This document shows, in pieces, positions 1 through 64,000 of a stretch of DNA of 64,000 bases (position 1 is the stretch's first letter; every line of letters begins with the position of its first letter). The stretch is from Desulfomonile tiedjei DSM 6799 (lineage in GTDB: Bacteria; Desulfobacterota; Desulfomonilia; Desulfomonilales; Desulfomonilaceae), in the NCBI RefSeq assembly GCF_000266945.1, contig NC_018025.1:2294001-2358000 (forward strand), read 5' to 3'. The translations under genes and the position numbers were made by a program. The notes below the pieces were generated by a model. It did no database searches. It saw only the letters and a program-made list of their open reading frames with translations, and was not told the DNA's origin.

Positions 1-1738
1 TCAAGGGAGTCCTCAAATCATGTGAAACCGAATACGCGAAAGCCTCCAATTCCTTGTTTGCCAATGATAATTGCACTGTGCGGCTTCTTACTCTTTCCTC
101 CAGCTCAGCATTCAGTTGCTGAATAGTACGAACCAAACGGGCATTGGAAATTGAAATGGCAGCACGATCCGCCACATATTGCAGAAACGATTCATCTTCG
201 ACCGCTAAAGCAGCATGTGACTGATGCCGAATAAGGGTGAGTGTCCCGACAACCTGCTCGTCCGCTCTCATTGGAACAATGAAAATGTCATGACATGAAA
301 GATCGTCGAGAAGCGCCGGGATGTCCTGAAGGTCTTTTCCATGAATCAACAAAGGATTCCCATTGCTTACAACACGGTGGAGCAAGGATGTTTCACTGTC
401 TGACAGAAACGAGAATGATGGCTGTACGACATTCTCCAGAGTTGTTAGAGGATTATGAGCGGCGGAAGCCTCGGACAAATTCCCTTCGTCTGTCAGAAGA
501 TGGATGAAACAATAGTCCCCGAACCATTCGGTGATTCGGTGCACAATACTGGATAAAACCGGAGCATAATCCAGTCCTGCTCTAATGAACTCATCTGAAA
601 TATCCGAAAGCAATCGTGACCGGTCTGCATTACGTCTAATCTCCGCCTCGGCTTGTTTACGCTCCTTTTCCCTTTGCTGCAGCGCCGAGGCCATGTCATC
701 GAAAGCCGCTGCCAGTTCGCCAATTTCGCCTTTTGTTGAGGAAATGCTGGTGCGCGCTCCGAGATTACCGTCTGCCAGTTGTTTCGATGTCTCTACGAGT
801 TCCACCACTCCTCGCATTATGAACACGTGGCCGAAAAGAAAAGCGGCCAATAGACCCAGTACGATTACGGCTCCCAGGGCAATTAAATTACGGGTCAAGA
901 TTCGGTTTGCCGCCGCATACGCTATTTCCTGTGGAATCCCGACATAAACGAATCCTATGCCATGCTCGTCAGACAATAACGGTCGATAACCATAGAGCCG
1001 AGGAACGCCGTCCATCCCCACTGTCTCAGCCACACCTTCTGTTCCGGCCATTGCCATTCTACCGATCTCTGTCTCGGCTGCTGAATGACCAATCCACTTT
1101 TCGGGATCGGGCCACCGGGCAAGTGCTCTACCTTTGGAATCTATGATGGTCATTGACGATCCAGTGGGTAGCTCCACTACAGAAGCAATCCTGACGAGCC
1201 ACGATAAGTCTATTGCAGCGACGACTAATCCCTGGATCTGCTGCCTTCGATCGATTATAGGCTGTGCGAAAGCCAGAGAAGGTTTGCCTGTCAGTCGACC
1301 GACAAGGTAATCACTTACCGTGAAACCACGGGTGCTAAGAGCCCGTTGCACATAGTCTCTGTCGGCGAGATTGATACCAACCTGACCTTTGTTACTGGAA
1401 CACACGAGTTCGCCATTTGAATCCGCGACCGCCAAAGCCGTATAAAATGGATGAATTCGCCGGATACCCTCCAGAAGGAACGAACAATCCTGTAGGTCAC
1501 GGTTCTTTACTGCCGGGAATTCTGTCAAAGATGAGAGTAACTGACGTGTCATCTGGATTGTTTGTTTTGTTTCCAGAGAAATAAGGCTGCTCAAACGCAA
1601 AGCATCTTCTTGAGCGTTGTTTCGGGCATTTTGACGATCTTCGACACCATTGTAAATGATGAGCCCTGCAGCCGGGAGAACGGCAAGAAACACCAGGAGA
1701 ATAAGTCGAAAGCGCAAGCTATTTAGAAAACCCGACAT
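1..1738 (-). CDS. Sensor histidine kinase, 3' part beyond the window (Cache-HAMP-GAF-HisKA)
   Basis: The frame is open from an ATG at 1738 ([12 protein letters not shown]) to the left edge, about 579 codons, so the C-terminus is missing. A short cytoplasmic start is followed by a membrane helix (about residues 10-30). An extracellular double-Cache-like sensor segment follows, with the stretch [15 protein letters not shown] and the later phrase [13 protein letters not shown] second membrane helix is near residue 300, then a HAMP linker, a GAF domain containing [20 protein letters not shown], and a coiled coil. The last residues before the edge are [14 protein letters not shown], the phospho-acceptor H-box of a HisKA domain. 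The ATPase domain must lie outside the window. The ligand is unknown; Cache domains usually bind small organic acids or amino acids. The calls come from reading the translation, not from a profile search. Confidence 0.85.
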
Positions 1739-2194
1739 TTGCCTTTGATTGTTAAAGTGCGATTGTAATATGTGATAAAATTTGTTCAATCATAACCGGC
1801 TCCAGGTCAAAAAGCAAGATTGGGTTCTCTCGAGAGTAAGCCGCTAATTGTCGGCTTCCTTATTGGAGAAACATCGAGTCGTGTTCGAGAATAGAATCCG
1901 GTTAGTTTCATCAACATCTTACTATTTGTAACAGTGCCAAAAATTCTGTCGTTTGTCCTGCGTATGAACTACGGGATATTCGTAGGGATCGGCGTCCCTG
2001 TCGACCCATTTGGTTGATATCATTGATCATGTTGAAGACGTGCCTGCGCGGAGGCACGGCAAAAAATCTGTCCTCAATCGGACATTAGTTTGGCAACTTC
2101 TATAAGAACCAGTCAACACCATTCCCAGGGCAAAAACTCTTCAAGCGACCTTCCAAAGGGTAAACTTGTGAGGAATAAGTGAGAGATGCGGCAA
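1739..2194. other. Gene-free stretch between kinase and TetR
   Basis: About 455 bases with no convincing reading frame. It holds one copy of a 76-bp dispersed repeat (1986-2061) and one copy of a short CATAACCGG motif near 1790. The kinase promoter should lie just above 1738 on the minus strand, but no clear -35/-10 pair stands out. Confidence 0.6.
1986..2061 (+). repeat. 76-bp dispersed intergenic repeat, copy 1
   Basis: Aligns without gaps to the reverse complement of 15001-15076; I count 60 of 76 identical bases. An exact 15-base core, GATATCATTGATCAT, lies between two arms that can fold. The right arm is GTGCC...GGCAC. The left arm forms a clean GACCGGC/GCCGGTC hairpin in the other copy. 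Both copies lie between genes. Confidence 0.75.
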
Positions 2195-3451
2195 TCAAAC
2201 CTTTATGGCCCTGAGCAGAAGATTTATCATTTGTTCTATGCTGACCACAGTCGCTCTGCGTTTGTGGAGCATCATGCGAGACAATGCCTCGTGATCGAAA
2301 CTCCCCTGAATCAGATGGAGGTAATAATCGATTTGAAAGTTCTGTCTAAAAAGACCCGTCTTCTGGCCTTCATCGACGGTGGACCTGATGAGCTTCCAAA
2401 AGCGATGCGTGTTTCTGTACGCCTGCGAATTGTAAAATGCAGGGTTTCTGTAAAGCTCCAGGATCAAGACACGGGTCTCCCATTCCCGCGTCTGAAAGTC
2501 CAGAGCCCATCTCCGGAGCAGATTGAGCAGGCGCTCCTCTGCATTAAGAGTCCCGGAGAAGACCCGCTCCACTTCATCGGCGAGTTCGTTGAGCCAGTTT
2601 CCTGGAACACGAAGCAACAGATCTTCCTTGCTCTTGAAATACTGGTAAATCGAGGCCTCGGCGATCCCGGCTTTTCCTGCGATCTCCGAGATAGTCGCCC
2701 CTCCGTACCCCTTCTGAGCGAAGACTTCGGCCGCTGCTTGCAAAATGGTCCTGCGTCTCAATTCGCCTCGACGCGGTTCATCTCCGTTTTCGCTCCTGGC
2801 CTTTTCTTCTCGTTTCCAAATAGCGGCCTTTATCAACGAGAATAGTTGATCTGAGACATCCGTGGGATCGTACTCGTCATCAAAAAAGAGCCATCTCAAA
2901 ACAACGCTGTCAATGGCTCCAAAAATCATGTCAAGCACCAGCACCGGCTCTATTTCGGGATCCACATCTCCGTCACTGATGCCTTCTCGTATTGCGTCTG
3001 CAGCGAAACTGCTGTAGCGCCTCAGCATCTCGTATGCTGAAGATTCGTAAAAAGCGGGCAGAGTTCTGAGGTCTCGCAGCAAAATAGACGTATAATCCTT
3101 GTTGATTGAAAGGTCCCTGAGCTGGTGCCAGATCAGCTTTCTGAGTTTCGGCTCGGCACCTTTCATGCCCTGAAGATGCTCGGTGACATTTGCGAGTGTC
3201 TCTTTGAGGTGTCTTTCCGGAACAGTAACGATCAGATTTTCTTTCGTTTTAAAATACTGGAAGATAGACGCCTCGTGTACCCCGGAATCATTCGAAATAT
3301 CAGCGATGGTCGTATCATGAAAACCGCGAGCGGCAAAGATACGCTCGGCAGATCCTATGATCAGTTGGCGTTTCTTATCTGCCGAAGAACTCCTTCGCCC
3401 TGTCGGGGACCCCTTTTTGTTAATGTTTTCAGGCGATCCGGTCTGATCCAT
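2195..3451 (-). CDS. Tandem (double) TetR-family transcriptional regulator
   Basis: 418 residues from the ATG at 3451, which has GGAG eight bases upstream; the frame stays open to 3523 but lacks a ribosome site there. It contains two complete TetR units in one chain. The first N-terminal helix-turn-helix reads SAERIFAARGFHDTTIADIS...ASIFQYFKTKENLI (about residues 30-75). The second reads AAEVFAQKGYGGATISEIAG...ASIYQYFKSKEDLLL (about 235-280). Each is followed by its own helical ligand/dimer domain. Ordinary TetR proteins are about 200 residues and dimerise, so this looks like a covalently linked dimer that arose by duplication. It is divergent from the bam operon, so control of benzoyl-CoA reductase genes, perhaps by an aromatic CoA ester, is the likeliest role; that is inference. 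Confidence 0.9.
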   Translation of the reverse strand: MDQTGSPENINKKGSPTGRRSSSADKKRQLIIGSAERIFAARGFHDTTIADISNDSGVHEASIFQYFKTKENLIVTVPERHLKETLANVTEHLQGMKGAEPKLRKLIWHQLRDLSINKDYTSILLRDLRTLPAFYESSAYEMLRRYSSFAADAIREGISDGDVDPEIEPVLVLDMIFGAIDSVVLRWLFFDDEYDPTDVSDQLFSLIKAAIWKREEKARSENGDEPRRGELRRRTILQAAAEVFAQKGYGGATISEIAGKAGIAEASIYQYFKSKEDLLLRVPGNWLNELADEVERVFSGTLNAEERLLNLLRRWALDFQTREWETRVLILELYRNPAFYNSQAYRNTHRFWKLIRSTVDEGQKTGLFRQNFQIDYYLHLIQGSFDHEALSRMMLHKRRATVVSIEQMINLLLRAIKV

Positions 3452-3484
3452 GCGATAAACTCCGGTGTAGAAAATGCAAAGTTC

Positions 3485-3513
3485 ACTATATATTGGTTGA
3501 AAACCGAATACAA
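3485..3513 (-). promoter_or_regulatory. Promoter for the double TetR gene
   Basis: On the minus strand TTGTAT (3508-3513) and TATAGT (3485-3490) are separated by 17 bases. The spacer contains the inverted repeat GGTTGAAAACC (3495-3505), suggesting autoregulation. It sits just upstream of the ATG at 3451. Confidence 0.6.
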
Positions 3514-3519
3514 GTCTTG
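3511..3519. promoter_or_regulatory. Candidate TetR operator, copy 1 (CAAGTCTTG)
   Basis: Perfect 9-base palindrome CAAG-T-CTTG overlapping both the -35 box of the bam promoter and the -35 box of the divergent tetR promoter. An identical copy lies 51 bases downstream. Confidence 0.5.
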
Positions 3520-3544
3520 ACATAAATTTTATATAAGTTATATT
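3517..3544 (+). promoter_or_regulatory. Promoter of the bam operon
   Basis: TTGACA (3517-3522), a 16-base AT-rich spacer, then TATATT (3539-3544). A start near 3551 would give a leader of about 310 bases before bamB. No other gene occupies 3551-3864; a 61-codon frame there has no homology I recognise. Confidence 0.6.
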
Positions 3545-3559
3545 CGTATCAACGAGGTT

Positions 3560-3572
3560 ACCAAGTCTTGGT
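3560..3572. promoter_or_regulatory. Candidate TetR operator, copy 2 (ACCAAGTCTTGGT)
   Basis: Perfect 13-base inverted repeat ACCAAG-T-CTTGGT just downstream of the predicted bam transcription start. It shares the core CAAGTCTTG with the copy at 3511-3519. Outer arms GGTTA (3556-3560) and TAACC (3578-3582) extend the symmetry. Confidence 0.5.
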
Positions 3573-3864
3573 CAGCATAACCGGCAGAGCCCGGACACAG
3601 GTCCAATCCATCCCATTCTACTCTTGAGTTGGATCTCCGGCGCGCCATCCAGCAAGGCAGGCCAGCGTGACTAAAAGAGATTCTGATTCGGCCGCTTTTC
3701 AGACCAATCCTGGAGAAGAAGAAGCTATCGGCGCCATTGGCAATCGACAGCATGCGCTTCGGAGCGCCTCGACCGGAATTATCGGGAACATGCTGGTTAG
3801 GCAGTTTTCGATCGAAGAAACGCAGACGACCATTTTTGCAGGTCGAGTGTAAGGGGAAAATCAA

Positions 3865-5865
3865 ATGAGGTACGCAGAAACAGGGTTCAATTTAGAGATC
3901 GATCTAACCCGGGGAAACGTTGAAAGGGTAGAAAGCGATCCGAGAGATACCGAGCTTTATTTGGGGGGCCTCGGCACCAACGCGAAAATACTATGGGACA
4001 GGGTGCCTCCTGAAGTCGACCCCTTTTCACCCGATAATCTTCTCATATTCAGCGCAGGTCTCTTATGTGGCACGCCTGCTACCGGCTGCAATCGCACCAT
4101 TGTTTCCACCGTCTCGCCCCAGACTCAGTTGATGTCTTTTTCCATGATGGGAGGTTTTTTCGCACCCGAACTGAAGTATGCCGGTTATGACAAAGTGATC
4201 CTACGCGGCAAGTCCCCCAAGCTGGTCTACATATGGATCAATAATGACAAAGTGGAAATACGCGATGCCGCCCATTTGAAGGGAAAAGGCACTGTCGAAA
4301 CAGCCGAGCTTATCCGACAGGAATTGAAGGAACCAAATGCCCAGGTAGCTTCCATCGGACTGGCAGGCGAAAACAGAGTCTATTTTGCTTCCATCGAACA
4401 GGGCAGGTCCAGCGCCAGTCGAGGCGGTATCGGCGCAGTAATGGGAGACAAAGGTGTAAAAGCCATCGTTGTTCGTGGAACGAAGGACGTCAATGTCGCC
4501 CAACCGGCTGAGTTCATGGACCTCTGCAAAGAAGTGCTGAATTACATAAAATTCCGAAATGACAATCCGATTCCAGGTGTTATGCCCATTCTGGCCGGGC
4601 TCGGATCGCCCCAGGAAATGAAAGTCCACGATGAAAAGTGGCATACCGAAAATTTTATGTGGGGAAATTCACGTGTCCGCAGAAAAGACTTCTGGAACGA
4701 TGAAATCGCAAAGCAGTGGGCTGAGACCCTGGACAGTATGCGGACGCGATTGATCAGTTGCTATAACTGTCCGATGACATGCGGAGCAACTATTTCTCCT
4801 CCCGGACTTCCCACGTACATGATGAAGTGTTTCTCGAAGCTCACTTATACCATGGCGGCCTTTTCGGACCTGGAATTCGGTCTGGGTATTGCTCAAAGCG
4901 CCACGGAGTACGGAGTTGACGGATTCTCGACTCCGCAAGTCATGGCCTTTGCCCTTGAGCTTTACGAGAACGGCATACTGACTGACGATGATTTCCCGGG
5001 AATGCCGGCAGATAATGAAGGGAGATTCTACTGGTTACTCGATAGAATTGTCCGGCGCGAAGGGATTGGAGACATCTTGGCCAATGGTACATATTGGGCG
5101 GCCAAGCAGATCGGTAAAGGCGCTGAGGCCTACGCTCATAACAATATAAAAAAACATGAGCAACTTCCTCTCAAGCTATCGATGCTGAATCCCATTTATT
5201 TCCTCATGTACTGTACCGGCGAGAAGATCAACATCACTCAGATTGAAGGGCAATTCCCTCAGGCTCCCTTCCTCACGATGGAGGAGAGAGAAGCGTTCGT
5301 GAAGGATTGGTTCCAGGTTCCCGATGAGAAATTCAAACAGTATTTCCTGGACTGGGAACCACGCGGAGAAAAATCGATGCCTTTCTATCCGACCGTTGAA
5401 ATGTGTTGTGACATTGTCGACTGGCAGGAAAGAATGCACTACATCGATGATGCTCTGGGAATGTGCGCCGGTTTGTCTTCTTTTCCGCTGAAGCCTCCAT
5501 ATCACATCCACAATTATCCTAAATTCATATCCGCAGGTGCAGGGATTGATATGGATGAAGAGAAGCTGACACAAGCAACCAAGAGATATAGGACTTTGAT
5601 CCGGGCCTACAATGTCAGAAGGGGCATGAGAAGGAAAGACGACAAGCCCCCTGAGAACCACTGGAAGAAGAGATTTCCCGAACTCGAAAAGCAACTTCTG
5701 GACACGTATTACCAGTTCAAAGGGTGGAACCGCCAAGGCATTCCCACCAAGGAATCTCTGCATGAGTTGGATTTGGATTACGTAGCCGAAGAGTTCGAGA
5801 AGAGGGGTATCTATTCAGAAGATGATACGACACCCGGTGAGAGTCTGGCGCAAGCGACTGCATAA
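3865..5865 (+). CDS. bamB: Benzoyl-CoA reductase class II, tungsten active-site subunit BamB
   Basis: 666-residue cytoplasmic AOR-family protein; ATG at 3865 preceded by AAGGGG. It carries bis-pterin tungsten and one [4Fe-4S] cluster and reduces benzoyl-CoA to a cyclic dienoyl-CoA. The cluster cysteines are C299-x2-C302-x3-C306 with the fourth at C534. E251, H260 and C322 fall at the positions I remember for the catalytic Glu/His and the tungsten-ligating Cys of Geobacter metallireducens BamB; that numbering is from memory, but the exact coincidence argues for a true BamB over a generic AOR. It is the first gene of an eight-gene run in the canonical order B-C-D-E-F-G-H-I. The main alternative is another AOR-type acyl-CoA or aldehyde enzyme with Hdr partners. 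Confidence 0.92.
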   Translation: MRYAETGFNLEIDLTRGNVERVESDPRDTELYLGGLGTNAKILWDRVPPEVDPFSPDNLLIFSAGLLCGTPATGCNRTIVSTVSPQTQLMSFSMMGGFFAPELKYAGYDKVILRGKSPKLVYIWINNDKVEIRDAAHLKGKGTVETAELIRQELKEPNAQVASIGLAGENRVYFASIEQGRSSASRGGIGAVMGDKGVKAIVVRGTKDVNVAQPAEFMDLCKEVLNYIKFRNDNPIPGVMPILAGLGSPQEMKVHDEKWHTENFMWGNSRVRRKDFWNDEIAKQWAETLDSMRTRLISCYNCPMTCGATISPPGLPTYMMKCFSKLTYTMAAFSDLEFGLGIAQSATEYGVDGFSTPQVMAFALELYENGILTDDDFPGMPADNEGRFYWLLDRIVRREGIGDILANGTYWAAKQIGKGAEAYAHNNIKKHEQLPLKLSMLNPIYFLMYCTGEKINITQIEGQFPQAPFLTMEEREAFVKDWFQVPDEKFKQYFLDWEPRGEKSMPFYPTVEMCCDIVDWQERMHYIDDALGMCAGLSSFPLKPPYHIHNYPKFISAGAGIDMDEEKLTQATKRYRTLIRAYNVRRGMRRKDDKPPENHWKKRFPELEKQLLDTYYQFKGWNRQGIPTKESLHELDLDYVAEEFEKRGIYSEDDTTPGESLAQATA

Positions 5866-5884
5866 GGTAAAGGGGTGGTGACTC

Positions 5885-6433
5885 ATGGCTGAGAAAACAA
5901 AGAAAAAAGTTAAGACGATAAGAGTTGATGTGGACAAATGCAATGGTTGCCGAGCCTGTGAGGTAGCCTGCTCCGCTTTTCATGCCACACCCAAATATAG
6001 CAGCAATAATCCTGCGAGATCTCGTATTCGGGTGATTCGTGAACCTATTAGAGATATCTATGTTCCGGTGTACGCGGGTGAATACACGCCCGCCGAGTGC
6101 TCAGGCAGAGACAAGTACATCATAGACGGAAAACAATATGATGAATGCGCCTTCTGCAGAGCTTCCTGTCCATCCAGAGACACTTTCAAAGAACCCGATT
6201 CCGGCCTTCCTCTGAAGTGCGATATGTGTGAAAGCGACCCAACACTGGAAAAACCCATCTGTGTTCAATGGTGCGGTGTTGACGCCCTGATTTACGAAGA
6301 AAGGGAAGAGGAAGTAGAGGAAACTACGGAGCAGGAAGAGTTGGAGACCGGATTGGAAGCATTGGTAAACAAATTCGGAATGGACAAGATGATGGATACC
6401 GTAGCACGAATGTTACAATCAAAGAAGGAATAA
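5885..6433 (+). CDS. bamC: Polyferredoxin electron-transfer subunit BamC
   Basis: 182 residues, 19 bases after bamB; GGTGGTG precedes the ATG. The Cys-rich motifs are CNGCRACEVACSAFH near the start, CAFCRASCP in the middle, and CDMC followed by CVQWCGVDAL toward residue 130, enough for about three [4Fe-4S] clusters of the DMSO-reductase/HycB-like ferredoxin type. A Glu-rich tail (EEREEEVEETTEQEE) follows. In the known complex BamC accompanies BamB and passes single low-potential electrons to its [4Fe-4S] cluster. There is no signal peptide, so it is cytoplasmic. Confidence 0.9.
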   Translation: MAEKTKKKVKTIRVDVDKCNGCRACEVACSAFHATPKYSSNNPARSRIRVIREPIRDIYVPVYAGEYTPAECSGRDKYIIDGKQYDECAFCRASCPSRDTFKEPDSGLPLKCDMCESDPTLEKPICVQWCGVDALIYEEREEEVEETTEQEELETGLEALVNKFGMDKMMDTVARMLQSKKE

Positions 6434-6490
6434 CGCATAACCGGCTGTAAGAAGGGTCCCAAGCAACTATCCAAGAAGAGGCAAAAAATA

Positions 6491-7642
6491 ATGGAGATTG
6501 TAACCCCCTTAAAAGAGATCGTTGACGAAATAAAGGCGAGCGGTGGAGATGCCTTTAAGAGATGCTTTCAATGCGGGTTATGCGATACGGTTTGTCCGTG
6601 GAACAGAGTGCGAAGCTTCAGTATGCGCAAGATCGTCCGAGAGGCGACGTTCGGTCTGACTGAGATAGAGAGTGAAGATATCTGGCGTTGCACCACCTGC
6701 GGAAGATGCCCTCAGAAGTGCCCCAGGGACGTAAAACAGATAGAATCCGGGGTGGCATTACGCAAAATCGCCACGGCATACCAGGTCTTTCCGCCTTCAG
6801 TCAAGCCTGTCCGCACAGCCAGCGCAAGCCTCGTCGGCGAAGGTAACCCTTTGAGTGAAGAGCGTAAGAACAGGGCGAACTGGGCGCAAGGTCTCTCCGT
6901 ACAACCCTTCACGGAAGAAATGGAGATCTTATATTTTCCGGGCTGCTACCTCAGTTACGACCCGAGATTGAAAAAGGTGGCAAGGGCCACAGCCGAAATC
7001 CTCAATAAGGCAGAGGTGAATTTCGGGATTCTGGGTGAAAAAGAGAGCTGCTGCGGAGAAAGTATCCGCAAGACCGGCGAAGAGGAATTGTTCCGACGCC
7101 TTGCCAAAGAAAACATCAAGACCTTTATCGAAAACGGGGTGAAGAAAATCCTCGTTTCATCCCCCCATTGTTATCATACCTTCAAGAATGAGTACCCCGA
7201 ATTTATGGTGCACTTCGAGGTGATTCATCTCTCTCAGTATTTGTTCCAGCTCATTCAAGAGGGAAGGCTTCAGCTCAACAAGTCGTATGAAAAGAAAATT
7301 ACCTATCATGACCCGTGCTATCTGGGCCGACATAACGGCATTTACGACGAACCGCGCGAAGTCTTGAAGAAGGTGTCCGGCCTGGAGTTGAATGAGATGA
7401 TCGATTCACGGGTAGACAGCCTCTGTTGCGGCGGTGGCGGAGGCAGAATCTGGATGGAAACACCTAAGGGTGAGAGATTCTGCGATCTGAGATTGGAACA
7501 GGCCATGTCAGTGGGAGCAGAAGTGCTGGTAACAGCCTGCCCGTATTGCATCTCCAACTTCGAGGATAGCCGGTTAACCCTGGATGCCGCCGAAAAAATT
7601 GAAGTGAAAGATATCACGGAGATAATCCAGGCAGTGATTTAG
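6491..7642 (+). CDS. bamD: HdrD/GlpC-like iron-sulfur subunit BamD
   Basis: 383 residues, 57 bases after bamC. Two [4Fe-4S] motifs lie near the N-terminus ([12 protein letters not shown] from about residue 25 and [12 protein letters not shown] from about residue 67). Two CCG domains follow, with the cores FPGCYLSYD...ESCCGES and [11 protein letters not shown]...LCCGGGGG. This is the heterodisulfide-reductase HdrB/HdrD architecture, in which CCG cysteines bind noncubane [4Fe-4S] clusters. In class II benzoyl-CoA reductase it is thought to connect the BamE flavin subunit with BamBC. The length is usual for the family. Confidence 0.9.
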
Positions 7643-7739
7643 CCTCTGTTTAGAAACGAAATCTCGACCCAAACGAGATCCGGTTCAGACTGGATACAGA
7701 CGATTTGGGGAACCGAAAGACCCGATAAGGAATAGCTCA

Positions 7740-10700
7740 ATGGAAAGAGAACAAATCGAACAGATTTGTAAGGGATTCGCAGACAGGAATTTCGGAGATG
7801 TCATGGTCGTAGGTGGAGGGGTCAGCGGTATTCAGGCCTCTCTGGACCTTGCCACTGCTGGTTTCAGGGTTTACCTGGTCGAGAAAGCGCCGAGCATCGG
7901 CGGCCACATGGCCCAGCTTGACAAGACCTTTCCGACCAATGACTGTTCCATGTGAATTCTCTCACCCAAGCTGGTCGAGGTCGGCCGGCACCCCAACATA
8001 GAGGTCCTCACCTATACTGAAGTTAACAGTGTAGAAGGGGAAGCGGGAGACTTCACGGTATCCCTGACGAAGAAGCCCAGATATATTATCGAGGAGAAAT
8101 GCACAGGCTGTACGACGTGCGTAGAATACTGCCCCATCGAATATCCTGATAAATTCAATCAGGAAATATCGAAGAACAAGGCAGTCCACGTATACTTCTC
8201 TCAGGCAATTCCTCTTGTCTCATATATCGATGAGAGTTGCATTTATCTGAAAGAGAAGAAATGCCGTATTTGCGAGGGAGTATGTCAGGCCAAAGCCATA
8301 GATTTCCACCAAAAACCTGAGAAGATGGAAATCAAGGTAGGGGCGATCATTCTGTCCCCCGGCATGGAGCCCTTCGATCCTAAAGTGAAGGACGAATATG
8401 GCTACGGAAAGTTCCAGAACGTGGTCACCAGTATGGACTACGAACGGCTCTTGTCTTCCACCGGACCGTTCGAGGGCGAGATACTGCGTGCTTCGGACAA
8501 GAAGCATCCTCATAAAGTGGCCTGGATTCAATGCGTCGGTTCCAGACGGGTTACACAGGGCGATAACAGTTATTGCTCAGGAGTATGCTGCACGTACACC
8601 CAGAAGCAGGTGATTCTGACAAAGGATCATAACGCTGAGGCCGAGTGTACCATATTCCATAATGATATCCGATCCTTCGGTAAAGATTTTGAACGCTACT
8701 TCAAGAGGACGGAAGATCTTCCCGGGATCCGTTTTATGAGAAGCTACGCCTCGATCGTGGGGGAGGACCCGGAAACCAAGAACGTAAAGATACGATATGC
8801 TACGGCAGAAGATGGCGTAAAAGAAGAAGAATTCGATATGGTGGTATTATCCGTTGGATTGAACCCACCGAACGATGGAAAAGATATTGCGAACAAGTTC
8901 GGTATCGAGCTCAGTTCACGCGGATTCTGTAAAATAGCATCCTCCAATCCTATGGAAACCTCCCGGCCCGGGATTTTCATAAGCGGGGCTTTCCAGGGAC
9001 CTGTAGATATCCCCGAGTCGGTATTCAGCGCCAGCGGAGCAGGTTCCCAGATTGGTGAGTTCCTCGATTACAGACGAGGAAAGCTTGCTAAAGACAGAGT
9101 GTATCCTCCCGAGAGGGATGTCTCCCAGGAGGAGCCGAGAGTTGGCGTATTCGTATGTCATTGCGGGGCCAATATCGGAAGAATAGTCAATGTTCCTGAA
9201 ACTGTAGAGTACTTGAAGACGCTTCCGAATGTGGTGTACGCTCAGGAACAGTTATTTTCCTGCGCCACGAATTCTGCCAAAGAAATAACCGATATGGCAA
9301 AGGAAAAGGGGCTCAATCGGGTAGTCATCGCTGCATGCTCCCCGAGGACGCTTGAGCCCTTGTTCCGAGATACGCTGAGAGAAGCTGGAATTAATCAGTA
9401 TTACTTCGAAATGGCCAATATCCGGGAGCACAATTCCTGGGTACACTCCAAAGAAAAGGAAGAGGCAACACGGAAGGCAAAGGATATTGCCCGGATGTCG
9501 GTTGCCCGAGCCTGCCACCTGGAGCCGTTGCAGGAATACGATCTGCCGGTCAACAAAGCCGCACTGGTGATCGGTGGAGGCATTGCCGGCATGAATTGTG
9601 CCCTGTCCATAGCCAATCAGGGGCATCAGGTCCACCTGGTGGAAAGGGGCAAGGAGCTTGGAGGAATAGCACGAAGGGTTCACTCCACACTGGATGGAAT
9701 GGATGTTCAGGAGTACCTGAGCGATCTCATAGCAAAGGTCTATCGACATCACCTGATCCACGTGTACCATGATGCGACAATCACTGACGCTACAGGGTAT
9801 GTCGGCAATTTCGTGACCTCGGTGAAGTCTGAAAAAGGGTTCACACAGATAAAGCACGGTGCAGCAGTTCTTGCCATAGGTGCCGATCTCTATACGCCGA
9901 CCGAATACCTCTACGGAGAAGATGAAAGGGTGATGACTCACCTCGAGTTGGAGGAAGGGATCGCCAGGGAAGACGAGAAAATCGTTAACGCTCAAAGTCT
10001 CGTGATGATCCAGTGTGTAGGCTGCAGAAACGAAGACAGAAATTACTGTAGCCGGCTATGCTGCAGTGAATCCGTGAAGAATGCACTGAAGCTGAAAGAG
10101 AAGAATCCGGAGATGGATATTTATATTCTCTTCCGGGATATGAGAACGTACGGATTCAATGAGGATTATTACCGGGAAGCGTCGAACAAGGATATAAAGT
10201 TCATTCGCTATGAGCCGGAAGATAAACCTGAAGTTGGAGTCGGTGAGGCCGAGGATGGACGACCCGTCCTCAAAGTTACGGTAACCGACTTCATTTTGGG
10301 GAAGAAGCTTGAACTGGATGCTGATGTTATCGCTTTGGCTGCCGCTATTGTTCCGTCTGCAGCGACCAAGGAAATAGCGGGTCTCTTCAAAGTGACGTTG
10401 AATCCGGACGGCTTCTTCAAAGAAGCTCATGTCAAATTGCGACCCGTCGAGTTCGGAACAGACGGCGTTTATCTCTGTGGATTGGCTCATTATCCCAAGT
10501 TCATACAGGAAACGATCAATCAGGCTTACGGAGCTGCGGGCCGGGTTCTGACACTTCTCTCCCGTGATGTAGTGGTTGCCTCCGGTTCCGTGTGCGAAGT
10601 GGATGAGAACAAATGCGTTTCCTGCGGAGCATGTATCACGGTGTGCAACTACGGCGCCATAGACTTTTATGAAACGCCCCAGGGCCGCAGAGCCAGAGTT

Positions 10701-10865
10701 AACCCTGTCCTCTGCAAAGGGGACGGCCTGTGCAACACCGTATGCGCAACGTCTGCGATAGTGCTGAAACACTTTACAGACGATGAGATCATGAGTGAAA
10801 TTGATGTCGCATTTCCCAAGAAGACTGTCGCTCCCCAAGTGGATGAGGCAGTTGGAGATGTCTAG
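7740..10865 (+). CDS. bamE: HdrA-like FAD/iron-sulfur subunit BamE, selenoprotein
   Basis: 1041 residues when the in-frame TGA at 7953-7955 is read as selenocysteine (residue 72). The N-terminal part ([18 protein letters not shown], an FAD dinucleotide fold) runs in frame through [20 protein letters not shown]; most HdrA proteins have Cys at this site. Two ferredoxin-type motifs follow ([12 protein letters not shown] and CRICEGVC). A second HdrA-like FAD module starts at [19 protein letters not shown], and two C-terminal clusters are [15 protein letters not shown] and [11 protein letters not shown]. Such duplicated HdrA proteins are the proposed flavin bifurcation sites. Annotation software would split it into a 71-aa stub and an 846-aa protein starting at 8325; the continuous homology across the TGA argues against a frameshift or pseudogene. 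Confidence 0.92.
7953..7955 (+). other. UGA selenocysteine codon, BamE Sec72
   Basis: In-frame TGA in the context DCSM-U-ILSPKL, where HdrA homologues have Cys. Reading continues in frame for 969 more codons. Confidence 0.88.
7970..7989 (+). promoter_or_regulatory. Possible bSECIS hairpin for BamE
   Basis: GCTGG (7970-7974) pairs with CCGGC (7985-7989) with one T-G wobble around a 10-base loop, starting 15 bases after the TGA. Bacterial SECIS elements sit at about this distance inside the coding region. The fold is weak and only suggestive. Confidence 0.35.
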
Positions 10866-10914
10866 AAATATCCGTTGAGTGAAGCCTGGAATATCAAGTA
10901 CGAGGTGAGAACGC

Positions 10915-11682
10915 ATGAGTGCAGGACTTAAATTCAAACCGAATATCTTAGGGTTTGTGTGCCACTGGTGAGCATACGGCGCAGCCGACTTAGCTGGAGT
11001 TTCCAGAAGTCAATATACAACTGAAATAAGACTCATTCGCGTCATGTGTTCCGGACGAGTCGATTTGTCACATGTGTTCCGGGCTTTCTCAAATGGAGCG
11101 GATGGGGTGTTCGTTGGCGCCTGCCACTTGAATGAATGCAACTATATCACCCATGGAAATTACCATGCCTTGACCATGGTCAGTCTGGCCAAGAAACTGC
11201 TGGAACGCATCGGGTTGAATCCTGAAAGATTGCATATCGAGTTCATGTCCGGCAGTGAAGCCAACATTTTCGTCGAAGGGGTCAATAGCTTTGTCAAAAG
11301 GGTCAAGAACCTTGGTCCGCTTGGCCGAGCCGAAGGCATGAACGATAAGGAATTGCAGTTTCAGTTACAGGCGGTCACCGGGCTTATCCCTTACATCAGA
11401 CTGGTGGAAAGGGAAAGGCTGAGACTGCCTGCTATGCCGGAAGAGGAATACCGCAAATTTTTCGAGAGTGACGAGCTGAAACGGATATTCGAGGAGACTG
11501 TCGGAGAAAAACTGGCAATAGCCCAGATCGTGTCACTTCTGAGGGAGGGACCTCTTTCAACTGCAGATATCGCAAAGACGTTGGGCCTGACTCCGTCCAA
11601 GGTATCGAAATACCTTAACACCTCATCGAAGCAAAGATTGGTCCGTTACGATCAAAGTCAGAAGTGCTTCGCTCTCGCTTGA
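10915..11682 (+). CDS. bamF: MvhD-like iron-sulfur subunit BamF, selenoprotein with C-terminal winged helix
   Basis: 255 residues from the ATG at 10915, with TGA at 10969-10971 read as Sec19 (GFVCHW-U-AYGAADLAG; homologues have a second Cys there). The MvhD core continues with CSGRVDLSHVFRAFSNGADGVFVGACHLNECNY, the [2Fe-2S] ligand region of the methyl-viologen hydrogenase delta subunit, and ends about residue 140. The remaining ~110 residues contain a winged helix-turn-helix (AQIVSLLREGPLSTADIAKTLGLTPSKVSKYL, about 200-235). Plain MvhD proteins stop near 140 residues, so this is a fusion. It lies 49 bases after bamE and should pass electrons between BamE and the BamGHI part. A normal caller would start at 11044 and lose the catalytic N-terminus. 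Confidence 0.9.
10969..10971 (+). other. UGA selenocysteine codon, BamF Sec19
   Basis: In-frame TGA in CHW-U-AYG, replacing the second Cys of the MvhD N-terminal CxxC motif. The frame continues to 11682. Confidence 0.88.
10982..10996 (+). promoter_or_regulatory. Possible bSECIS hairpin for BamF
   Basis: CAGC (10982-10985) pairs with GCTG (10993-10996) around a 7-base loop, 11 bases after the TGA. The stem is short and supported only by position. Confidence 0.3.
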
Positions 11683-11730
11683 GGTGAAGTAAGCAGGATC
11701 GGAAGAAACAAGAAGATTAGGACAGAGCTT

Positions 11731-12183
11731 ATGGACACAGACAAAATCGACCAGATAATTGACAAATACGACTGCGATCCCAGTTATCTCATTCAGGTCT
11801 TACTGGACATTCAGGCAGAAAATAACTGGCTTCCCAAAGAGGCATTGGAGCGAGTTGCGAAGAGACTTCAGGTTCCCATGACTCGGATACAGCATATAGC
11901 GACTTTCTACAAAGCCTTTAGTCTGGTTCCCAAGGGACGTCATCAAATTCACGTTTGTATGGGAACGGCCTGCCATGTCCGGGGTGCATCGCGTGTGCTC
12001 GATACCGTGCAAGGCCTTACGGGAATTGAACCGGGTGAAACAGACCTGGATCTGAAGTTTAGCCTGGAGACCGTTAACTGCCTCGGCTGCTGTGCTTTGG
12101 GACCTGTGGTGGAGATCGATGGAAAAACACACGGTAAAATGGCGCCCGCACAGACCGCAGACGTGTTAAAGAACTACGATTAA
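11731..12183 (+). CDS. bamG: NuoE-like [2Fe-2S] subunit BamG
   Basis: 150 residues. The thioredoxin-like 24-kDa complex I fold is shown by YDCDPSYLIQVLLDIQ near the start and the four [2Fe-2S] ligands in CMGTACHV and CLGCC (about residues 75-119). It precedes bamH by nine bases, the usual NuoE-NuoF pairing of soluble NADH-oxidising modules. In the Bam complex it would carry electrons from the BamH flavin. Confidence 0.9.
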   Translation: MDTDKIDQIIDKYDCDPSYLIQVLLDIQAENNWLPKEALERVAKRLQVPMTRIQHIATFYKAFSLVPKGRHQIHVCMGTACHVRGASRVLDTVQGLTGIEPGETDLDLKFSLETVNCLGCCALGPVVEIDGKTHGKMAPAQTADVLKNYD

Positions 12184-12192
12184 GGAAAAACT

Positions 12193-14121
12193 ATGTCGCG
12201 GATAAATTCTCCCGCTGAATTGGAAGCATTCAGAAGAGACATCCTCTCGGAAAGAGACCCGAATAAAACCTGTATTACGCTCTGTTCCGGATCGGCTTGC
12301 CATGCTTCTGAAAGTCGCGCAGTGGCCGTCAGTTTCCAGGAAGAAATCCAGAAACAGGGCTTGAACGGTGAGGTGGAATTCAGAAGGACCGGCTGCCACG
12401 GCTTTTGCGAACGGGGCCCCATTGTTGTTATCCGACCTGACGATATCTGTTATTTCCAGATAAAGCCTGAGGATGTTCCGGAAATCATCTCTGAAACGAT
12501 AAAGGGAAAGAAGATCATAGAGCGTTTGCTCTATACCGACCCTGCCACCAATGAGAAGATAGTTCATGAATCCGAGATTCCTTTTTATAAGAATCAAGGG
12601 CGTATAGTTTTCGGTTCCAACGTCAATGTCGATCCCAAGAATATCCAGGACTATCTGGCAATTGGAGGCTATTCCGCTCTTGCCAAGGTTCTTTCCGGAA
12701 TGACCCCCGATCGGGTATTACAGGAAGTCAAGAAAGCAAACCTGAGAGGGAGGGGCGGCGGTGGCTTTCCTGCAGGGTCCAAGTGGGAAGGATCCCGGAA
12801 TGCTCCGGGCGACACGAAGTACGTGATAGTCAATGCGGACGAGGGCGATCCCGGAGCTTACATGGACAGGAGCCTTCTCGAAGGAAATCCTCACTCTGTT
12901 CTGGAAGGGTTGACGCTTGGCGCCTATGCCATCGGTGCCCAGGAGGGGTATATTTATGTGCGGCAGGAATACCCCTTAGCGGTTGAAAATGTGCATATCG
13001 CTATCCGGCAGGCCGAAGAGTATGGCCTTCTTGGAAAAAACATACTTGGCTCGGGCTTCGATTTCGTCGTAAAGGTGCACAAAGGAGCCGGCGCTTTCGT
13101 CTGCGGTGAATCGACTGCTCTGATGACAGCGTTGGAGGGTAGGGCAGGCGAGCCCAGACCCAAGTACATCCGCTCCAACGTTGTGGGACTCTGGGGGAAG
13201 CCCAGCGTTTTGAACAACGTCGAGACATGGGCCAACGTGCCGCTTATCATCAATAACGGAGCCGACTGGTTCACTCAGTATGGGACCGATACAAGCAAAG
13301 GAACGAAGATTTTCTCCCTTGTCGGCAAAATAACCAACACAGGCCTCGTTGAAGTGCCCATGGGCACCACTCTGAGAGATATTATCTACAATATCGGCGG
13401 CGGAATCCCCGGAGGCAAGAAGTTTAAGGCTGTGCAGACCGGAGGACCTTCCGGCGGATGTATTCCCGAGGAATTGTTGGATTTGCCGGTTGGTTTTGAT
13501 GAACTCACCAAAGCCGGATCGATGATGGGCTCTGGTGGGATGATCATCATGGACGAAGACACCTGTATGGTCGATGTCGCGAGATACTTCCTCGAGTTCC
13601 TCACTGACGAATCGTGCGGTAAATGTGTCCCGTGCCGTGAGGGCATGAGGCAGATGCTGAAGATTCTGACCAATATCACCAAAGGGAAGGGGAAAGAGGG
13701 CGATATCGAGCTCCTGGAGCAGCTAGCGGAAACGGCCATTGAAGCCTCTCTCTGTGCCTTGGGTAAGAGTTCCCCCAACCCATTTTTGAGCACGCTGAAA
13801 TACTTTAGGGATGAATACGAGGCTCATGTCAAGGAGAAGCGATGTCCGGCTCTCTCGTGCAAGGAGTTGATCTCTTTCTATATAGACCCGGCGAAATGCC
13901 AGGCTTGCACGACGTGTTTCAAGAAATGTCCTTCTGACGCAATCATAGGTGGCAAGAACCTGATTCACATCGTTGACCAGGAGAAATGCACAAAGTGCGG
14001 AACCTGCTTTGAAGTGTGTCCTTCCCGTTTTCGTGCTGTTACGAAAATTTCAGGCGAACCTGTTCCGCCTCCTGTACCCGAAGAAGCTCGAACCGTAGTG
14101 AGGCAGAAGAAACAAAAATGA
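12193..14121 (+). CDS. bamH: NuoF-like NADH-binding flavoprotein BamH
   Basis: 642 residues. An extra N-terminal thioredoxin-like [2Fe-2S] domain contains CSGSACHASES (about residues 35-45). The NuoF core has the NADH-binding loop RGRGGGGFPAGSKWE (about 180-195), the FMN-site segment CGESTAL, and the N3-type cluster ligands ESCGKCVPCREG (about 474-480) with a fourth Cys near 519. The C-terminus adds a two-cluster ferredoxin (CQACTTCFKKCP and CTKCGTCFEVCP). This is the HydB/NfnB-like long form found in electron-bifurcating enzymes, about 200 residues longer than respiratory NuoF. Its stop overlaps the bamI start in an ATGA. It is the likely NAD(H) site of the complex. Confidence 0.92.
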   Translation: MSRINSPAELEAFRRDILSERDPNKTCITLCSGSACHASESRAVAVSFQEEIQKQGLNGEVEFRRTGCHGFCERGPIVVIRPDDICYFQIKPEDVPEIISETIKGKKIIERLLYTDPATNEKIVHESEIPFYKNQGRIVFGSNVNVDPKNIQDYLAIGGYSALAKVLSGMTPDRVLQEVKKANLRGRGGGGFPAGSKWEGSRNAPGDTKYVIVNADEGDPGAYMDRSLLEGNPHSVLEGLTLGAYAIGAQEGYIYVRQEYPLAVENVHIAIRQAEEYGLLGKNILGSGFDFVVKVHKGAGAFVCGESTALMTALEGRAGEPRPKYIRSNVVGLWGKPSVLNNVETWANVPLIINNGADWFTQYGTDTSKGTKIFSLVGKITNTGLVEVPMGTTLRDIIYNIGGGIPGGKKFKAVQTGGPSGGCIPEELLDLPVGFDELTKAGSMMGSGGMIIMDEDTCMVDVARYFLEFLTDESCGKCVPCREGMRQMLKILTNITKGKGKEGDIELLEQLAETAIEASLCALGKSSPNPFLSTLKYFRDEYEAHVKEKRCPALSCKELISFYIDPAKCQACTTCFKKCPSDAIIGGKNLIHIVDQEKCTKCGTCFEVCPSRFRAVTKISGEPVPPPVPEEARTVVRQKKQK

Positions 14122-14774
14122 GCGAAATCCTCTTAAAGATTGACGGAAAAGAAGTCAAAGCGAAGCAGGACATGACTCTTTTGGAGGCAGCCCGGAGTGT
14201 TGGAATATCAATCCCCACGCTGTGTCACCACGAGAAACTGGAACCGTTTGGAGGCTGCCGGCTCTGTATAGTGGAAGTAGAAAGTCGCGGCTGGACAAAA
14301 ATCGTTGTTTCCTGCGTCTACCCCGTGGAGAAGGATATAGTCGTTAGAACCAGATCCGAGAAGATCGACAGAATTCGCAAGATGATCCTGGAACTCCAGA
14401 TGGCTCATGCTCCTGATTCATTTATCTTGCAAGATCTGGCCAAAGAGTATGGAGCAGACAGGAATCGCTTTGAAAAAGAGCCCTCTTTTTGTATCCATTG
14501 CGGTCTCTGTGTAAGATACTGTGCTGAAGTCAAGAAGAAGAACGCTGTGGGGTTTGTAGATAGGGGAATAAGGAAAGAGATAAGCTTCATCCCTGAGATA
14601 GCTTCCAAGGAGTGCTGGAACTGCAAGGAGTGTTTTCCTCTTTGCCCGACAGAGGCACTGCAGGCGGCGTACGTTTTCGTTGAAGCTCTCGCGTTTCCCC
14701 CGGAATCAACCCATCAGTGTCAGTGCGATAAGGGAAATTCTGCGGGATCAGCCTGCGGGCATTCTCACAAATAA
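14118..14774 (+). CDS. bamI: NuoG/HoxU-like iron-sulfur subunit BamI
   Basis: 218 residues from the ATG at 14118, which overlaps the bamH stop (ATGA); the frame is open further upstream, but those codons lie inside bamH. The N-terminal [2Fe-2S] domain has LCHHEKLEPFGGCRLCIVEV, then a distal Cys. The ferredoxin part has CIHCGLCVRYCAEV and CWNCKECFPLCP. A His/Cys-rich tail (HQCQCDKGNSAG...CGHSHK) ends the protein and might bind metal. It corresponds to the N-terminal third of complex I NuoG and completes the NADH-oxidising module with BamG and BamH. Confidence 0.9.
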   Translation: MSEILLKIDGKEVKAKQDMTLLEAARSVGISIPTLCHHEKLEPFGGCRLCIVEVESRGWTKIVVSCVYPVEKDIVVRTRSEKIDRIRKMILELQMAHAPDSFILQDLAKEYGADRNRFEKEPSFCIHCGLCVRYCAEVKKKNAVGFVDRGIRKEISFIPEIASKECWNCKECFPLCPTEALQAAYVFVEALAFPPESTHQCQCDKGNSAGSACGHSHK

Positions 14775-14832
14775 TTGCGTCCTCGGTGCACTGGATTTCA
14801 GCCACGGCGGGGATGCTCGAATAGACTTGGTG

Positions 14833-14857
14833 TTCAAGCCTCTACGGGGGGCTTGAA
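14833..14857 (+). terminator. Hairpin after the bam operon
   Basis: Perfect 8-bp stem TTCAAGCC (14833-14840) and GGCTTGAA (14850-14857), 9-base loop, 58 bases after bamI. No T run follows, so intrinsic termination would be weak. Confidence 0.4.
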
Positions 14858-15000
14858 TGCGTTCTGTAGGTCAAGAAATCGAATCCGTGTAACGATTGAG
14901 GGAAAACCCTTGGATTATGGCTTTCCTTGAAAATTGCCCCTCTCTCGCTTCGGCTCGTTATAGCAATTGAGTTCGATTGAGGATTAGGAATATTGGTGGG

Positions 15001-15076
15001 TGCCGTGCCTCCCTGTCGGCACATCTTCAATATGATCAATGATATCGATAGAATAGACCGGCAAGGACGCCGGTCC
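15001..15076 (-). repeat. 76-bp dispersed intergenic repeat, copy 2 (inverted)
   Basis: Reverse-complement match to 1986-2061 (about 79% identity, no gaps). In this copy the outer arm forms a perfect 7-bp hairpin, GACCGGC/GCCGGTC. Together the two copies bracket the tetR-bam region. Confidence 0.75.
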
Positions 15077-15149
15077 CCACCCTGTAGCTTCTATTGGAGC
15101 ATGGGATAAAAGACAGAATTATTGACAATCGTTATAGGTGGCTGGAGAC

Positions 15150-15506
15150 TCAACTCATTCTGAAAAACTTGATCACAAACGGATACTCTCGAAAGCCGCC
15201 ATCTCGTGCCGCCAGCGCTGCCCGGATCGGTCCCCAGATCGCAATGACGGCCAGGACGACCAGAAGCGGAAATCCGATGAGGATAAAACACAAGAGGCCG
15301 CTTATGACTCCGTAAATCGTGTAGGAGATCAGTCCGTTGAGAAAAATGAATCCCTGCCGATTAACGAAATCCGAATCTTTGTAAAGCAGCCATATGACAA
15401 TCGGCACAATGAAGCCGCCGTACGGAATAATGATGCCGGCGAAAGAACACAAATGGAGTAACATTCCCAGGTTCCGGTCACGTTGATCGTAGGGGAATCC
15501 GTTCAT
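15150..15506 (-). CDS. DUF4870-family small membrane protein
   Basis: 118 residues from the ATG at 15506, which has GGAG at good spacing; the frame is open 48 codons further up without a ribosome site. It begins MNGFPYDQRDRNLGMLLHLCSFAG and has three hydrophobic segments (IIIPYGGFIVPIVIWLLY; FLNGLISYTIYGVISGLLCFILIG; LLVVLAVIAIWGPI). The intervening KDSDFVNRQGFIFLN matches the DUF4870 pattern, in which membrane proteins of unknown function carry a conserved NQ or RQ before the second helix. It follows the vanX-like gene on the same strand, 100 bases downstream. Confidence 0.75.
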   Translation of the reverse strand: MNGFPYDQRDRNLGMLLHLCSFAGIIIPYGGFIVPIVIWLLYKDSDFVNRQGFIFLNGLISYTIYGVISGLLCFILIGFPLLVVLAVIAIWGPIRAALAARDGGFREYPFVIKFFRMS

Positions 15507-15606
15507 GGGCGCTCCGTAAGTGAGGTTAATCAGACAGTGGTCAATATAAGTGGTTGACGGCGACTTTTCAATGAAATGATGCAGTTGAAAATGTGTCTTA
15601 AACGCC

Positions 15607-16305
15607 CTACCGGACTGGAAAATTGAAGTACGTATGGGGAAATGGTTCATTCTTCAAGGTAAAATGCCACCACTCTTTCGAATAAGAATCGAATCCATAT
15701 TTCTTCATAAGCACATTCAGGAGCATTCGATGGGCACGATGAACGGGGGATACCAACGGACTCTCGGGCCATGCTTCAGGACCGAAAAAATCGAAATGGG
15801 TTCCCATGTCCAATTCCGTTGATTGTTGGTCCAGATAGACTATGGTCAAATCTACAGTGCTACCTCTGGAGTGACTTGATCTTTCGGCAATATAACCTTC
15901 TTTAAATAAATCTCTTTTCTGAACATCCGGGTAATACTTTGCTTGCATTTTCGTATCATTGAGATCCTTTCCCCATTGGACAAAGTGATCCACCGCACAC
16001 TGCGGACGGTACGCATCAAAGATTTTCAAACCCATGCCGAATTGCTTCAGTTCATCTTGTACCTTCTTAAGTGATTCGGCTGCCTCTTTTGTGAGTATGC
16101 ATCTTGGTGCGAGATAACCGGATACTCGGCACCCCAGAAAATTCTCATCGCTGAAGTAGCGAAGTTCAGTATGGATGTCAGGTATAATGGTCTCAACATA
16201 AACAAACCCTTCAGGCAACGCTTCAGCCAGAATCAATGCCGGAAAAAGCGTTGAATAAAGAGAAATTGAGCACAAAGTCAAGATAACCGCACAGCGCCGT
16301 TTCAC
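15607..16305 (-). CDS. D-alanyl-D-alanine dipeptidase, VanX/DdpX family, exported
   Basis: 232 residues from a GTG start at 16305 with GAGGAG upstream. A signal peptide (MKRRCAVILTLCSISLYSTLFPALILAEA) is followed by a VanX-like zinc peptidase. FDAYRPQ carries the catalytic Arg, SSHSRGSTVDLTI the first His and Asp zinc ligands, and EWWHF the catalytic Glu and third His ligand. The enzyme hydrolyses D-Ala-D-Ala in the periplasm. No vanA, vanH or regulator is nearby, so peptidoglycan dipeptide recycling is more likely than glycopeptide resistance. Confidence 0.9.
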   Translation of the reverse strand: MKRRCAVILTLCSISLYSTLFPALILAEALPEGFVYVETIIPDIHTELRYFSDENFLGCRVSGYLAPRCILTKEAAESLKKVQDELKQFGMGLKIFDAYRPQCAVDHFVQWGKDLNDTKMQAKYYPDVQKRDLFKEGYIAERSSHSRGSTVDLTIVYLDQQSTELDMGTHFDFFGPEAWPESPLVSPVHRAHRMLLNVLMKKYGFDSYSKEWWHFTLKNEPFPHTYFNFPVR

Positions 16306-16413
16306 TTTCTTCTCCTCACGAAGACACGTTGGCGGTTACGCTACTGTATCGATCTCCTTACTGCAAGAGGAATTCAGTACGCTTTTGTATCGTCCCGATT
16401 GACAATTCACAGA

Positions 16414-17313
16414 CTACCGGCCATAGCTGAGAAGCATTTCGGTTGGGACAGGTGGTGTAAAATCGATAGATATCATGACGCTCAGAATGAATATGGTCAG
16501 AATGGAGAAGACGTAAAGCTTTTTTCCCCAGAGCCGCTCATCGGTCGCCTTGTACCCTGACCGGGCAATATGCAACCAGCACAAGCCCAGCACAGTCGCC
16601 ACTGCCAAAGTAGAGTAACCCGTGTACCCCCCGAAGGTCAGCAGCATCGTGGCGGCCATAAACGCCAGGATGTAACCGACAATATACTTTCTTGCAGCCG
16701 CTGTTCCCTGCTTTACCGGCAGAACCGGAATAGCCGCAGCAGTGTAATCGTCATGCCGAAAAATCGCGATAGCATAGCAGTGAGGCATCTGCCAGAGGCT
16801 GAAGATAGCCAACAATATCAATGCACCCATGTCAAAGCGGCCGGTGACTGCACAGTATCCGGCAAGGGGTGGGGCGGCTCCCGCCAGACTGCCGACCAAG
16901 GCGCTGTACAGGAAATTTCGCTTCATATAAAGGCTGTATACTCCCACATAAATCACAAGGCCCGCCAGCACGATGAGAACGCTCAGTAGATTTGTTGCCT
17001 CACAGAGCATGGCCATGCCGGCAATGCCCAATACTGTTGCGTATAATACGGCGGCCTTGAGTGAGATGAGCCCTCTGGCAAGGGCGCGGTTGCGTGTCCG
17101 GATCATCTTTCGGTCTATTTCTCTATCGATGCAGTTGTTGAAAATGCAACCGGAACCGACAACCAGGGATATGCCGATGAGTGTCGCCAGGAGCGTACCG
17201 ACATCAACCCGGCCTCTGGAGGCAAGAAAGAAGCCGGCCGCCGCGGAGATCAGGTTGCCCAGAACGATCCCCGGTTTAGCAACGAGCACATAGTTTTTGA
17301 TCCGTTCAGGCAT
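16414..17313 (-). CDS. cyoE: Protoheme IX farnesyltransferase (heme O synthase)
   Basis: 299 residues from the ATG at 17313 ([15 protein letters not shown]); the frame extends upstream inside cyoD. UbiA-type prenyltransferase with about eight membrane helices. The two Asp-rich substrate motifs are seen as [18 protein letters not shown] and [15 protein letters not shown]. It makes heme O for the oxidase. It starts three bases after the cyoD stop, so it is co-transcribed as the last gene of cyoABCDE. Confidence 0.93.
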
Positions 17314-17315
17314 TT

Positions 17316-17642
17316 TCACATCATTCTGTGATACAAATTGAACATGATCCAGATGCTTCCCCCGACGAAGAGGACCATGATCAGTACGGTAAATATGAGC
17401 GCCAACACGTTCCAACTCGCGTCTGATGACCTGTCCAGATGCAGAAAGAAATACAAGTGCACCAGAATCTGCACGATGCCCGCACTGAAGATACCGACTA
17501 GAATCGCCGAGGACGACCACGTACCGCTCATCACCAGGGCAAACGGAATGGCCGTGAGAATGAGGGACAGAACAAAACCGGTGACGTACGATGTAAGACT
17601 TCCCCTGCTGGCGCCAGTGCTGTCGATATATGCTTGACTCAT
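17316..17642 (-). CDS. cyoD: Cytochrome bo3 quinol oxidase subunit IV
   Basis: 108 residues with three membrane helices ([67 protein letters not shown]). The HLYFFLHLD motif is typical of subunit IV. Its ATG directly follows the cyoC stop codon (TAAATG). Confidence 0.92.
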
Positions 17643-18260
17643 TTACATAACTCCCATCAGGTACACGATACTGAATATGCCGATCCAAACGATATCTAAG
17701 AAATGCCAGAACATACTCAGACGCATCAGCCGTGATTGAACTGGAGATGTCAACCCTTTGACGGCTACCTGACCTATCATGACCGCCATCCAGATCAGCC
17801 CGAAAGCCACATGGGTGCCATGAGTTCCTACCAGAGTAAAATAACTCGAAAGAAAGGCGCTCACGTCCGGTCCGTGGCCGTGTGCAATCAGGCTGTGGAA
17901 CTCGTTGATCTCCATCAAGACAAATCCGAGCCCCAGCAGAAAGGTAACAGCGAGTCCTGTTAGAACCCGCTTCTTCATACCATTGTGCACGGCCAACATG
18001 ACAAGGCCGTAAGTGAAGCTGCTGAAGAGCAGGAGCAGGGTTTCAGCCAATACGTAAGGCAGCTCGAATAATTCCTTTCCCGTCGGCCCGCCCGCGTAGC
18101 TGCGGCCCAGGACGGCAAAGGTGGCGAAGAGTGTCGCAAATATAATGAGGTCGCTCATAAGATAAAGCCAGAAACCGAGTGTCTGCATCTCGATGGTATC
18201 GGGATGTTCAACTACTTGGTCATGAGCGATACCGATGGTCGAAGCGTCTGTTGTCGTCAT
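17643..18260 (-). CDS. cyoC: Cytochrome bo3 quinol oxidase subunit III
   Basis: 205 residues from the ATG at 18260. An upstream ATG at 18266 sits directly against the GGAG ribosome site, so the second is preferred. Five membrane helices; conserved features include [19 protein letters not shown] near the start, the [15 protein letters not shown] segment and [18 protein letters not shown] at the end. It is a structural subunit of the proton-pumping oxidase. Confidence 0.93.
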
Positions 18261-18308
18261 GTACATCTCCGCTACAGGGGGTTGTGACGGTCTGTCCGTC
18301 TGGGGACA

Positions 18309-20288
18309 TCATTTCTCTGCAAAAGCCATCTGTCGATAGCGTTCGTTTTCAATACGCTCGACCTCGGTGGCGGGTATGACGTAATGGATGTCATCGTCCA
18401 TGGAACGGGCAATGACTGTGAAAAGCATACCCAGAGCAGCCAGTGTGGCTAACCACCAGATGTGCCAGATCATGGCAAATCCGAACACGAAAGCCAATCC
18501 GCCGAGGATTATGCCGTGCGGGGCATTTTTCGGCATTTCGATATCGGTATATCGATCCGGCCGACGATATGCGATGTCCTTTTCCTTCATGTCCATAAAG
18601 GCATCGATTTCGTTTACGACGGGTATTTTCGCGAAGTTGTACACGGGTGGAGGAGAAGATGTCATCCACTCCAACGTACGGCCGTCCCAGGGATCGCCGG
18701 TCCGATCGCGGAGGGCAGTGCGCTCTTTAATACTGACGAGCAGTTGGATTCCCTGAAAGAGGATGCCGAGCGAGATCACGGCCACGCCCAACGCAGCTAC
18801 GAGCAGATAGGGATGCCAGGCCGTTGTGGCATAATACGCCATGCGGCGAGGCATGCCCATGAAGCCCAGCACATACAGGGGAACAAAGGCAAGTAAAAAG
18901 CCGATCAGCCAACACCAGAACGCGCGTTTGCCCCAATTCTCATTCAAACGAAAGCCGACGGCCTTTGGAAACCAATAATAATAACCTGCAAAAAGGCCGA
19001 ACACTGTTCCGGGGATGATCGTATTATGAAAATGACCGATCACGAACAGACTGTTGTGGATCACGTAATTAGCGGATGGTATTGACAACAGCACCCCCGA
19101 AGTCCCGCCGATCGCGAAGGTCACGATAGCCCCCAGGGTCCATAACATCGGAGTAGTAAAACGTATGCGGCCACGATACATGGTGAAGAGCCAATTGAAG
19201 GTCTTTACCCCGGTGGGGATGCCAATCAGCATGGTGGCAATGCCGAAAAAGAGGTTGACGTTCGCGCTGGCACCCATGGTGAAAAAATGATGCATCCAGA
19301 CAGAAAAGGACAGAACCGTGATGGCCGCAGTTGCCCAGACCATGGATGTGTAGCCGAATAGCCGTTTTCCTGAGAAAGTGGCTGTGACCTCCGAAAAGAC
19401 CCCGAAAGCCGGAAAGATCAGGATATAGACTTCGGGATGAGCCCAGGTCCAGAAAAGGTTCACATACATCATCAAGTTTCCGCCGAGATTGTTGGTAAAA
19501 AAATGCATACCCAGGTAGCGATCGAGTGTCAGCATGGCGAGAGCGGCAGTCAGAACCGGAAATGCCCAAACCACGAGCACCATAGTGAAGAAACTGGTCC
19601 AAACGAACAGCGGCATACGCATGAGCGTCATGCCTGGAGCCCGCATTTTTATGATGGTGACCATAAAATTGATACCGGTCAAAGTCGAGCCGATACCGGC
19701 GATCTGAAAGGACCATATCCAATAGTCAACCCCTACGTCGGGGCTGAATTCTATTTCGGTCAGAGGCGTATATCCCGACCACCCGGCTTTGGAAAACTCA
19801 CCCACACCCAAAGAAACCATGATCAGCAACGCCCCGGCTGCGGTCAGCCAGAGACTGAGCGAATTCAGAAAAGGAAAGGCTACATCGCGAGCTCCAATTT
19901 GCTGCGGCACAACGACATTCATCAACCCGACAAGAAACGGCATGGCCATGAAGACGATCATGATCGAACCGTGAGCGCTGAATATCTGATTGAAGTGGTC
20001 AGGGCTCAGATAGCCAAGGGCTCCTCCCGCGGCGACGGCCTGCTGGCCGCGCATCAAGATCGCATCGGAGAATCCGCGCAGCAGCATGATCAGTGCGAGA
20101 ATGATGTACATGATGCCGATCTTTTTATGGTCCAGGCTGGTCAGCCATTCCTTATAAAGATAGGTCCACTTTCTGTAATACGTGATCAATCCCATGATCG
20201 CCAATCCCAAGAGAACCGCACCAGCAACGGCACCTATGGTGATTGGTTCGTGATAAGGAATCGCTGAAAGGCTTAATTTTCCAAACAT
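18309..20288 (-). CDS. cyoB: Cytochrome bo3 quinol oxidase subunit I (heme-copper catalytic subunit)
   Basis: 659 residues, the normal CyoB length, with about 15 membrane helices. Heme-copper ligands are visible: the CuB His with cross-linked Tyr in [13 protein letters not shown], the CuB pair in MHHFFTMG, and the heme ligands in [10 protein letters not shown]. The [16 protein letters not shown] segment holds the low-spin heme His. It reduces O2 to water and pumps protons. It begins one base after the cyoA stop. Confidence 0.95.
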
Positions 20289-20289
20289 A

Positions 20290-21213
20290 TCAATTTTCCT
20301 CTAAAACGTCGGTTCTTGCGTGTGGCGAAACAGAGCCTCCCGTCATGGGGCCGTGATTCTTGTCCGGAGTCGGATGGTATTTGCGCAGGATATGCTCGAA
20401 CAGATTGCGATTGACTGAAGAGAAATACGTCACGGGATGGTAGCCGTCGCTCGGCTTTGCGAGCTTCTCATATCTGTCGAGATCGAGCTTTTCCGGAGAC
20501 TGTCTGATTTTCTGCACCCACGATTCAAACTCTTCACGGGAAACCGCATGCGCCTTGAAATGCATGTTAGGGTACCCGCGACCGGTGAATTGCTGATTGT
20601 GACCGGCATAAGCGCCCGGTTTATCAGCCAGGAGGTGCAATCGAGTTTGCATGCCTGCCATGGCGTAAATCTGGCTGCCCAACTGCGGAATGAAAAAGGA
20701 AGCCATTACGGTGTCAGAGGTGATTTTGAAGCTGAGCGGAACATTCACGGGAAAAGTGATTTCATTCACGATCGCGATATCGTGATCCGGGTAGATGAAC
20801 AGCCATTTCCAGTCCAGGCATACTGCTTCGATGTTGATGGGCTTGTCGGCTGAAGGAATGGGTCGATAGGGATCCAGAGAATGAGTGCTGTTCCAGGCCA
20901 GAATCGCAAGAAGCGTAACAATGACAACGGGACCACCCCACATGAAAAATTCGATTTTTCCGGAATGACTCCATTTCGGCATATAGGTCGATTCTGTATT
21001 GGAGGCTCTGTACTTTCGGGGAAACCAAATAGCCATGATGAAGACGGGAATGACGACGATGAGCATGAGCACGATGGCCGCAATGATGACGAACCGCTCC
21101 GCCTCTCCAATCGGTCCTTTGGGGTTCAACAAGAGTATTGAGCTGCAACCTCCGAGGAAAGGCGAGGAACATAGGGATAACAAGCCTGCAAAAACGGAAA
21201 ATTTCTTCTTCAT
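20290..21213 (-). CDS. cyoA: Cytochrome bo3 quinol oxidase subunit II, lipoprotein
   Basis: 307 residues; GGGGG precedes the ATG. The lipoprotein signal ends at the lipobox LGGC, then two membrane helices and a periplasmic cupredoxin domain ([24 protein letters not shown]). The Cys/His/Met set for the CuA centre is absent, as expected for a quinol oxidase and unlike cytochrome c oxidases. First gene of the operon. Confidence 0.93.
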
Positions 21214-21575
21214 TTAACCCCCAAAAGTCAAAGGTTTCCAATTCACGTAAACAAAATCCTAATTTGCGCAAACACAATTGAATATTCATGGAATATTCAT
21301 GGTGGAGGCCTCTCGGGGGCGTACGCAAACTACACGCTCCCACATCTTAAATTATCAGGTTTAGACGACCGAGCAAATAATAAGGTTCCCAAATGGTACC
21401 CAAACTATATTTCTTCATCAGTTGGATTGCATTTCAAGTCACCGCCCGGTTTGCGAGTTCGTCCCACAGCAAATGTGAGAATTTTTGTCCGATTGAGAAA
21501 AGCGCTTCTCGAAAATCGGTGGGTGCGCATTCTCCTTGTCCGTGCCCAGATGCTCTCGCATTCCGGCAACTCGGT
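21214..21575. other. Gene-free stretch upstream of cyoA
   Basis: About 360 bases between the NRAMP stop and cyoA. It contains a duplicated GAATATTC palindrome (21280-21298) in the cyo promoter region. No credible gene. Confidence 0.5.
21280..21298. promoter_or_regulatory. Two GAATATTC palindromes one helical turn apart
   Basis: GAATATTC at 21280-21287 and again at 21291-21298, 11 bases apart, 67-85 bases upstream of cyoA. Two symmetric sites on the same helix face are typical of a repressor or activator operator. The binding factor is unknown. Confidence 0.4.
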
Positions 21576-23465
21576 CTACCTGACTATGACAATCGGAATA
21601 TCCAAGCCGTGTCTCACGGGAGAAATGGTGCTACCGAATAGTATGTCGCTTATGCCTCTGTGACCGTGGCCGGCCATGAGAAGAACGTCTATGTGTTGCT
21701 CCTGGACCAATCGCACCAATTCGCTCGTCACCACTCCAAATCCTAGAAAGAACTCAACCTCGACCCCACGATAGCCGAGTGACTCAGCCAGTCGCTTGAG
21801 GTATTGCTCATCCTGTCGTGCCTCTTTGTCGTACGCATCACTGCCGAATACCACTCCTCCGGCTCCTTCGACTACGTGGAAAAGGCATAGTGTCGCGTCA
21901 TGTTGGCGAGCAAGCAGAAGGGCATGGCTCAACACCTTCTTGTCATCATCTGTATGAGCAACAGCGACTCCGATTCGCTTATACCTGGGCACTTCCAGAT
22001 CCAGATCATATTCCGGTGAGCGGATCAGATGACTGAGTTTTTTCCAAGCGGGGATTTCTTCTCTTCCGGGAAAGCGAACAAAAGGTCTCAGTGCCACGTA
22101 TGCAAGCAATAAAAATATTCCTGCAACGATCGGCAGAACGACTACGTAGATCCACACGGGCTCGGGGCTGCTTGCAATCCATTCGGAGAGTTGATCGATT
22201 ACCAGTTTCGCGTTCAACCCTACGATAATGGTCGCTACTATCCAAGCAATTGTCTTCACCCAATTGTTGTTGGCAAATTCGCCCATCATACTCTCGTTAT
22301 TCGTGAAATGAATGAGAGGAATTATTGCGAACGGCAACTGGAGACTCAGAATGACCTGACTCAAGATGAGCAGCTTGTACGTGCCTGCCTCTCCCATGAA
22401 CAATATTGTCAATGCTGCAGGCACCACAGCGACCATCCTGGTGAGAAGTCTGCGGAGGAACGGCCTGATCTTGAAATGGAGATATCCCTCCATGACAATC
22501 TGTCCTGCCAGTGTGCCCGTAATGGTAGAAGCCTGGCCGGCAGCCAAGAGGGCCAAAGCAAAGGCGAATCCGGCCAAAGCGGTTCCCAATAGAGGAGACA
22601 AGAGACTGTGTGCTTGCTGCAGTTCGCTGACAACGATGCCATTCCTGTAAAATGTCGCGGCTGAAACGATCAGAATGGCGGCGTTCACGAAAAAAGCGGC
22701 ATTGAGCGCAAGCGTGGAATCTATCAAATTGAATCTGCACGCCTGCCGCTTGCCTTCGGGCGACGTGTCATACGCACGGGTTTGCACGAGAGCGGAATGA
22801 AGATAGAGGTTATGCGGCATGACTGTAGCACCGATGATGCCGATTGCAACATAGAGTGCCCCTTCCGGAATGGACGGTACGAAGCCTTTAGCTACTTCAC
22901 CCCATGCAGGTCCCGATCTTACGACCTCGAATACGAAACACAGCCCGACTATAGTTATGAGGAAGAGAATGAGGCTCTCAAATTTTCTAACGCCAAATCT
23001 CTGAATGGCCAGAAAGAGCAACGTATCGAAACCGGTAATAATGACTCCCCAAAACAAAGGAATACCGAATAGCAGATTGAGACCTATAGTCGTTCCCAGA
23101 ACCTCTGCAAGGTCACAGGCTGCTATGGCGATCTCAGCCAAAATCCAGAGGCAATAATTGACGGACCGGGGATACGTGTCCCGGCATGCCTGAGCGAGAT
23201 CTCTGCCTGCAACAATACCCAATCTGGCTGACAGCGTCTGCAACAGCACAGCCATTGCATTGGACATCAGCAAAACCCAGATAAGTGTGTACCCGAATCG
23301 GGCACCACCCTCCAGATCCGTGGCCCAGTTTCCCGGATCCATGTACCCCACGCTCACCAGGTACGCAGGCCCGAAGAAGGCGAACATTCGTTTGAATATG
23401 CTCGCTCCCTTAGGAATGTCTACTGTGCGATGTACTTCAGATAACGAAACCCCACTTTTGGCCAT
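21576..23465 (-). CDS. NRAMP-family Mn2+/Fe2+ transporter fused to a universal stress (USP) domain
   Basis: 629 residues. Residues about 25-465 form an NRAMP/MntH-type proton-coupled divalent metal transporter. The metal-binding motif DPGN occurs in GYMDPGNWATDLEGG and the second, MPHN, in TVMPHNLYLHSALV, with eleven predicted helices. After a linker (RFPGREEIPAWKKLSH) the C-terminal ~140 residues are a USP domain (KRIGVAVAHTDDDKKVLSHAL...LLMAGHGHRGISDILFGSTIS), with the GHGxxG-(9x)-GST nucleotide-binding pattern intact. Canonical MntH is about 410 residues and has no USP. The fusion suggests ATP- or stress-dependent control of metal uptake (inference). Confidence 0.92.
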   Translation of the reverse strand: MAKSGVSLSEVHRTVDIPKGASIFKRMFAFFGPAYLVSVGYMDPGNWATDLEGGARFGYTLIWVLLMSNAMAVLLQTLSARLGIVAGRDLAQACRDTYPRSVNYCLWILAEIAIAACDLAEVLGTTIGLNLLFGIPLFWGVIITGFDTLLFLAIQRFGVRKFESLILFLITIVGLCFVFEVVRSGPAWGEVAKGFVPSIPEGALYVAIGIIGATVMPHNLYLHSALVQTRAYDTSPEGKRQACRFNLIDSTLALNAAFFVNAAILIVSAATFYRNGIVVSELQQAHSLLSPLLGTALAGFAFALALLAAGQASTITGTLAGQIVMEGYLHFKIRPFLRRLLTRMVAVVPAALTILFMGEAGTYKLLILSQVILSLQLPFAIIPLIHFTNNESMMGEFANNNWVKTIAWIVATIIVGLNAKLVIDQLSEWIASSPEPVWIYVVVLPIVAGIFLLLAYVALRPFVRFPGREEIPAWKKLSHLIRSPEYDLDLEVPRYKRIGVAVAHTDDDKKVLSHALLLARQHDATLCLFHVVEGAGGVVFGSDAYDKEARQDEQYLKRLAESLGYRGVEVEFFLGFGVVTSELVRLVQEQHIDVLLMAGHGHRGISDILFGSTISPVRHGLDIPIVIVR

Positions 23466-23781
23466 CTTAGGTGCACCTTACCTTCGCTCAAGCCAATTGG
23501 GTGTCATTGCAATCACCATTACAAAGGTTATCAAACGGTCTGAAGATTGACAAGACTCCGAGAACTTCAATGTTGGACATGCACAATGATTGGATAAAGA
23601 AAAAGTCAGGTTTCGGACCGGAATCGGCACCATTCAAATAACGGCTCCTGACGACCACAGGAGGAACAAGAACCGTCTAATTTACCCTGAACAAACAGTG
23701 CGGAAGGCTGTCTAACTAGCTAGAAAAATTCAATGAGCTCTGTAACAAGAATGAGCTCTGTCAAAAAGGAAGGGACACGTA
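23466..23781. other. Gene-free stretch between divergent NRAMP and CX3C genes
   Basis: About 315 bases. A 12-base direct repeat AATGAGCTCTGT lies at 23732-23743 and 23750-23761, just before the ribosome site of the next gene. No promoter is obvious. Confidence 0.4.
23732..23761 (+). repeat. Direct repeat of AATGAGCTCTGT
   Basis: Two identical 12-mers 18 bases apart, each with a GAGCTC palindrome, ending 20 bases before the next start codon. Possible regulatory site. Confidence 0.5.
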
Positions 23782-24033
23782 ATGGACCTTAGTCTTGCAG
23801 TCATAATCCTGGTACCTGCAATGGCGGTAATTGGATTCCTGTTTCTGGCGCAGACCATATTGGTCGCATGGAAGTCTCCTGTGGACAGGAAAGGAGGTTT
23901 TCACGGAGACTTGTTCAAGAGTTTCAGAACCATGCACTCCGATGAGCACAGCGACTGCTACGACGACTGTATGCGTGGATTTCACTGGGAGTCCGGGCGG
24001 ATACCCGCCTGTCTATCGTCATGTAAGTTGTAG
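23782..24033 (+). CDS. Small membrane-anchored twin-CX3C protein, function unknown
   Basis: 83 residues; AAGGAAGGG lies upstream of the ATG. One N-terminal membrane helix (LAVIILVPAMAVIGFLFLAQTILVAW) is followed by a soluble tail. Its last 26 residues contain CYDDC and, 13 residues later, CLSSC, i.e. a CX3C-x13-CX3C arrangement. Such twin CX3C pairs form disulfide-linked helical hairpins or bind metal in other proteins. I do not recognise the family. Its neighbours (metal transporter, SHOCT protein) suggest an envelope or metal-stress role, but that is weak. Confidence 0.65.
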   Translation: MDLSLAVIILVPAMAVIGFLFLAQTILVAWKSPVDRKGGFHGDLFKSFRTMHSDEHSDCYDDCMRGFHWESGRIPACLSSCKL

Positions 24034-24052
24034 GTTTGATTCTGCTGAGGAC

Positions 24053-24074
24053 CTCGCGTGCACTTGCACGTGAG
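24053..24074 (+). terminator. Hairpin after the twin-CX3C gene
   Basis: CTCGCGTGCA (24053-24062) pairs with TGCACGTGAG (24065-24074) with one G-T wobble and a 2-base loop, 19 bases after the stop. There is no T run. Confidence 0.45.
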
Positions 24075-24182
24075 TCCCGAGGCTTTCAATTTTGCTGATA
24101 ACCCTCGTGGCAGCGCGAATCGGACACAGGCAAATTAAAGAAAAACTGTAAGAAACTCTGCATCTTCTCAGAGGAGTAACCG

Positions 24183-24461
24183 GTGCCCATCGGACAGCAA
24201 TACGGTTGGATGGATCATATGATGGGGTGGGGCATGTGGATGGCACCATGGGGATGGTTATTAACTCTACTTGTCATCGGGCTGCTGATCTATGCGCTTG
24301 CCGGCCGAGGAGCCCAGGGATTTTCGGATGCATCAAGAGAATCACGTGTGGGGGAAAGAAAAGATTTCGAGACTCCTCTCGACATCGTGAAGAAAAGGTA
24401 CGCCAAGGGCGAAATCTCCCGAGAAGATTTTGAACAAATGAAAAAGGACCTCCTGAGCTGA
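24183..24461 (+). CDS. SHOCT-domain small membrane protein
   Basis: 92 residues from a GTG start with GAGGAG upstream. The start is Met/Trp/Gly-rich (MDHMMGWGMWMAPWGW), followed by one membrane helix and a linker. The C-terminal SHOCT motif reads PLDIVKKRYAKGEISREDFEQMKKDLL. SHOCT domains sit at the ends of many small bacterial membrane proteins and are thought to mediate oligomerisation. The Met/His-rich start could bind copper, which is speculative. Confidence 0.85.
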   Translation: MPIGQQYGWMDHMMGWGMWMAPWGWLLTLLVIGLLIYALAGRGAQGFSDASRESRVGERKDFETPLDIVKKRYAKGEISREDFEQMKKDLLS

Positions 24462-24606
24462 AAAGCCGGGTCCCTGAAAATGCCTGTACATTCCTTTACA
24501 ACATCGACCTTGATGTCCCGCCAGGGCAATTCAGCAAATCGTCAGTTACGCGAAGTCCCCGGACTTCTTCTCCGCTCACATTGTAATGAGTCCAAGGAGC
24601 AGCAAC

Positions 24607-24969
24607 ATGATTGAAACAATGCCCCAATCAAACGGTTCCGTAATCGCATTAAAGGCGACCGGCAAACTCACCGATGCCGACTATAAAGACATGTTGATTC
24701 CTAAGGTCGAAGAAATTATCAAGCAATCCAGAAAGGCAAAGATGCTTCTCTATCTGCCCGGAGATTTTGCCGGATGGGAAGCTCATGCCGCTTGGGATGA
24801 CGCCATATTCGGACTCCGGCACAGAAATGATTTCGAGAAATTAGCTGTTGTCGGCGGAGCCAAGTGGATCGAATGGGCCACAAAGATTGCCTCCCACTTC
24901 ATGAAGGGAGAAGTAAGAACCTTTTCTGAAGCGCAGCTCAAGGAAGCTTTGGAGTGGGTTCGAGCTTAA
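24607..24969 (+). CDS. SpoIIAA-like (STAS-fold) protein
   Basis: 120 residues from the ATG at 24607 with GGAG upstream; the frame is open 7 codons further. It reads IALKATGKLTDADYKDMLIPKVEEIIKQ, then KMLLYLPGDFAGWEAHAAWDDAIFGLRHRNDFEKLAVVGGAKWIEW, the pattern of the SpoIIAA-like family found in many proteobacteria. These are soluble alpha/beta proteins thought to bind small hydrophobic ligands or membranes; no phosphorylation Ser is evident. It lies 102 bases before the P-type ATPase gene and may be co-transcribed. Confidence 0.85.
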   Translation: MIETMPQSNGSVIALKATGKLTDADYKDMLIPKVEEIIKQSRKAKMLLYLPGDFAGWEAHAAWDDAIFGLRHRNDFEKLAVVGGAKWIEWATKIASHFMKGEVRTFSEAQLKEALEWVRA

Positions 24970-25071
24970 CTCGGGATTCCACCCTGGCTCCAGTGGAGTT
25001 GAAACAGCAGGATTGACGTTGAATGGGCTGCCGAATGAAAAATTGGCAGATGTTGCATGAAAAGGACGGCA

Positions 25072-27528
25072 ATGGATCCTGACACTTTAAAGACTGCAGC
25101 AATCTCGGATTTCGTTGCAGAGCTTGCCACCAATATCCGAAGTGGCCTGTCCTCGGATGATGTTCGTAACCGACTGGAAAAATACGGTTATAACGAAATT
25201 TCGGAACGGCATGTAAATCCGCTCGTTAAGTTTCTCTCGTATTTTTGGGGGCCAATCCCCTGGATGATCGAAATAGCCGCAATCCTTTCGCTCGTGGTTC
25301 ATCACTGGGCGGACTTCGCGATTATCCTTGTGCTCCTGGTGGCAAACGCTGTTGTAGGTTTCTGGGAGGAATATCAGGCAGGGAATACAATTGCGGTGCT
25401 CAAAGAGCAACTAGCCCTGAATGCCCGTGTCAAGCGGGATAACAGATGGACTACGATTCCGGCTCGAGAACTGGTTCCTGGTGACCTCGTTCGGATTCGT
25501 CTCGGAGATATTGTTCCTGCTGATGCTCGTCTTTTGGAAGGCGAGCCGGTTCAGGTTGATCAGTCTGCGCTGACGGGAGAGTCTCTGCCAGTTACCCTTG
25601 AGTCAGGTGACACAGTCTATTCTGGGGCGGTACTTAAGCAGGGTGAAACAGATGCAATCGTCTATGCAACTGGAGCAAGCACTTATTTTGGCAAGAGTGC
25701 CCAGTTGGTGAAAGAGGCTCACACCGTAAGTCACTTTCAGCAAGCAATTCTGAAGATTGGAGATTACCTCATCGTCCTTGCTCTTGCTTTAGTGGCCCTG
25801 ATCCTGGTGGTGGCCCTGTTTCGCGGCGATAATATGATGACTACTCTGCAGTTCGCTTTGGTTCTTACCGTTGCCGCAATTCCCGTGGCAATGCCCACTG
25901 TGCTGTCGGTTACGATGGCTGTGGGGGCTAAAGGGCTGGCAACCAAGAAAGCCATTGTCACGCGGCTTGCTTCAATCGAAGAGCTGGCAGGCGTAGACGT
26001 GCTCTGTTCTGACAAGACCGGCACGCTTACGCAAAACAGGCTCACATTGGGGGAACCGTTCGTTATAGAGCCTTTTACGGGAGATCAAGCTATCCTCTAT
26101 GCGGTCCTGGCCTCCAGAGCTGAAGATCAGGATCCTATCGATCTCGCGATAATATCAGGTTTGAAGGAACAAGAACCTGTGACCGTCTACAACATAACTC
26201 ATTTTCAGCCATTCGATCCGGTAAATAAAAGGACCGAAGCGTCGATCACTGCTCCGGACGGCGCGACATTCAAGGTCACCAAGGGCGCTCCTCAAGTAAT
26301 TCTGAAGCTGTGCTCCAATGCTCCCGATATCCGGTCGGAGGTTGAAGAAGCGATCAATGGGTTTGCTCATCGGGGCTTTCGATCTCTTAGTGTGGCTCGA
26401 ACGGATGGAAGCGATCAGTGGAAGTTTGTTGGAGTACTACCGCTATACGATCCGCCCCGAGAGGATTCCAAAACAACCATCGAGACTGCAAAGTCAATGG
26501 GTGTCAAGCTGAAAATGGTTACTGGCGACCAAGTCGCTATTGCCAGGGAAATAGCGAGCCAACTCGGCTTGGGGACTAACATACTTGATGCTCGACTCTT
26601 CGAAGATGTGAGTCATCACAAGGCTGGAGAACTAGCTCAAGCTATCGAAGATTCAGATGGATTTGCACAGGTCTTTCCCGAGCACAAATTCCACATTGTG
26701 GATGTGCTGCAAAAAGAAGGTCATATTGTGGGAATGACAGGAGACGGCGTGAACGACGCTCCTGCATTGAAAAAAGCGGATGTTGGTGTAGCTGTGTCCG
26801 GTGCTACGGACGCTGCACGTTCGGCTGCGGATATCGTCTTAATGGCGCCTGGTTTGTCCGTGATCATCGATGGAATCAAGGAGAGCCGTAAGACATTTCA
26901 GCGCATGAACAGCTACGCCATTTATCGCATTGCTGAGACGGTCCGAGTTCTGTTCTTCATGACCCTCTCCATCTTGATTTTCAACTTTTATCCCGTAACC
27001 GCGGTCATGATAGTCCTACTCGCGTTGCTTAACGATGGTCCTATCCTGGCCATTGCCTATGATCGAACTCATTACGAGAATCAACCCGAATCCTGGAACA
27101 TGCCGCTGGTGTTACAGATCTCCACTGTGCTGGGCATAGCCGGGGTCATTTCTTCATTCTTACTGTTTTACCTCGCCGAACGGGTATTTCATATCGGGCC
27201 CGAGGCAATCCAGACCTTCATGTTTCTCAAGCTGGCACTGGCGGGACATCTCACGATATTTGTCACTCGAACCCGAGGACCTTTTTGGTCAGTTGCCCCT
27301 TCTCCTGTTCTGCTATGGTCTGCGGTGGCTACAAAACTACTCGCTACTGTGGCGGCCATCTACGGAGTTTTCATGGTTCCCATAAGTTGGAAATGGGCTC
27401 TGATTATCTGGGTATACGCATTGCTGTGGTTTCTCGTGAACGATCGAGTGAAGCTTGTTGCATACCGAATATTCAATCCAGCCGAACCCGCTTTGCTGGC
27501 CGGCAAAGTCTCAGCAACGGAACATTAG
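25072..27528 (+). CDS. Plasma-membrane-type H+-transporting P-type ATPase (P3A)
   Basis: 818 residues from the ATG at 25072, preceded by AGGA at five bases; another ATG at 25057 lacks this. The actuator loop has LTGESLPVT, the phosphorylation site is D314 in CSDKTGTLTQN, and the hinge reads MTGDGVNDAPALKKADVGVAV. The N-terminal segment FLSYFWGPIPWMIEIAAILS and the absence of a Cys-Pro-Cys motif match fungal/plant Pma1-type H+-ATPases rather than heavy-metal pumps. Ten membrane helices are expected. Bacterial members are known in anaerobes and acid-tolerant species and may export H+ at the cost of ATP. Confidence 0.92.
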   Translation: MDPDTLKTAAISDFVAELATNIRSGLSSDDVRNRLEKYGYNEISERHVNPLVKFLSYFWGPIPWMIEIAAILSLVVHHWADFAIILVLLVANAVVGFWEEYQAGNTIAVLKEQLALNARVKRDNRWTTIPARELVPGDLVRIRLGDIVPADARLLEGEPVQVDQSALTGESLPVTLESGDTVYSGAVLKQGETDAIVYATGASTYFGKSAQLVKEAHTVSHFQQAILKIGDYLIVLALALVALILVVALFRGDNMMTTLQFALVLTVAAIPVAMPTVLSVTMAVGAKGLATKKAIVTRLASIEELAGVDVLCSDKTGTLTQNRLTLGEPFVIEPFTGDQAILYAVLASRAEDQDPIDLAIISGLKEQEPVTVYNITHFQPFDPVNKRTEASITAPDGATFKVTKGAPQVILKLCSNAPDIRSEVEEAINGFAHRGFRSLSVARTDGSDQWKFVGVLPLYDPPREDSKTTIETAKSMGVKLKMVTGDQVAIAREIASQLGLGTNILDARLFEDVSHHKAGELAQAIEDSDGFAQVFPEHKFHIVDVLQKEGHIVGMTGDGVNDAPALKKADVGVAVSGATDAARSAADIVLMAPGLSVIIDGIKESRKTFQRMNSYAIYRIAETVRVLFFMTLSILIFNFYPVTAVMIVLLALLNDGPILAIAYDRTHYENQPESWNMPLVLQISTVLGIAGVISSFLLFYLAERVFHIGPEAIQTFMFLKLALAGHLTIFVTRTRGPFWSVAPSPVLLWSAVATKLLATVAAIYGVFMVPISWKWALIIWVYALLWFLVNDRVKLVAYRIFNPAEPALLAGKVSATEH

Positions 27529-28003
27529 AATTTTTAGCTGGCATCTCCCTTTTTTTCGGATGGTCAAATTACGATGCAATGTGCTAGTGAAATTAGCGTC
27601 TTAGAGATGTGAAGAATGCCTGTGCCTAAAGCTCACTCAGGGGCATGTCCAGCAAAATTGGATAAATGCGTATCATCAGACCTACTGGGGCAGAGTGAAC
27701 TGGGCACGCCCATAAATGCCGAGAGGCTTTTCCCACTCGGCCACTTTTCCAAACTATGGAACGAAGAGCCGGAAACATCACGGTGTCCTCACGTGAGGCA
27801 TGGGGGCGATACATTCTAGTAAAAAGACCCAGTTCATTGACATTTGGAAAAAGGCTTCCATATTAAATTGTAAATGTTAACGAACGAGATTCAAATGAAC
27901 GAAAGCATTAATAGCGCCAAGAACCCAAAACTGAAAATGACATCGGTGACAATATCGCAAGGTTCTATGTATGTAACATCAGGTCGCGACGTAATGAATA
28001 CTC
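27529..28003. other. Gene-free stretch upstream of the ABC exporter
   Basis: About 475 bases. It holds a perfect 12-base palindrome CCTCACGTGAGG (27787-27798) and a promoter-like pair (27837-27866). A 67-codon frame at 27616 has no recognisable features and is not called. Confidence 0.5.
27837..27866 (+). promoter_or_regulatory. Candidate promoter of the ABC exporter
   Basis: TTGACA (27837-27842), 18-base spacer, TATTAA (27861-27866), about 140 bases before the start codon. The palindrome CCTCACGTGAGG lies 38 bases upstream of the -35 box, a normal activator position. Confidence 0.5.
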
Positions 28004-29809
28004 ATGAGTGATGCACAAACCGTCAATCCGATCATGTTCTCGAAAACAAACTTGAAAAAAGATAAGGTAACCCCTTCCATCTGGTATAAATTCTGGAGTC
28101 TGACAGCGCCCTACTGGACATCCGAAGAAAAGTGGAGTGCACTCACGCTGCTGGTCTTGATCATGGCAATGAACCTCGGAAGCGTTTACGTTCAGGTGTT
28201 ACTCAACGAATGGATCAAAGACTTCTACGATGCCCTCCAGAAAACCGATAAGACAGCCTTCATTACCGACCTTCTGAGGTTTGCCGAACTCGCAGGAGCG
28301 TACATCATCCAATCCGTTTACATGCTTTATCTCAGCCAAATGCTCCAGATCCGCTGGCGGCGGTGGCTCACTGCCAAGTATCTCTCCAAGTGGCTTAACC
28401 ACCAAGCATATTATCGTATGCAATTCCTGGACGATAAGACAGACAACCCCGATCAACGAATCAGTGAAGACATCAATTCATTCATCGGTCAAACGCTATC
28501 CCTGACCATTACGCTCTTGAGTTCGGTAGTCACGCTGGTCTCATTCATTGCCATTTTATGGGGATTATCCGGCACCCTCAGCGTTAATCTGGGTTCAATG
28601 GGAACGCTGAAAATCCCCGGTTATATGGTCTGGGCAGCCGTCGGTTACTCGGTGGCTGGAACATGGCTCACCTTGCGTATAGGAAAACCTTTGGTACAAC
28701 TCAATTTCGATCAACAACGGTTCGAGGCCGACTTCAGATATAGTATGGCTCGCCTACGTGAAAACAGCGAAGGCGTTGCCCTGTACAGGGGCGAAAAGGA
28801 GGAGCGTGCCGGATTTTTGTCCCGCTTTAATGCTGTAGTCAACAATTACTGGCAAATAATGGTACGACAGAAGAAGCTGAACTGGTTGACAAGCGGCTAC
28901 AATCAGGTTGCCGTCATCTTTCCGATATTGATGGCCGCTCCTCGTTTTTTTTCCGGTCAGATGCACCTGGGAGGACTGATGCAAACTGCCGCGGCATTCT
29001 CCTCAGTGCATGGATCTCTTTCATATCTCATCAACAGTTACACGACAATCGCGAGCTGGAATGCCATTGTGAATCGTTTGTCAGGATTTACAGGTGCCGT
29101 TGACAGGACTGCAATACTCAAAACTCGAGAAGAATTGAAGCATCTCAAGTCATCCGATCGTTCGTTCTCCGTAAAATCTCTCAGTGTCTTCTTGCCGGAT
29201 CAAAAGCTGTTGCTGAGAGATCTTGATCTGCATCTGGAGCCCGGTGAATCCTTGCTCATCATGGGCCCTTCAGGATCCGGGAAAAGCACTCTAATCCGAG
29301 CCCTCGCAGGCATCTGGCCGTTTGCTCGCGGGACCGTCCTTTTGCCTGAAAACGGCAAGGTGATGTTTTTGCCCCAGAAGCCCTACCTGCCCCTGGGAAC
29401 ATTGCGGCAAGCTTTGTATTATCCGTATGCTCCAGAGGGCTCAACAGCGAATCTGTCGGAAATCCTTGACCTTTGCTATCTTTCACACCTGTCGACGGTT
29501 CTCGATCAACGTGACAATTGGGCTCAGTTGCTTTCGTTAGGAGAGCAGCAGCGTATTGCCTTTGCCAGAATTTTGCTCCAGTGTCCTGATTACGTGTTCC
29601 TTGATGAAGCTACTGCGTCGCTTGACGAAGAAATGGAGGAGATGCTTTACAAGCTTGTTAGATCCAGGTTAAAGCAAGCCATAGTAATAAGCGTGGGGCA
29701 TCGCAGCAGCTTACTCTCCTGGCACCAATCAAGCTTGAGACTAATGGGGGATGGAAAATGGCTTCGATTTGCGGGGAGGACGAAATTCACTGAATCCGTG
29801 GGACCCTGA
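28004..29809 (+). CDS. ABC transporter, fused permease-ATPase, SbmA/YddA family
   Basis: 601 residues. The N-terminal ABC_membrane_2 domain (about residues 20-340; five or six helices, APYWTSEEKWSALTLLVLIMAMN at the start and the segment DNPDQRISEDI) is typical of SbmA/BacA, YddA and peroxisomal ABCD proteins. The ATPase half has Walker A MGPSGSGKST (about 421-429), signature LSLGEQQR, Walker B YVFLDEAT and switch His in VGHRSS. Relatives move peptides, cobalamin or very-long-chain acyl compounds; the substrate here is unknown. It is monocistronic with its own promoter. No good ribosome site precedes the ATG at 28004. Confidence 0.9.
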   Translation: MSDAQTVNPIMFSKTNLKKDKVTPSIWYKFWSLTAPYWTSEEKWSALTLLVLIMAMNLGSVYVQVLLNEWIKDFYDALQKTDKTAFITDLLRFAELAGAYIIQSVYMLYLSQMLQIRWRRWLTAKYLSKWLNHQAYYRMQFLDDKTDNPDQRISEDINSFIGQTLSLTITLLSSVVTLVSFIAILWGLSGTLSVNLGSMGTLKIPGYMVWAAVGYSVAGTWLTLRIGKPLVQLNFDQQRFEADFRYSMARLRENSEGVALYRGEKEERAGFLSRFNAVVNNYWQIMVRQKKLNWLTSGYNQVAVIFPILMAAPRFFSGQMHLGGLMQTAAAFSSVHGSLSYLINSYTTIASWNAIVNRLSGFTGAVDRTAILKTREELKHLKSSDRSFSVKSLSVFLPDQKLLLRDLDLHLEPGESLLIMGPSGSGKSTLIRALAGIWPFARGTVLLPENGKVMFLPQKPYLPLGTLRQALYYPYAPEGSTANLSEILDLCYLSHLSTVLDQRDNWAQLLSLGEQQRIAFARILLQCPDYVFLDEATASLDEEMEEMLYKLVRSRLKQAIVISVGHRSSLLSWHQSSLRLMGDGKWLRFAGRTKFTESVGP

Positions 29810-29953
29810 ACATGAGGCCCCGAATCGTTTCGTTGCCCGGTCCCGACAAACGGCACAACAGAAGGAGATTCAAAGCCTGAACGTGATTCGGTCCATTTGT
29901 AGGAAATGAGGAGATAAATCAACTCCGTACGGCAAGGCAAAACGGGAGCAACC

Positions 29954-30793
29954 ATGACTGAGACAACATTGTTTTCCGCTGAACGATTTGTGGGGTATGT
30001 CGCTCTCGGCTTCGGCACGGGACTCTACGGGACCCTGATCGGCGCCGGTGGAGGTTTCGTGTTGATGCCTATCTTACTCCTCCTTTTTCCCAAAGAAAGT
30101 CCTGAGCAACTGACATCTATCTCTTTGGCGGTAGTGTTCTTCAACGCCCTTGGCGGCTCGGAGGCATATGCTCTCATGAGACGGATTGACTATAGATCGG
30201 GTCTGATGTTCGCCGCAGCGACTATTCCGGGAGCTATCCTGGGTGCCCTGAACACCGGCTATGTCCCCCGAACGCTGTTTGACGCCGTATTCGGGATCTT
30301 GTTGGTTGCGGGGGCTGCTTTTCTTCTTATTCGCACAAACAAGAGAGAATCTGTAGAAGTCCGCCATTATCAGTACAAGATTTCCCGCCACCTGGTGGAG
30401 GCAAACGGTGTTGTTTTTGACTATTCTTTCAACCCGCTCGTGGGTATCGGTTTGAGCTTTGTCGTGGGCTACGTTTCCAGTTTCCTCGGCATCGGCGGCG
30501 GCATCATCCATGTACCCGCGATGACTTATTTTCTCAATTTTCCCGTGCATGTCGCGACGGCTACGTCCCATTTTGTCCTCTCCATCATGGCTTTTACCGG
30601 GACCATGACCCACGTCGTTACGGGTACGTTTCCTCATAACGCAAATCTCACTCTTTCTTTGGCCATCGGAGCGCTCCTGGGTGCGCCTTTAGGTGCGCAC
30701 CTTTCGGGACTGATCCGTGGCAATTGGATTATTCGAGGGCTCGCTCTGGCGCTCATAGTGGTGGGTCTCCGGATATTGGCCATGGCGATCTAA
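29954..30793 (+). CDS. TSUP (TauE/SafE) family sulfite/organosulfonate exporter-like permease
   Basis: 279 residues; GGGAG precedes the ATG. Two homologous four-helix halves, each starting with a Gly-rich phrase: GTGLYGTLIGAGGGFVLMPILLLLF and VVGYVSSFLGIGGGIIHVPAMTYFL. Family members export sulfite, sulfoacetate or similar anions. In a sulfur-metabolising anaerobe a sulfur oxyanion is plausible but unproven. A longer loop between the halves (IRTNKRESVEVRHYQYKISRH) is characteristic of one subfamily. Confidence 0.9.
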   Translation: MTETTLFSAERFVGYVALGFGTGLYGTLIGAGGGFVLMPILLLLFPKESPEQLTSISLAVVFFNALGGSEAYALMRRIDYRSGLMFAAATIPGAILGALNTGYVPRTLFDAVFGILLVAGAAFLLIRTNKRESVEVRHYQYKISRHLVEANGVVFDYSFNPLVGIGLSFVVGYVSSFLGIGGGIIHVPAMTYFLNFPVHVATATSHFVLSIMAFTGTMTHVVTGTFPHNANLTLSLAIGALLGAPLGAHLSGLIRGNWIIRGLALALIVVGLRILAMAI

Positions 30794-30854
30794 GGTCGGC
30801 GGCAGTTCCTGGCGACAACTCATTGAATTCAGATGGTGACGCTTTTCTGAAACT

Positions 30855-31457
30855 TTAGGTCCGTCGAGACTTTTGCAGCCTGACAAAAAGCAGAATAGCG
30901 ATAACACCGATTGCCATGAGGGACACCCAAGTCCAGGCAGTTAGATGTTCCGCTACCCACGTCCACTCTTCTCCCAAAATGTAACCGATTGAGATGAAGG
31001 TAAGGGACCATATGAAGGCTCCCGTGTAAGCAAAAGCAGCGAATACGGGCAACCGAAGTCTCGAAGTGCCCGCCATGAACGCGGACAGATGCCTGACTCC
31101 TGCTATAAAATACCCAAATAGCAGAGCCCATTTGCCGAAACGCTCATACCATGCGGTAAGCGCATCCAGCCTTTCATGTTTGATGTTAACAATATGACCG
31201 TATCTATAAATTATCGGGGTACCTATGAAGCGGCCCAAGGCGTAACTGACACTAATCCCGCACAGACTGCCCGTAAAGGCTGACGCTGCGGTGAGTCCAG
31301 GCGAAAGATAGCCTTTGAATATCATGTACCCTGCGCATGTCAAAACCAGCTCATCTGGAATAGGGGCTCCCACAATACCGAGCATTAACAAACAAAAAAT
31401 CCCCAGGTATCCGTAATGGGTAAGCCAGCTCAGAATTTCCGCGGAAAGCATCTCCAT
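30855..31457 (-). CDS. DedA-family membrane protein
   Basis: 200 residues. Conserved DedA features: GIVGAPIPDELVLTCAGYM, where the acidic residue is functionally required; SYALGRFIG; WYERFGKWALLFGYFIAGVRHLSAFMAGTSRL, which includes the Arg motif; and a C-terminal helix. DedA proteins act in lipid carrier (undecaprenyl phosphate) recycling and membrane energetics. Convergent with the TSUP gene, 61 bases away, and downstream of htrA on the same strand. Confidence 0.9.
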   Translation of the reverse strand: MEMLSAEILSWLTHYGYLGIFCLLMLGIVGAPIPDELVLTCAGYMIFKGYLSPGLTAASAFTGSLCGISVSYALGRFIGTPIIYRYGHIVNIKHERLDALTAWYERFGKWALLFGYFIAGVRHLSAFMAGTSRLRLPVFAAFAYTGAFIWSLTFISIGYILGEEWTWVAEHLTAWTWVSLMAIGVIAILLFVRLQKSRRT

Positions 31458-31494
31458 CAGGCTTCAGTAAACCCCCGCCATATGCAATGCATGC

Positions 31495-31532
31495 AACAGG
31501 CAAACCGTCGAAGTGCTCTCGGATTGCCTGTT
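31495..31532 (-). terminator. Hairpin between htrA and the DedA gene
   Basis: Perfect 9-bp stem AACAGGCAA (31495-31503) and TTGCCTGTT (31524-31532), 20-base loop, directly downstream of the htrA stop on the minus strand. No strong U run. Confidence 0.4.
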
Positions 31533-31565
31533 ACATGGTTTGTGCCTATTCGTCTCGTCTATGTG

Positions 31566-32993
31566 TTAGAAAGTTTCCGCCAGAAAGATCGTTGCGGCAC
31601 CTCGCTGAATCATGAAGCGAATTACCCCGTCTTGCTTGGCCTCCATCACGTCCTTGTCGAATTCACTCAAACTCGTGATAGGTCTGTTGTCGACCTCGAG
31701 AATCACGTCGCCGGTCCTGAGTCCCATTGCGGCACCTCGACCGTCAGGGGTCTCGTTTTTGATCACCAGACCTACTCCTTGCTTCAGACCCAATTCTGAT
31801 GTCAACTGGGGAGGTACCTTGTCAACCGTGATTCCCAGCTCATTGGATGCCTTTGCAGCAGGGACCTCAGCTTGCGCTGTTTTGGTGGTTCGCTCTGCGA
31901 TGGCAACGCTTACGTCAGCGGTTTTCTTGTCCCTCCATATAGTTAACTTTGCGGTAGAACCCGGCCTTGTCTGTCCCACGAGATTCTTCAGTTGTGAGGC
32001 TCCGCTGACCGGCTTGTCGTTATAATCGAGAATGATATCACCCGTTTTGATACCGGCTTTTGCAGCAGGGCTGTCAGGCACCACTTGTGACACAAGTGCT
32101 CCGTTGAGGTCGGTGCGCCCAAAGGATTTTGCAAGCGGCTCAGTCAAGTCCTGAATGTTGATCCCCAGGAGACCGTGTTGCACCTTACCGTACTTCAAAA
32201 GTTCGTCCATGACGAGCTTGGCGGAGTCAGACGGTATGGTGAACCCCACGCCCATATAGCCACCGCTCTGGGTAGCTATTGCCGTGTTGATCCCAACGAC
32301 TTCTCCTTTGATGTTTACGAGGGGACCGCCAGAATTCCCGGGATTAATGGGTGCATCAGTCTGGATGAAGTCTTCATAACCGATAATACCCATATTGGTG
32401 CGGCCTGTAGCGCTGACGATACCGTTGGTAACCGTACCGCTTAACCCGAAGGGATTGCCTATGGCTACTACGATCTCTCCGACTCGCAACTTTGAAGAAT
32501 CTCCCCACGTGACTGCCGGTAGATTCTTGGCATCTATCTTGATCAACGCAATGTCGCTTTCCGGGTCGGCTCCGATCAATTTAGCTTTGTAGTCTCGCTT
32601 GCCGGGAAGGGTTACTGTAATCTCCTTCATGTCTTTGACAACGTGGTAGTTTGTCATGATCAGCCCATCGGATGACACGATGAATCCCGATCCCATCAAC
32701 GTTTCAACTGATTGAGGATGACGGGGCTGCTTTGGGAACTGGTCTCCAAAAAAAGGGAACTGTCTCAGAAATGGCTCCAGACCCTCGTCGCTGGCTACCG
32801 AAACGTTCTTCGTAGAACTCACTCGCACAACTGACGGCGACACTTTCTGAGCGATTTGCGTATATGCCTGGTCCAGATCCTTGATCACCGATTGCGGATC
32901 TGCAGAAGCAGGAACCACCGCTGTCACAACAAACAAAATTGTGGCAAATATCAACAACATTATTAGAGATTCTGTGTAACGTGCCTTGTACAT
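31566..32993 (-). CDS. Periplasmic serine protease HtrA/DegP with two PDZ domains
   Basis: 475 residues from the ATG at 32993 (GAGGAGAAA upstream); a frame to 33029 lacks a ribosome site. The signal peptide is LIMLLIFATILFVVTAVVPASA. The trypsin-like domain has the triad His in MTNYHVV, Asp in ESDIALIKI and Ser in GNSGGPLV. Two PDZ domains follow (from about LLGINIQDL and ELGITVDKVPPQ). It degrades or refolds damaged envelope proteins. A long untranslated region (32994-33474) separates it from the AOR gene cluster. Confidence 0.93.
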   Translation of the reverse strand: MYKARYTESLIMLLIFATILFVVTAVVPASADPQSVIKDLDQAYTQIAQKVSPSVVRVSSTKNVSVASDEGLEPFLRQFPFFGDQFPKQPRHPQSVETLMGSGFIVSSDGLIMTNYHVVKDMKEITVTLPGKRDYKAKLIGADPESDIALIKIDAKNLPAVTWGDSSKLRVGEIVVAIGNPFGLSGTVTNGIVSATGRTNMGIIGYEDFIQTDAPINPGNSGGPLVNIKGEVVGINTAIATQSGGYMGVGFTIPSDSAKLVMDELLKYGKVQHGLLGINIQDLTEPLAKSFGRTDLNGALVSQVVPDSPAAKAGIKTGDIILDYNDKPVSGASQLKNLVGQTRPGSTAKLTIWRDKKTADVSVAIAERTTKTAQAEVPAAKASNELGITVDKVPPQLTSELGLKQGVGLVIKNETPDGRGAAMGLRTGDVILEVDNRPITSLSEFDKDVMEAKQDGVIRFMIQRGAATIFLAETF

Positions 32994-33474
32994 AAACTTT
33001 CTCCTCTTTGGACAAGTTTTGACAAACAACTCCCTTGGTCCCCAATTTGATTCTGAAATTAGTCATTCCCTGGATGAGAATCGCGAAGAATTGACAAGTG
33101 GAGAAGCAGTTGGCGGGAATCGGTACGAATCCTGTCGTAAGGTTCAAATGCTCTCTTAAATTTTCAAATATTCGAATCATGGGCAACAGATACCCAAATC
33201 CGAGTAAGTAGTACTTCGGAAACCACGTCTTGTTCTCAAGCTGTGGTTAGCATAACCGCTTTCCAGGGATTTACTTAGTCGACGCCAGCGCATGTTGTTT
33301 GGCGTTTACCATTTTTTCGCCTTGTCGCATAACCGTTTGTCCTCCTGCGACTAATCTCTTGGCCTTGGTTGACAATTATGACCCCACCCGGCAGAGTTTG
33401 TTCCACCAAAGAACTGGACAACGTCATTAAAGACAGCAGTGCTCCGAGGATGTCTACTGAATTGTCAGCGCTTC
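32994..33474. other. Gene-free stretch upstream of htrA
   Basis: About 480 bases. It contains two copies of the GCATAACCG motif (near 33248 and 33328), the first within the inverted repeat GGTTA-GCA-TAACC. No supported gene; a 70-codon frame at 33369 has no recognisable content. Confidence 0.5.
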
Positions 33475-34035
33475 TTAAGGGTTGTCAACCTGACCGACAT
33501 CGGACCATTCAGCCAACGCGATTGCATGGTCAGAATCCAAGTGGTCCTTTGAGTAGAGAAATTGTGTTCCAGCGGAGGTAACGGTCCGGACGATATCTTG
33601 ATAGTCTTTGTGATGTGCCATCGTGTTCAGACACTCCACTATCTCTTCTTCGGTCAATCCAAAAGGCGGTTCCTGAAAGCTATCGAGACAGACAGGCCGA
33701 GGGTACAACTGAGAATTCTTGCGAACGACTTCCGCTATCATCCGGAGCGGGTCTTCTGATTTCCACACGAGAATTCGTCCGTACGTTTCGCTCAGACTCT
33801 CAATCGAATGATAGTAAGGAATTCCATTTCGGTCATAAATCGCTTTGAGATCCGGATTCTCCTCGAGAACCTGTTCAAGCAGGGGGGCCAAAGCTTTCCG
33901 GTCTAAATCTTCTGTTTCGGAATCCCGCCTTCTTAGTTCGATCAGGATCTCGTCGACTTTAAGCAGTTGGCCCGTTTCGCTTCTCTCTCGGATGATTTTG
34001 ACAATATTGGCACAGATTTCTGCTTGATGTTCCAT
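33475..34035 (-). CDS. Unrecognised protein encoded with the AOR-family enzyme
   Basis: 186 residues, starting nine bases after the AOR stop, so translationally linked. It is acidic, soluble and without signal peptide or membrane segments. Visible phrases are IIRERSETGQLLKVDEILIELRRRD, LEQVLEENPDLKAIYDRNGIPYYHS and LTEEEIVECLNTMAHHKDYQDI. The helical N-terminal half could be a winged-helix or chaperone-like domain. I do not recognise the family. The tight spacing suggests a maturation factor or regulator of the enzyme (inference). Confidence 0.7.
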   Translation of the reverse strand: MEHQAEICANIVKIIRERSETGQLLKVDEILIELRRRDSETEDLDRKALAPLLEQVLEENPDLKAIYDRNGIPYYHSIESLSETYGRILVWKSEDPLRMIAEVVRKNSQLYPRPVCLDSFQEPPFGLTEEEIVECLNTMAHHKDYQDIVRTVTSAGTQFLYSKDHLDSDHAIALAEWSDVGQVDNP

Positions 34036-34044
34036 GTACCCTCG

Positions 34045-36150
34045 TTACGGGAGCAGCCCTTTCTTGCTTAGATATTCTGCTACAAACCCCAAACCCAGTC
34101 TCTGATAGGTATCTCCGGTCGGAGATCCAGTCTGTTTGTCCCAACCCATCTCCTCGTAATACATGTCCATTGCGAGCTTGATGTCTTCCTCATCCATTCG
34201 GATGGTCCCTTTGCTGAATGCAGCCTTGTCCTTGGGGTCGGTGAACACCCAATGGGGAATCGTGTCGTGCTTGGTCCGCATGTCCTTTGTGCCCATATCA
34301 CGAATGGTCAGAGCGCGATGGAGCAGGAAGATCCGCTCTGCGACCCGATCGAGTTCCTGACTGGTTTTCTTGTCGCCGGTAGCCAGACTGTAGAGCAACG
34401 ACTCGATGGAATCATCACCTCGATAATCCCGCTCTCGCAAAGGTGAGGCAACCCATGGTCCCATCCAGTTGCACAGGGAGAGAGAGTCATGCAATTCTTT
34501 TCTCAGGAGAGACCATTTCGCCATCTTGGCCTTGTATTTGTTCATAGGGGCGAAAGCGGCAACGGAGTCCACAGCATCCGGAGAGCCCCATATTTCCGCA
34601 GCCAATCGCTTCTGAACCTCTATCGGCAAACCATTGCGAGTAAAATTGCTGTGGGAATGACACTGGGCATCACGATTGTACTGCGTGTTGATGATTACTC
34701 CGCATTGGCCTGCATCTTCGTTTGAATGATGTTTGGGATGCCCGAGCTTCCAATAGAGGAGGTCACGATTTTCCAGCCACTCCTGCTCCGGGATGCCCCA
34801 TCGCTCGAGAAGGTACCCGGTGCCCAGACCTAGCGCTGTGGCCAGTTCCCCTTCCTTCCTCGCGATCCTGGGGAGGAGCTCGAAGAGGAATGTTGGATCT
34901 CCTTGTTCGTACTTATCCCACGAATAGCCCTTGAATTCCTTTTCAGGCACCTTGCGACTCATTGTGCCGTTATAGTAAAGCATTTGAAAATCACGTTGCA
35001 GTTGACCGTAATTCTCCCATAGTCCAAGATCGTCCGCCAAATGCATGCCAACCATACATGCCTCAATTGCCGTCTCGCCCTTGGGACCGTCGGGGAAATT
35101 CTTAAAAAAGGCTTTGCCAAACAGCAACCCGACACAGGTATTCTGTCCTGTCTCCAGAATTCCATATTTTGTAGAAACTCCCGGTACTTTGAGCATAGTG
35201 TGGCAGCGGATGGGACAGGCAGTGCAACCATTTCCCCTGATCGTATACTTCCAAGCCTTTTCCCCAAGGAAAAAAGCGGCATTGTTCGTCCGGTACGCAA
35301 TTCTGTTAAGATTGTGAGGCTCGCACGGCCCTGTTTCGATGCCGGGGTAGGCCGCTCCCCATCTGCGCCCCGCCGAAGCAACCCATCGAGATCCCGGGTT
35401 ATAATGTTCCGACCACGGTTGCGGACTGTTGGGGACCACATGCTGGTTGTTTGCTCCTAACAGAGAAAGATGCAACTTGATGACCTTCTCCCATTCCACT
35501 TTGTTACCGGCGATGCGTACACTTCCTGTTCCTCTGACACCTATAGCTTTGAGGTTTTTGGATCCAAGAACTCCGCCGACTCCACCGGCTGAATGAGAAT
35601 AGGAGTTGATTACCACCGACATGGGGACCAAATTCTCACCTGCTTGTCCAATAGCAGCGACAGAAGCCTCCGGTCCCATCTCATGGCTAATCTCGACTGT
35701 GGTCCGTCGTATACCCTGTCCCCAGAGTTGCCGGGCATCCTTAATTTCGGCCTTTCCATCCATTATCGAGAGCCACACCGGTCGGTCGGCTCTGCCTTCA
35801 ATGATGATGGCGTCATAGCCGGCATACTTGAGCTCCGCTGCAAAGTGGCCGCCCATATGACCGCTTGCAACTAGCGGTCTGGGCCAACAAGTAGGCCACA
35901 ATGTCGTTATGGCGGTTCTGCCGTTACATGGGGCGCCGGTTCCGGCCAAAGGACCGACTCCGAAGACGATCTTATTATCCGGATCGAAAGGTTTAATTCC
36001 GGCGTGAAGCTCATCCCAAATCACCTTGTAGCCTATTCCCGTTCCTCCCAGATAGTCTTTATATTTTTCTACGGTATCTTCAGTTGAGATCTTCCTTCCG
36101 GATAAATCGACCCGAAGAACTTTTCCTGCCCAACCTCCGTACTTTGCCAT
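34045..36150 (-). CDS. Aldehyde ferredoxin oxidoreductase family tungsten enzyme
   Basis: 701 residues from the ATG at 36150 (MAKYGGWAGKVLRVDLSGRK; AGAGAGGA upstream); the frame to 36234 lies within the ferredoxin gene. AOR N-terminal pterin-binding features are present (YLGGTGIGYKVIWDEL, GGHFAAELKYAGYDAIIIEG, SAGGVGGVLGSKNLKAI). The [4Fe-4S] ligands are in GCTACPIRCH, with a late Cys in LSLCNWMG. The Glu/His and tungsten-Cys positions of BamB are not preserved, so it is not a second BamB. The arrangement with a polyferredoxin resembles YdhV/YdhY of Escherichia coli. The substrate is unknown, perhaps an aldehyde or aromatic acid. Confidence 0.88.
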   Translation of the reverse strand: MAKYGGWAGKVLRVDLSGRKISTEDTVEKYKDYLGGTGIGYKVIWDELHAGIKPFDPDNKIVFGVGPLAGTGAPCNGRTAITTLWPTCWPRPLVASGHMGGHFAAELKYAGYDAIIIEGRADRPVWLSIMDGKAEIKDARQLWGQGIRRTTVEISHEMGPEASVAAIGQAGENLVPMSVVINSYSHSAGGVGGVLGSKNLKAIGVRGTGSVRIAGNKVEWEKVIKLHLSLLGANNQHVVPNSPQPWSEHYNPGSRWVASAGRRWGAAYPGIETGPCEPHNLNRIAYRTNNAAFFLGEKAWKYTIRGNGCTACPIRCHTMLKVPGVSTKYGILETGQNTCVGLLFGKAFFKNFPDGPKGETAIEACMVGMHLADDLGLWENYGQLQRDFQMLYYNGTMSRKVPEKEFKGYSWDKYEQGDPTFLFELLPRIARKEGELATALGLGTGYLLERWGIPEQEWLENRDLLYWKLGHPKHHSNEDAGQCGVIINTQYNRDAQCHSHSNFTRNGLPIEVQKRLAAEIWGSPDAVDSVAAFAPMNKYKAKMAKWSLLRKELHDSLSLCNWMGPWVASPLRERDYRGDDSIESLLYSLATGDKKTSQELDRVAERIFLLHRALTIRDMGTKDMRTKHDTIPHWVFTDPKDKAAFSKGTIRMDEEDIKLAMDMYYEEMGWDKQTGSPTGDTYQRLGLGFVAEYLSKKGLLP

Positions 36151-36169
36151 GTTTCTTTGATCCTCTCTG

Positions 36170-36901
36170 TCACTTTCCGTGACAATCAACACACGTCTGA
36201 GCCTTCTCGGGAGAAACAACCGCGGTGGGCACAATTCTCGGTGGAACGTGATTCGTCAAATCACGCCAAGCCACGTAGCTAATGGCTCCGGAGGGACAGG
36301 CTTCTACACACTTGGGGTTCCCATCGCAGAGGAAACATTTGGTGGCTTTGTTGGCATCCGAATCGAATGACATCATTTCCCACGGGCAAGCCCTCTGACA
36401 CATTTTGCATCCGGTACACTTGTCGGAATCCACAACTCGTGCATTTGTAGGCGAACTCATGACAATAGCATCATTCGGACAGGCGTTCGCACAAGGCACA
36501 GGGTGAGGGCATTGCTTGCAGAGATCCTGAACAATGAGGCCGTCGCCCCAATTGCCTTGACCACGCTGACCGGCATGCAGGCCTTTTGGCCCAAAGTTGA
36601 GGTTCCGCCTAATCTTTATCCTGGCCAAAGTTGGAGAAGCTTTTCCGTCGTTAAACTCGGTGCAAGCCAGTTCGCATCTCCGGCAGCCTACACACTTGGT
36701 AGAATCTGCTATGAGGAGCCCGGTGGCATTATCCATAATGATGAGGGGCGTCTCTTTAGCGCCTGTCGCGCCTGAAGAGGAAACGGCAACAATTATTCCA
36801 CCGGTTGCGAGCAAAAATTCACGCCGTGATAAGAAATGGTTTGAATTCATGAAACTCGATACGCTTTCCAACATTTCACGCTTTCGGTGTTCACTACTCA
36901 T
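36170..36901 (-). CDS. Tat-exported polyferredoxin with C-terminal CxxCH
   Basis: 243 residues; AGGA precedes the ATG at 36901. A Tat signal (SRREFLLATGGIIVAVSSSGATG, about residues 25-48) is followed by four [4Fe-4S] motif groups: CVGCRRCELACTEFN, CKQCPHPVPCANACPNDAI, CTGCKMCQRACPWEM and CFLCDGNPKCVEACPSGAI. This is the DmsB/NrfC/YdhY arrangement. The last residues are TCVDCHGK, a CxxCH that could attach a c-type heme or serve as an extra metal site. It precedes the AOR gene by 19 bases. The AOR itself has no signal, so if the two form a complex it either stays cytoplasmic or is co-exported. Confidence 0.88.
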   Translation of the reverse strand: MSSEHRKREMLESVSSFMNSNHFLSRREFLLATGGIIVAVSSSGATGAKETPLIIMDNATGLLIADSTKCVGCRRCELACTEFNDGKASPTLARIKIRRNLNFGPKGLHAGQRGQGNWGDGLIVQDLCKQCPHPVPCANACPNDAIVMSSPTNARVVDSDKCTGCKMCQRACPWEMMSFDSDANKATKCFLCDGNPKCVEACPSGAISYVAWRDLTNHVPPRIVPTAVVSPEKAQTCVDCHGK

Positions 36902-37352
36902 TTTATTATCCTGTCGCCTTTGTCAGCGAGACCCACAGAAACGAAATAGTCATCCTGATGAAGACTCCTCTATTCCAGTCGTCAACAAAGCGTACTTCAA
37001 TCAGCTTGCTTCGGTCAAGAGCAATGTCCCTCCACTTGATTCCAGTTCGGGCAAGAAATGTATGATCGTTTGATTGCTTGTGACACGGACTTGCGATCAA
37101 GATGATTCTATGGAGCCATCGGCACGGACCTGCCCTGCAGGTCCGTGGCACCCAAGTTCGACGTCAGCCACTGGGTACAGAGGTGCCACTGCCTTGCGGA
37201 GCTAGGTCAGTGGCGAAAGCATCCTGAATGAAAAATGGTATGACTCGGGAATGGGCCCTGCAGAGCGACTCGGTGTTGCGCGCTTGTTCAAAGGAGGTAT
37301 TGGTCACTTCGAAGTTTTCATCGCAATAAGGGAGTTCATCAGAGGCATCCTC
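36902..37352. other. Gene-free stretch upstream of the AOR cluster
   Basis: About 450 bases with strong potential secondary structure: an 11-bp perfect hairpin (37123-37147) and a GCCACTG/CAGTGGC pair further right. No credible coding frame. Confidence 0.5.
37123..37147. other. Perfect 11-bp hairpin in intergenic DNA
   Basis: CACGGACCTGC (37123-37133), loop CCT, GCAGGTCCGTG (37137-37147). No T run on either side, so it is a structural or repeat element rather than a clear terminator. Confidence 0.6.
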
Positions 37353-37622
37353 CTAGAGCAGCGATAAGCTGGAGTATTCGTTGTCTTCCGACTCGTTGCC
37401 CACAATCCTGTCCCAGAGCAGTTGAGATTTTGTCGCTGCGAACGCCAGATTCCTGATCAGTTCACCGATGTCATCCGTCTCAACGGCTCTGTCCAATGCG
37501 AGCTTTATTTCAAGCAACATTCGATGATGCTTATCCGGCAGTATCATTTGCGCCTCTTTTCCGTATAGATCTGATACCAATGCGCTTTCATACAAGTAAT
37601 ACCGATTCTCTTTTCTTCTCAT
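37353..37622 (-). CDS. Hypothetical 89-residue protein
   Basis: Begins MRRKENRYYLYESALVSDLYGKEAQMILPDKHHRMLLEIKLALDRAVETDDIG. It is predicted to be soluble, mostly helical and charged, without membrane segments. No ribosome site is clear, and I know no homologue. Its amino-acid make-up is protein-like and it does not overlap another gene, so it may be real. It is downstream of the giant VCBS gene on the same strand. Confidence 0.4.
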   Translation of the reverse strand: MRRKENRYYLYESALVSDLYGKEAQMILPDKHHRMLLEIKLALDRAVETDDIGELIRNLAFAATKSQLLWDRIVGNESEDNEYSSLSLL

Positions 37623-37631
37623 AATCTGGGA

Positions 37632-37698
37632 GGCTGGGGTATCCTTCGCTCCGGACGACGCAAAGCCGTCTAATCACTCCGCTCAGAACACCCCAGCC
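37632..37698 (-). other. Large stem-loop after the giant gene
   Basis: GGCTGGGGT (37632-37640) pairs perfectly with ACCCCAGCC (37690-37698); an inner GACG/CGTC pair can form. It lies between the giant gene stop (37816) and the small gene start (37622). It could terminate or protect the long mRNA, or be a dispersed repeat. Confidence 0.45.
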
Positions 37699-37815
37699 TT
37701 CGCTATGTTATGTGCTTGACTTGAACTAAATCTTTATCAGCATCAAAGCATGAAAGTCCGATTACTGTTCACGTCTCTGAACGCACGAGGCTCAGAAGAC
37801 TTTCGTGGAAAATGT

Positions 37816-40800
37816 TCAATCCTCCGTGCCCATGATAGTGATGGTCACTACATACTCCGTTATCACAGTTCCGTCAGTAGCGGTCACCGTGAACGTGTCA
37901 ATGAGAGGTTCACCTGCAGGGAGAGCTTGGACTACAGGATTGTCGTTGTCCAGGAGATAGGTCCATACACCGCCGGAAAAACTCACGGTTCCGTACCCGT
38001 TATGCGAGGTCACGTCAGTGAAGGGGATGAAAAGCGCAGTCCCGTCCACATCCGAGACCGTGAGGGTACCCGTGTCCGTAAGTGTGCCATCCTCGATGAC
38101 GGAGCCCGAATCATCTCCGTCGATCACAGCAGCATCGTTGATGCCCGTAATCGTGATGGTCACCGTGTGTGTCGTTCCATCAGCGGAGCTGACAGTGACT
38201 GAATCTGTGGCGATCTGCCCCTGATGCAGATTTTGGACCCGGTCATTATCCAGCATGTAGGTCCAGGCTCCATTCTCGTTAAGACTGAAGGTTCCATACG
38301 TCCGGACGACGTCCGTAATGGCTATGAATTCATCATCACCGTCGACATCTGCGATGGTGAGGGTGCCGATAGCCGGGCCGGTCGCATCCTCAGTGAGGGC
38401 CCCTCGATCCTCACCGGCAATAACTGCGGCATCGTTCGTGCCGTTAATCGTGATGGTCACGGTGTGTTCTGTTCCATCGGCAGAGTTTACGGTGAAGGTG
38501 TCAGTGGCGACGTCATCCTGGTCCAGGTGTTGGACCTTGTCATTATCCATCGTATAGGTCCAGGCTCCATCGGTGTTGAGACTGAAAGTTCCATATGTCC
38601 CGGTCACATTCGTAACGGCAACAAACTGTTCAGCACTATCCACATCCTCAACGGTGAGAGTGCCGATGTCGGTGAGTGAGCTATCCTCAGTGAGAGTGCC
38701 CTGATCGTCTCCGGTAATGAGGGCAGCATCGTTCATGCCGGTAATGGTAATGGTGACGCTGTGTGGTGTTCCATCAGCAGAGTTCACGGTGAATGAGTCA
38801 GTGACGGTTTCACCCTGGTACAGGTCTTGAACCTTGGCAATATCGAGGGAGTATGCCCAGGAACCATTTTCAGCGAGATTGAAGACTCCATATGTCCCGA
38901 CCATGTCTGTAATGACAGCAAACCCCGCATCTCCATCCACATCCGAGACGGTGAGGGTGCCGATAGCCGGACTGGTTGCATCCTCGGTGAGGGCGCCCTG
39001 GTCTTCTCCATCAATCACAGCAGCGTCGTTAACACCTGTAATGGTGATGGTGACGGTGTGTGGGGTTCCATCGGCAGAGCTTACGTCGAAGGATTCAGTT
39101 GCCGGCTGACCCTCGGACAGGCCTTGGACCAGGTCATTGTCCATCGTATAGGTCCAAGTTCCATCTGTGTTAAGACTGAAGGTTCCATATGTTCCGACTA
39201 CATTCGTAACGGCAACAAATTGTTCAGCACTATCCACATCCGAGACGGTGAGAGCGCCGGTGTCGGTGAGTGAGCCATCCTCAGTGAGGGTTCCCTGATC
39301 GTCTCCGGCAATCACCGCAAGATCGTTGGTGCCGTTAATGGTGATGGTCACCGTGTGTGTTGTTCCATCAGCGGAGCTTACGGTGAAGGAATCAGTGGCG
39401 GTGTCATCCTGGTCCAGATGTTGAACGGTGGCATTGTTCAGCGTATAGATCCAGTCTCCATCGGTCTCGATACTGAAGGTTCCATATGTTCCTTCCATGT
39501 TGGTAGTGGCAACAAACTGCTCAGGGCCGTCCACATCCGAGATGGTAAGAGTACCTGTGTCCTGGCCGATCGTATCTTCTGTGACGGAGCCCTGATTGTC
39601 TCCATCAATCACCGCAAGATCGTTGGTGCCGTTAATGGTGATGGTCACCGTGTGTGTTGTTCCATCAGCGGAGCTTACGGTGAAGGAATCAGTGGCGGTG
39701 TCATCCTGGTCCAGATGTTGAACGGTGGCATTGTTCAGCGTATAGATCCAGTCTCCATCGGTTTCGACAGTGAAGGTTCCATATGTTCCTTCCATGTTGG
39801 TAATGGCAACAAACTGCTCAGGGCCGTCCACATCCGCGACGGTGAGCGTACCCGTGTCTTGGCTGATCTCATCCTCAGTGACGGAGCCCTGATTGTCTCC
39901 ATCAATCATCGCTGCATCGTTCATGCCGTTAATGGTGATGGTCACCGTGTGTGTTGTTCCATCAGCGGAGCTTACGATGAATGAATCAGTGGCGGTGTCA
40001 TCCTGGTCCAGATGTTGAACGGTGGCATTGTTCAGCGTATAGATCCAGTCTCCATCGGTCTCGATAGTGAAGGTTCCATATGTTCCCTGCATTTCCGTAA
40101 TGGCAACAAACTGATCGGCACCGTCCACGTCCGATACCGTGAGTGTGCCTGTGACTTGGCTGGTCGCATCCTCAGTGACGGAGCTCGAATCGTCTCCGCC
40201 GATCTCCGCAGGATCGTTGGTGCCGGTAATGGTGACGGTCACGTCGTGCGGTGTTGCGACAGCCCCATCAGTTGAGATTACGGTGAATGTGTCAGTAAGT
40301 GTCCGCCCTTCAGCGAGACTCTGGATTGCAGGATTGCCGTTATCCAGAGTATAAGTCCAGACGCCATCCGGGGTGAGACTGACTGTTCCGTAACCGTTAT
40401 TCGAGATGACATTAGTGAACGGAACAAAGGCAGCACCGTCCACATCCGAGACTGTAAGAGTACCGGTATCGGCAAGAGAGCCATCTTCAATCACTGAGCC
40501 CGAATTGTCTCCCCCGAAGACGGCAGGATCGTCGGTACCGATAATCGTAATAGTCACCTGGTGCGGCGTGAGGAGGATTCCATCCGTACCGATCACGGTA
40601 AACGTGTCGGTAAGGGTTTCACCTGCGGCGAGACCCTGGACCGCTGGATTGGCATTGTTGAGAGTATAAGTCCACACACCGTTTAAGAAACTCACCGTTC
40701 CATAGCCGTTGTCTGAGGTAACATTCATGAAAGGAATGAATGCTGCAGATCCATCCACGTCAGAGACAGTGAGACGGCCGGTGTCTGTGAGTGTGCCATC

Positions 40801-43800
40801 TTCAGTCACTGAGCCCGAATCGTCTCCGGCAATCACAACAGGGTCATTGGTGCCGGTAATGGTGATGATCACGCTGTGTGGTGTTTCAACAGCCCCATCA
40901 GTAGAGATTACGGTGAATGAATCGGTAATTGTCTGACCCCCGGCGAGACTCTGAATTGCAGGATTGCTGCTATTCAGAGTGTACTCCCAGACCCCGTCCG
41001 CGGTGATGCGGAACGTTCCGAATCCGTTATTCGAGGTCACATTGGTCAGTGGAACAAAAGTGGCACCGTCCACATCGAAAACGGTGAGAGTGCCGGTATC
41101 TGTGAGTGTTCCATCTTCAGTGACGGTGCCCGAATCGTCTCCACCGAAGACAGCAGGATCATTGGTGCCGGCAATCATTATGGTGACGTCGTGTGCCGTC
41201 CCGTCAACGGAGCTGACAGTGAATGAGTCAGTAACGATCTGACCCTGATGCAGGTTTTGGACAGCGTCATTGTCCAGCGAATATGTCCATGCTCCATCTT
41301 CTGTGAGCGTGAAGGTTCCGTATGTCCCCTCGAAATCAGTAATGGCAGTAAACTGCTCGGCACCGTCCACATCCGAGACGTTAAGAGTGCCGGAGTCTAT
41401 GAGGGTGACATCCTCACTGAGGGCTCCCTGATCGTCTCCAGCAATCATGGCCGCATCGTTCACGCCTGTAATGGTAATGGTGAGGTTGTGTGGTGTCCCG
41501 TCAACAGAGTTTACGGTGAATGAGTCAGTGACGGTTTCACCTCCATACAGGTCTTGAACCTTTGTATTATCAAGTGAATAGGTCCATGCTCCCTCTTCCG
41601 TGAGCGTGAAGGTTCCGTATGTCCCTTCCAAATCAGTAATGGCAACAAACTGCCCGAGACTGTCCACATCTTCAACAGCAAGTATGCCTGACTCTGTGAG
41701 AGTGTCATCCTCAGTCACGTCGCCTGAATCTTCTCCGGAAATCGTTGCTGCATCATTCAAACCGGTAATGGTAATGGTGACGGTGTGCGGGGTTTCATCA
41801 GCGGATTTTACGGTAAACGAGTCAGTGGCGGTCTGGCCCTCATGCAGGTCTTGAACTTTCGTATTGTCGAGCGAATAGGTCCAGATTCCATTTTCCGAAA
41901 GGGTGAAAGTTCCAAAATCCCCTTGCATATTAGTGGCAACAAACTGCTCAGGACCGTCTACATCGTCAAGGATGAGAGAACCTGAGTCTGTGAGGGTACC
42001 ATCCTCAGAGACGGAACCCTGATCGTCACCGGAAATGAGCGCAGCATCATTTGCCCCGGTAATGGTAATAGTGAGGTTGTGTGGTGTTCCGTCAACAGAG
42101 TTTACGGTGAATGAGTCAGTGACGGTTTCGCCTTCATACAGGTCTTGAACCTTGGTATTATCAAGTGAATATGTCCATGCTCCCTCTTCTGTGAGCGTGA
42201 AGGTTCCGTATATCCCTTCCAAATCAGTAATGGCAATAAACTGCTCGGGACTGTCCACATCTTCAACAGCAAGTATGCCTGAGTCTGTGAGAGTGTCATC
42301 CTCAGTCACGTCGCCTGAATCTTCTCCGGAAATCGTTGCTGCATCATTCAAACCGGTAATGGTAATGGTGACGGTGTGCGGGGTTTCATCAGCGGATTTT
42401 ACGGTAAACGAGTCAGTGACGATTTCACCCTCATACAGGTCTTGAACTTTGCTATTATCAAGTGAGTATGCCCATGCTCCATCTTCGTCGATAGTGAAGG
42501 TTCCGTATGTCCCCTCGAAATCAGTAATGGCAATAAACTGCTCAGGACCGTCCACATCTTCAACGGCAAGTGTGCCGGAGTCTGTGAGGGTACCATCCTC
42601 GGAGACAGCGCCCTGATCGTCTCCCGTAATTTCCGCAGCATCATTCGCTCCGGTAATCGTAATGGTGACGTTATGTGATGTTCCATCGGCAGAGTTGACG
42701 GTGAAGGAATCAGTCGCTGTGTCATCCTGGTCCATGTGTTGGACGGTGGCATTATTCAGCGTGTAGGACCAGGATCCATCGGTGTTGAGACTGAAGGTTC
42801 CGTACGTCCCGGCAAAGTCCGTAATGGCAACAAACTGCTCCGGACTGTCGATATCTGCAACGGTGAGAGTGCCTGAGTCTGTGAGAGTGCCATCCTCAGT
42901 CACGGTGCCCTGATCGTCTCCATCAATAACAGCAGGATCGTTGGTGCCGGTAATGGTGATGGTCACGCTGTGCGGTGTTTCGGCAACCCCATCAGTTGAG
43001 ATTACGGTGAATGTATCAGTAAGTGTCTGCCCCTCAGCGAGGCTCTGGATTGCAGGATTGCTGTTATCCAGAGTATAGGTCCAGAGGCCACCCGTAGTGA
43101 TGCTGACCGTTCCGAAACCGTTATCGGATGTCACATTTGTGAACGGAACAAAAGCGGCACCATCCACATCAGAGTCGATGAGAGTGCCGGAGTCTGTGAG
43201 AGCGTTATCTTCAGTGACAGAGCCCGAATCGTCTCCACCGAAGACGGCAGGATCATTGGTGCCGGTGATCGTAATAGTCACCACGTGCGCCGTCACCTGG
43301 ATTCCATCCGTAACCGTCACGGTAAACGTGTCGGTAAGGGTTTCTCCTGCGGCGAGGCCCTGGACAGCAAGATTGGTGTTATCAAGTGCGTAGGTCCACA
43401 CGCCGTCGAAGAAGCTCACCGTTCCATAGCCATTATTGGAGATGACATTGGTGAAAGGAACGAAAAGAGCTGTGCCGTCCACATCGGAGACGGTGAAGGT
43501 GCCGGTATCTGTGAGAGCGCCATCCTCAGTGACAGAGCCCGAATCGTCCCCGGCAATCACAGCAGGGTCATTCGTCCCGGTAATGGTGACGGTCACGGTG
43601 TGTGGTGTTTCGATAACCCCATCCGTAGAGGTTACGATGAATGAGTCAGTAACAGTCTGACCTGCGGCGAGGCTCTGGATTGCAGAATTGCTGTTATCCA
43701 GAGTATACGTCCACAAGCCGTCCTCGGTGAGGGTGACCGTTCCGAATCCGTTATTGGAGATCACATTGGCTAGTGGGATGAAAGCAGCCCCGTCCGCATC

Positions 43801-46800
43801 GGAAACGGTGAGGGTGCCGGAGTCTGTGAGAGCGTTATCCTCAGTGACAGAGCCCGAGTCGTCTCCACCGAAGACAGCCGGATCATTGGTGCCGGTAATG
43901 GTGATGGTGACACTGTGTGGTGTTCCATCAACGGAGCTGACGGTGAATGAGTCAGTAACGGTCTCATCCTGGAACAGGTGTTGAACTTTGTCATTGTCCA
44001 GGGAATAGGTCCAGTTACCATCGACGGTGAGACTGAAGGTTCCAAATGTTCCTTCTATGTTCGTAAGGCTGTCAAACTCCGGATCTCCATCCACATCGAA
44101 TACGGTGAGAGTGCCGGTGTCTGTGAGTACGCCATCCTCAGTAACGGAACCCTGATTGTCCCCAGTAATCACCGCGGCGTCGTTCACGCCTGTAATGGTG
44201 ATGGTGACGCTGTGTAGTGTTCCGTCGGCAGAATTGACCGTGAACGAGTCGATAGCGGTGTCATCCACATCCAAGTGCTGGACCTTAGAATTATCGAGCG
44301 AATATGTCCATGCTCCATTTTCATCGAGCGAGAAGGTTCCGTATGTTCCTTCAAATTCCGTAATGGCAACAAACTGCTCGTCACTGTCCACGTCTTCAAC
44401 GGTGAGGGTGCCGGAGTCAGTGAGCGTGCCATCCTCGGTGACGAAGCCCTGATCGTCTCCGGTAATCACCGCGTCATCGTTCACGCCGGTAATGGTGATG
44501 ATGACGCTGTGTGATGTTCCATCGGCAGAGCTGATGGTGAAGGAATCGACAGCGGTCACGCCCTGGGCTAGGTCTTGAACCCGAGTATTATCCAGGAAAT
44601 AGGTCCAGTTTCCACTAGTGTCGAGCGAGAAGGTTCCGTATGTTCCTTCAAATTCCGTAATGGCAACAAACTGCTCGTTACTGTCCACGTCTTCAACGGT
44701 GAGGGTGCCGGAGTCAGTGAGCGTGCCATCCTCGGTGACGGAACCCAGATTGTCTCCGGTGATCACCGCGTCATCGTTCACCCCGGTAATGGTAATGGTG
44801 ACGGTGTGTGTTGCTCCATCAGCAGAGCTGACGGTGAAGGAATCAGTAGCAATATCATTCTGGTACAGGTGTTGGACCCTGGTATTATCGAGCGCATAGG
44901 TCCAGTCTCCATTCGTGTTGAGCGAGAAGGTTCCATATGTTCCTTCAAATTCCGTAATAGCAACGAACTGCTCCGGACTGTCCACATCTTCAACGGTGAG
45001 GGTGCCGGTGTCTGTGAGAGCACCATCTTCAGTGACGGAGCCCTGATCGTCTCCGGTAATCACCGCGTCATCGTTCACGCCGGTAATGGTGATGGTGACG
45101 GTATGTGTCGTCCCATCAGCGGAGTTGACACTGAAGGTGTCAGTAACGGTTTCATCCTGGGCCAAGTCTTGAACCAGCGTATTATCCAGGGAATATGTCC
45201 AGACCCCATTTTCTTCGAGCGAGAAGGTTCCATATGTCCCTTCAAATTCCGCAATGGCAACAAACTGCTCTTGATTATCCACATCTTCAACGGTGAGGGT
45301 GCCGGTATCTGTGAGACCGCCATCTTCAGTGACAGAGCCCTGATCGTCTCCAGTAATTATGGCAGCATCATTCACCCCGGTAATGGTGATGGTCACGGTA
45401 TGACCTGCTCCATCAGCAGAGTTGACGATGAAGGAGTCAGTGGCGGTCTGGCCCTCATGCAGGTCTTGAACTTTCGTATTGTCGAGCGAATAGGTCCAGA
45501 TTCCATTTTCCGAAAGGGTGAAAGTTCCAAAATCCCCTTGCATATTAGTGGCAACAAACTGCTCCGGACTGTCCACATCATCAATAGTGAGAGTGCCTGA
45601 GTCTGTGAGAGTGTCATCCTCCGTTACTGCTCCCTGATCGTCCCCACCGATGACTGCAAGATCGTTGGAACCGGTTATTGTGACGGTCACTTCGTGTGGT
45701 GTTTCAACAGCCCCATCAGTCGAAATTACGGTAAATGAATCAGTAATTGTTTGACCTTCTGCGAGACTGTGAATTGCAGGATTGCTGTTATCCAGAGTGT
45801 AAGTCCAGACGCCATCCGTGGTGATACTGAACGTTCCGAAACCGTTATTCGAGATCGCATTAGTAGACTCAACAAAAGCAGCCCCGTCCACATCCGAGAC
45901 TGTAAGAGTGCCGGTATCGTCAAGAGTGCCATCTTCAACCACTGAGCCTGAATCGTCTCCCCCGATAACAGCAGGATCATCGGTTCCGGTAATCGTAATA
46001 GTCACCACGTGCGTCGTCACCTGAATTCCGTCGGTGCTGGTCACTGTAAAGCTATCGGTAAGAGTTTCGCCTGCAGCGAGACCCTGAACTGCAGGATTGG
46101 AATTGTTAAGAACATACGTCCACACACCGTTGAAAAAGCTCACCGTTCCGAAGCCGTTGTGGGATGTCGCGTTTGTGAAAGGAACAAATGCTGCAGATCC
46201 ATCCACGTCGGAGACTGTGAGCGTGCCGGTGTCTGTAAGCGTGCCATCTTCAGTCACCGAGCCCGAATCGTCGCCGGTAATGACAGCAGAATCGTTGGTG
46301 CCGATAATGGTGATGGTCACGTCGTGCGGCGTTTCAACAGCCCCATCAGTAGAGATTACGGTGAATGAATCAGTAATTGTCTCACCTTCAGCGAGACTTT
46401 GGATTGCAGGATTGCTGTTGTCCAGAGTATACGTCCAGACGCCTTCCGGGCTTATACTGAACGTTCCGAATCCGTTATTGGAAGTTACATTGGTCAATGG
46501 AACAAAAGCAGCCCCGTCCACATCTTCAACGGTGAGGGTGCCGGTGTCTGTGAGAGCGCCATCTTCAGTAACGGAGCCCTGATCGTCTCCGGTAATCACT
46601 GCTGCATCGTCCATGCCGGTGATAGTAATGGTAACGCTGTGTGGTGTTCCATCAGCGGAGTTTACGGTGAATGATTCAGTGACGGTTTCACCCTGGTACA
46701 GGTGTTGGACCTTGGTATTATCGAGCGAATAGATCCATGCTCCATTTTCGGCGAGAGTGAAGGTTCCGTATGTTCCTTCCAGATCAGTAATGGCAATGAA

Positions 46801-46920
46801 CTGCTCCGGACTGTCCACATCTTCAACGGTAAGGGTGCCGGAGTCTGTGAGCGTGTCATCTTCAATGACAGCGCCCTGATTGTCTCCAGCAATCACCGCG
46901 GCATCGTTAATGCTGTTGAC
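37816..46920 (-). repeat. 30 tandem VCBS repeats (about 290-315 bp each)
   Basis: Repeats 1-30 counted in the translation. Two classes alternate: a short class with TYGTFSL...W.Y.LDN.KVQ.L and a long class with NNGFGTVS...LDNSNPAIQSLA...STDGAVETPH. Copies 23-25 are nearly identical to each other. Confidence 0.9.
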
Positions 46921-49900
46921 CGTGATGGTCACCGTGGCAGTATCGCTGTCCAGATCTCCATCATTGGCTTTATACGTGAAAGAGTCAGTTCCGTTGAAGT
47001 TCTCATTCGGAATATAGGTGAAGGACCCGTCAGTATTGAGGGTCAGTGTCCCATTGAGAGGCTGCTCCTGAACAATCGCCATCAACGACTCTGAATCGAT
47101 ATCGGAGTCATTGCCTAGTACCCCTGAAGCAGGAATGCTAAGAGGAGTGTCTTCATCTGTAAAAAATGAGTCATCTGTTGCAGTCGGAGGATCGTTCACC
47201 GGCGTGACGTCGATCGTCATAGTGTACGAGTCCAGACTGTATTCCGTGCCATCGGATACCTTGAAAACAAAGTTTGCATATCCGGTTCCATTTTCAGTAG
47301 GATCCGGAGTAAAGGTGAGGAGGCCGGCAGCGATATCGACAACGGAAATTTCACTATTGACTTGAACCGGATCGCTTCCGAGGAGAAGGATACCACTGGC
47401 AGGTAATTCAACTATCTGGACATACTGTAACGAATCCTGGGGACCGGAATCCGAGAACCCGAAATCATCGATCGTAAAAGAATAAATACTGTCTTCCATC
47501 AGACTGATGGTATTATCAGAAGCCATTGGAGGAACGTTTTCGACTGTGACTGTGAAAGTATTGGTGATTCCGAGGCCACCATCTTCATCTCTAGCTCCTG
47601 CAACGATCGTGTGCACCCCGCTATCGGAAAATGTGAGGCTGAATTGTGTTGGATCTGGTATCCAAATCGGATCGGAGCCATCTATCCTATAACCATAGAG
47701 CAATGAGTCACCGGGAACATCGCCAAACATGGCAGTGAGGTCTAGCGGTACTGTAGATGAACCTTCAGTGATAATCATATCCTCAATATGACCTGTGAAC
47801 ACGGGATTAACATTATTAACGGTGATAATGAAGATATTTGAGGCAACAAAACCTCCGTCGTCATCATGCACTGAGATGGTGACGGCATGTGAGCCGTTAT
47901 CACCGAAAGTAAGGCTGAATTCGGTAGGATTGTCTATGTGCTGAAGGTCGCCGCCATCGAGAGAATAGAAGTAGTTCAAGGTATCGGCCGGAACATCAGT
48001 GAAATAATCGGTCAGATTGATGAAGGGTGTAGAATTTCCCTCATCAATAGTAATGTTATTGATATCTTGTAAGGACACGGGATTGAGGTTATTGACGGCG
48101 ACAATGAAGATATTTGAGGCAACAAAACCTCCGTCGTCATCATGCACTGAGATGGTGACAGCATGCGGGCCGTTATCACCGAAAGCAAGGCTGAATTCGG
48201 TAGGATTGTCTATGTGCTGAAGGTCGCCGCCATCGAGAGAGTAGAAATAGTTCAAGGTATCGGCTTGGACATCGGAGAAGTAGGCGGTGAGATCGATGGG
48301 TAGTGTGGATGTGCCCTCATCGATGGTCATGTTATCGATGATTCCTGAGAAGACAGGATTGAGATTTACGACATCGACAGTGAAGGTATTGGAATCAACA
48401 GTTCCTCCATCCCCGTCCGAGACAGTGATGACCACATTGTGCGACCCGTTATCGTCGAAAGTGAGGGAGAATTGATCAGGGGTGGTAATCTGCTGTGAGG
48501 TGCCTCCATCGATAGAATAGGAGTATATCAGCGTATCTGCCGGGACATCTGAGAAGAGGGCCGTGAGATCGATAGGTAGTGTGGATGTGCCCTCATCGAT
48601 GGTCATGTTATCGATGATTCCTGAGAAGACAGGATTGAGATTTACGACATCGACAGTGAAGGTATTGGAATCAACAGTTCCTCCATCCCCGTCCGAGACA
48701 GTGATGACCACATTGTGCGACCCGTTATCGTCGAAAGTGAGGGAGAATTGATCAGGGGTGGTAATCTGCTGTGAGGTGCCTCCATCGATAGAATAGGAGT
48801 GTATCAGCGTATCTGCCGGGACATCTGAGAAGAGGGCCGTGAGATCGATAGGCAGCGTGGATGTGCCCTCGTTGACGGTCATGTTATCGATGATGCCTAA
48901 GAAGACAGGATTGAGATTGAGGACTTCAACGGTGAAAGTGTTGGAATCAACGGTTCCTCCATCCCCATCGGAGACTGTAACGATCACACTATGTGAGCCG
49001 TTATCGTCGAAAGAGAGAGAAAATTGAGCAGGGTTGGCGATATTCTGTGAGGTGCCACCATCGATTGCATAAGAGTACGTCAGGGTGTCAGCGGGGACAT
49101 CAGAGAAGTAGGCGGTGAGATCGATAGGCAGCGTGGATGTGCCCTCGTTGACGGTCATGTTATCGATGATTCCTGAGAAGACAGGATTGAGATTTACGAC
49201 ATCGACAGTGAAGGTATTGGAATCAACGGTTCCTCCATCACCATCCGAGACAGTGACTACCACATTGTGTGACCCGTTGTCATCGAAGGTAAGAGAGAAC
49301 TGGGCGGGATTGGTGATCTGCTGTGAGGTGCCTCCATCGATAGAATAAGAGTACGTCAGGGTGTCGGCCGGGACATCAGAGAAGTAGGCGGTGAGATCGA
49401 TAGGCAGTGTGGATGTGCCCTCATTGATAGTCATATTGTCGATGGTACCCGAGAAGACGGGATTGAGATTTGTGACATTGACAGTGAAGGACTGTAAAGC
49501 TTCGCTTCCAGCTTGCCCATCGGTAGCGCGGATGGTGATGTTGTGAGCGCCATTGTTGCCATACGTTAATGTGAAGTTTGTTGGATCCAGTATGTCAACG
49601 TACGCTCCGCCGTCTTCGGAGTAAGAATATGTCAAGACGTCATCGACTATATCCTGAAAGTATGTTGTCAAATCTATGGAGAGAGTTGAATTTCCCTCGT
49701 CCATTGTGACATTGTCCATGATACCAACGGGCACCGGGGCCACGTTTTCAACGGTTATCTGAATAGAGTTCGAAGTTGATTGCGATCCACCGCTCCCTGA
49801 ATTTCCCAGGTCATTCACAACTATGGTTAAGCTGTCGATATAGTCGTTGGTAGGATTGTATACCAGGGTCTGGAGGGCCTCATTGATTTCACTCCATGTT

Positions 49901-50802
49901 GCCCTGAAAGTCATCATAGAATCGAGTGTTCCGCCACCAGCCTGAAAATCCAGGCTGCCATCGTTCGTTATACTCAACAGTCCATAGTTTACCGAGAGAG
50001 TCACCTCTATGTCACTGTTGCCGGAATCAACGTCGTATACATACAAGGAACTGATAGAGAGTTCTGAATTTTCCTGTATCGTCTGTTCAGCAGGCACCAT
50101 TACAGTGGGAGCGTCGTTTACCAATGATGAAGAGTGTTGTTGGATATAATGGAAATCATTTCCCCAAATATATTCGCTTTGGTTCCAGTCATTGAAAACC
50201 TGAACTCCGAAATTGTCAGCAAACCAAGTCCGATAGAGTTCCCATGCATCATCATTGACAGCATCAAACCACCACCATTGTCCACCATAATGGTCTTGAT
50301 ACAGCAGATGGAGATCGTCCACACGGTACTGACTTCCGTTCCAATCGTTGTAGACCCACATCCACTCGGAATCAACCTGGTCCGCGAACCAGGTGAATGC
50401 CGGCTCCCAGTTCTCGTCAGTCACGTCATCCCACCAGTACCACGCGCCGGTTGAGGCTTCGGAATACCAGTATTGGTGCTCGCCGTGATACCAGTAAGTA
50501 ATATCTCCTGAGATTTGAGCCCACCAATCACTGGTCTCGTTCCACCACCAATTCGTGTTTTGGTTATACCACCAGCCTTCTCCATCGTCGTTGTACCACC
50601 AGCCGTCATTGACATAAACCCAGCCAAGGCTGTCTACCTGATTTGTGTCCGCTTGATCGGAATATACGTGATCGGTATCTTGGGATGCCTCTAAGTGTTT
50701 ATCGACAGTTCCATCCAGTACAATTCTTTCCTCAAGCACCTCGAGAACCAGTCCACCGCGACTATGATCGAATGCTTCTGAAACTTCTTTTTGCCGTTTC
50801 AT
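37816..50802 (-). CDS. Giant VCBS-repeat surface protein with Trp-rich N-terminus
   Basis: 4328 residues; AAAGGA precedes the ATG. An N-terminal LEERIVLDGT (residues 23-32) resembles the LEPR-XLL motif of very large extracellular repeat proteins. Residues 61-213 contain 27 Trp. After a cadherin-like segment come eight 92-residue PKD/cadherin-like repeats (IDNMTxxEGTSTLPIDLT...), about two more cadherin-like domains, and by my count 30 VCBS repeats of two lengths (about 97 and 103 residues; pattern GDDxGSVTEDGxLTDTGTLTVxDVD). It ends at TITIMGTED, the end of a repeat, with no RTX or other secretion domain. The likely role is adhesion or biofilm. Type I secretion would normally need a C-terminal signal, which is not visible, and no transporter lies nearby. 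Confidence 0.92.
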   Translation of the reverse strand: MKRQKEVSEAFDHSRGGLVLEVLEERIVLDGTVDKHLEASQDTDHVYSDQADTNQVDSLGWVYVNDGWWYNDDGEGWWYNQNTNWWWNETSDWWAQISGDITYWYHGEHQYWYSEASTGAWYWWDDVTDENWEPAFTWFADQVDSEWMWVYNDWNGSQYRVDDLHLLYQDHYGGQWWWFDAVNDDAWELYRTWFADNFGVQVFNDWNQSEYIWGNDFHYIQQHSSSLVNDAPTVMVPAEQTIQENSELSISSLYVYDVDSGNSDIEVTLSVNYGLLSITNDGSLDFQAGGGTLDSMMTFRATWSEINEALQTLVYNPTNDYIDSLTIVVNDLGNSGSGGSQSTSNSIQITVENVAPVPVGIMDNVTMDEGNSTLSIDLTTYFQDIVDDVLTYSYSEDGGAYVDILDPTNFTLTYGNNGAHNITIRATDGQAGSEALQSFTVNVTNLNPVFSGTIDNMTINEGTSTLPIDLTAYFSDVPADTLTYSYSIDGGTSQQITNPAQFSLTFDDNGSHNVVVTVSDGDGGTVDSNTFTVDVVNLNPVFSGIIDNMTVNEGTSTLPIDLTAYFSDVPADTLTYSYAIDGGTSQNIANPAQFSLSFDDNGSHSVIVTVSDGDGGTVDSNTFTVEVLNLNPVFLGIIDNMTVNEGTSTLPIDLTALFSDVPADTLIHSYSIDGGTSQQITTPDQFSLTFDDNGSHNVVITVSDGDGGTVDSNTFTVDVVNLNPVFSGIIDNMTIDEGTSTLPIDLTALFSDVPADTLIYSYSIDGGTSQQITTPDQFSLTFDDNGSHNVVITVSDGDGGTVDSNTFTVDVVNLNPVFSGIIDNMTIDEGTSTLPIDLTAYFSDVQADTLNYFYSLDGGDLQHIDNPTEFSLAFGDNGPHAVTISVHDDDGGFVASNIFIVAVNNLNPVSLQDINNITIDEGNSTPFINLTDYFTDVPADTLNYFYSLDGGDLQHIDNPTEFSLTFGDNGSHAVTISVHDDDGGFVASNIFIITVNNVNPVFTGHIEDMIITEGSSTVPLDLTAMFGDVPGDSLLYGYRIDGSDPIWIPDPTQFSLTFSDSGVHTIVAGARDEDGGLGITNTFTVTVENVPPMASDNTISLMEDSIYSFTIDDFGFSDSGPQDSLQYVQIVELPASGILLLGSDPVQVNSEISVVDIAAGLLTFTPDPTENGTGYANFVFKVSDGTEYSLDSYTMTIDVTPVNDPPTATDDSFFTDEDTPLSIPASGVLGNDSDIDSESLMAIVQEQPLNGTLTLNTDGSFTYIPNENFNGTDSFTYKANDGDLDSDTATVTITVNSINDAAVIAGDNQGAVIEDDTLTDSGTLTVEDVDSPEQFIAITDLEGTYGTFTLAENGAWIYSLDNTKVQHLYQGETVTESFTVNSADGTPHSVTITITGMDDAAVITGDDQGSVTEDGALTDTGTLTVEDVDGAAFVPLTNVTSNNGFGTFSISPEGVWTYTLDNSNPAIQSLAEGETITDSFTVISTDGAVETPHDVTITIIGTNDSAVITGDDSGSVTEDGTLTDTGTLTVSDVDGSAAFVPFTNATSHNGFGTVSFFNGVWTYVLNNSNPAVQGLAAGETLTDSFTVTSTDGIQVTTHVVTITITGTDDPAVIGGDDSGSVVEDGTLDDTGTLTVSDVDGAAFVESTNAISNNGFGTFSITTDGVWTYTLDNSNPAIHSLAEGQTITDSFTVISTDGAVETPHEVTVTITGSNDLAVIGGDDQGAVTEDDTLTDSGTLTIDDVDSPEQFVATNMQGDFGTFTLSENGIWTYSLDNTKVQDLHEGQTATDSFIVNSADGAGHTVTITITGVNDAAIITGDDQGSVTEDGGLTDTGTLTVEDVDNQEQFVAIAEFEGTYGTFSLEENGVWTYSLDNTLVQDLAQDETVTDTFSVNSADGTTHTVTITITGVNDDAVITGDDQGSVTEDGALTDTGTLTVEDVDSPEQFVAITEFEGTYGTFSLNTNGDWTYALDNTRVQHLYQNDIATDSFTVSSADGATHTVTITITGVNDDAVITGDNLGSVTEDGTLTDSGTLTVEDVDSNEQFVAITEFEGTYGTFSLDTSGNWTYFLDNTRVQDLAQGVTAVDSFTISSADGTSHSVIITITGVNDDAVITGDDQGFVTEDGTLTDSGTLTVEDVDSDEQFVAITEFEGTYGTFSLDENGAWTYSLDNSKVQHLDVDDTAIDSFTVNSADGTLHSVTITITGVNDAAVITGDNQGSVTEDGVLTDTGTLTVFDVDGDPEFDSLTNIEGTFGTFSLTVDGNWTYSLDNDKVQHLFQDETVTDSFTVSSVDGTPHSVTITITGTNDPAVFGGDDSGSVTEDNALTDSGTLTVSDADGAAFIPLANVISNNGFGTVTLTEDGLWTYTLDNSNSAIQSLAAGQTVTDSFIVTSTDGVIETPHTVTVTITGTNDPAVIAGDDSGSVTEDGALTDTGTFTVSDVDGTALFVPFTNVISNNGYGTVSFFDGVWTYALDNTNLAVQGLAAGETLTDTFTVTVTDGIQVTAHVVTITITGTNDPAVFGGDDSGSVTEDNALTDSGTLIDSDVDGAAFVPFTNVTSDNGFGTVSITTGGLWTYTLDNSNPAIQSLAEGQTLTDTFTVISTDGVAETPHSVTITITGTNDPAVIDGDDQGTVTEDGTLTDSGTLTVADIDSPEQFVAITDFAGTYGTFSLNTDGSWSYTLNNATVQHMDQDDTATDSFTVNSADGTSHNVTITITGANDAAEITGDDQGAVSEDGTLTDSGTLAVEDVDGPEQFIAITDFEGTYGTFTIDEDGAWAYSLDNSKVQDLYEGEIVTDSFTVKSADETPHTVTITITGLNDAATISGEDSGDVTEDDTLTDSGILAVEDVDSPEQFIAITDLEGIYGTFTLTEEGAWTYSLDNTKVQDLYEGETVTDSFTVNSVDGTPHNLTITITGANDAALISGDDQGSVSEDGTLTDSGSLILDDVDGPEQFVATNMQGDFGTFTLSENGIWTYSLDNTKVQDLHEGQTATDSFTVKSADETPHTVTITITGLNDAATISGEDSGDVTEDDTLTESGILAVEDVDSLGQFVAITDLEGTYGTFTLTEEGAWTYSLDNTKVQDLYGGETVTDSFTVNSVDGTPHNLTITITGVNDAAMIAGDDQGALSEDVTLIDSGTLNVSDVDGAEQFTAITDFEGTYGTFTLTEDGAWTYSLDNDAVQNLHQGQIVTDSFTVSSVDGTAHDVTIMIAGTNDPAVFGGDDSGTVTEDGTLTDTGTLTVFDVDGATFVPLTNVTSNNGFGTFRITADGVWEYTLNSSNPAIQSLAGGQTITDSFTVISTDGAVETPHSVIITITGTNDPVVIAGDDSGSVTEDGTLTDTGRLTVSDVDGSAAFIPFMNVTSDNGYGTVSFLNGVWTYTLNNANPAVQGLAAGETLTDTFTVIGTDGILLTPHQVTITIIGTDDPAVFGGDNSGSVIEDGSLADTGTLTVSDVDGAAFVPFTNVISNNGYGTVSLTPDGVWTYTLDNGNPAIQSLAEGRTLTDTFTVISTDGAVATPHDVTVTITGTNDPAEIGGDDSSSVTEDATSQVTGTLTVSDVDGADQFVAITEMQGTYGTFTIETDGDWIYTLNNATVQHLDQDDTATDSFIVSSADGTTHTVTITINGMNDAAMIDGDNQGSVTEDEISQDTGTLTVADVDGPEQFVAITNMEGTYGTFTVETDGDWIYTLNNATVQHLDQDDTATDSFTVSSADGTTHTVTITINGTNDLAVIDGDNQGSVTEDTIGQDTGTLTISDVDGPEQFVATTNMEGTYGTFSIETDGDWIYTLNNATVQHLDQDDTATDSFTVSSADGTTHTVTITINGTNDLAVIAGDDQGTLTEDGSLTDTGALTVSDVDSAEQFVAVTNVVGTYGTFSLNTDGTWTYTMDNDLVQGLSEGQPATESFDVSSADGTPHTVTITITGVNDAAVIDGEDQGALTEDATSPAIGTLTVSDVDGDAGFAVITDMVGTYGVFNLAENGSWAYSLDIAKVQDLYQGETVTDSFTVNSADGTPHSVTITITGMNDAALITGDDQGTLTEDSSLTDIGTLTVEDVDSAEQFVAVTNVTGTYGTFSLNTDGAWTYTMDNDKVQHLDQDDVATDTFTVNSADGTEHTVTITINGTNDAAVIAGEDRGALTEDATGPAIGTLTIADVDGDDEFIAITDVVRTYGTFSLNENGAWTYMLDNDRVQNLHQGQIATDSVTVSSADGTTHTVTITITGINDAAVIDGDDSGSVIEDGTLTDTGTLTVSDVDGTALFIPFTDVTSHNGYGTVSFSGGVWTYLLDNDNPVVQALPAGEPLIDTFTVTATDGTVITEYVVTITIMGTED
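47515..49730 (-). repeat. Eight tandem 276-bp repeats (92-aa PKD/cadherin-like units)
   Basis: Eight units with the pattern IDNMTxxEGTSTLPIDLTAYFSDVPADTL. The fourth and fifth are almost identical at DNA level (about 48281-48560 and 48557-48836), so the array has recently duplicated or converted. Confidence 0.88.
50164..50622 (-). other. Sequence encoding the Trp-rich domain of the giant protein
   Basis: Residues 61-213: 27 Trp in 153 positions, with many Tyr, Asp and Asn, including WWW twice. Two related units share TWFAD, NDWN and D-x-H-x3-Q (about residues 132-170 and 187-222). I do not recognise the domain. Confidence 0.8.
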
Positions 50803-51267
50803 GACGGATTCCTTTCACAATAACGAACTCATATGGTCGTTTGTAACGGACAAAAAAAGACCCCCCTCAGCTAAAACTGAATACGGCTGAGAAAACGAAG
50901 AAAAACCCCAATAAGAGACATTCCTATCCGTGCTGTCGCTCTCTGTGCGACATCACGAGTAAGAGGACTCCGAGAGTAAGAGAAGTTGGTTAAAGAGGAA
51001 TATCAAGATAGTAGCCCCCCCCCTGAAACAGAAAACGTTGTTAATGGGCCATTTCACAAGCTTAGAGAGCAAGTAACTTCAGAAATAGGAACTCCGCAAC
51101 TGTACCTGCCGCAGCGTATGACCCATACAGCGACTTGCTAGCCGAAATTGCCAGACCCCTTGGCTTAAAATCTTTCTTTGATCGGAAGTATAATTCTTAG
51201 CTCTATGAAAGCGAGTCGATCCTGCCAAATCAAATCTGGGCTTGTCAAGAAGATTTTTGACGTTAGC
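50803..51267. other. Leader/promoter region of the giant gene up to the IS element
   Basis: About 465 bases without a gene. It includes a terminator-like hairpin (50852-50891), a run of nine C (51015-51023) and the 8-bp target duplication at its distal edge. If the giant gene's promoter lay further upstream, the IS insertion has separated it. Confidence 0.5.
50852..50891 (-). terminator. Attenuator-like hairpin in the leader of the giant gene
   Basis: Read on the minus strand: CTCAGC and GCTGAG (50886-50891 and 50866-50871) form a 6-bp stem, followed by a G run and seven T (50852-50858), about 50 bases before the start codon. It could attenuate transcription or end upstream transcripts. Confidence 0.4.
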
Positions 51268-52821
51268 GTAAAGCTTCAGTTATTCGCGGGAGCAATTGTG
51301 ATGGATATAGCTATTCTTGAGGGCCGTTTCTTTGAAAGAGGAGTTCATAGGGGTCCAGCTTAAGATTCGTTGCTAATTGATCGAGAGTTTTCTTCATCTG
51401 TTCTGCAGGGTCGTTACCTCGTTTCTTGAGGGTGGTGAGGACGGTTGTGAGAATACTGCGCGTCTTGGCTCCGTTATCAGAAATAGATCCATAGCTGACC
51501 TTCCTTGCCACAACAGTGGGTCTCAGATCTCTTTCGGCTAAATTGTTTTCTGCCGGAATCGTTCGGTCTCGAGCCCAGTGATAGAGCCTCTCTTCATTTT
51601 CACGGAAGATACCTTGGATCCGGCGAATGCCCATATGGCGGGCCGGTCGTTCCATTGCGGCCTTAATTTCAGTCCGAAGCTTAGCCGCTCGACGATAGAA
51701 TTGCTTATCCGTAATCGGTTGGCTGCGAAGTCCCTGAGCGAGTGCAAGTAAAGGAGCCACAACAGCCACAAAAGTTGAGACCTCTGCTTCTTCGGGAAAC
51801 TCTTTTTCCAAATCCTGGACATCTCGCAGAAGGTGAGCGTAACAATATTGAATCTCACATGGAGCTTTCTTGTAGCCGCGGTAACGATCCACAACCAAAA
51901 CGCCCGGTAGCCGATCTTTGCCGAGGACTGCATGAGCTACTTGGGACGAGCGACTCTTGCCAAATTGGAAAATGCTCAAATCGGGAGTGGCGAAGAGCCA
52001 AACGTATCCGTTCTTGCCGTCAGTGCGCCAGCTCGTCTCATCTGCGTGTTTCACAGGAGCTTGTCGATATTCTTCAATGAGCTTCTGGGGAACTCTTTCA
52101 AAAAGTCGCCCCATTCGATGATATACCTCCATCAGGCTTCCTTCGCTTACTCCAGTCTGTTCACAGATTCGTCCCATGGGAAGACCATAGAAGTAATACA
52201 TCGTCATGGCATTGGCAATGAGTTGATTTCCGTAAAGACTCTTGGGAAGCACCCCGGGAGTCTGGGGAGTAAACGTGCGTTCACAACGATAACAATACCT
52301 TTTGGGTAAGCGAAATACTATTCGTTCGGGTTTTTGAGAAGGCGTATCCAGGACACTCCTCTCTTCCACCCCTTTCTTTTCAAGAATACCCCCGCATTCG
52401 GGACAGATATCTGGAGCCTCCACTTCTACCGCATAATCAAACTCGCACTCGTGGCTCTTGCGACCGGAACCTTTGTGTCCCTGCCGCGCACCTTTGGGCT
52501 TTTTCTCCTTCTGTTCACTGTTCCTCTTGATTGGTATTTTGGATGAGGGAGTGGAAGAGCCGAAGTATCCTTCTTGAGCCTTGCGCTCTTGATAGCGCAG
52601 TTTAGCCTCCAGGCTCTGGATCTTTTCTTTTAACTCGTCAATGCAACGCTGTTTTTCCAAACAAACCGGACAACCGTTTATGCCCATCCCATCATCACCT
52701 GAACAAGCGTTTCACCCACCAAGCCTATACCCCATCTCAAACCCGAACGCGAGAACCATTTAACCCCAAAAATAAAATTCTTCTCAAACTACCGCTCGAA
52801 ACTGAAGCTTTACACGTTAGC
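51260..52821. mobile_element. IS66-family insertion sequence (single-gene, ISBst12-like) with 8-bp target duplication
   Basis: The element itself is 51268-52813 (1546 bp). Its ends are inverted repeats beginning GTAAAGCTTCAGTT on both sides, with further partial matching inward; IS66 ends characteristically start GTAA. The flanking 8 bases are identical, ACGTTAGC at 51260-51267 and at 52814-52821, the usual 8-bp duplication. It carries only the large transposase and lacks tnpA and tnpB, as in the ISBst12 subgroup. The intact duplication, inverted repeats and reading frame point to a recent, probably active copy. Confidence 0.95.
51311..52687 (-). CDS. IS66-family transposase (TnpC type)
   Basis: 458 residues. 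An N-terminal coiled coil (KEKIQSLEAKLRYQERKAQ) is followed by a zinc-binding region (CPECG... and CYRCERTF). The DDE domain has catalytic Asp in KHADETSW, Asp in VVDRYRGYK and Glu in NNLAERDLR. The C-terminal IS66 tail is RSILTTVLTTLKKRGNDP. Length and motifs are complete, so the enzyme should be functional. Confidence 0.95.
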   Translation of the reverse strand: MGINGCPVCLEKQRCIDELKEKIQSLEAKLRYQERKAQEGYFGSSTPSSKIPIKRNSEQKEKKPKGARQGHKGSGRKSHECEFDYAVEVEAPDICPECGGILEKKGVEERSVLDTPSQKPERIVFRLPKRYCYRCERTFTPQTPGVLPKSLYGNQLIANAMTMYYFYGLPMGRICEQTGVSEGSLMEVYHRMGRLFERVPQKLIEEYRQAPVKHADETSWRTDGKNGYVWLFATPDLSIFQFGKSRSSQVAHAVLGKDRLPGVLVVDRYRGYKKAPCEIQYCYAHLLRDVQDLEKEFPEEAEVSTFVAVVAPLLALAQGLRSQPITDKQFYRRAAKLRTEIKAAMERPARHMGIRRIQGIFRENEERLYHWARDRTIPAENNLAERDLRPTVVARKVSYGSISDNGAKTRSILTTVLTTLKKRGNDPAEQMKKTLDQLATNLKLDPYELLFQRNGPQE

Positions 52822-53521
52822 TGAATATTTTTTGGACCGGAAATGCCTGGTTTACCAAGAAACGATTTATGATTGCCCAATTAGTCCCCGGCTTTTATTC
52901 AATGTATGAGAGCATCGACGGTAAGTAGTGTGGCTAAAGGACTGAGTGCCTATAAAGTAGCCCTCGGCCGGGTGTGCCTGGTAAGAGAAAGACGCGGGAG
53001 AGTTACGGGAAACAAGAAAGAGGAACTAAAGCACATAGGTAGGCAACAAGACGGAAGCAATCTGAGGGAAGTTGTAATAATGACGCTGTAATCGAAACAA
53101 AATAGTTTCTTCGCTGACCGGATTACCGCGCATCTTGCATGCACTGCGAAGCACTGATGACAATATGCATGTAGAAAAACGATCTTACTTAGACCGCCAA
53201 TGCTGATTAATACCACTATGCGTTCAAAGAAGTAATCCCGCCACCGGGTGGAGCAAATCCGGTCCTGGCATGCCTCCGAAGCGAAGTCAGGCGGTGCTGT
53301 TCGTAGCGAAGGAGATTTGCCGGGACCGGTAAATAACAGGTTTCTCAATATTCCCTACTATGAAAGCACATTGGTACAAATGTGTTCACGCAGATTTGAA
53401 AGACAAGAAACACTGCCACAACTTGCAGTATGAGGACAACAAAATGATGCTCCCTTTCATGGTCGTGCCAACCCGGTGATGCTCAACCCACATCCGGAGC
53501 GACTATACTCTGCACAGAGGT
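52822..53521. other. Gene-free stretch between IS66 and OYE gene
   Basis: About 700 bases. It contains copy 1 of the 156-bp structured repeat (53219-53374). A 61-codon frame at 52906 has low-complexity basic composition and no recognisable features, so it is not called. Confidence 0.55.
53219..53374 (+). repeat. 156-bp structured repeat, copy 1
   Basis: Near-identical to 54897-55053. A CCACC-G-GGTGG hairpin lies near the left end. A long-range stem pairs CCGGTCCTGG with CCGGGACCGG around 51 bases. The right half (AAATAACAGGTTTCTCA and TATGAAAGCACATTGG) is conserved but unstructured. Confidence 0.85.
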
Positions 53522-54628
53522 TCAAGCGTCCCTGTATCTGGGAAAATCAGTGTAACCAACAGCGTCGAACGAATACCAAACCTTCGTTTCTGCCTGCGGA
53601 TTTAACGGCCAACCATTCGCGAACCGTTCTACCAGATCAGGATTGCTGAGATATGGTCGGCCGAAAGCGATCAAATCGGCCTGTCCGTTCTGAATCGCAG
53701 CCTCCGCTGTTTCCTGAGTGTATCCACAATTTCCCATGATCGGCCCCTTAAACACTTCCCGGAATTCGGCCAGCGTCATGGGCTCTCCCAATGCATGAAA
53801 CCCAAATGCCAGGCCATCCATTACATGGAGATATGCAAGATTGTACCGATTCAACTCTCTAGCAACATAGAGAAACGTGTCACGATAATCCGGTGAGCCC
53901 ATATCGTTGAAAATACCGTTCGGTGCCAGATGCACGCCTACTCGGTTAGAGGGCCAGACAGTGAGAACTGCGTTCACGATTTCATCCAGAAACCGATAGC
54001 GGTTTTCCAGACTACCGCCATAGCGGTCCGTCCGGTGATTCGTCTTGGATTGCAGGAACTGATCGATCAGGTATCCATTCGCAGCGTGAAATTCAACCCC
54101 GTCAAACCCTGCAGCTTTCGCGCGTTCGGAGGCCCGTCGATAGTCCTCCACGATGGCTGGTATCTCACTGGTTTCCAGCGCTCGAGGCGCTTCGTATGGC
54201 AGCTTGCCTTTAGGCGTGTGACTATAGTCGCCGTTAATTTTGATGGCAGAAGGTGCTACCGGAAGATCTCCGTTTTCGAAAAAAGCAGCGTGGGAAGCCC
54301 TCCCGCAATGCCAAAGCTGGAGAAAAATCGGTGTTCCTGTGCGGTGGACCGCGTCGACAACTTGCTTCCACGCTTCGGCCTGCTCATCAGAATAGATTCC
54401 CGGACTGTTCAGCCAGCCAATGCCCTGTTTCGAGACGACAGTAGCCTCACTGACGATCAATCCGGCCGAGCTCCTTTGAGTATAATACTCGGCCATCAGT
54501 GCATTTGGCATCCGCTGCTCGCCCGCCCGTGACCGGGTCAATGGCGACATGACGATCCTATTTCTTAATGAGAGCCCGCCTAAATCGTATGAAGTGAATA
54601 AAGAGCCATTATTGATTCTTGTGACCAT
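53522..54628 (-). CDS. Old Yellow Enzyme family alkene reductase (NemA-like)
   Basis: 368 residues; TGGAGG precedes the ATG. FMN-dependent TIM barrel: N-terminal LSLRNRIVMSPLTRSRA, substrate-anion pair in EFHAANGYLIDQFLQ (H-x2-N), and phosphate-binding GNCGYT and DLIAFGRPYLSNPDLVERF. It reduces activated C=C bonds of enones or nitro-compounds with NAD(P)H in the cytoplasm. It is isolated and flanked on both sides by copies of the 156-bp repeat, which may have helped move it. Confidence 0.93.
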   Translation of the reverse strand: MVTRINNGSLFTSYDLGGLSLRNRIVMSPLTRSRAGEQRMPNALMAEYYTQRSSAGLIVSEATVVSKQGIGWLNSPGIYSDEQAEAWKQVVDAVHRTGTPIFLQLWHCGRASHAAFFENGDLPVAPSAIKINGDYSHTPKGKLPYEAPRALETSEIPAIVEDYRRASERAKAAGFDGVEFHAANGYLIDQFLQSKTNHRTDRYGGSLENRYRFLDEIVNAVLTVWPSNRVGVHLAPNGIFNDMGSPDYRDTFLYVARELNRYNLAYLHVMDGLAFGFHALGEPMTLAEFREVFKGPIMGNCGYTQETAEAAIQNGQADLIAFGRPYLSNPDLVERFANGWPLNPQAETKVWYSFDAVGYTDFPRYRDA

Positions 54629-54896
54629 GTTTTTACCTCCAGCAATCGGACGTGTGCGATGACTTGCCGTTTCGTGCGTGCTTCATGCTCGTGAGAAGGG
54701 AAGGGCGGTCTGCTGGACGGCCAGAATCGTACATTCCAGCCCAGACATCATGCATGGGCAAAAACATCGCTGCGTTGCTGAAAAAGCCTGTCCTTTCTTA
54801 TGCGTGAACATAATTCAGGGTATGCCCGCGGTCAAGGGCGATACTGGAGAACAGGAGTGGATCGTGAGCAGGCAGTTCGTCGTGACGATATCAGTG

Positions 54897-55053
54897 TGCG
54901 TTCAAAGAAGTAATCCCGCCACTAGCGGGAGCAAATCCGGACCCGGCATGCCTCCGAAGCGAAGTCAGGCGATGCCGTTCGTAGCGAAGGAGATTTGCCG
55001 GGTCCGGCAAATAACAGGTTTCTCACAATATTCCCTCTATGAAAGCACATTGG
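54897..55053 (+). repeat. 156-bp structured repeat, copy 2
   Basis: Direct-orientation copy of 53219-53374, 1.7 kb away. The left hairpin is CCCGC-CACTA-GCGGG. The long stem reads CCGGACCCGG with CCGGGTCCGG: both strands differ from copy 1 at the same base pair, so pairing is kept. Confidence 0.85.
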
Positions 55054-55285
55054 CATGATTCGATGCGATCGATCTGCCATCGCTTGCCTGCCGGCAATGA
55101 AGAGGGTGTCACAAAAATTTCTGAAACCTTATCTTCCAACGGATGTCTAGTAAATCAGGTCCATGTGAAAGACGCACCGTGCGTCTGAACCGCTTGCTGC
55201 TTAAAGGACAGTTGACTATTGTAAGACTCTTTTTAGGCGGTCCTTTGAGAGCAAGCCACATGGACTTTCTGCGTTCTACTTCAAT

Positions 55286-55738
55286 TTATCCACAGTTCCT
55301 GTTAATAAGTCGTGGTTAAACCTGTGGATAACTTCCTCACGACGGGCAATTTCTTCGGGATTTCGCAAAATGCGCTGGAGATGGGCAATTCGTAAGTATT
55401 TGAATTTTGGATGGGTTAGCTAACCTACGGAAGTCATTTAATGGTTTCCTAATACAAACAATGACTGGCTACGAGTTATTAACACCTGTGGATAAGTGAT
55501 CGCGAACGGAATTTTCAAAAAGTCCGTGATGTCGGTAAATCGTCGCGAGATTCTGGAAATTGTCTTCGAATTTCTGCATAGCTGTTTCGGTTGAATGGAA
55601 CCTGACCCGAGATTTGTTCTTGCGCGTGTTTGTTTTCCTCTCCACGCAAACAGAGTTTCTCTGTTTGAAATTCGATCTCTGAAATAATACTTCGAAATCA
55701 TCTTCCATCAGGACTTTGCAGAGTGCCACTTATCTACA
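55286..55738. other. Cluster of DnaA boxes, candidate replication origin
   Basis: Exact TTATCCACA at 55286-55294 and, on the other strand, at 55323-55331 and 55487-55495. TTATCTACA (one mismatch) lies at 55730-55738 and a weaker TTATTAACA at 55476-55484. The first two form a 10-bp inverted pair. The region is gene-free and AT-rich, as origins are. No dnaA, dnaN or gyrB is in the window. Confidence 0.4.
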
Positions 55739-55850
55739 GAGAAATTGTCTCGGTATCTTGACAACCGAACCGCGATGACCAAATAAGTGACAGAAGTTAA
55801 CCATCAAGGTTAATTAAGGCCAAGAATCTTGAACAAGGAGGACAGGCGTT

Positions 55851-56321
55851 ATGTTTGAATTAGCACCTTGGAAACGTAAAGAAGGCGAAACCGGCTCTCT
55901 TCCGGCTCCTTGGGTGTTCCGTCGTGAATTTGACGACCTCATTCAAAGATTTTTTGGTGATGAGCCATTTTCGCTCGGAATTACGAGCAAGACGTTCTCA
56001 CCCGCAGTCAATATCTCCGAAAACGAGAATGAAATCCTCGTCACGGCAGAGATTCCGGGCATAGAAAAAAATGACCTGGATATAAGTCTATCTGGCGATG
56101 TGCTGACGATTAAAGGAGAGAAAAAGGCTGAGCATGAAGAGAAGACCGAAAATATGCACCGAATCGAACGGTCCTACGGCAGTTTTTCTCGCTCATTCGC
56201 TTTGCCCTGTGAAGTGCAGGAAGACAAGATAAATGCTAGTTACAAAGATGGTGTCTTATCTCTGAAGCTTCCTAAAGCTGAAAACTGCAAAGCAAAATCG
56301 ATTAAGATTCCTTTACAGTAG
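55851..56321 (+). CDS. Small heat-shock protein, Hsp20/alpha-crystallin family
   Basis: 156 residues with AAGGAGGACAGG upstream. The N-terminal arm has REFDDLIQRFFGD. The alpha-crystallin domain runs about 48-140 (FSPAVNISENENEILVTAEIPGIEKNDLDISL...GSFSRSFALPCEV), and the closing motif is YKDGVLSLKLPKAE. ATP-independent holdase in the cytoplasm. A TTGACA at 55758 lies about 90 bases upstream, but its -10 partner (AAATAA) is poor. Confidence 0.95.
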   Translation: MFELAPWKRKEGETGSLPAPWVFRREFDDLIQRFFGDEPFSLGITSKTFSPAVNISENENEILVTAEIPGIEKNDLDISLSGDVLTIKGEKKAEHEEKTENMHRIERSYGSFSRSFALPCEVQEDKINASYKDGVLSLKLPKAENCKAKSIKIPLQ

Positions 56322-56341
56322 TACAGTAATGTATTTCAGAA

Positions 56342-56375
56342 ACTCTACGGCGAGCATTACCGCTCGCCGTAGAGT
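56342..56375 (+). terminator. Strong hairpin after hsp20
   Basis: Perfect 14-bp stem ACTCTACGGCGAGC / GCTCGCCGTAGAGT with a 6-base loop, 20 bases after the stop. No T run follows, but its stability and position suit a transcription end or mRNA-protecting structure. Confidence 0.65.
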
Positions 56376-56557
56376 ACGGCCAGGCAAAAGTGCGGTCGTG
56401 GAGCGGCTGTTCGTGTGGGGTTGATAATGCGAGGATTATCTCATTCCTGTGGCATCGCCACATAGCACGAGAAACTTCAGTCTTTGGCGTTCAGGGGCTA
56501 CCCCTGCAGACCCGCAATGGGCTGTCAGAGCCTACCCCGGATTACATCTGCCGGCGA

Positions 56558-57016
56558 TTATCCATAGGATGGGATAACTTCTTTGAGGTCGCCCGCAGAT
56601 TGAAAGTATTCATAATTGTAGATCAGTCGCTGGACTACAGCTCCTGCCAGTCGCTTGTAAAAAAGCATACCGCTGGCGGTATCCTTCTCGAATATTTTGG
56701 CTAGACGTTCTTTTTCTATTTTCAATATCTTACTGGGAAGCACACACTCGGCGGTGGCTATGTATTCAGGTCGATCTACTAAGCCAGTCCATCCGAATGC
56801 TTCCCCTGGAATATTGACTGTGTACGAGATCTCAGCTTTTGTTCCGATGTACAGTCGAACTCTTCCCTCTGTCAGAATATAAAAGAACTGCGCCGGACTG
56901 CCTGCCTCAAAAATGAGCTTTCCCGGCTCGTAAGATTCTTCGACCATAATTTTGGAGATCTCATTCATAACCTCCGGGCCGAGATCCTTGAATAAATCCG
57001 CTCTCTGGATAATCAT
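56558..57016 (-). CDS. Stand-alone cyclic-nucleotide-binding (Crp-like sensor) protein
   Basis: 152 residues from the ATG at 57016 (GGAGAATCCT upstream); the frame extends to 57226 without a ribosome site. One cNMP-binding beta-roll: LIFEAGSPAQFFYILTEGRVRLYI, then NIPGEAFGWTGLVDRPEYIATAECV. The usual phosphate-binding GELA-R-ATV signature is altered to GEAFGWTGLVDRPEYIATA, as in FNR-like or EpdA-like sensors, so the ligand is uncertain. There is no DNA-binding domain, so it would act by protein contact. It follows the USP gene on the same strand. Confidence 0.85.
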   Translation of the reverse strand: MIIQRADLFKDLGPEVMNEISKIMVEESYEPGKLIFEAGSPAQFFYILTEGRVRLYIGTKAEISYTVNIPGEAFGWTGLVDRPEYIATAECVLPSKILKIEKERLAKIFEKDTASGMLFYKRLAGAVVQRLIYNYEYFQSAGDLKEVIPSYG

Positions 57017-57222
57017 AGGATTCTCCTTTTTTGAAGGGGCGTGGGAAATCTGGTCAGACCAACGAAATTCCGTCCAATCATTCTTGAAGGGCTCAGAAAA
57101 CTCCTTGACGATGATTCTCCTCCTTTTTCTCCTTGGAACGGGGTGCCTTATGCTCCGGCGGAGAACTGCCGAAGAAGCCGCTGTGGCACTCAAGTACGTG
57201 GCTGAATTTACGAATCGAAGTT

Positions 57223-57708
57223 TCAAGGAACAGGAAACTCATATGGTCTTTCAGACGATTCCCCTTTCTCCGTTGGAGCCTCCACAATTAACACCGGGCG
57301 ATGGGCAGACCTCAAGACGCTTCTGGCTATGCTCCCCATGACCAGATGCTTCACTCCTGTGCGCCCATGGGTTCCCATCACAATAAGATCCACTGATTCT
57401 CTTGCAGCCAATTCCACTATCTCCTTGGGCGCGGAACCGATCGTGCAATACGGCTTGACCGGTATCAGGGAGCCGTATTCTTCTGCCAATTCTTCGAGGC
57501 GAGCGGCTGCCGCATTCTGAGTACGTTCCAGGATCTGGTCAAGCTCTTTCCCGACCCAGTCCACATAGCTCGGGAATCCGGTTGCATCAATTACGTGGAT
57601 GATGAGAAGCTCAGCCCCAAAAGCCTTGGCATAGTCTACTGCGAGCTGGCGAGCAGGGAGGCTGTTTACTGAGAAGTCAGCGCAGAAGAGGATTTTCTTG
57701 GGCAGCAT
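57223..57708 (-). CDS. Universal stress protein, UspA family
   Basis: 161 residues; AAGGAGG precedes the ATG. Begins KKILFCADFSVNSLPARQLAVDYAKAFGAELLIIHVID. The nucleotide-binding motif GTHGRTGVKHLVMGSIARSVLR (G-2x-G-9x-GS) suggests an ATP-binding type. It lies upstream of the cNMP-binding gene and is divergent from the long region before the heme kinase. Confidence 0.92.
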   Translation of the reverse strand: MLPKKILFCADFSVNSLPARQLAVDYAKAFGAELLIIHVIDATGFPSYVDWVGKELDQILERTQNAAAARLEELAEEYGSLIPVKPYCTIGSAPKEIVELAARESVDLIVMGTHGRTGVKHLVMGSIARSVLRSAHRPVLIVEAPTEKGESSERPYEFPVP

Positions 57709-58387
57709 GACACGGACCTCCTTGTGGTGTGAGACGGTTCGTGAGACACTATAAACCCCAATGACTGACTGGCTTATCTGTTGCCCTTACTATCATAATT
57801 GTAAGATTGAGCTATTTTTGTCAAGTGACGGATTCTCGTTGGAATTGACGGCCGCTTTCCCTTAGTTAGCCGCTTTTTGAGCTTGATGCGAACCTTACTG
57901 ACGGCGGAATCCGGACTGGTCAAAATAAACGTGGAGAAATCCAATATGATGAAACTTCACCACGGTACTATGGGATCCACACCATAGGCAATGAGCCATC
58001 TTTTCTTCCGTTTTCCGGTCGGATGCCGAGTGCAATGAATGACGAATTAGGCAGATATTGCTATGGAATCCTGTTCTTAGGGATTTGGCACGACTCCTGC
58101 TTACTTCTTGAAGTGACCGGTAGCGATTGGATCGGATTATCTTAGAGACTCGTCCTAAAGACCTTCTGAAACCAGAGAAATCACCCAGTGGCCGAAGTCG
58201 GCCTGAACAAGCTTGAAAGGGGATCGTCGGAATACGAGAAACCAAATCTTGTCCAAGATGAGATGTGGCGGAACACGCTCCGATGATACGGAATTCGAGG
58301 GGTGATTTGAGTGGAAAAGTGGCGGAAACGCAGCAACGCCTCGAACTGGCTCCTCAGGCAAGCCGGATGATGTAGTCAAGATAGAAG
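57709..58387. other. Gene-free stretch between usp and the heme kinase
   Basis: About 680 bases. A minus-strand TTGACA near 57820 with AATTAT 18 bases on could serve the usp gene. Frames at 57895-58245 and 58155-58451 on the minus strand have no recognisable domains or ribosome sites. Confidence 0.5.
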
Positions 58388-61300
58388 ATGAGTATCTCAA
58401 CGTCAATCTGTTTGCGAAAGGGTCAAGGAGTGACTCCTCACGATCATCCAAGTCGATATGCTACCCTAAAACGTCATGGGTTGTTCCTGGGTATATTCGG
58501 AACCGCTCTCGTCGCAGTCTCATTTGGATGGAATTTGTCCGAGCTGCAAAAAAGTGCCGGCGATCATGCCCGGATCAGCGCAAGGATGGCATTCGAGAAA
58601 AATGTTAGTTATCGACTCTGGAATGCCCAACATGGCGGAGTTTATGTTCGGACAGATCAACGGACCAAACCGAATCCGTACCTTGAAGTGAATGAGCGGG
58701 ACATCTCTACTCCCTCGGGGATTCCTCTCACACTCGTAAATCCCGCATACATGACACGCATGGTGCACGAGATCCAGGCAGTACGCAGCGGAATGCGAGA
58801 ACATATTACCAGCTTGAATCCCATTCGACCTGAAAATGTGGCGGATTCATGGGAGAAGAATGCGCTGAGGTCTTTCGAAGAGGGTGAAACAGAAGTTAGT
58901 TCCATTGAGAATATCGATGGTAGGCCCTACATGCGGTTGATGCGCCCATTGTTGACCGATCGGAGTTGCTTGAAATGCCATGCAAAGCAGGGTTACAGGA
59001 TGGGTGACATCCGTGGAGGGATCAGCGTGTCCGTCCCTATGGAGAGGTTGTGGGTTGAATCTCGTGACAACATTCTCGCATTGGCAGTCAGCCACAGCAT
59101 CATTTGGCTTATCGGCATGCTTGTATTGTTTGCGGGCACCCGCAGGATGAGCGATCGTATTGTTGAAGAGGAGCAAAAGGAAAAGGCTCTTGCCAAGAGC
59201 GAAGAAAAGTACCATTCGCTTTTTTCAAGCGTTATGGATGCCATCATAATTTTTGACGCAGAGACCCTCGCTATTCTCGATGTCAACGATGCAGCCATCA
59301 ATCTTTATGGTTACAGCAAGGACCAATTCCTGAGCCTGAAGTCTCTCGATCTCTCCGCGGACAAGGAGGCTGTTGTTGAAAACCACACAAAAGTCTTCAT
59401 GGGAGATGCTGGGGCAACTTCGATTCGCAACCACAGAAAGAAAGACGGAATCCTGTTTCCTGTCGAAATATCGCGATCGGTGATGGAAATTGGTGGGAGA
59501 CAGGCTCTCTGCACAGTCATTCGAGATATCACGGAACGAAGAAATGCGGAAGAAGGCATTAATAACGCCTACAATGAACTCGAAAGAAGGGTGGAAGAAC
59601 GTACCGCCGAACTACACAATAGAAATGAACAACTCGCCCTGGAAATCTTAGACCGCAAAAGAGCTGAAGAGGAGCTTCGTCTTGAGAGGGAACAGCGTCT
59701 CTCGATTTTTGAGAGTATAAACGAGATGGTTCTCGTAATTGACCCGCAACCGTACCAAATCTTGTATGCCAACAAATTTGCTGAAGACCTGTACGGAAAA
59801 AGCCTCATAGGAAAAAGGTGTTACGAGGAGTTGTGCGGCCTGGATTCCCCCTGTGAGTGTTGTCCTAACCAGATGCTCTTGGAGTCACCCGAAAAACACT
59901 ACCAACATGAGTATCACAATCCTAAGTTGAATAGAGATTTCCTTGGAATGGACAGATTGATGAAGTGGCCTGACGGTCGGATTGTGAAATTTCGGTTAGC
60001 CATAGACATCACTGAATACAAAAGAACGGATGCAGCACTCAAGGAGATCCAGCGACAACAGAAGGTTCTACTTGATCACATCCCGGCCATTGCCTGGCTC
60101 AAGGACAAAGAAAGCCGTTTCATTGTCGTGAACCGGCCCTTCGGCGAGGCCTGCGGAGTTGCTCCGGAAGATCTACGGGGAAAAACTGACTACGACATCT
60201 GGCCCCCCGAACTTGCAAAGCTATACAGGGACGATGACCGTGAAGTTATGGAATCGGGCACCAGGAAACGAGTCGAGGAACCTCTCCAGGACAAAGACGG
60301 AAACAGAATCTGGATAGAGACCATTAAAACCCCCACATACAATGATGCAGGAGAAGTTGTCGGAACTATCGGGATCGCTCAAGACGTAACAAAGAGGAGG
60401 ACGGCGGAAGAGGCCCTGCGTCTCAGCGAAGAACGGTACCGTAGGTTGTTTGAAGATGCACCCATAATGTACGTCATAACGAGGAATGAAGAAGGAGTTC
60501 CTATCATCAGCGACTGCAATCAGTTCTTTCTACGCTCCGTGGACTGCACACGGGATGAAGCTGTGGGGCACCCACTGGCCGATTTCTACACTCCCGAATC
60601 GCGTATCGAACTGCTTGACCGCGGAGGCTACGCTCGAGCACTGGCAGGGGAGTTTCTAATAGGGGAGCGAGAACTTGTCAAACGCGATGGCAGTATCATC
60701 TCGACGCTTCTTTACACAACGACTGAATTGGGTCCTTCCGGACTCGTGATCGGGACACGGGCAATGTTTGTGGACATCACGGAACGCAAGAGCGCGGAGA
60801 GGGAGAAAGAAAGCCTCAGTTCCCAACTTCTCCAGTCTCAAAAGATGGAATCCGTTGGCACTCTCGCTGGAGGAATTGCTCACGATTTCAACAACCTTCT
60901 TACGGTTATCCTGGGTTTCTCGGAACTCATCATTTCTGAAAAAAAAGAAGGAGACAGTGACTACGAAGATCTCGCGAAGATAATTCATGCCGCTCGAACT
61001 GCCGGAGATATGGTTCAACGAATCCTTGCCTTTAGCCGCAAGACCGAAACCAAGCTCCGGCCAATCGACCTGAACAAGCAAGTTACTCAGTTGAAGAAAA
61101 TGCTTACCAGACTGATTCCCAAAATAATTGAAGTTGAAATCAACCTTGATCCCCGTCTCACGAAAGTGAATGCCGATTCGGTTCAGATTGAACAAATTCT
61201 GATGAATCTGGCGGTGAATGCAAGGGACGCAATGCCGAATGGCGGTAGGTTGCTCATCGAGACTCAATCCGTCTTTTTGGACGAGAATTATTGCCGCGGG

Positions 61301-61954
61301 CATCTTGAAGCGTCCGAAGGACGGCATGCTCTTCTCGCGGTCAAAGATACGGGTGTCGGCATTGACAGGGCTACAATGGCCCGCATATTCGACCCTTTCT
61401 TCACGACCAAGAAACCGGGTCAAGGAACCGGATTGGGACTCGCAATGGTGTACGGAATAGTGAAAAGCCACGGCGGACATATTACATGCGAGAGCGAGCC
61501 GGGTGTGGGGACCACATTTAAGATATACCTTCCCGCTCACCAGGCTGAAGGGGAGGCAGACCTGAGTTTTTCCGGAGAATTTTCAGCGCTCTGCACGGGG
61601 ACAATTCTTCTCGTGGATGACGAGGAATTCGTGAGGTCACTTGGCCAAAGAATCCTGGAGAAGGCAGGTTACACCGTCATCACCGCAACCAACGGTCAGG
61701 AAGCAGTGGAGATCTATAACGAGAAGAGGAACCGGATTTCACTGGTAATCCTTGATCTCATCATGCCGGTGATGGACGGGAATCAATGCCTCAAAGAAAT
61801 CCTCCGGCTCGATCCGAGCGCGCGAGTGTTAATCGGAAGCGGATATACTCCTGAAGGGGCCAACGCGGAAACACTGGACGCAGCCAAAGGATTCGTTGGG
61901 AAGCCATATAATGTGAAGGAGCTTCTCAAGACAATTCGCGAAGTCTTAAAATGA
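58388..61954 (+). CDS. Hybrid histidine kinase with Tll0287-like c-heme sensor domain, PAS repeats and receiver
   Basis: 1188 residues. A membrane helix (about 30-50) is followed by a periplasmic DUF3365/Tll0287-like domain containing CLKCH (residues 194-198), a c-type heme attachment site (SCLKCHAKQGYRMGDIRGGISVSV), then a second helix (about 232-252). The cytoplasmic part has four PAS units (about 265-390, 445-555, 560-680, 690-805), HisKA with H832 in GGIAHDFNNLL, an ATPase domain (NLAVNARDAMPNGG; DTGVGIDRATMARIFDPFFTTK; GTGLGLAMVYGIV), and a C-terminal receiver with D1123. A heme sensor of this type would detect a redox-active or gaseous ligand in the periplasm. The ribosome site is weak. 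Confidence 0.92.
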   Translation: MSISTSICLRKGQGVTPHDHPSRYATLKRHGLFLGIFGTALVAVSFGWNLSELQKSAGDHARISARMAFEKNVSYRLWNAQHGGVYVRTDQRTKPNPYLEVNERDISTPSGIPLTLVNPAYMTRMVHEIQAVRSGMREHITSLNPIRPENVADSWEKNALRSFEEGETEVSSIENIDGRPYMRLMRPLLTDRSCLKCHAKQGYRMGDIRGGISVSVPMERLWVESRDNILALAVSHSIIWLIGMLVLFAGTRRMSDRIVEEEQKEKALAKSEEKYHSLFSSVMDAIIIFDAETLAILDVNDAAINLYGYSKDQFLSLKSLDLSADKEAVVENHTKVFMGDAGATSIRNHRKKDGILFPVEISRSVMEIGGRQALCTVIRDITERRNAEEGINNAYNELERRVEERTAELHNRNEQLALEILDRKRAEEELRLEREQRLSIFESINEMVLVIDPQPYQILYANKFAEDLYGKSLIGKRCYEELCGLDSPCECCPNQMLLESPEKHYQHEYHNPKLNRDFLGMDRLMKWPDGRIVKFRLAIDITEYKRTDAALKEIQRQQKVLLDHIPAIAWLKDKESRFIVVNRPFGEACGVAPEDLRGKTDYDIWPPELAKLYRDDDREVMESGTRKRVEEPLQDKDGNRIWIETIKTPTYNDAGEVVGTIGIAQDVTKRRTAEEALRLSEERYRRLFEDAPIMYVITRNEEGVPIISDCNQFFLRSVDCTRDEAVGHPLADFYTPESRIELLDRGGYARALAGEFLIGERELVKRDGSIISTLLYTTTELGPSGLVIGTRAMFVDITERKSAEREKESLSSQLLQSQKMESVGTLAGGIAHDFNNLLTVILGFSELIISEKKEGDSDYEDLAKIIHAARTAGDMVQRILAFSRKTETKLRPIDLNKQVTQLKKMLTRLIPKIIEVEINLDPRLTKVNADSVQIEQILMNLAVNARDAMPNGGRLLIETQSVFLDENYCRGHLEASEGRHALLAVKDTGVGIDRATMARIFDPFFTTKKPGQGTGLGLAMVYGIVKSHGGHITCESEPGVGTTFKIYLPAHQAEGEADLSFSGEFSALCTGTILLVDDEEFVRSLGQRILEKAGYTVITATNGQEAVEIYNEKRNRISLVILDLIMPVMDGNQCLKEILRLDPSARVLIGSGYTPEGANAETLDAAKGFVGKPYNVKELLKTIREVLK

Positions 61955-62139
61955 GAAGTAATCAACCACGATCCAGTATGGCACGTTTATCACCGGCCGT
62001 CGTTCCTCGGGATGTTCGCGGCAACGTGCAGATGTCGGTTCGACTCGTTTCTTGGGACTGGATCGGAGCCTGATTTTCCTCCGTATTTCGCAACAACGGC
62101 ACAGAAGATCTATTCGATCTTTGAGCAAGGAGACAACCC

Positions 62140-64000
<1,861 letters not shown>

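Follow-up and report, generated by a model that had tools for sequence, protein, structure and literature searches.

Repeats flanking an OYE-family gene of Desulfomonile tiedjei as probable independent insertions of a MITE family with a conserved hairpin core

Introduction

Transposons of the IS5 and PIF-Harbinger types generate 3-bp target site duplications (TSDs) of the form TNA or TWA, and IS5 ends start with GG or GA. MITEs whose interiors can fold are familiar elements (PMC2229807, PMC3733652, PMC6382973), and most such elements are A+T rich by the account in PMC2229807. REP elements are defined, in the corresponding part of PMC3733652, as palindromes of 20 to 40 bp with a terminal GTAG tag.

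Here we describe two repeats in a 64,000-nucleotide stretch of the Desulfomonile tiedjei DSM 6799 genome, referred to below as the window, which spans positions 2294001-2358000 of a 6,500,104-bp contig (genome total, 6,527,027 bp). They belong to what we call family A, a newly found family of MITEs, elements of an already known kind; the conservation of its core is unusually high. We found no description of this Desulfomonilaceae MITE family in the open-access literature searched.

Results

The two repeats lie in direct orientation on either side of a gene of the OYE family, as the initial annotation had reported, and share 91% identity over 138 ungapped nucleotides (92% over a 156-nucleotide query). 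A 21-mer from their core, searched with up to three mismatches, had two matches in the window and none in 100 shuffled sequences. The repeats had been described as 156 bp long; they are real at that length, but their true ends lie a few bases farther out, at 53211-53376 (166 bp) and 54889-55055 (167 bp). The features of the locus, in window coordinates, are as follows.

53211-53376, plus strand: MITE copy 1, 166 bp; ends set by an alignment of 40 copies with unrelated flanks
53208-53210, no strand: left flank TAA of copy 1 (right flank CAA, 53377-53379), read as a decayed 3-bp TSD by the TSD rule of the family
53211-53226, plus strand: left terminal inverted repeat of copy 1
53361-53376, minus strand: right terminal inverted repeat of copy 1
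53246-53342, plus strand: hairpin core of copy 1, an outer covarying stem and an inner GNA/GNA hairpin; covariance model R1, 90.3 bits
54889-55055, plus strand: MITE copy 2, 167 bp; ends set by the alignment
54886-54888, no strand: left flank CGA of copy 2 (right flank TGA, 55056-55058), read as a decayed 3-bp TSD
54924-55020, plus strand: hairpin core of copy 2; model R1, 94.0 bits
53522-54628, minus strand: OYE-family gene between the copies; PF00724, E 7.4e-79
37575-37715, right edge approximate, no strand: third, related element: a TACCAATGCGCTTTCA-type end and, behind it, a family B hairpin; R1 match at 37615-37715, minus strand, 21.6 bits, E 0.0026

This third element has the appearance of a nested or chimeric one. 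It adjoins a giant gene, an open reading frame of 4,328 amino acids (37816-50802) built of repeated GDDQGSVTEDGTLTDSGTLTV-type units, presumably VCBS-like, which perhaps encodes a large surface adhesin. Directly to the left of copy 1 lies an IS66-type transposase gene (PF03050; 51311-52687), for which we saw no link to the repeats.

The genome has at least 40 copies, and when 40 of them were aligned with 60 nucleotides of flanking sequence, their borders were sharp, with TACCAATGTGCGTTCAAAGAAGTAA on the left and CTATGAAAGCACATTGGTA on the right, and the flanks were unrelated except in four copies lying inside another repeat; a few aligned copies (L017, L026, L058, and L061) lack the normal right end. 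The ends form 16-bp terminal inverted repeats (TIRs) of the TACCAATGTGCKTTCA type. An element of family A reads, in order, TIR, spacer, long hairpin, spacer, and TIR. Allowing one mismatch, the TIR pattern had 159 matches in the genome, compared with none for a reversed control. Within the 1.31 Mb around these matches we found 74 TIR pairs less than 600 bp apart. Identical 3-bp flanks bordered 43 of the 74, compared with 15.3% expected from mismatched pairs, and 41 of these 43 flanks were TNA; no flank identity was found at widths of 2, 4, 5, 6, 8, or 9 bp among the same 74 pairs. The remaining 31 pairs, both in-window copies among them, do not have identical 3-bp flanks.

Empty sites bear out this duplication. 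Removal of the element and one copy of the TSD restored family B sequence with an ungapped junction at four of six sites, all four lying inside repeat family B; three of them had an exact TSD and the fourth an imperfect one (TTA/ATA). At 1515020, a site with a guessed left end, keeping the TSD gave the better score (70 versus 67), and the trial at 5275092 gave no family B alignment. By eye, the copy at 5275092 carries a repeat resembling another palindromic family, which we call C.

A covariance model of the core (R1) found at least 85 places in the genome at an E value of ≤0.001, a few of them partial, among the best 150 of 1,249 candidates scored. These places are scattered throughout the genome, 50 on the minus strand and 35 on the plus strand; the GC skew was too slight for replichores to be delimited. 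R1 had matches in 11 of 18 Desulfomonilaceae genomes and in none of 42 genomes from outside the family. The exact TIR occurred in 2 of 395 genomes of the phylum, with 44 matches in D. tiedjei and 1 in G004, and a scan of a species-genome collection for the exact core, in a collection that may omit the genome studied here, returned eight stretches, all from metagenome assemblies titled Desulfomonile tiedjei. Six genomes contributed 60 further copies, with G008 providing 42, and TACCAAT-type ends were recognizable in 54; equal 3-bp flanks bordered 34 of these 54, and 33 of the 34 were TNA.

Within family A, hairpin modules are exchanged: the size classes have common ends and different interiors. 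The class of ~104 bp is without the core hairpin, the 154-bp class is without the CCCGCC/GGCGGG hairpin, the 165-bp class is the form seen in the window, the 174-bp class has an extended apical hairpin, and most of the 88- to 92-bp class and the 216-bp class carry other hairpins. The core-bearing classes, at about 136 to 174 bp, are short and non-coding, far below the length of a transposase gene; one core-bearing copy of 340 bp contains an insertion. Family A has four hallmarks of a MITE: a short non-coding body, TIRs, a target duplication with precise empty sites, and multicopy dispersal.

Repeat family B was seen at 40 places in the 1.31 Mb sampled (for example, at 63557, 450886, and 1739079). 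Its members are at most about 150 bp long, with ends TACCATTTCGCA and TACCGATTCGCTTTTC and flanks that by eye are often TNA-like. Judged by eye on 40 core matches, the family B core has the same order as that of family A (GC, GNA/GNA, G-C, A.G) with different arms, and R1 scored one family B core at an E value of 0.0026. The 40 matches, one of which is cut by a MITE A copy, were chosen by similarity to a single core string (at most nine substitutions), so the apparent conservation of the family B core is biased upward. At 1595660, by eye, a junction within the core links the left half of family A with the right half of family B.

Taken together, these results make it very probable that a non-autonomous DNA transposon, MITE family A, inserted twice and independently to give the two repeats; among the genomes searched it is restricted to the Desulfomonilaceae, and a DDE transposase presumably moved it in trans. 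A search for that transposase, which required TIR pairs spaced 0.7 to 3.2 kb, equal TNA flanks, and a long open reading frame, found no autonomous element in ~1.4 Mb, about a fifth of the genome. It gave nine candidate rows, seven of which hold other genes, judged on their first 80 residues; the other two, both at L267, have the gene of a 466-amino-acid insertion sequence between repeat ends, but that insertion sequence has ends of its own. Inspection by eye over 230 nt behind 25 of 26 unpaired TIRs, among 100 of the 159 TIR sites, showed no autonomous element. PF01609 had 34 matches in the genome, and we rejected both abundant PF01609 insertion sequences as the parent, their ends being different from those of family A. 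PF13359 had no match over the cutoff in five genomes and one below it in G001; PF13340 had none in this genome and one over the cutoff in G004. The twin unpaired TIRs at 5100870 and 6430925 were likewise rejected as insertion sequence ends: the two distant sites share at least 6,051 bp at 100% identity, a genomic duplication that includes an NtrC-type regulator gene.

Of the two PF01609 insertion sequences, the one of 490 amino acids has 18 matches in the genome and forms a 1,681-bp block with ends GAAAGCGTCTCA and GAAACTGTCTCA; one MITE A copy (L061, 2224880-2227025, TIR pair 2.1 kb apart) is split by ~2 kb holding it. The one of 466 amino acids has ends CAATGCTGTTGA and an 11-bp duplication (for example, at L265, L266, L267, L268, L269, and L271), and its 14 full-length matches are all on the plus strand. 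It seems to be target specific, because six of eight insertions examined lie at the same spot of family C.

The hairpin core has an outer stem in which the initial annotation had noticed a swapped base pair, taking it as support for selection on a fold. The swap is present, as T53263/A53325 in copy 1 and A54941/T55003 in copy 2. Across 40 copies from this genome, that pair is T-A in 35, A-T in 1, and unpaired in 4. Uncorrelated stem changes in other copies, the outcome named beforehand as speaking against selection, did appear once 40 copies had been collected: double-changed cells numbered 5, compared with 3.3 in shuffled alignments, and 80 of 500 shuffles reached as high. By a simpler count that left out the mostly unpaired pairs 26 to 28, the 639 outer-stem cells of these 40 copies include 2 double changes and 28 broken pairs, so the difference between the two in-window copies is one of just two in the genome. 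The same count in G008, leaving out pairs 14 to 17, gave 0 double changes and 26 broken pairs in 628 cells.

Between genera, by contrast, covariation was strong. Alignment A1 comprises 30 copies: 7 of the 40 from this genome, hand-picked for diversity, and 23 of 25 loci from relatives (the matcher found no core in L041, and L055 was omitted). It had 120 double-changed cells, compared with 50.2 in shuffles, none of 500 reaching as high, and a pairing frequency of 85.6%, compared with 38 to 50% for slid partners. Alignment A4 holds 60 other copies and gave 127 double-changed cells, compared with 44.9 (again 0 of 500 shuffles as high); these are not independent events, because 42 of the 60 rows come from one species, and for covariation counts in general relatedness alone can exceed shuffles. 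A4 consists of the 60 sense matches, realigned with MAFFT, of an alignment (A3) of 68 matches, 8 of them antisense, that was not used for counts; its copies were selected by the model built on A1, yet were aligned without that model. In at least half of the A4 rows the outermost pairs 14 to 17 are unpaired, which shortens the conserved stem in that alignment. From one species to another, entire outer arms are different, yet pairing is preserved. The strong covariation between genera therefore implies that the conserved fold is real at the level of the family, and five cores that we folded (three from this genome and two from relatives) were more stable than shuffled sequences, with z scores from -2.7 to -5.6. 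In some copies the stem is broken and the 5' arm resembles the 3' arm, reading CCGGGACCGG exactly in L019 and nearly so in L024 and L057, with a further case at 5275092; these arms look like the products of local inversion or template switching.

Inside the stem are two 3 × 3 internal loops and a third A.G, with edges that are nearly frozen. The five edge pairs keep their identity in most rows of both alignments: G33.A65 in 29/30 rows of A1 and 54/60 of A4, A35.G63 in 27/30 and 57/60, G38.A60 in 28/30 and 56/60, A40.G58 in 28/30 and 57/60, and A44.G54 in 30/30 and 54/60. The mean entropy of the loop edges is 0.16 bits in A1 and 0.26 bits in A4, compared with 0.97 and 0.88 bits for the loop middles; the short inner stems are likewise conserved in both alignments. 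On sequence grounds, the inner loops resemble tandem sheared G.A loops (GNA/GNA). The pattern is strand specific, because the opposite strand has C.T mismatches.

Discussion

When just two copies of a repeat are compared, a compensatory change offers weak evidence for a fold: with 40 copies the signal was gone within the genome, and it became visible only between lineages. Pairing is lost in resident copies but kept across lineages, so the fold most likely matters at propagation and not at resident sites. The folded strand would then be selected only while the element propagates, at transposase recognition, at strand transfer, or at replication of a master copy. We consider it most likely that the fold serves propagation of the element, or is repaired by template switching, and does not serve a host RNA function. 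A requirement for the fold in transposition is what we infer from this pattern, and template switching could yield the same covariation.

Template switching is the main rival. Correction of quasipalindromes during replication would keep the arms complementary in place of selection, leaving the hairpin as a by-product of the inverted repeat, and we regard this as a real possibility, if not the favored one. The mechanism is a described source of multibase compensatory changes (so presented in part of PMC8794818), and both the replacement of the 5' arm in L019, L024, and L057 and the turnover of entire outer arms between species with pairing kept are what it would produce. It leaves unexplained the near-invariant unpaired G.A/A.G edges beside variable loop middles, and it may act together with selection. 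The 85 cores in one genome and the presence of the family in 11 of 18 Desulfomonilaceae genomes provide a natural set for asking whether selection for mobility, template switching, or a combination of the two maintains the internal hairpins of bacterial MITEs; a stem that drifts while staying paired, beside frozen GA edges, is the pattern that makes that question directly testable.

A further reading is possible but on balance doubtful: the GNA/GNA hairpin may be a single-strand recognition module, perhaps of single-stranded DNA, common to several MITE families of the Desulfomonilaceae that differ in arms and ends, and read by the mobilizing machinery in addition to the TIRs. In that reading, lineages would swap arms and TIRs and keep the module for this reason. 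If true, a folded-DNA signal would sit within an otherwise conventional TIR/TSD transposon.

That resident copies act as regulatory RNAs or terminators for adjacent genes is improbable. Their folds do beat shuffled sequences, and among the 55 of 85 copies that had 700 nucleotides of flank, 49 lie between crude open reading frame calls, with 5 inside one and 1 unclassified. The contexts nevertheless look unselected, at 30 tandem, 11 divergent, and 8 convergent, as raw counts set against no computed background; in tandem contexts the core has the same orientation in 19 and the opposite in 11. The lack of a clear gene arrangement, read with that same reservation, speaks against these hairpins serving generally as terminators or riboregulators. 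Compensation among resident copies is nearly nil both here (2 double changes versus 28 broken pairs) and in G008 (0 versus 26), and Rfam had no match at gathering thresholds in the window and none at an E value of ≤5 in 53100-55150.

The initial annotation had also suggested that direct repeats around one gene could act as the ends of a cassette. Two same-orientation copies around one gene, with outer flanks that are both TNA (TAA and TGA), do have the look of a composite transposon carrying the OYE gene, but we hold this to be very improbable. Each copy has its own near-TSD, its two flanks agreeing at two of three positions, N included (TAA/CAA and CGA/TGA), and core places are found across the genome, 85 of them. 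The two closest OYE orthologues, in G004 (85% identity) and G009 (75%), have no R1 core in their 1.5-kb flanks, and their blastn match is confined to the gene. The repeats do not resemble the ends of a cassette, these two orthologues being without them in the 1.5-kb flanks; movement of the OYE gene with its flanking copies was rejected on the orthologues, the TSDs, and the genome-wide copies, and the gene is most likely a bystander and not cargo.

The suggestion that the repeats are REP elements mobilized by a RAYT (Tnp REP) likewise has almost nothing left to it: they are palindromic, extragenic, and high in copy number, with a GTAG within the 3' arm, but at ~166 bp, with TIRs and a 3-bp TSD, they are not 20- to 40-bp palindromes, and their GTAG is internal and not a terminal tag. 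A RAYT motif scan of 1.78 Mb of loci from this genome and related ones, crude, partial, and run without a positive control, gave no match. The likeness of family A to the REP/REPIN and RAYT systems lies in the imperfect extragenic palindrome; the difference lies in size, TIRs, TSD, and the placement of GTAG.

With IS5 and PIF-Harbinger transposons, family A shares the length and pattern of the TSD; it differs in its ends, which are TACCAAT and not GG or GA. The CIR repeats of Caulobacter and Brucella are similar in having a proposed RNA fold with phylogenetically conserved properties, and part of PMC2229807 describes them as two long arms joined by a linker, which sets them apart, and as having a GANTC motif. 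Whereas most MITEs are A+T rich in the account of that source (PMC2229807), the GC contents of the in-window cores are 0.58 and 0.60. Family A also resembles bacterial MITEs in general, among them RUP, NEMIS, ERIC, and Nezha (named in parts of PMC2229807 and PMC3733652) and MITEAba12; such elements, as described in part of PMC2229807, are short, non-coding, and multicopy, with TIRs that have a terminal 5'-TA, a target duplication, and a foldable interior. Family A differs from these in that the core of its hairpin is conserved between genera, its outer stem covaries, and its GA loop edges are nearly invariant; the order of that core recurs in family B, whose arms and ends are different.
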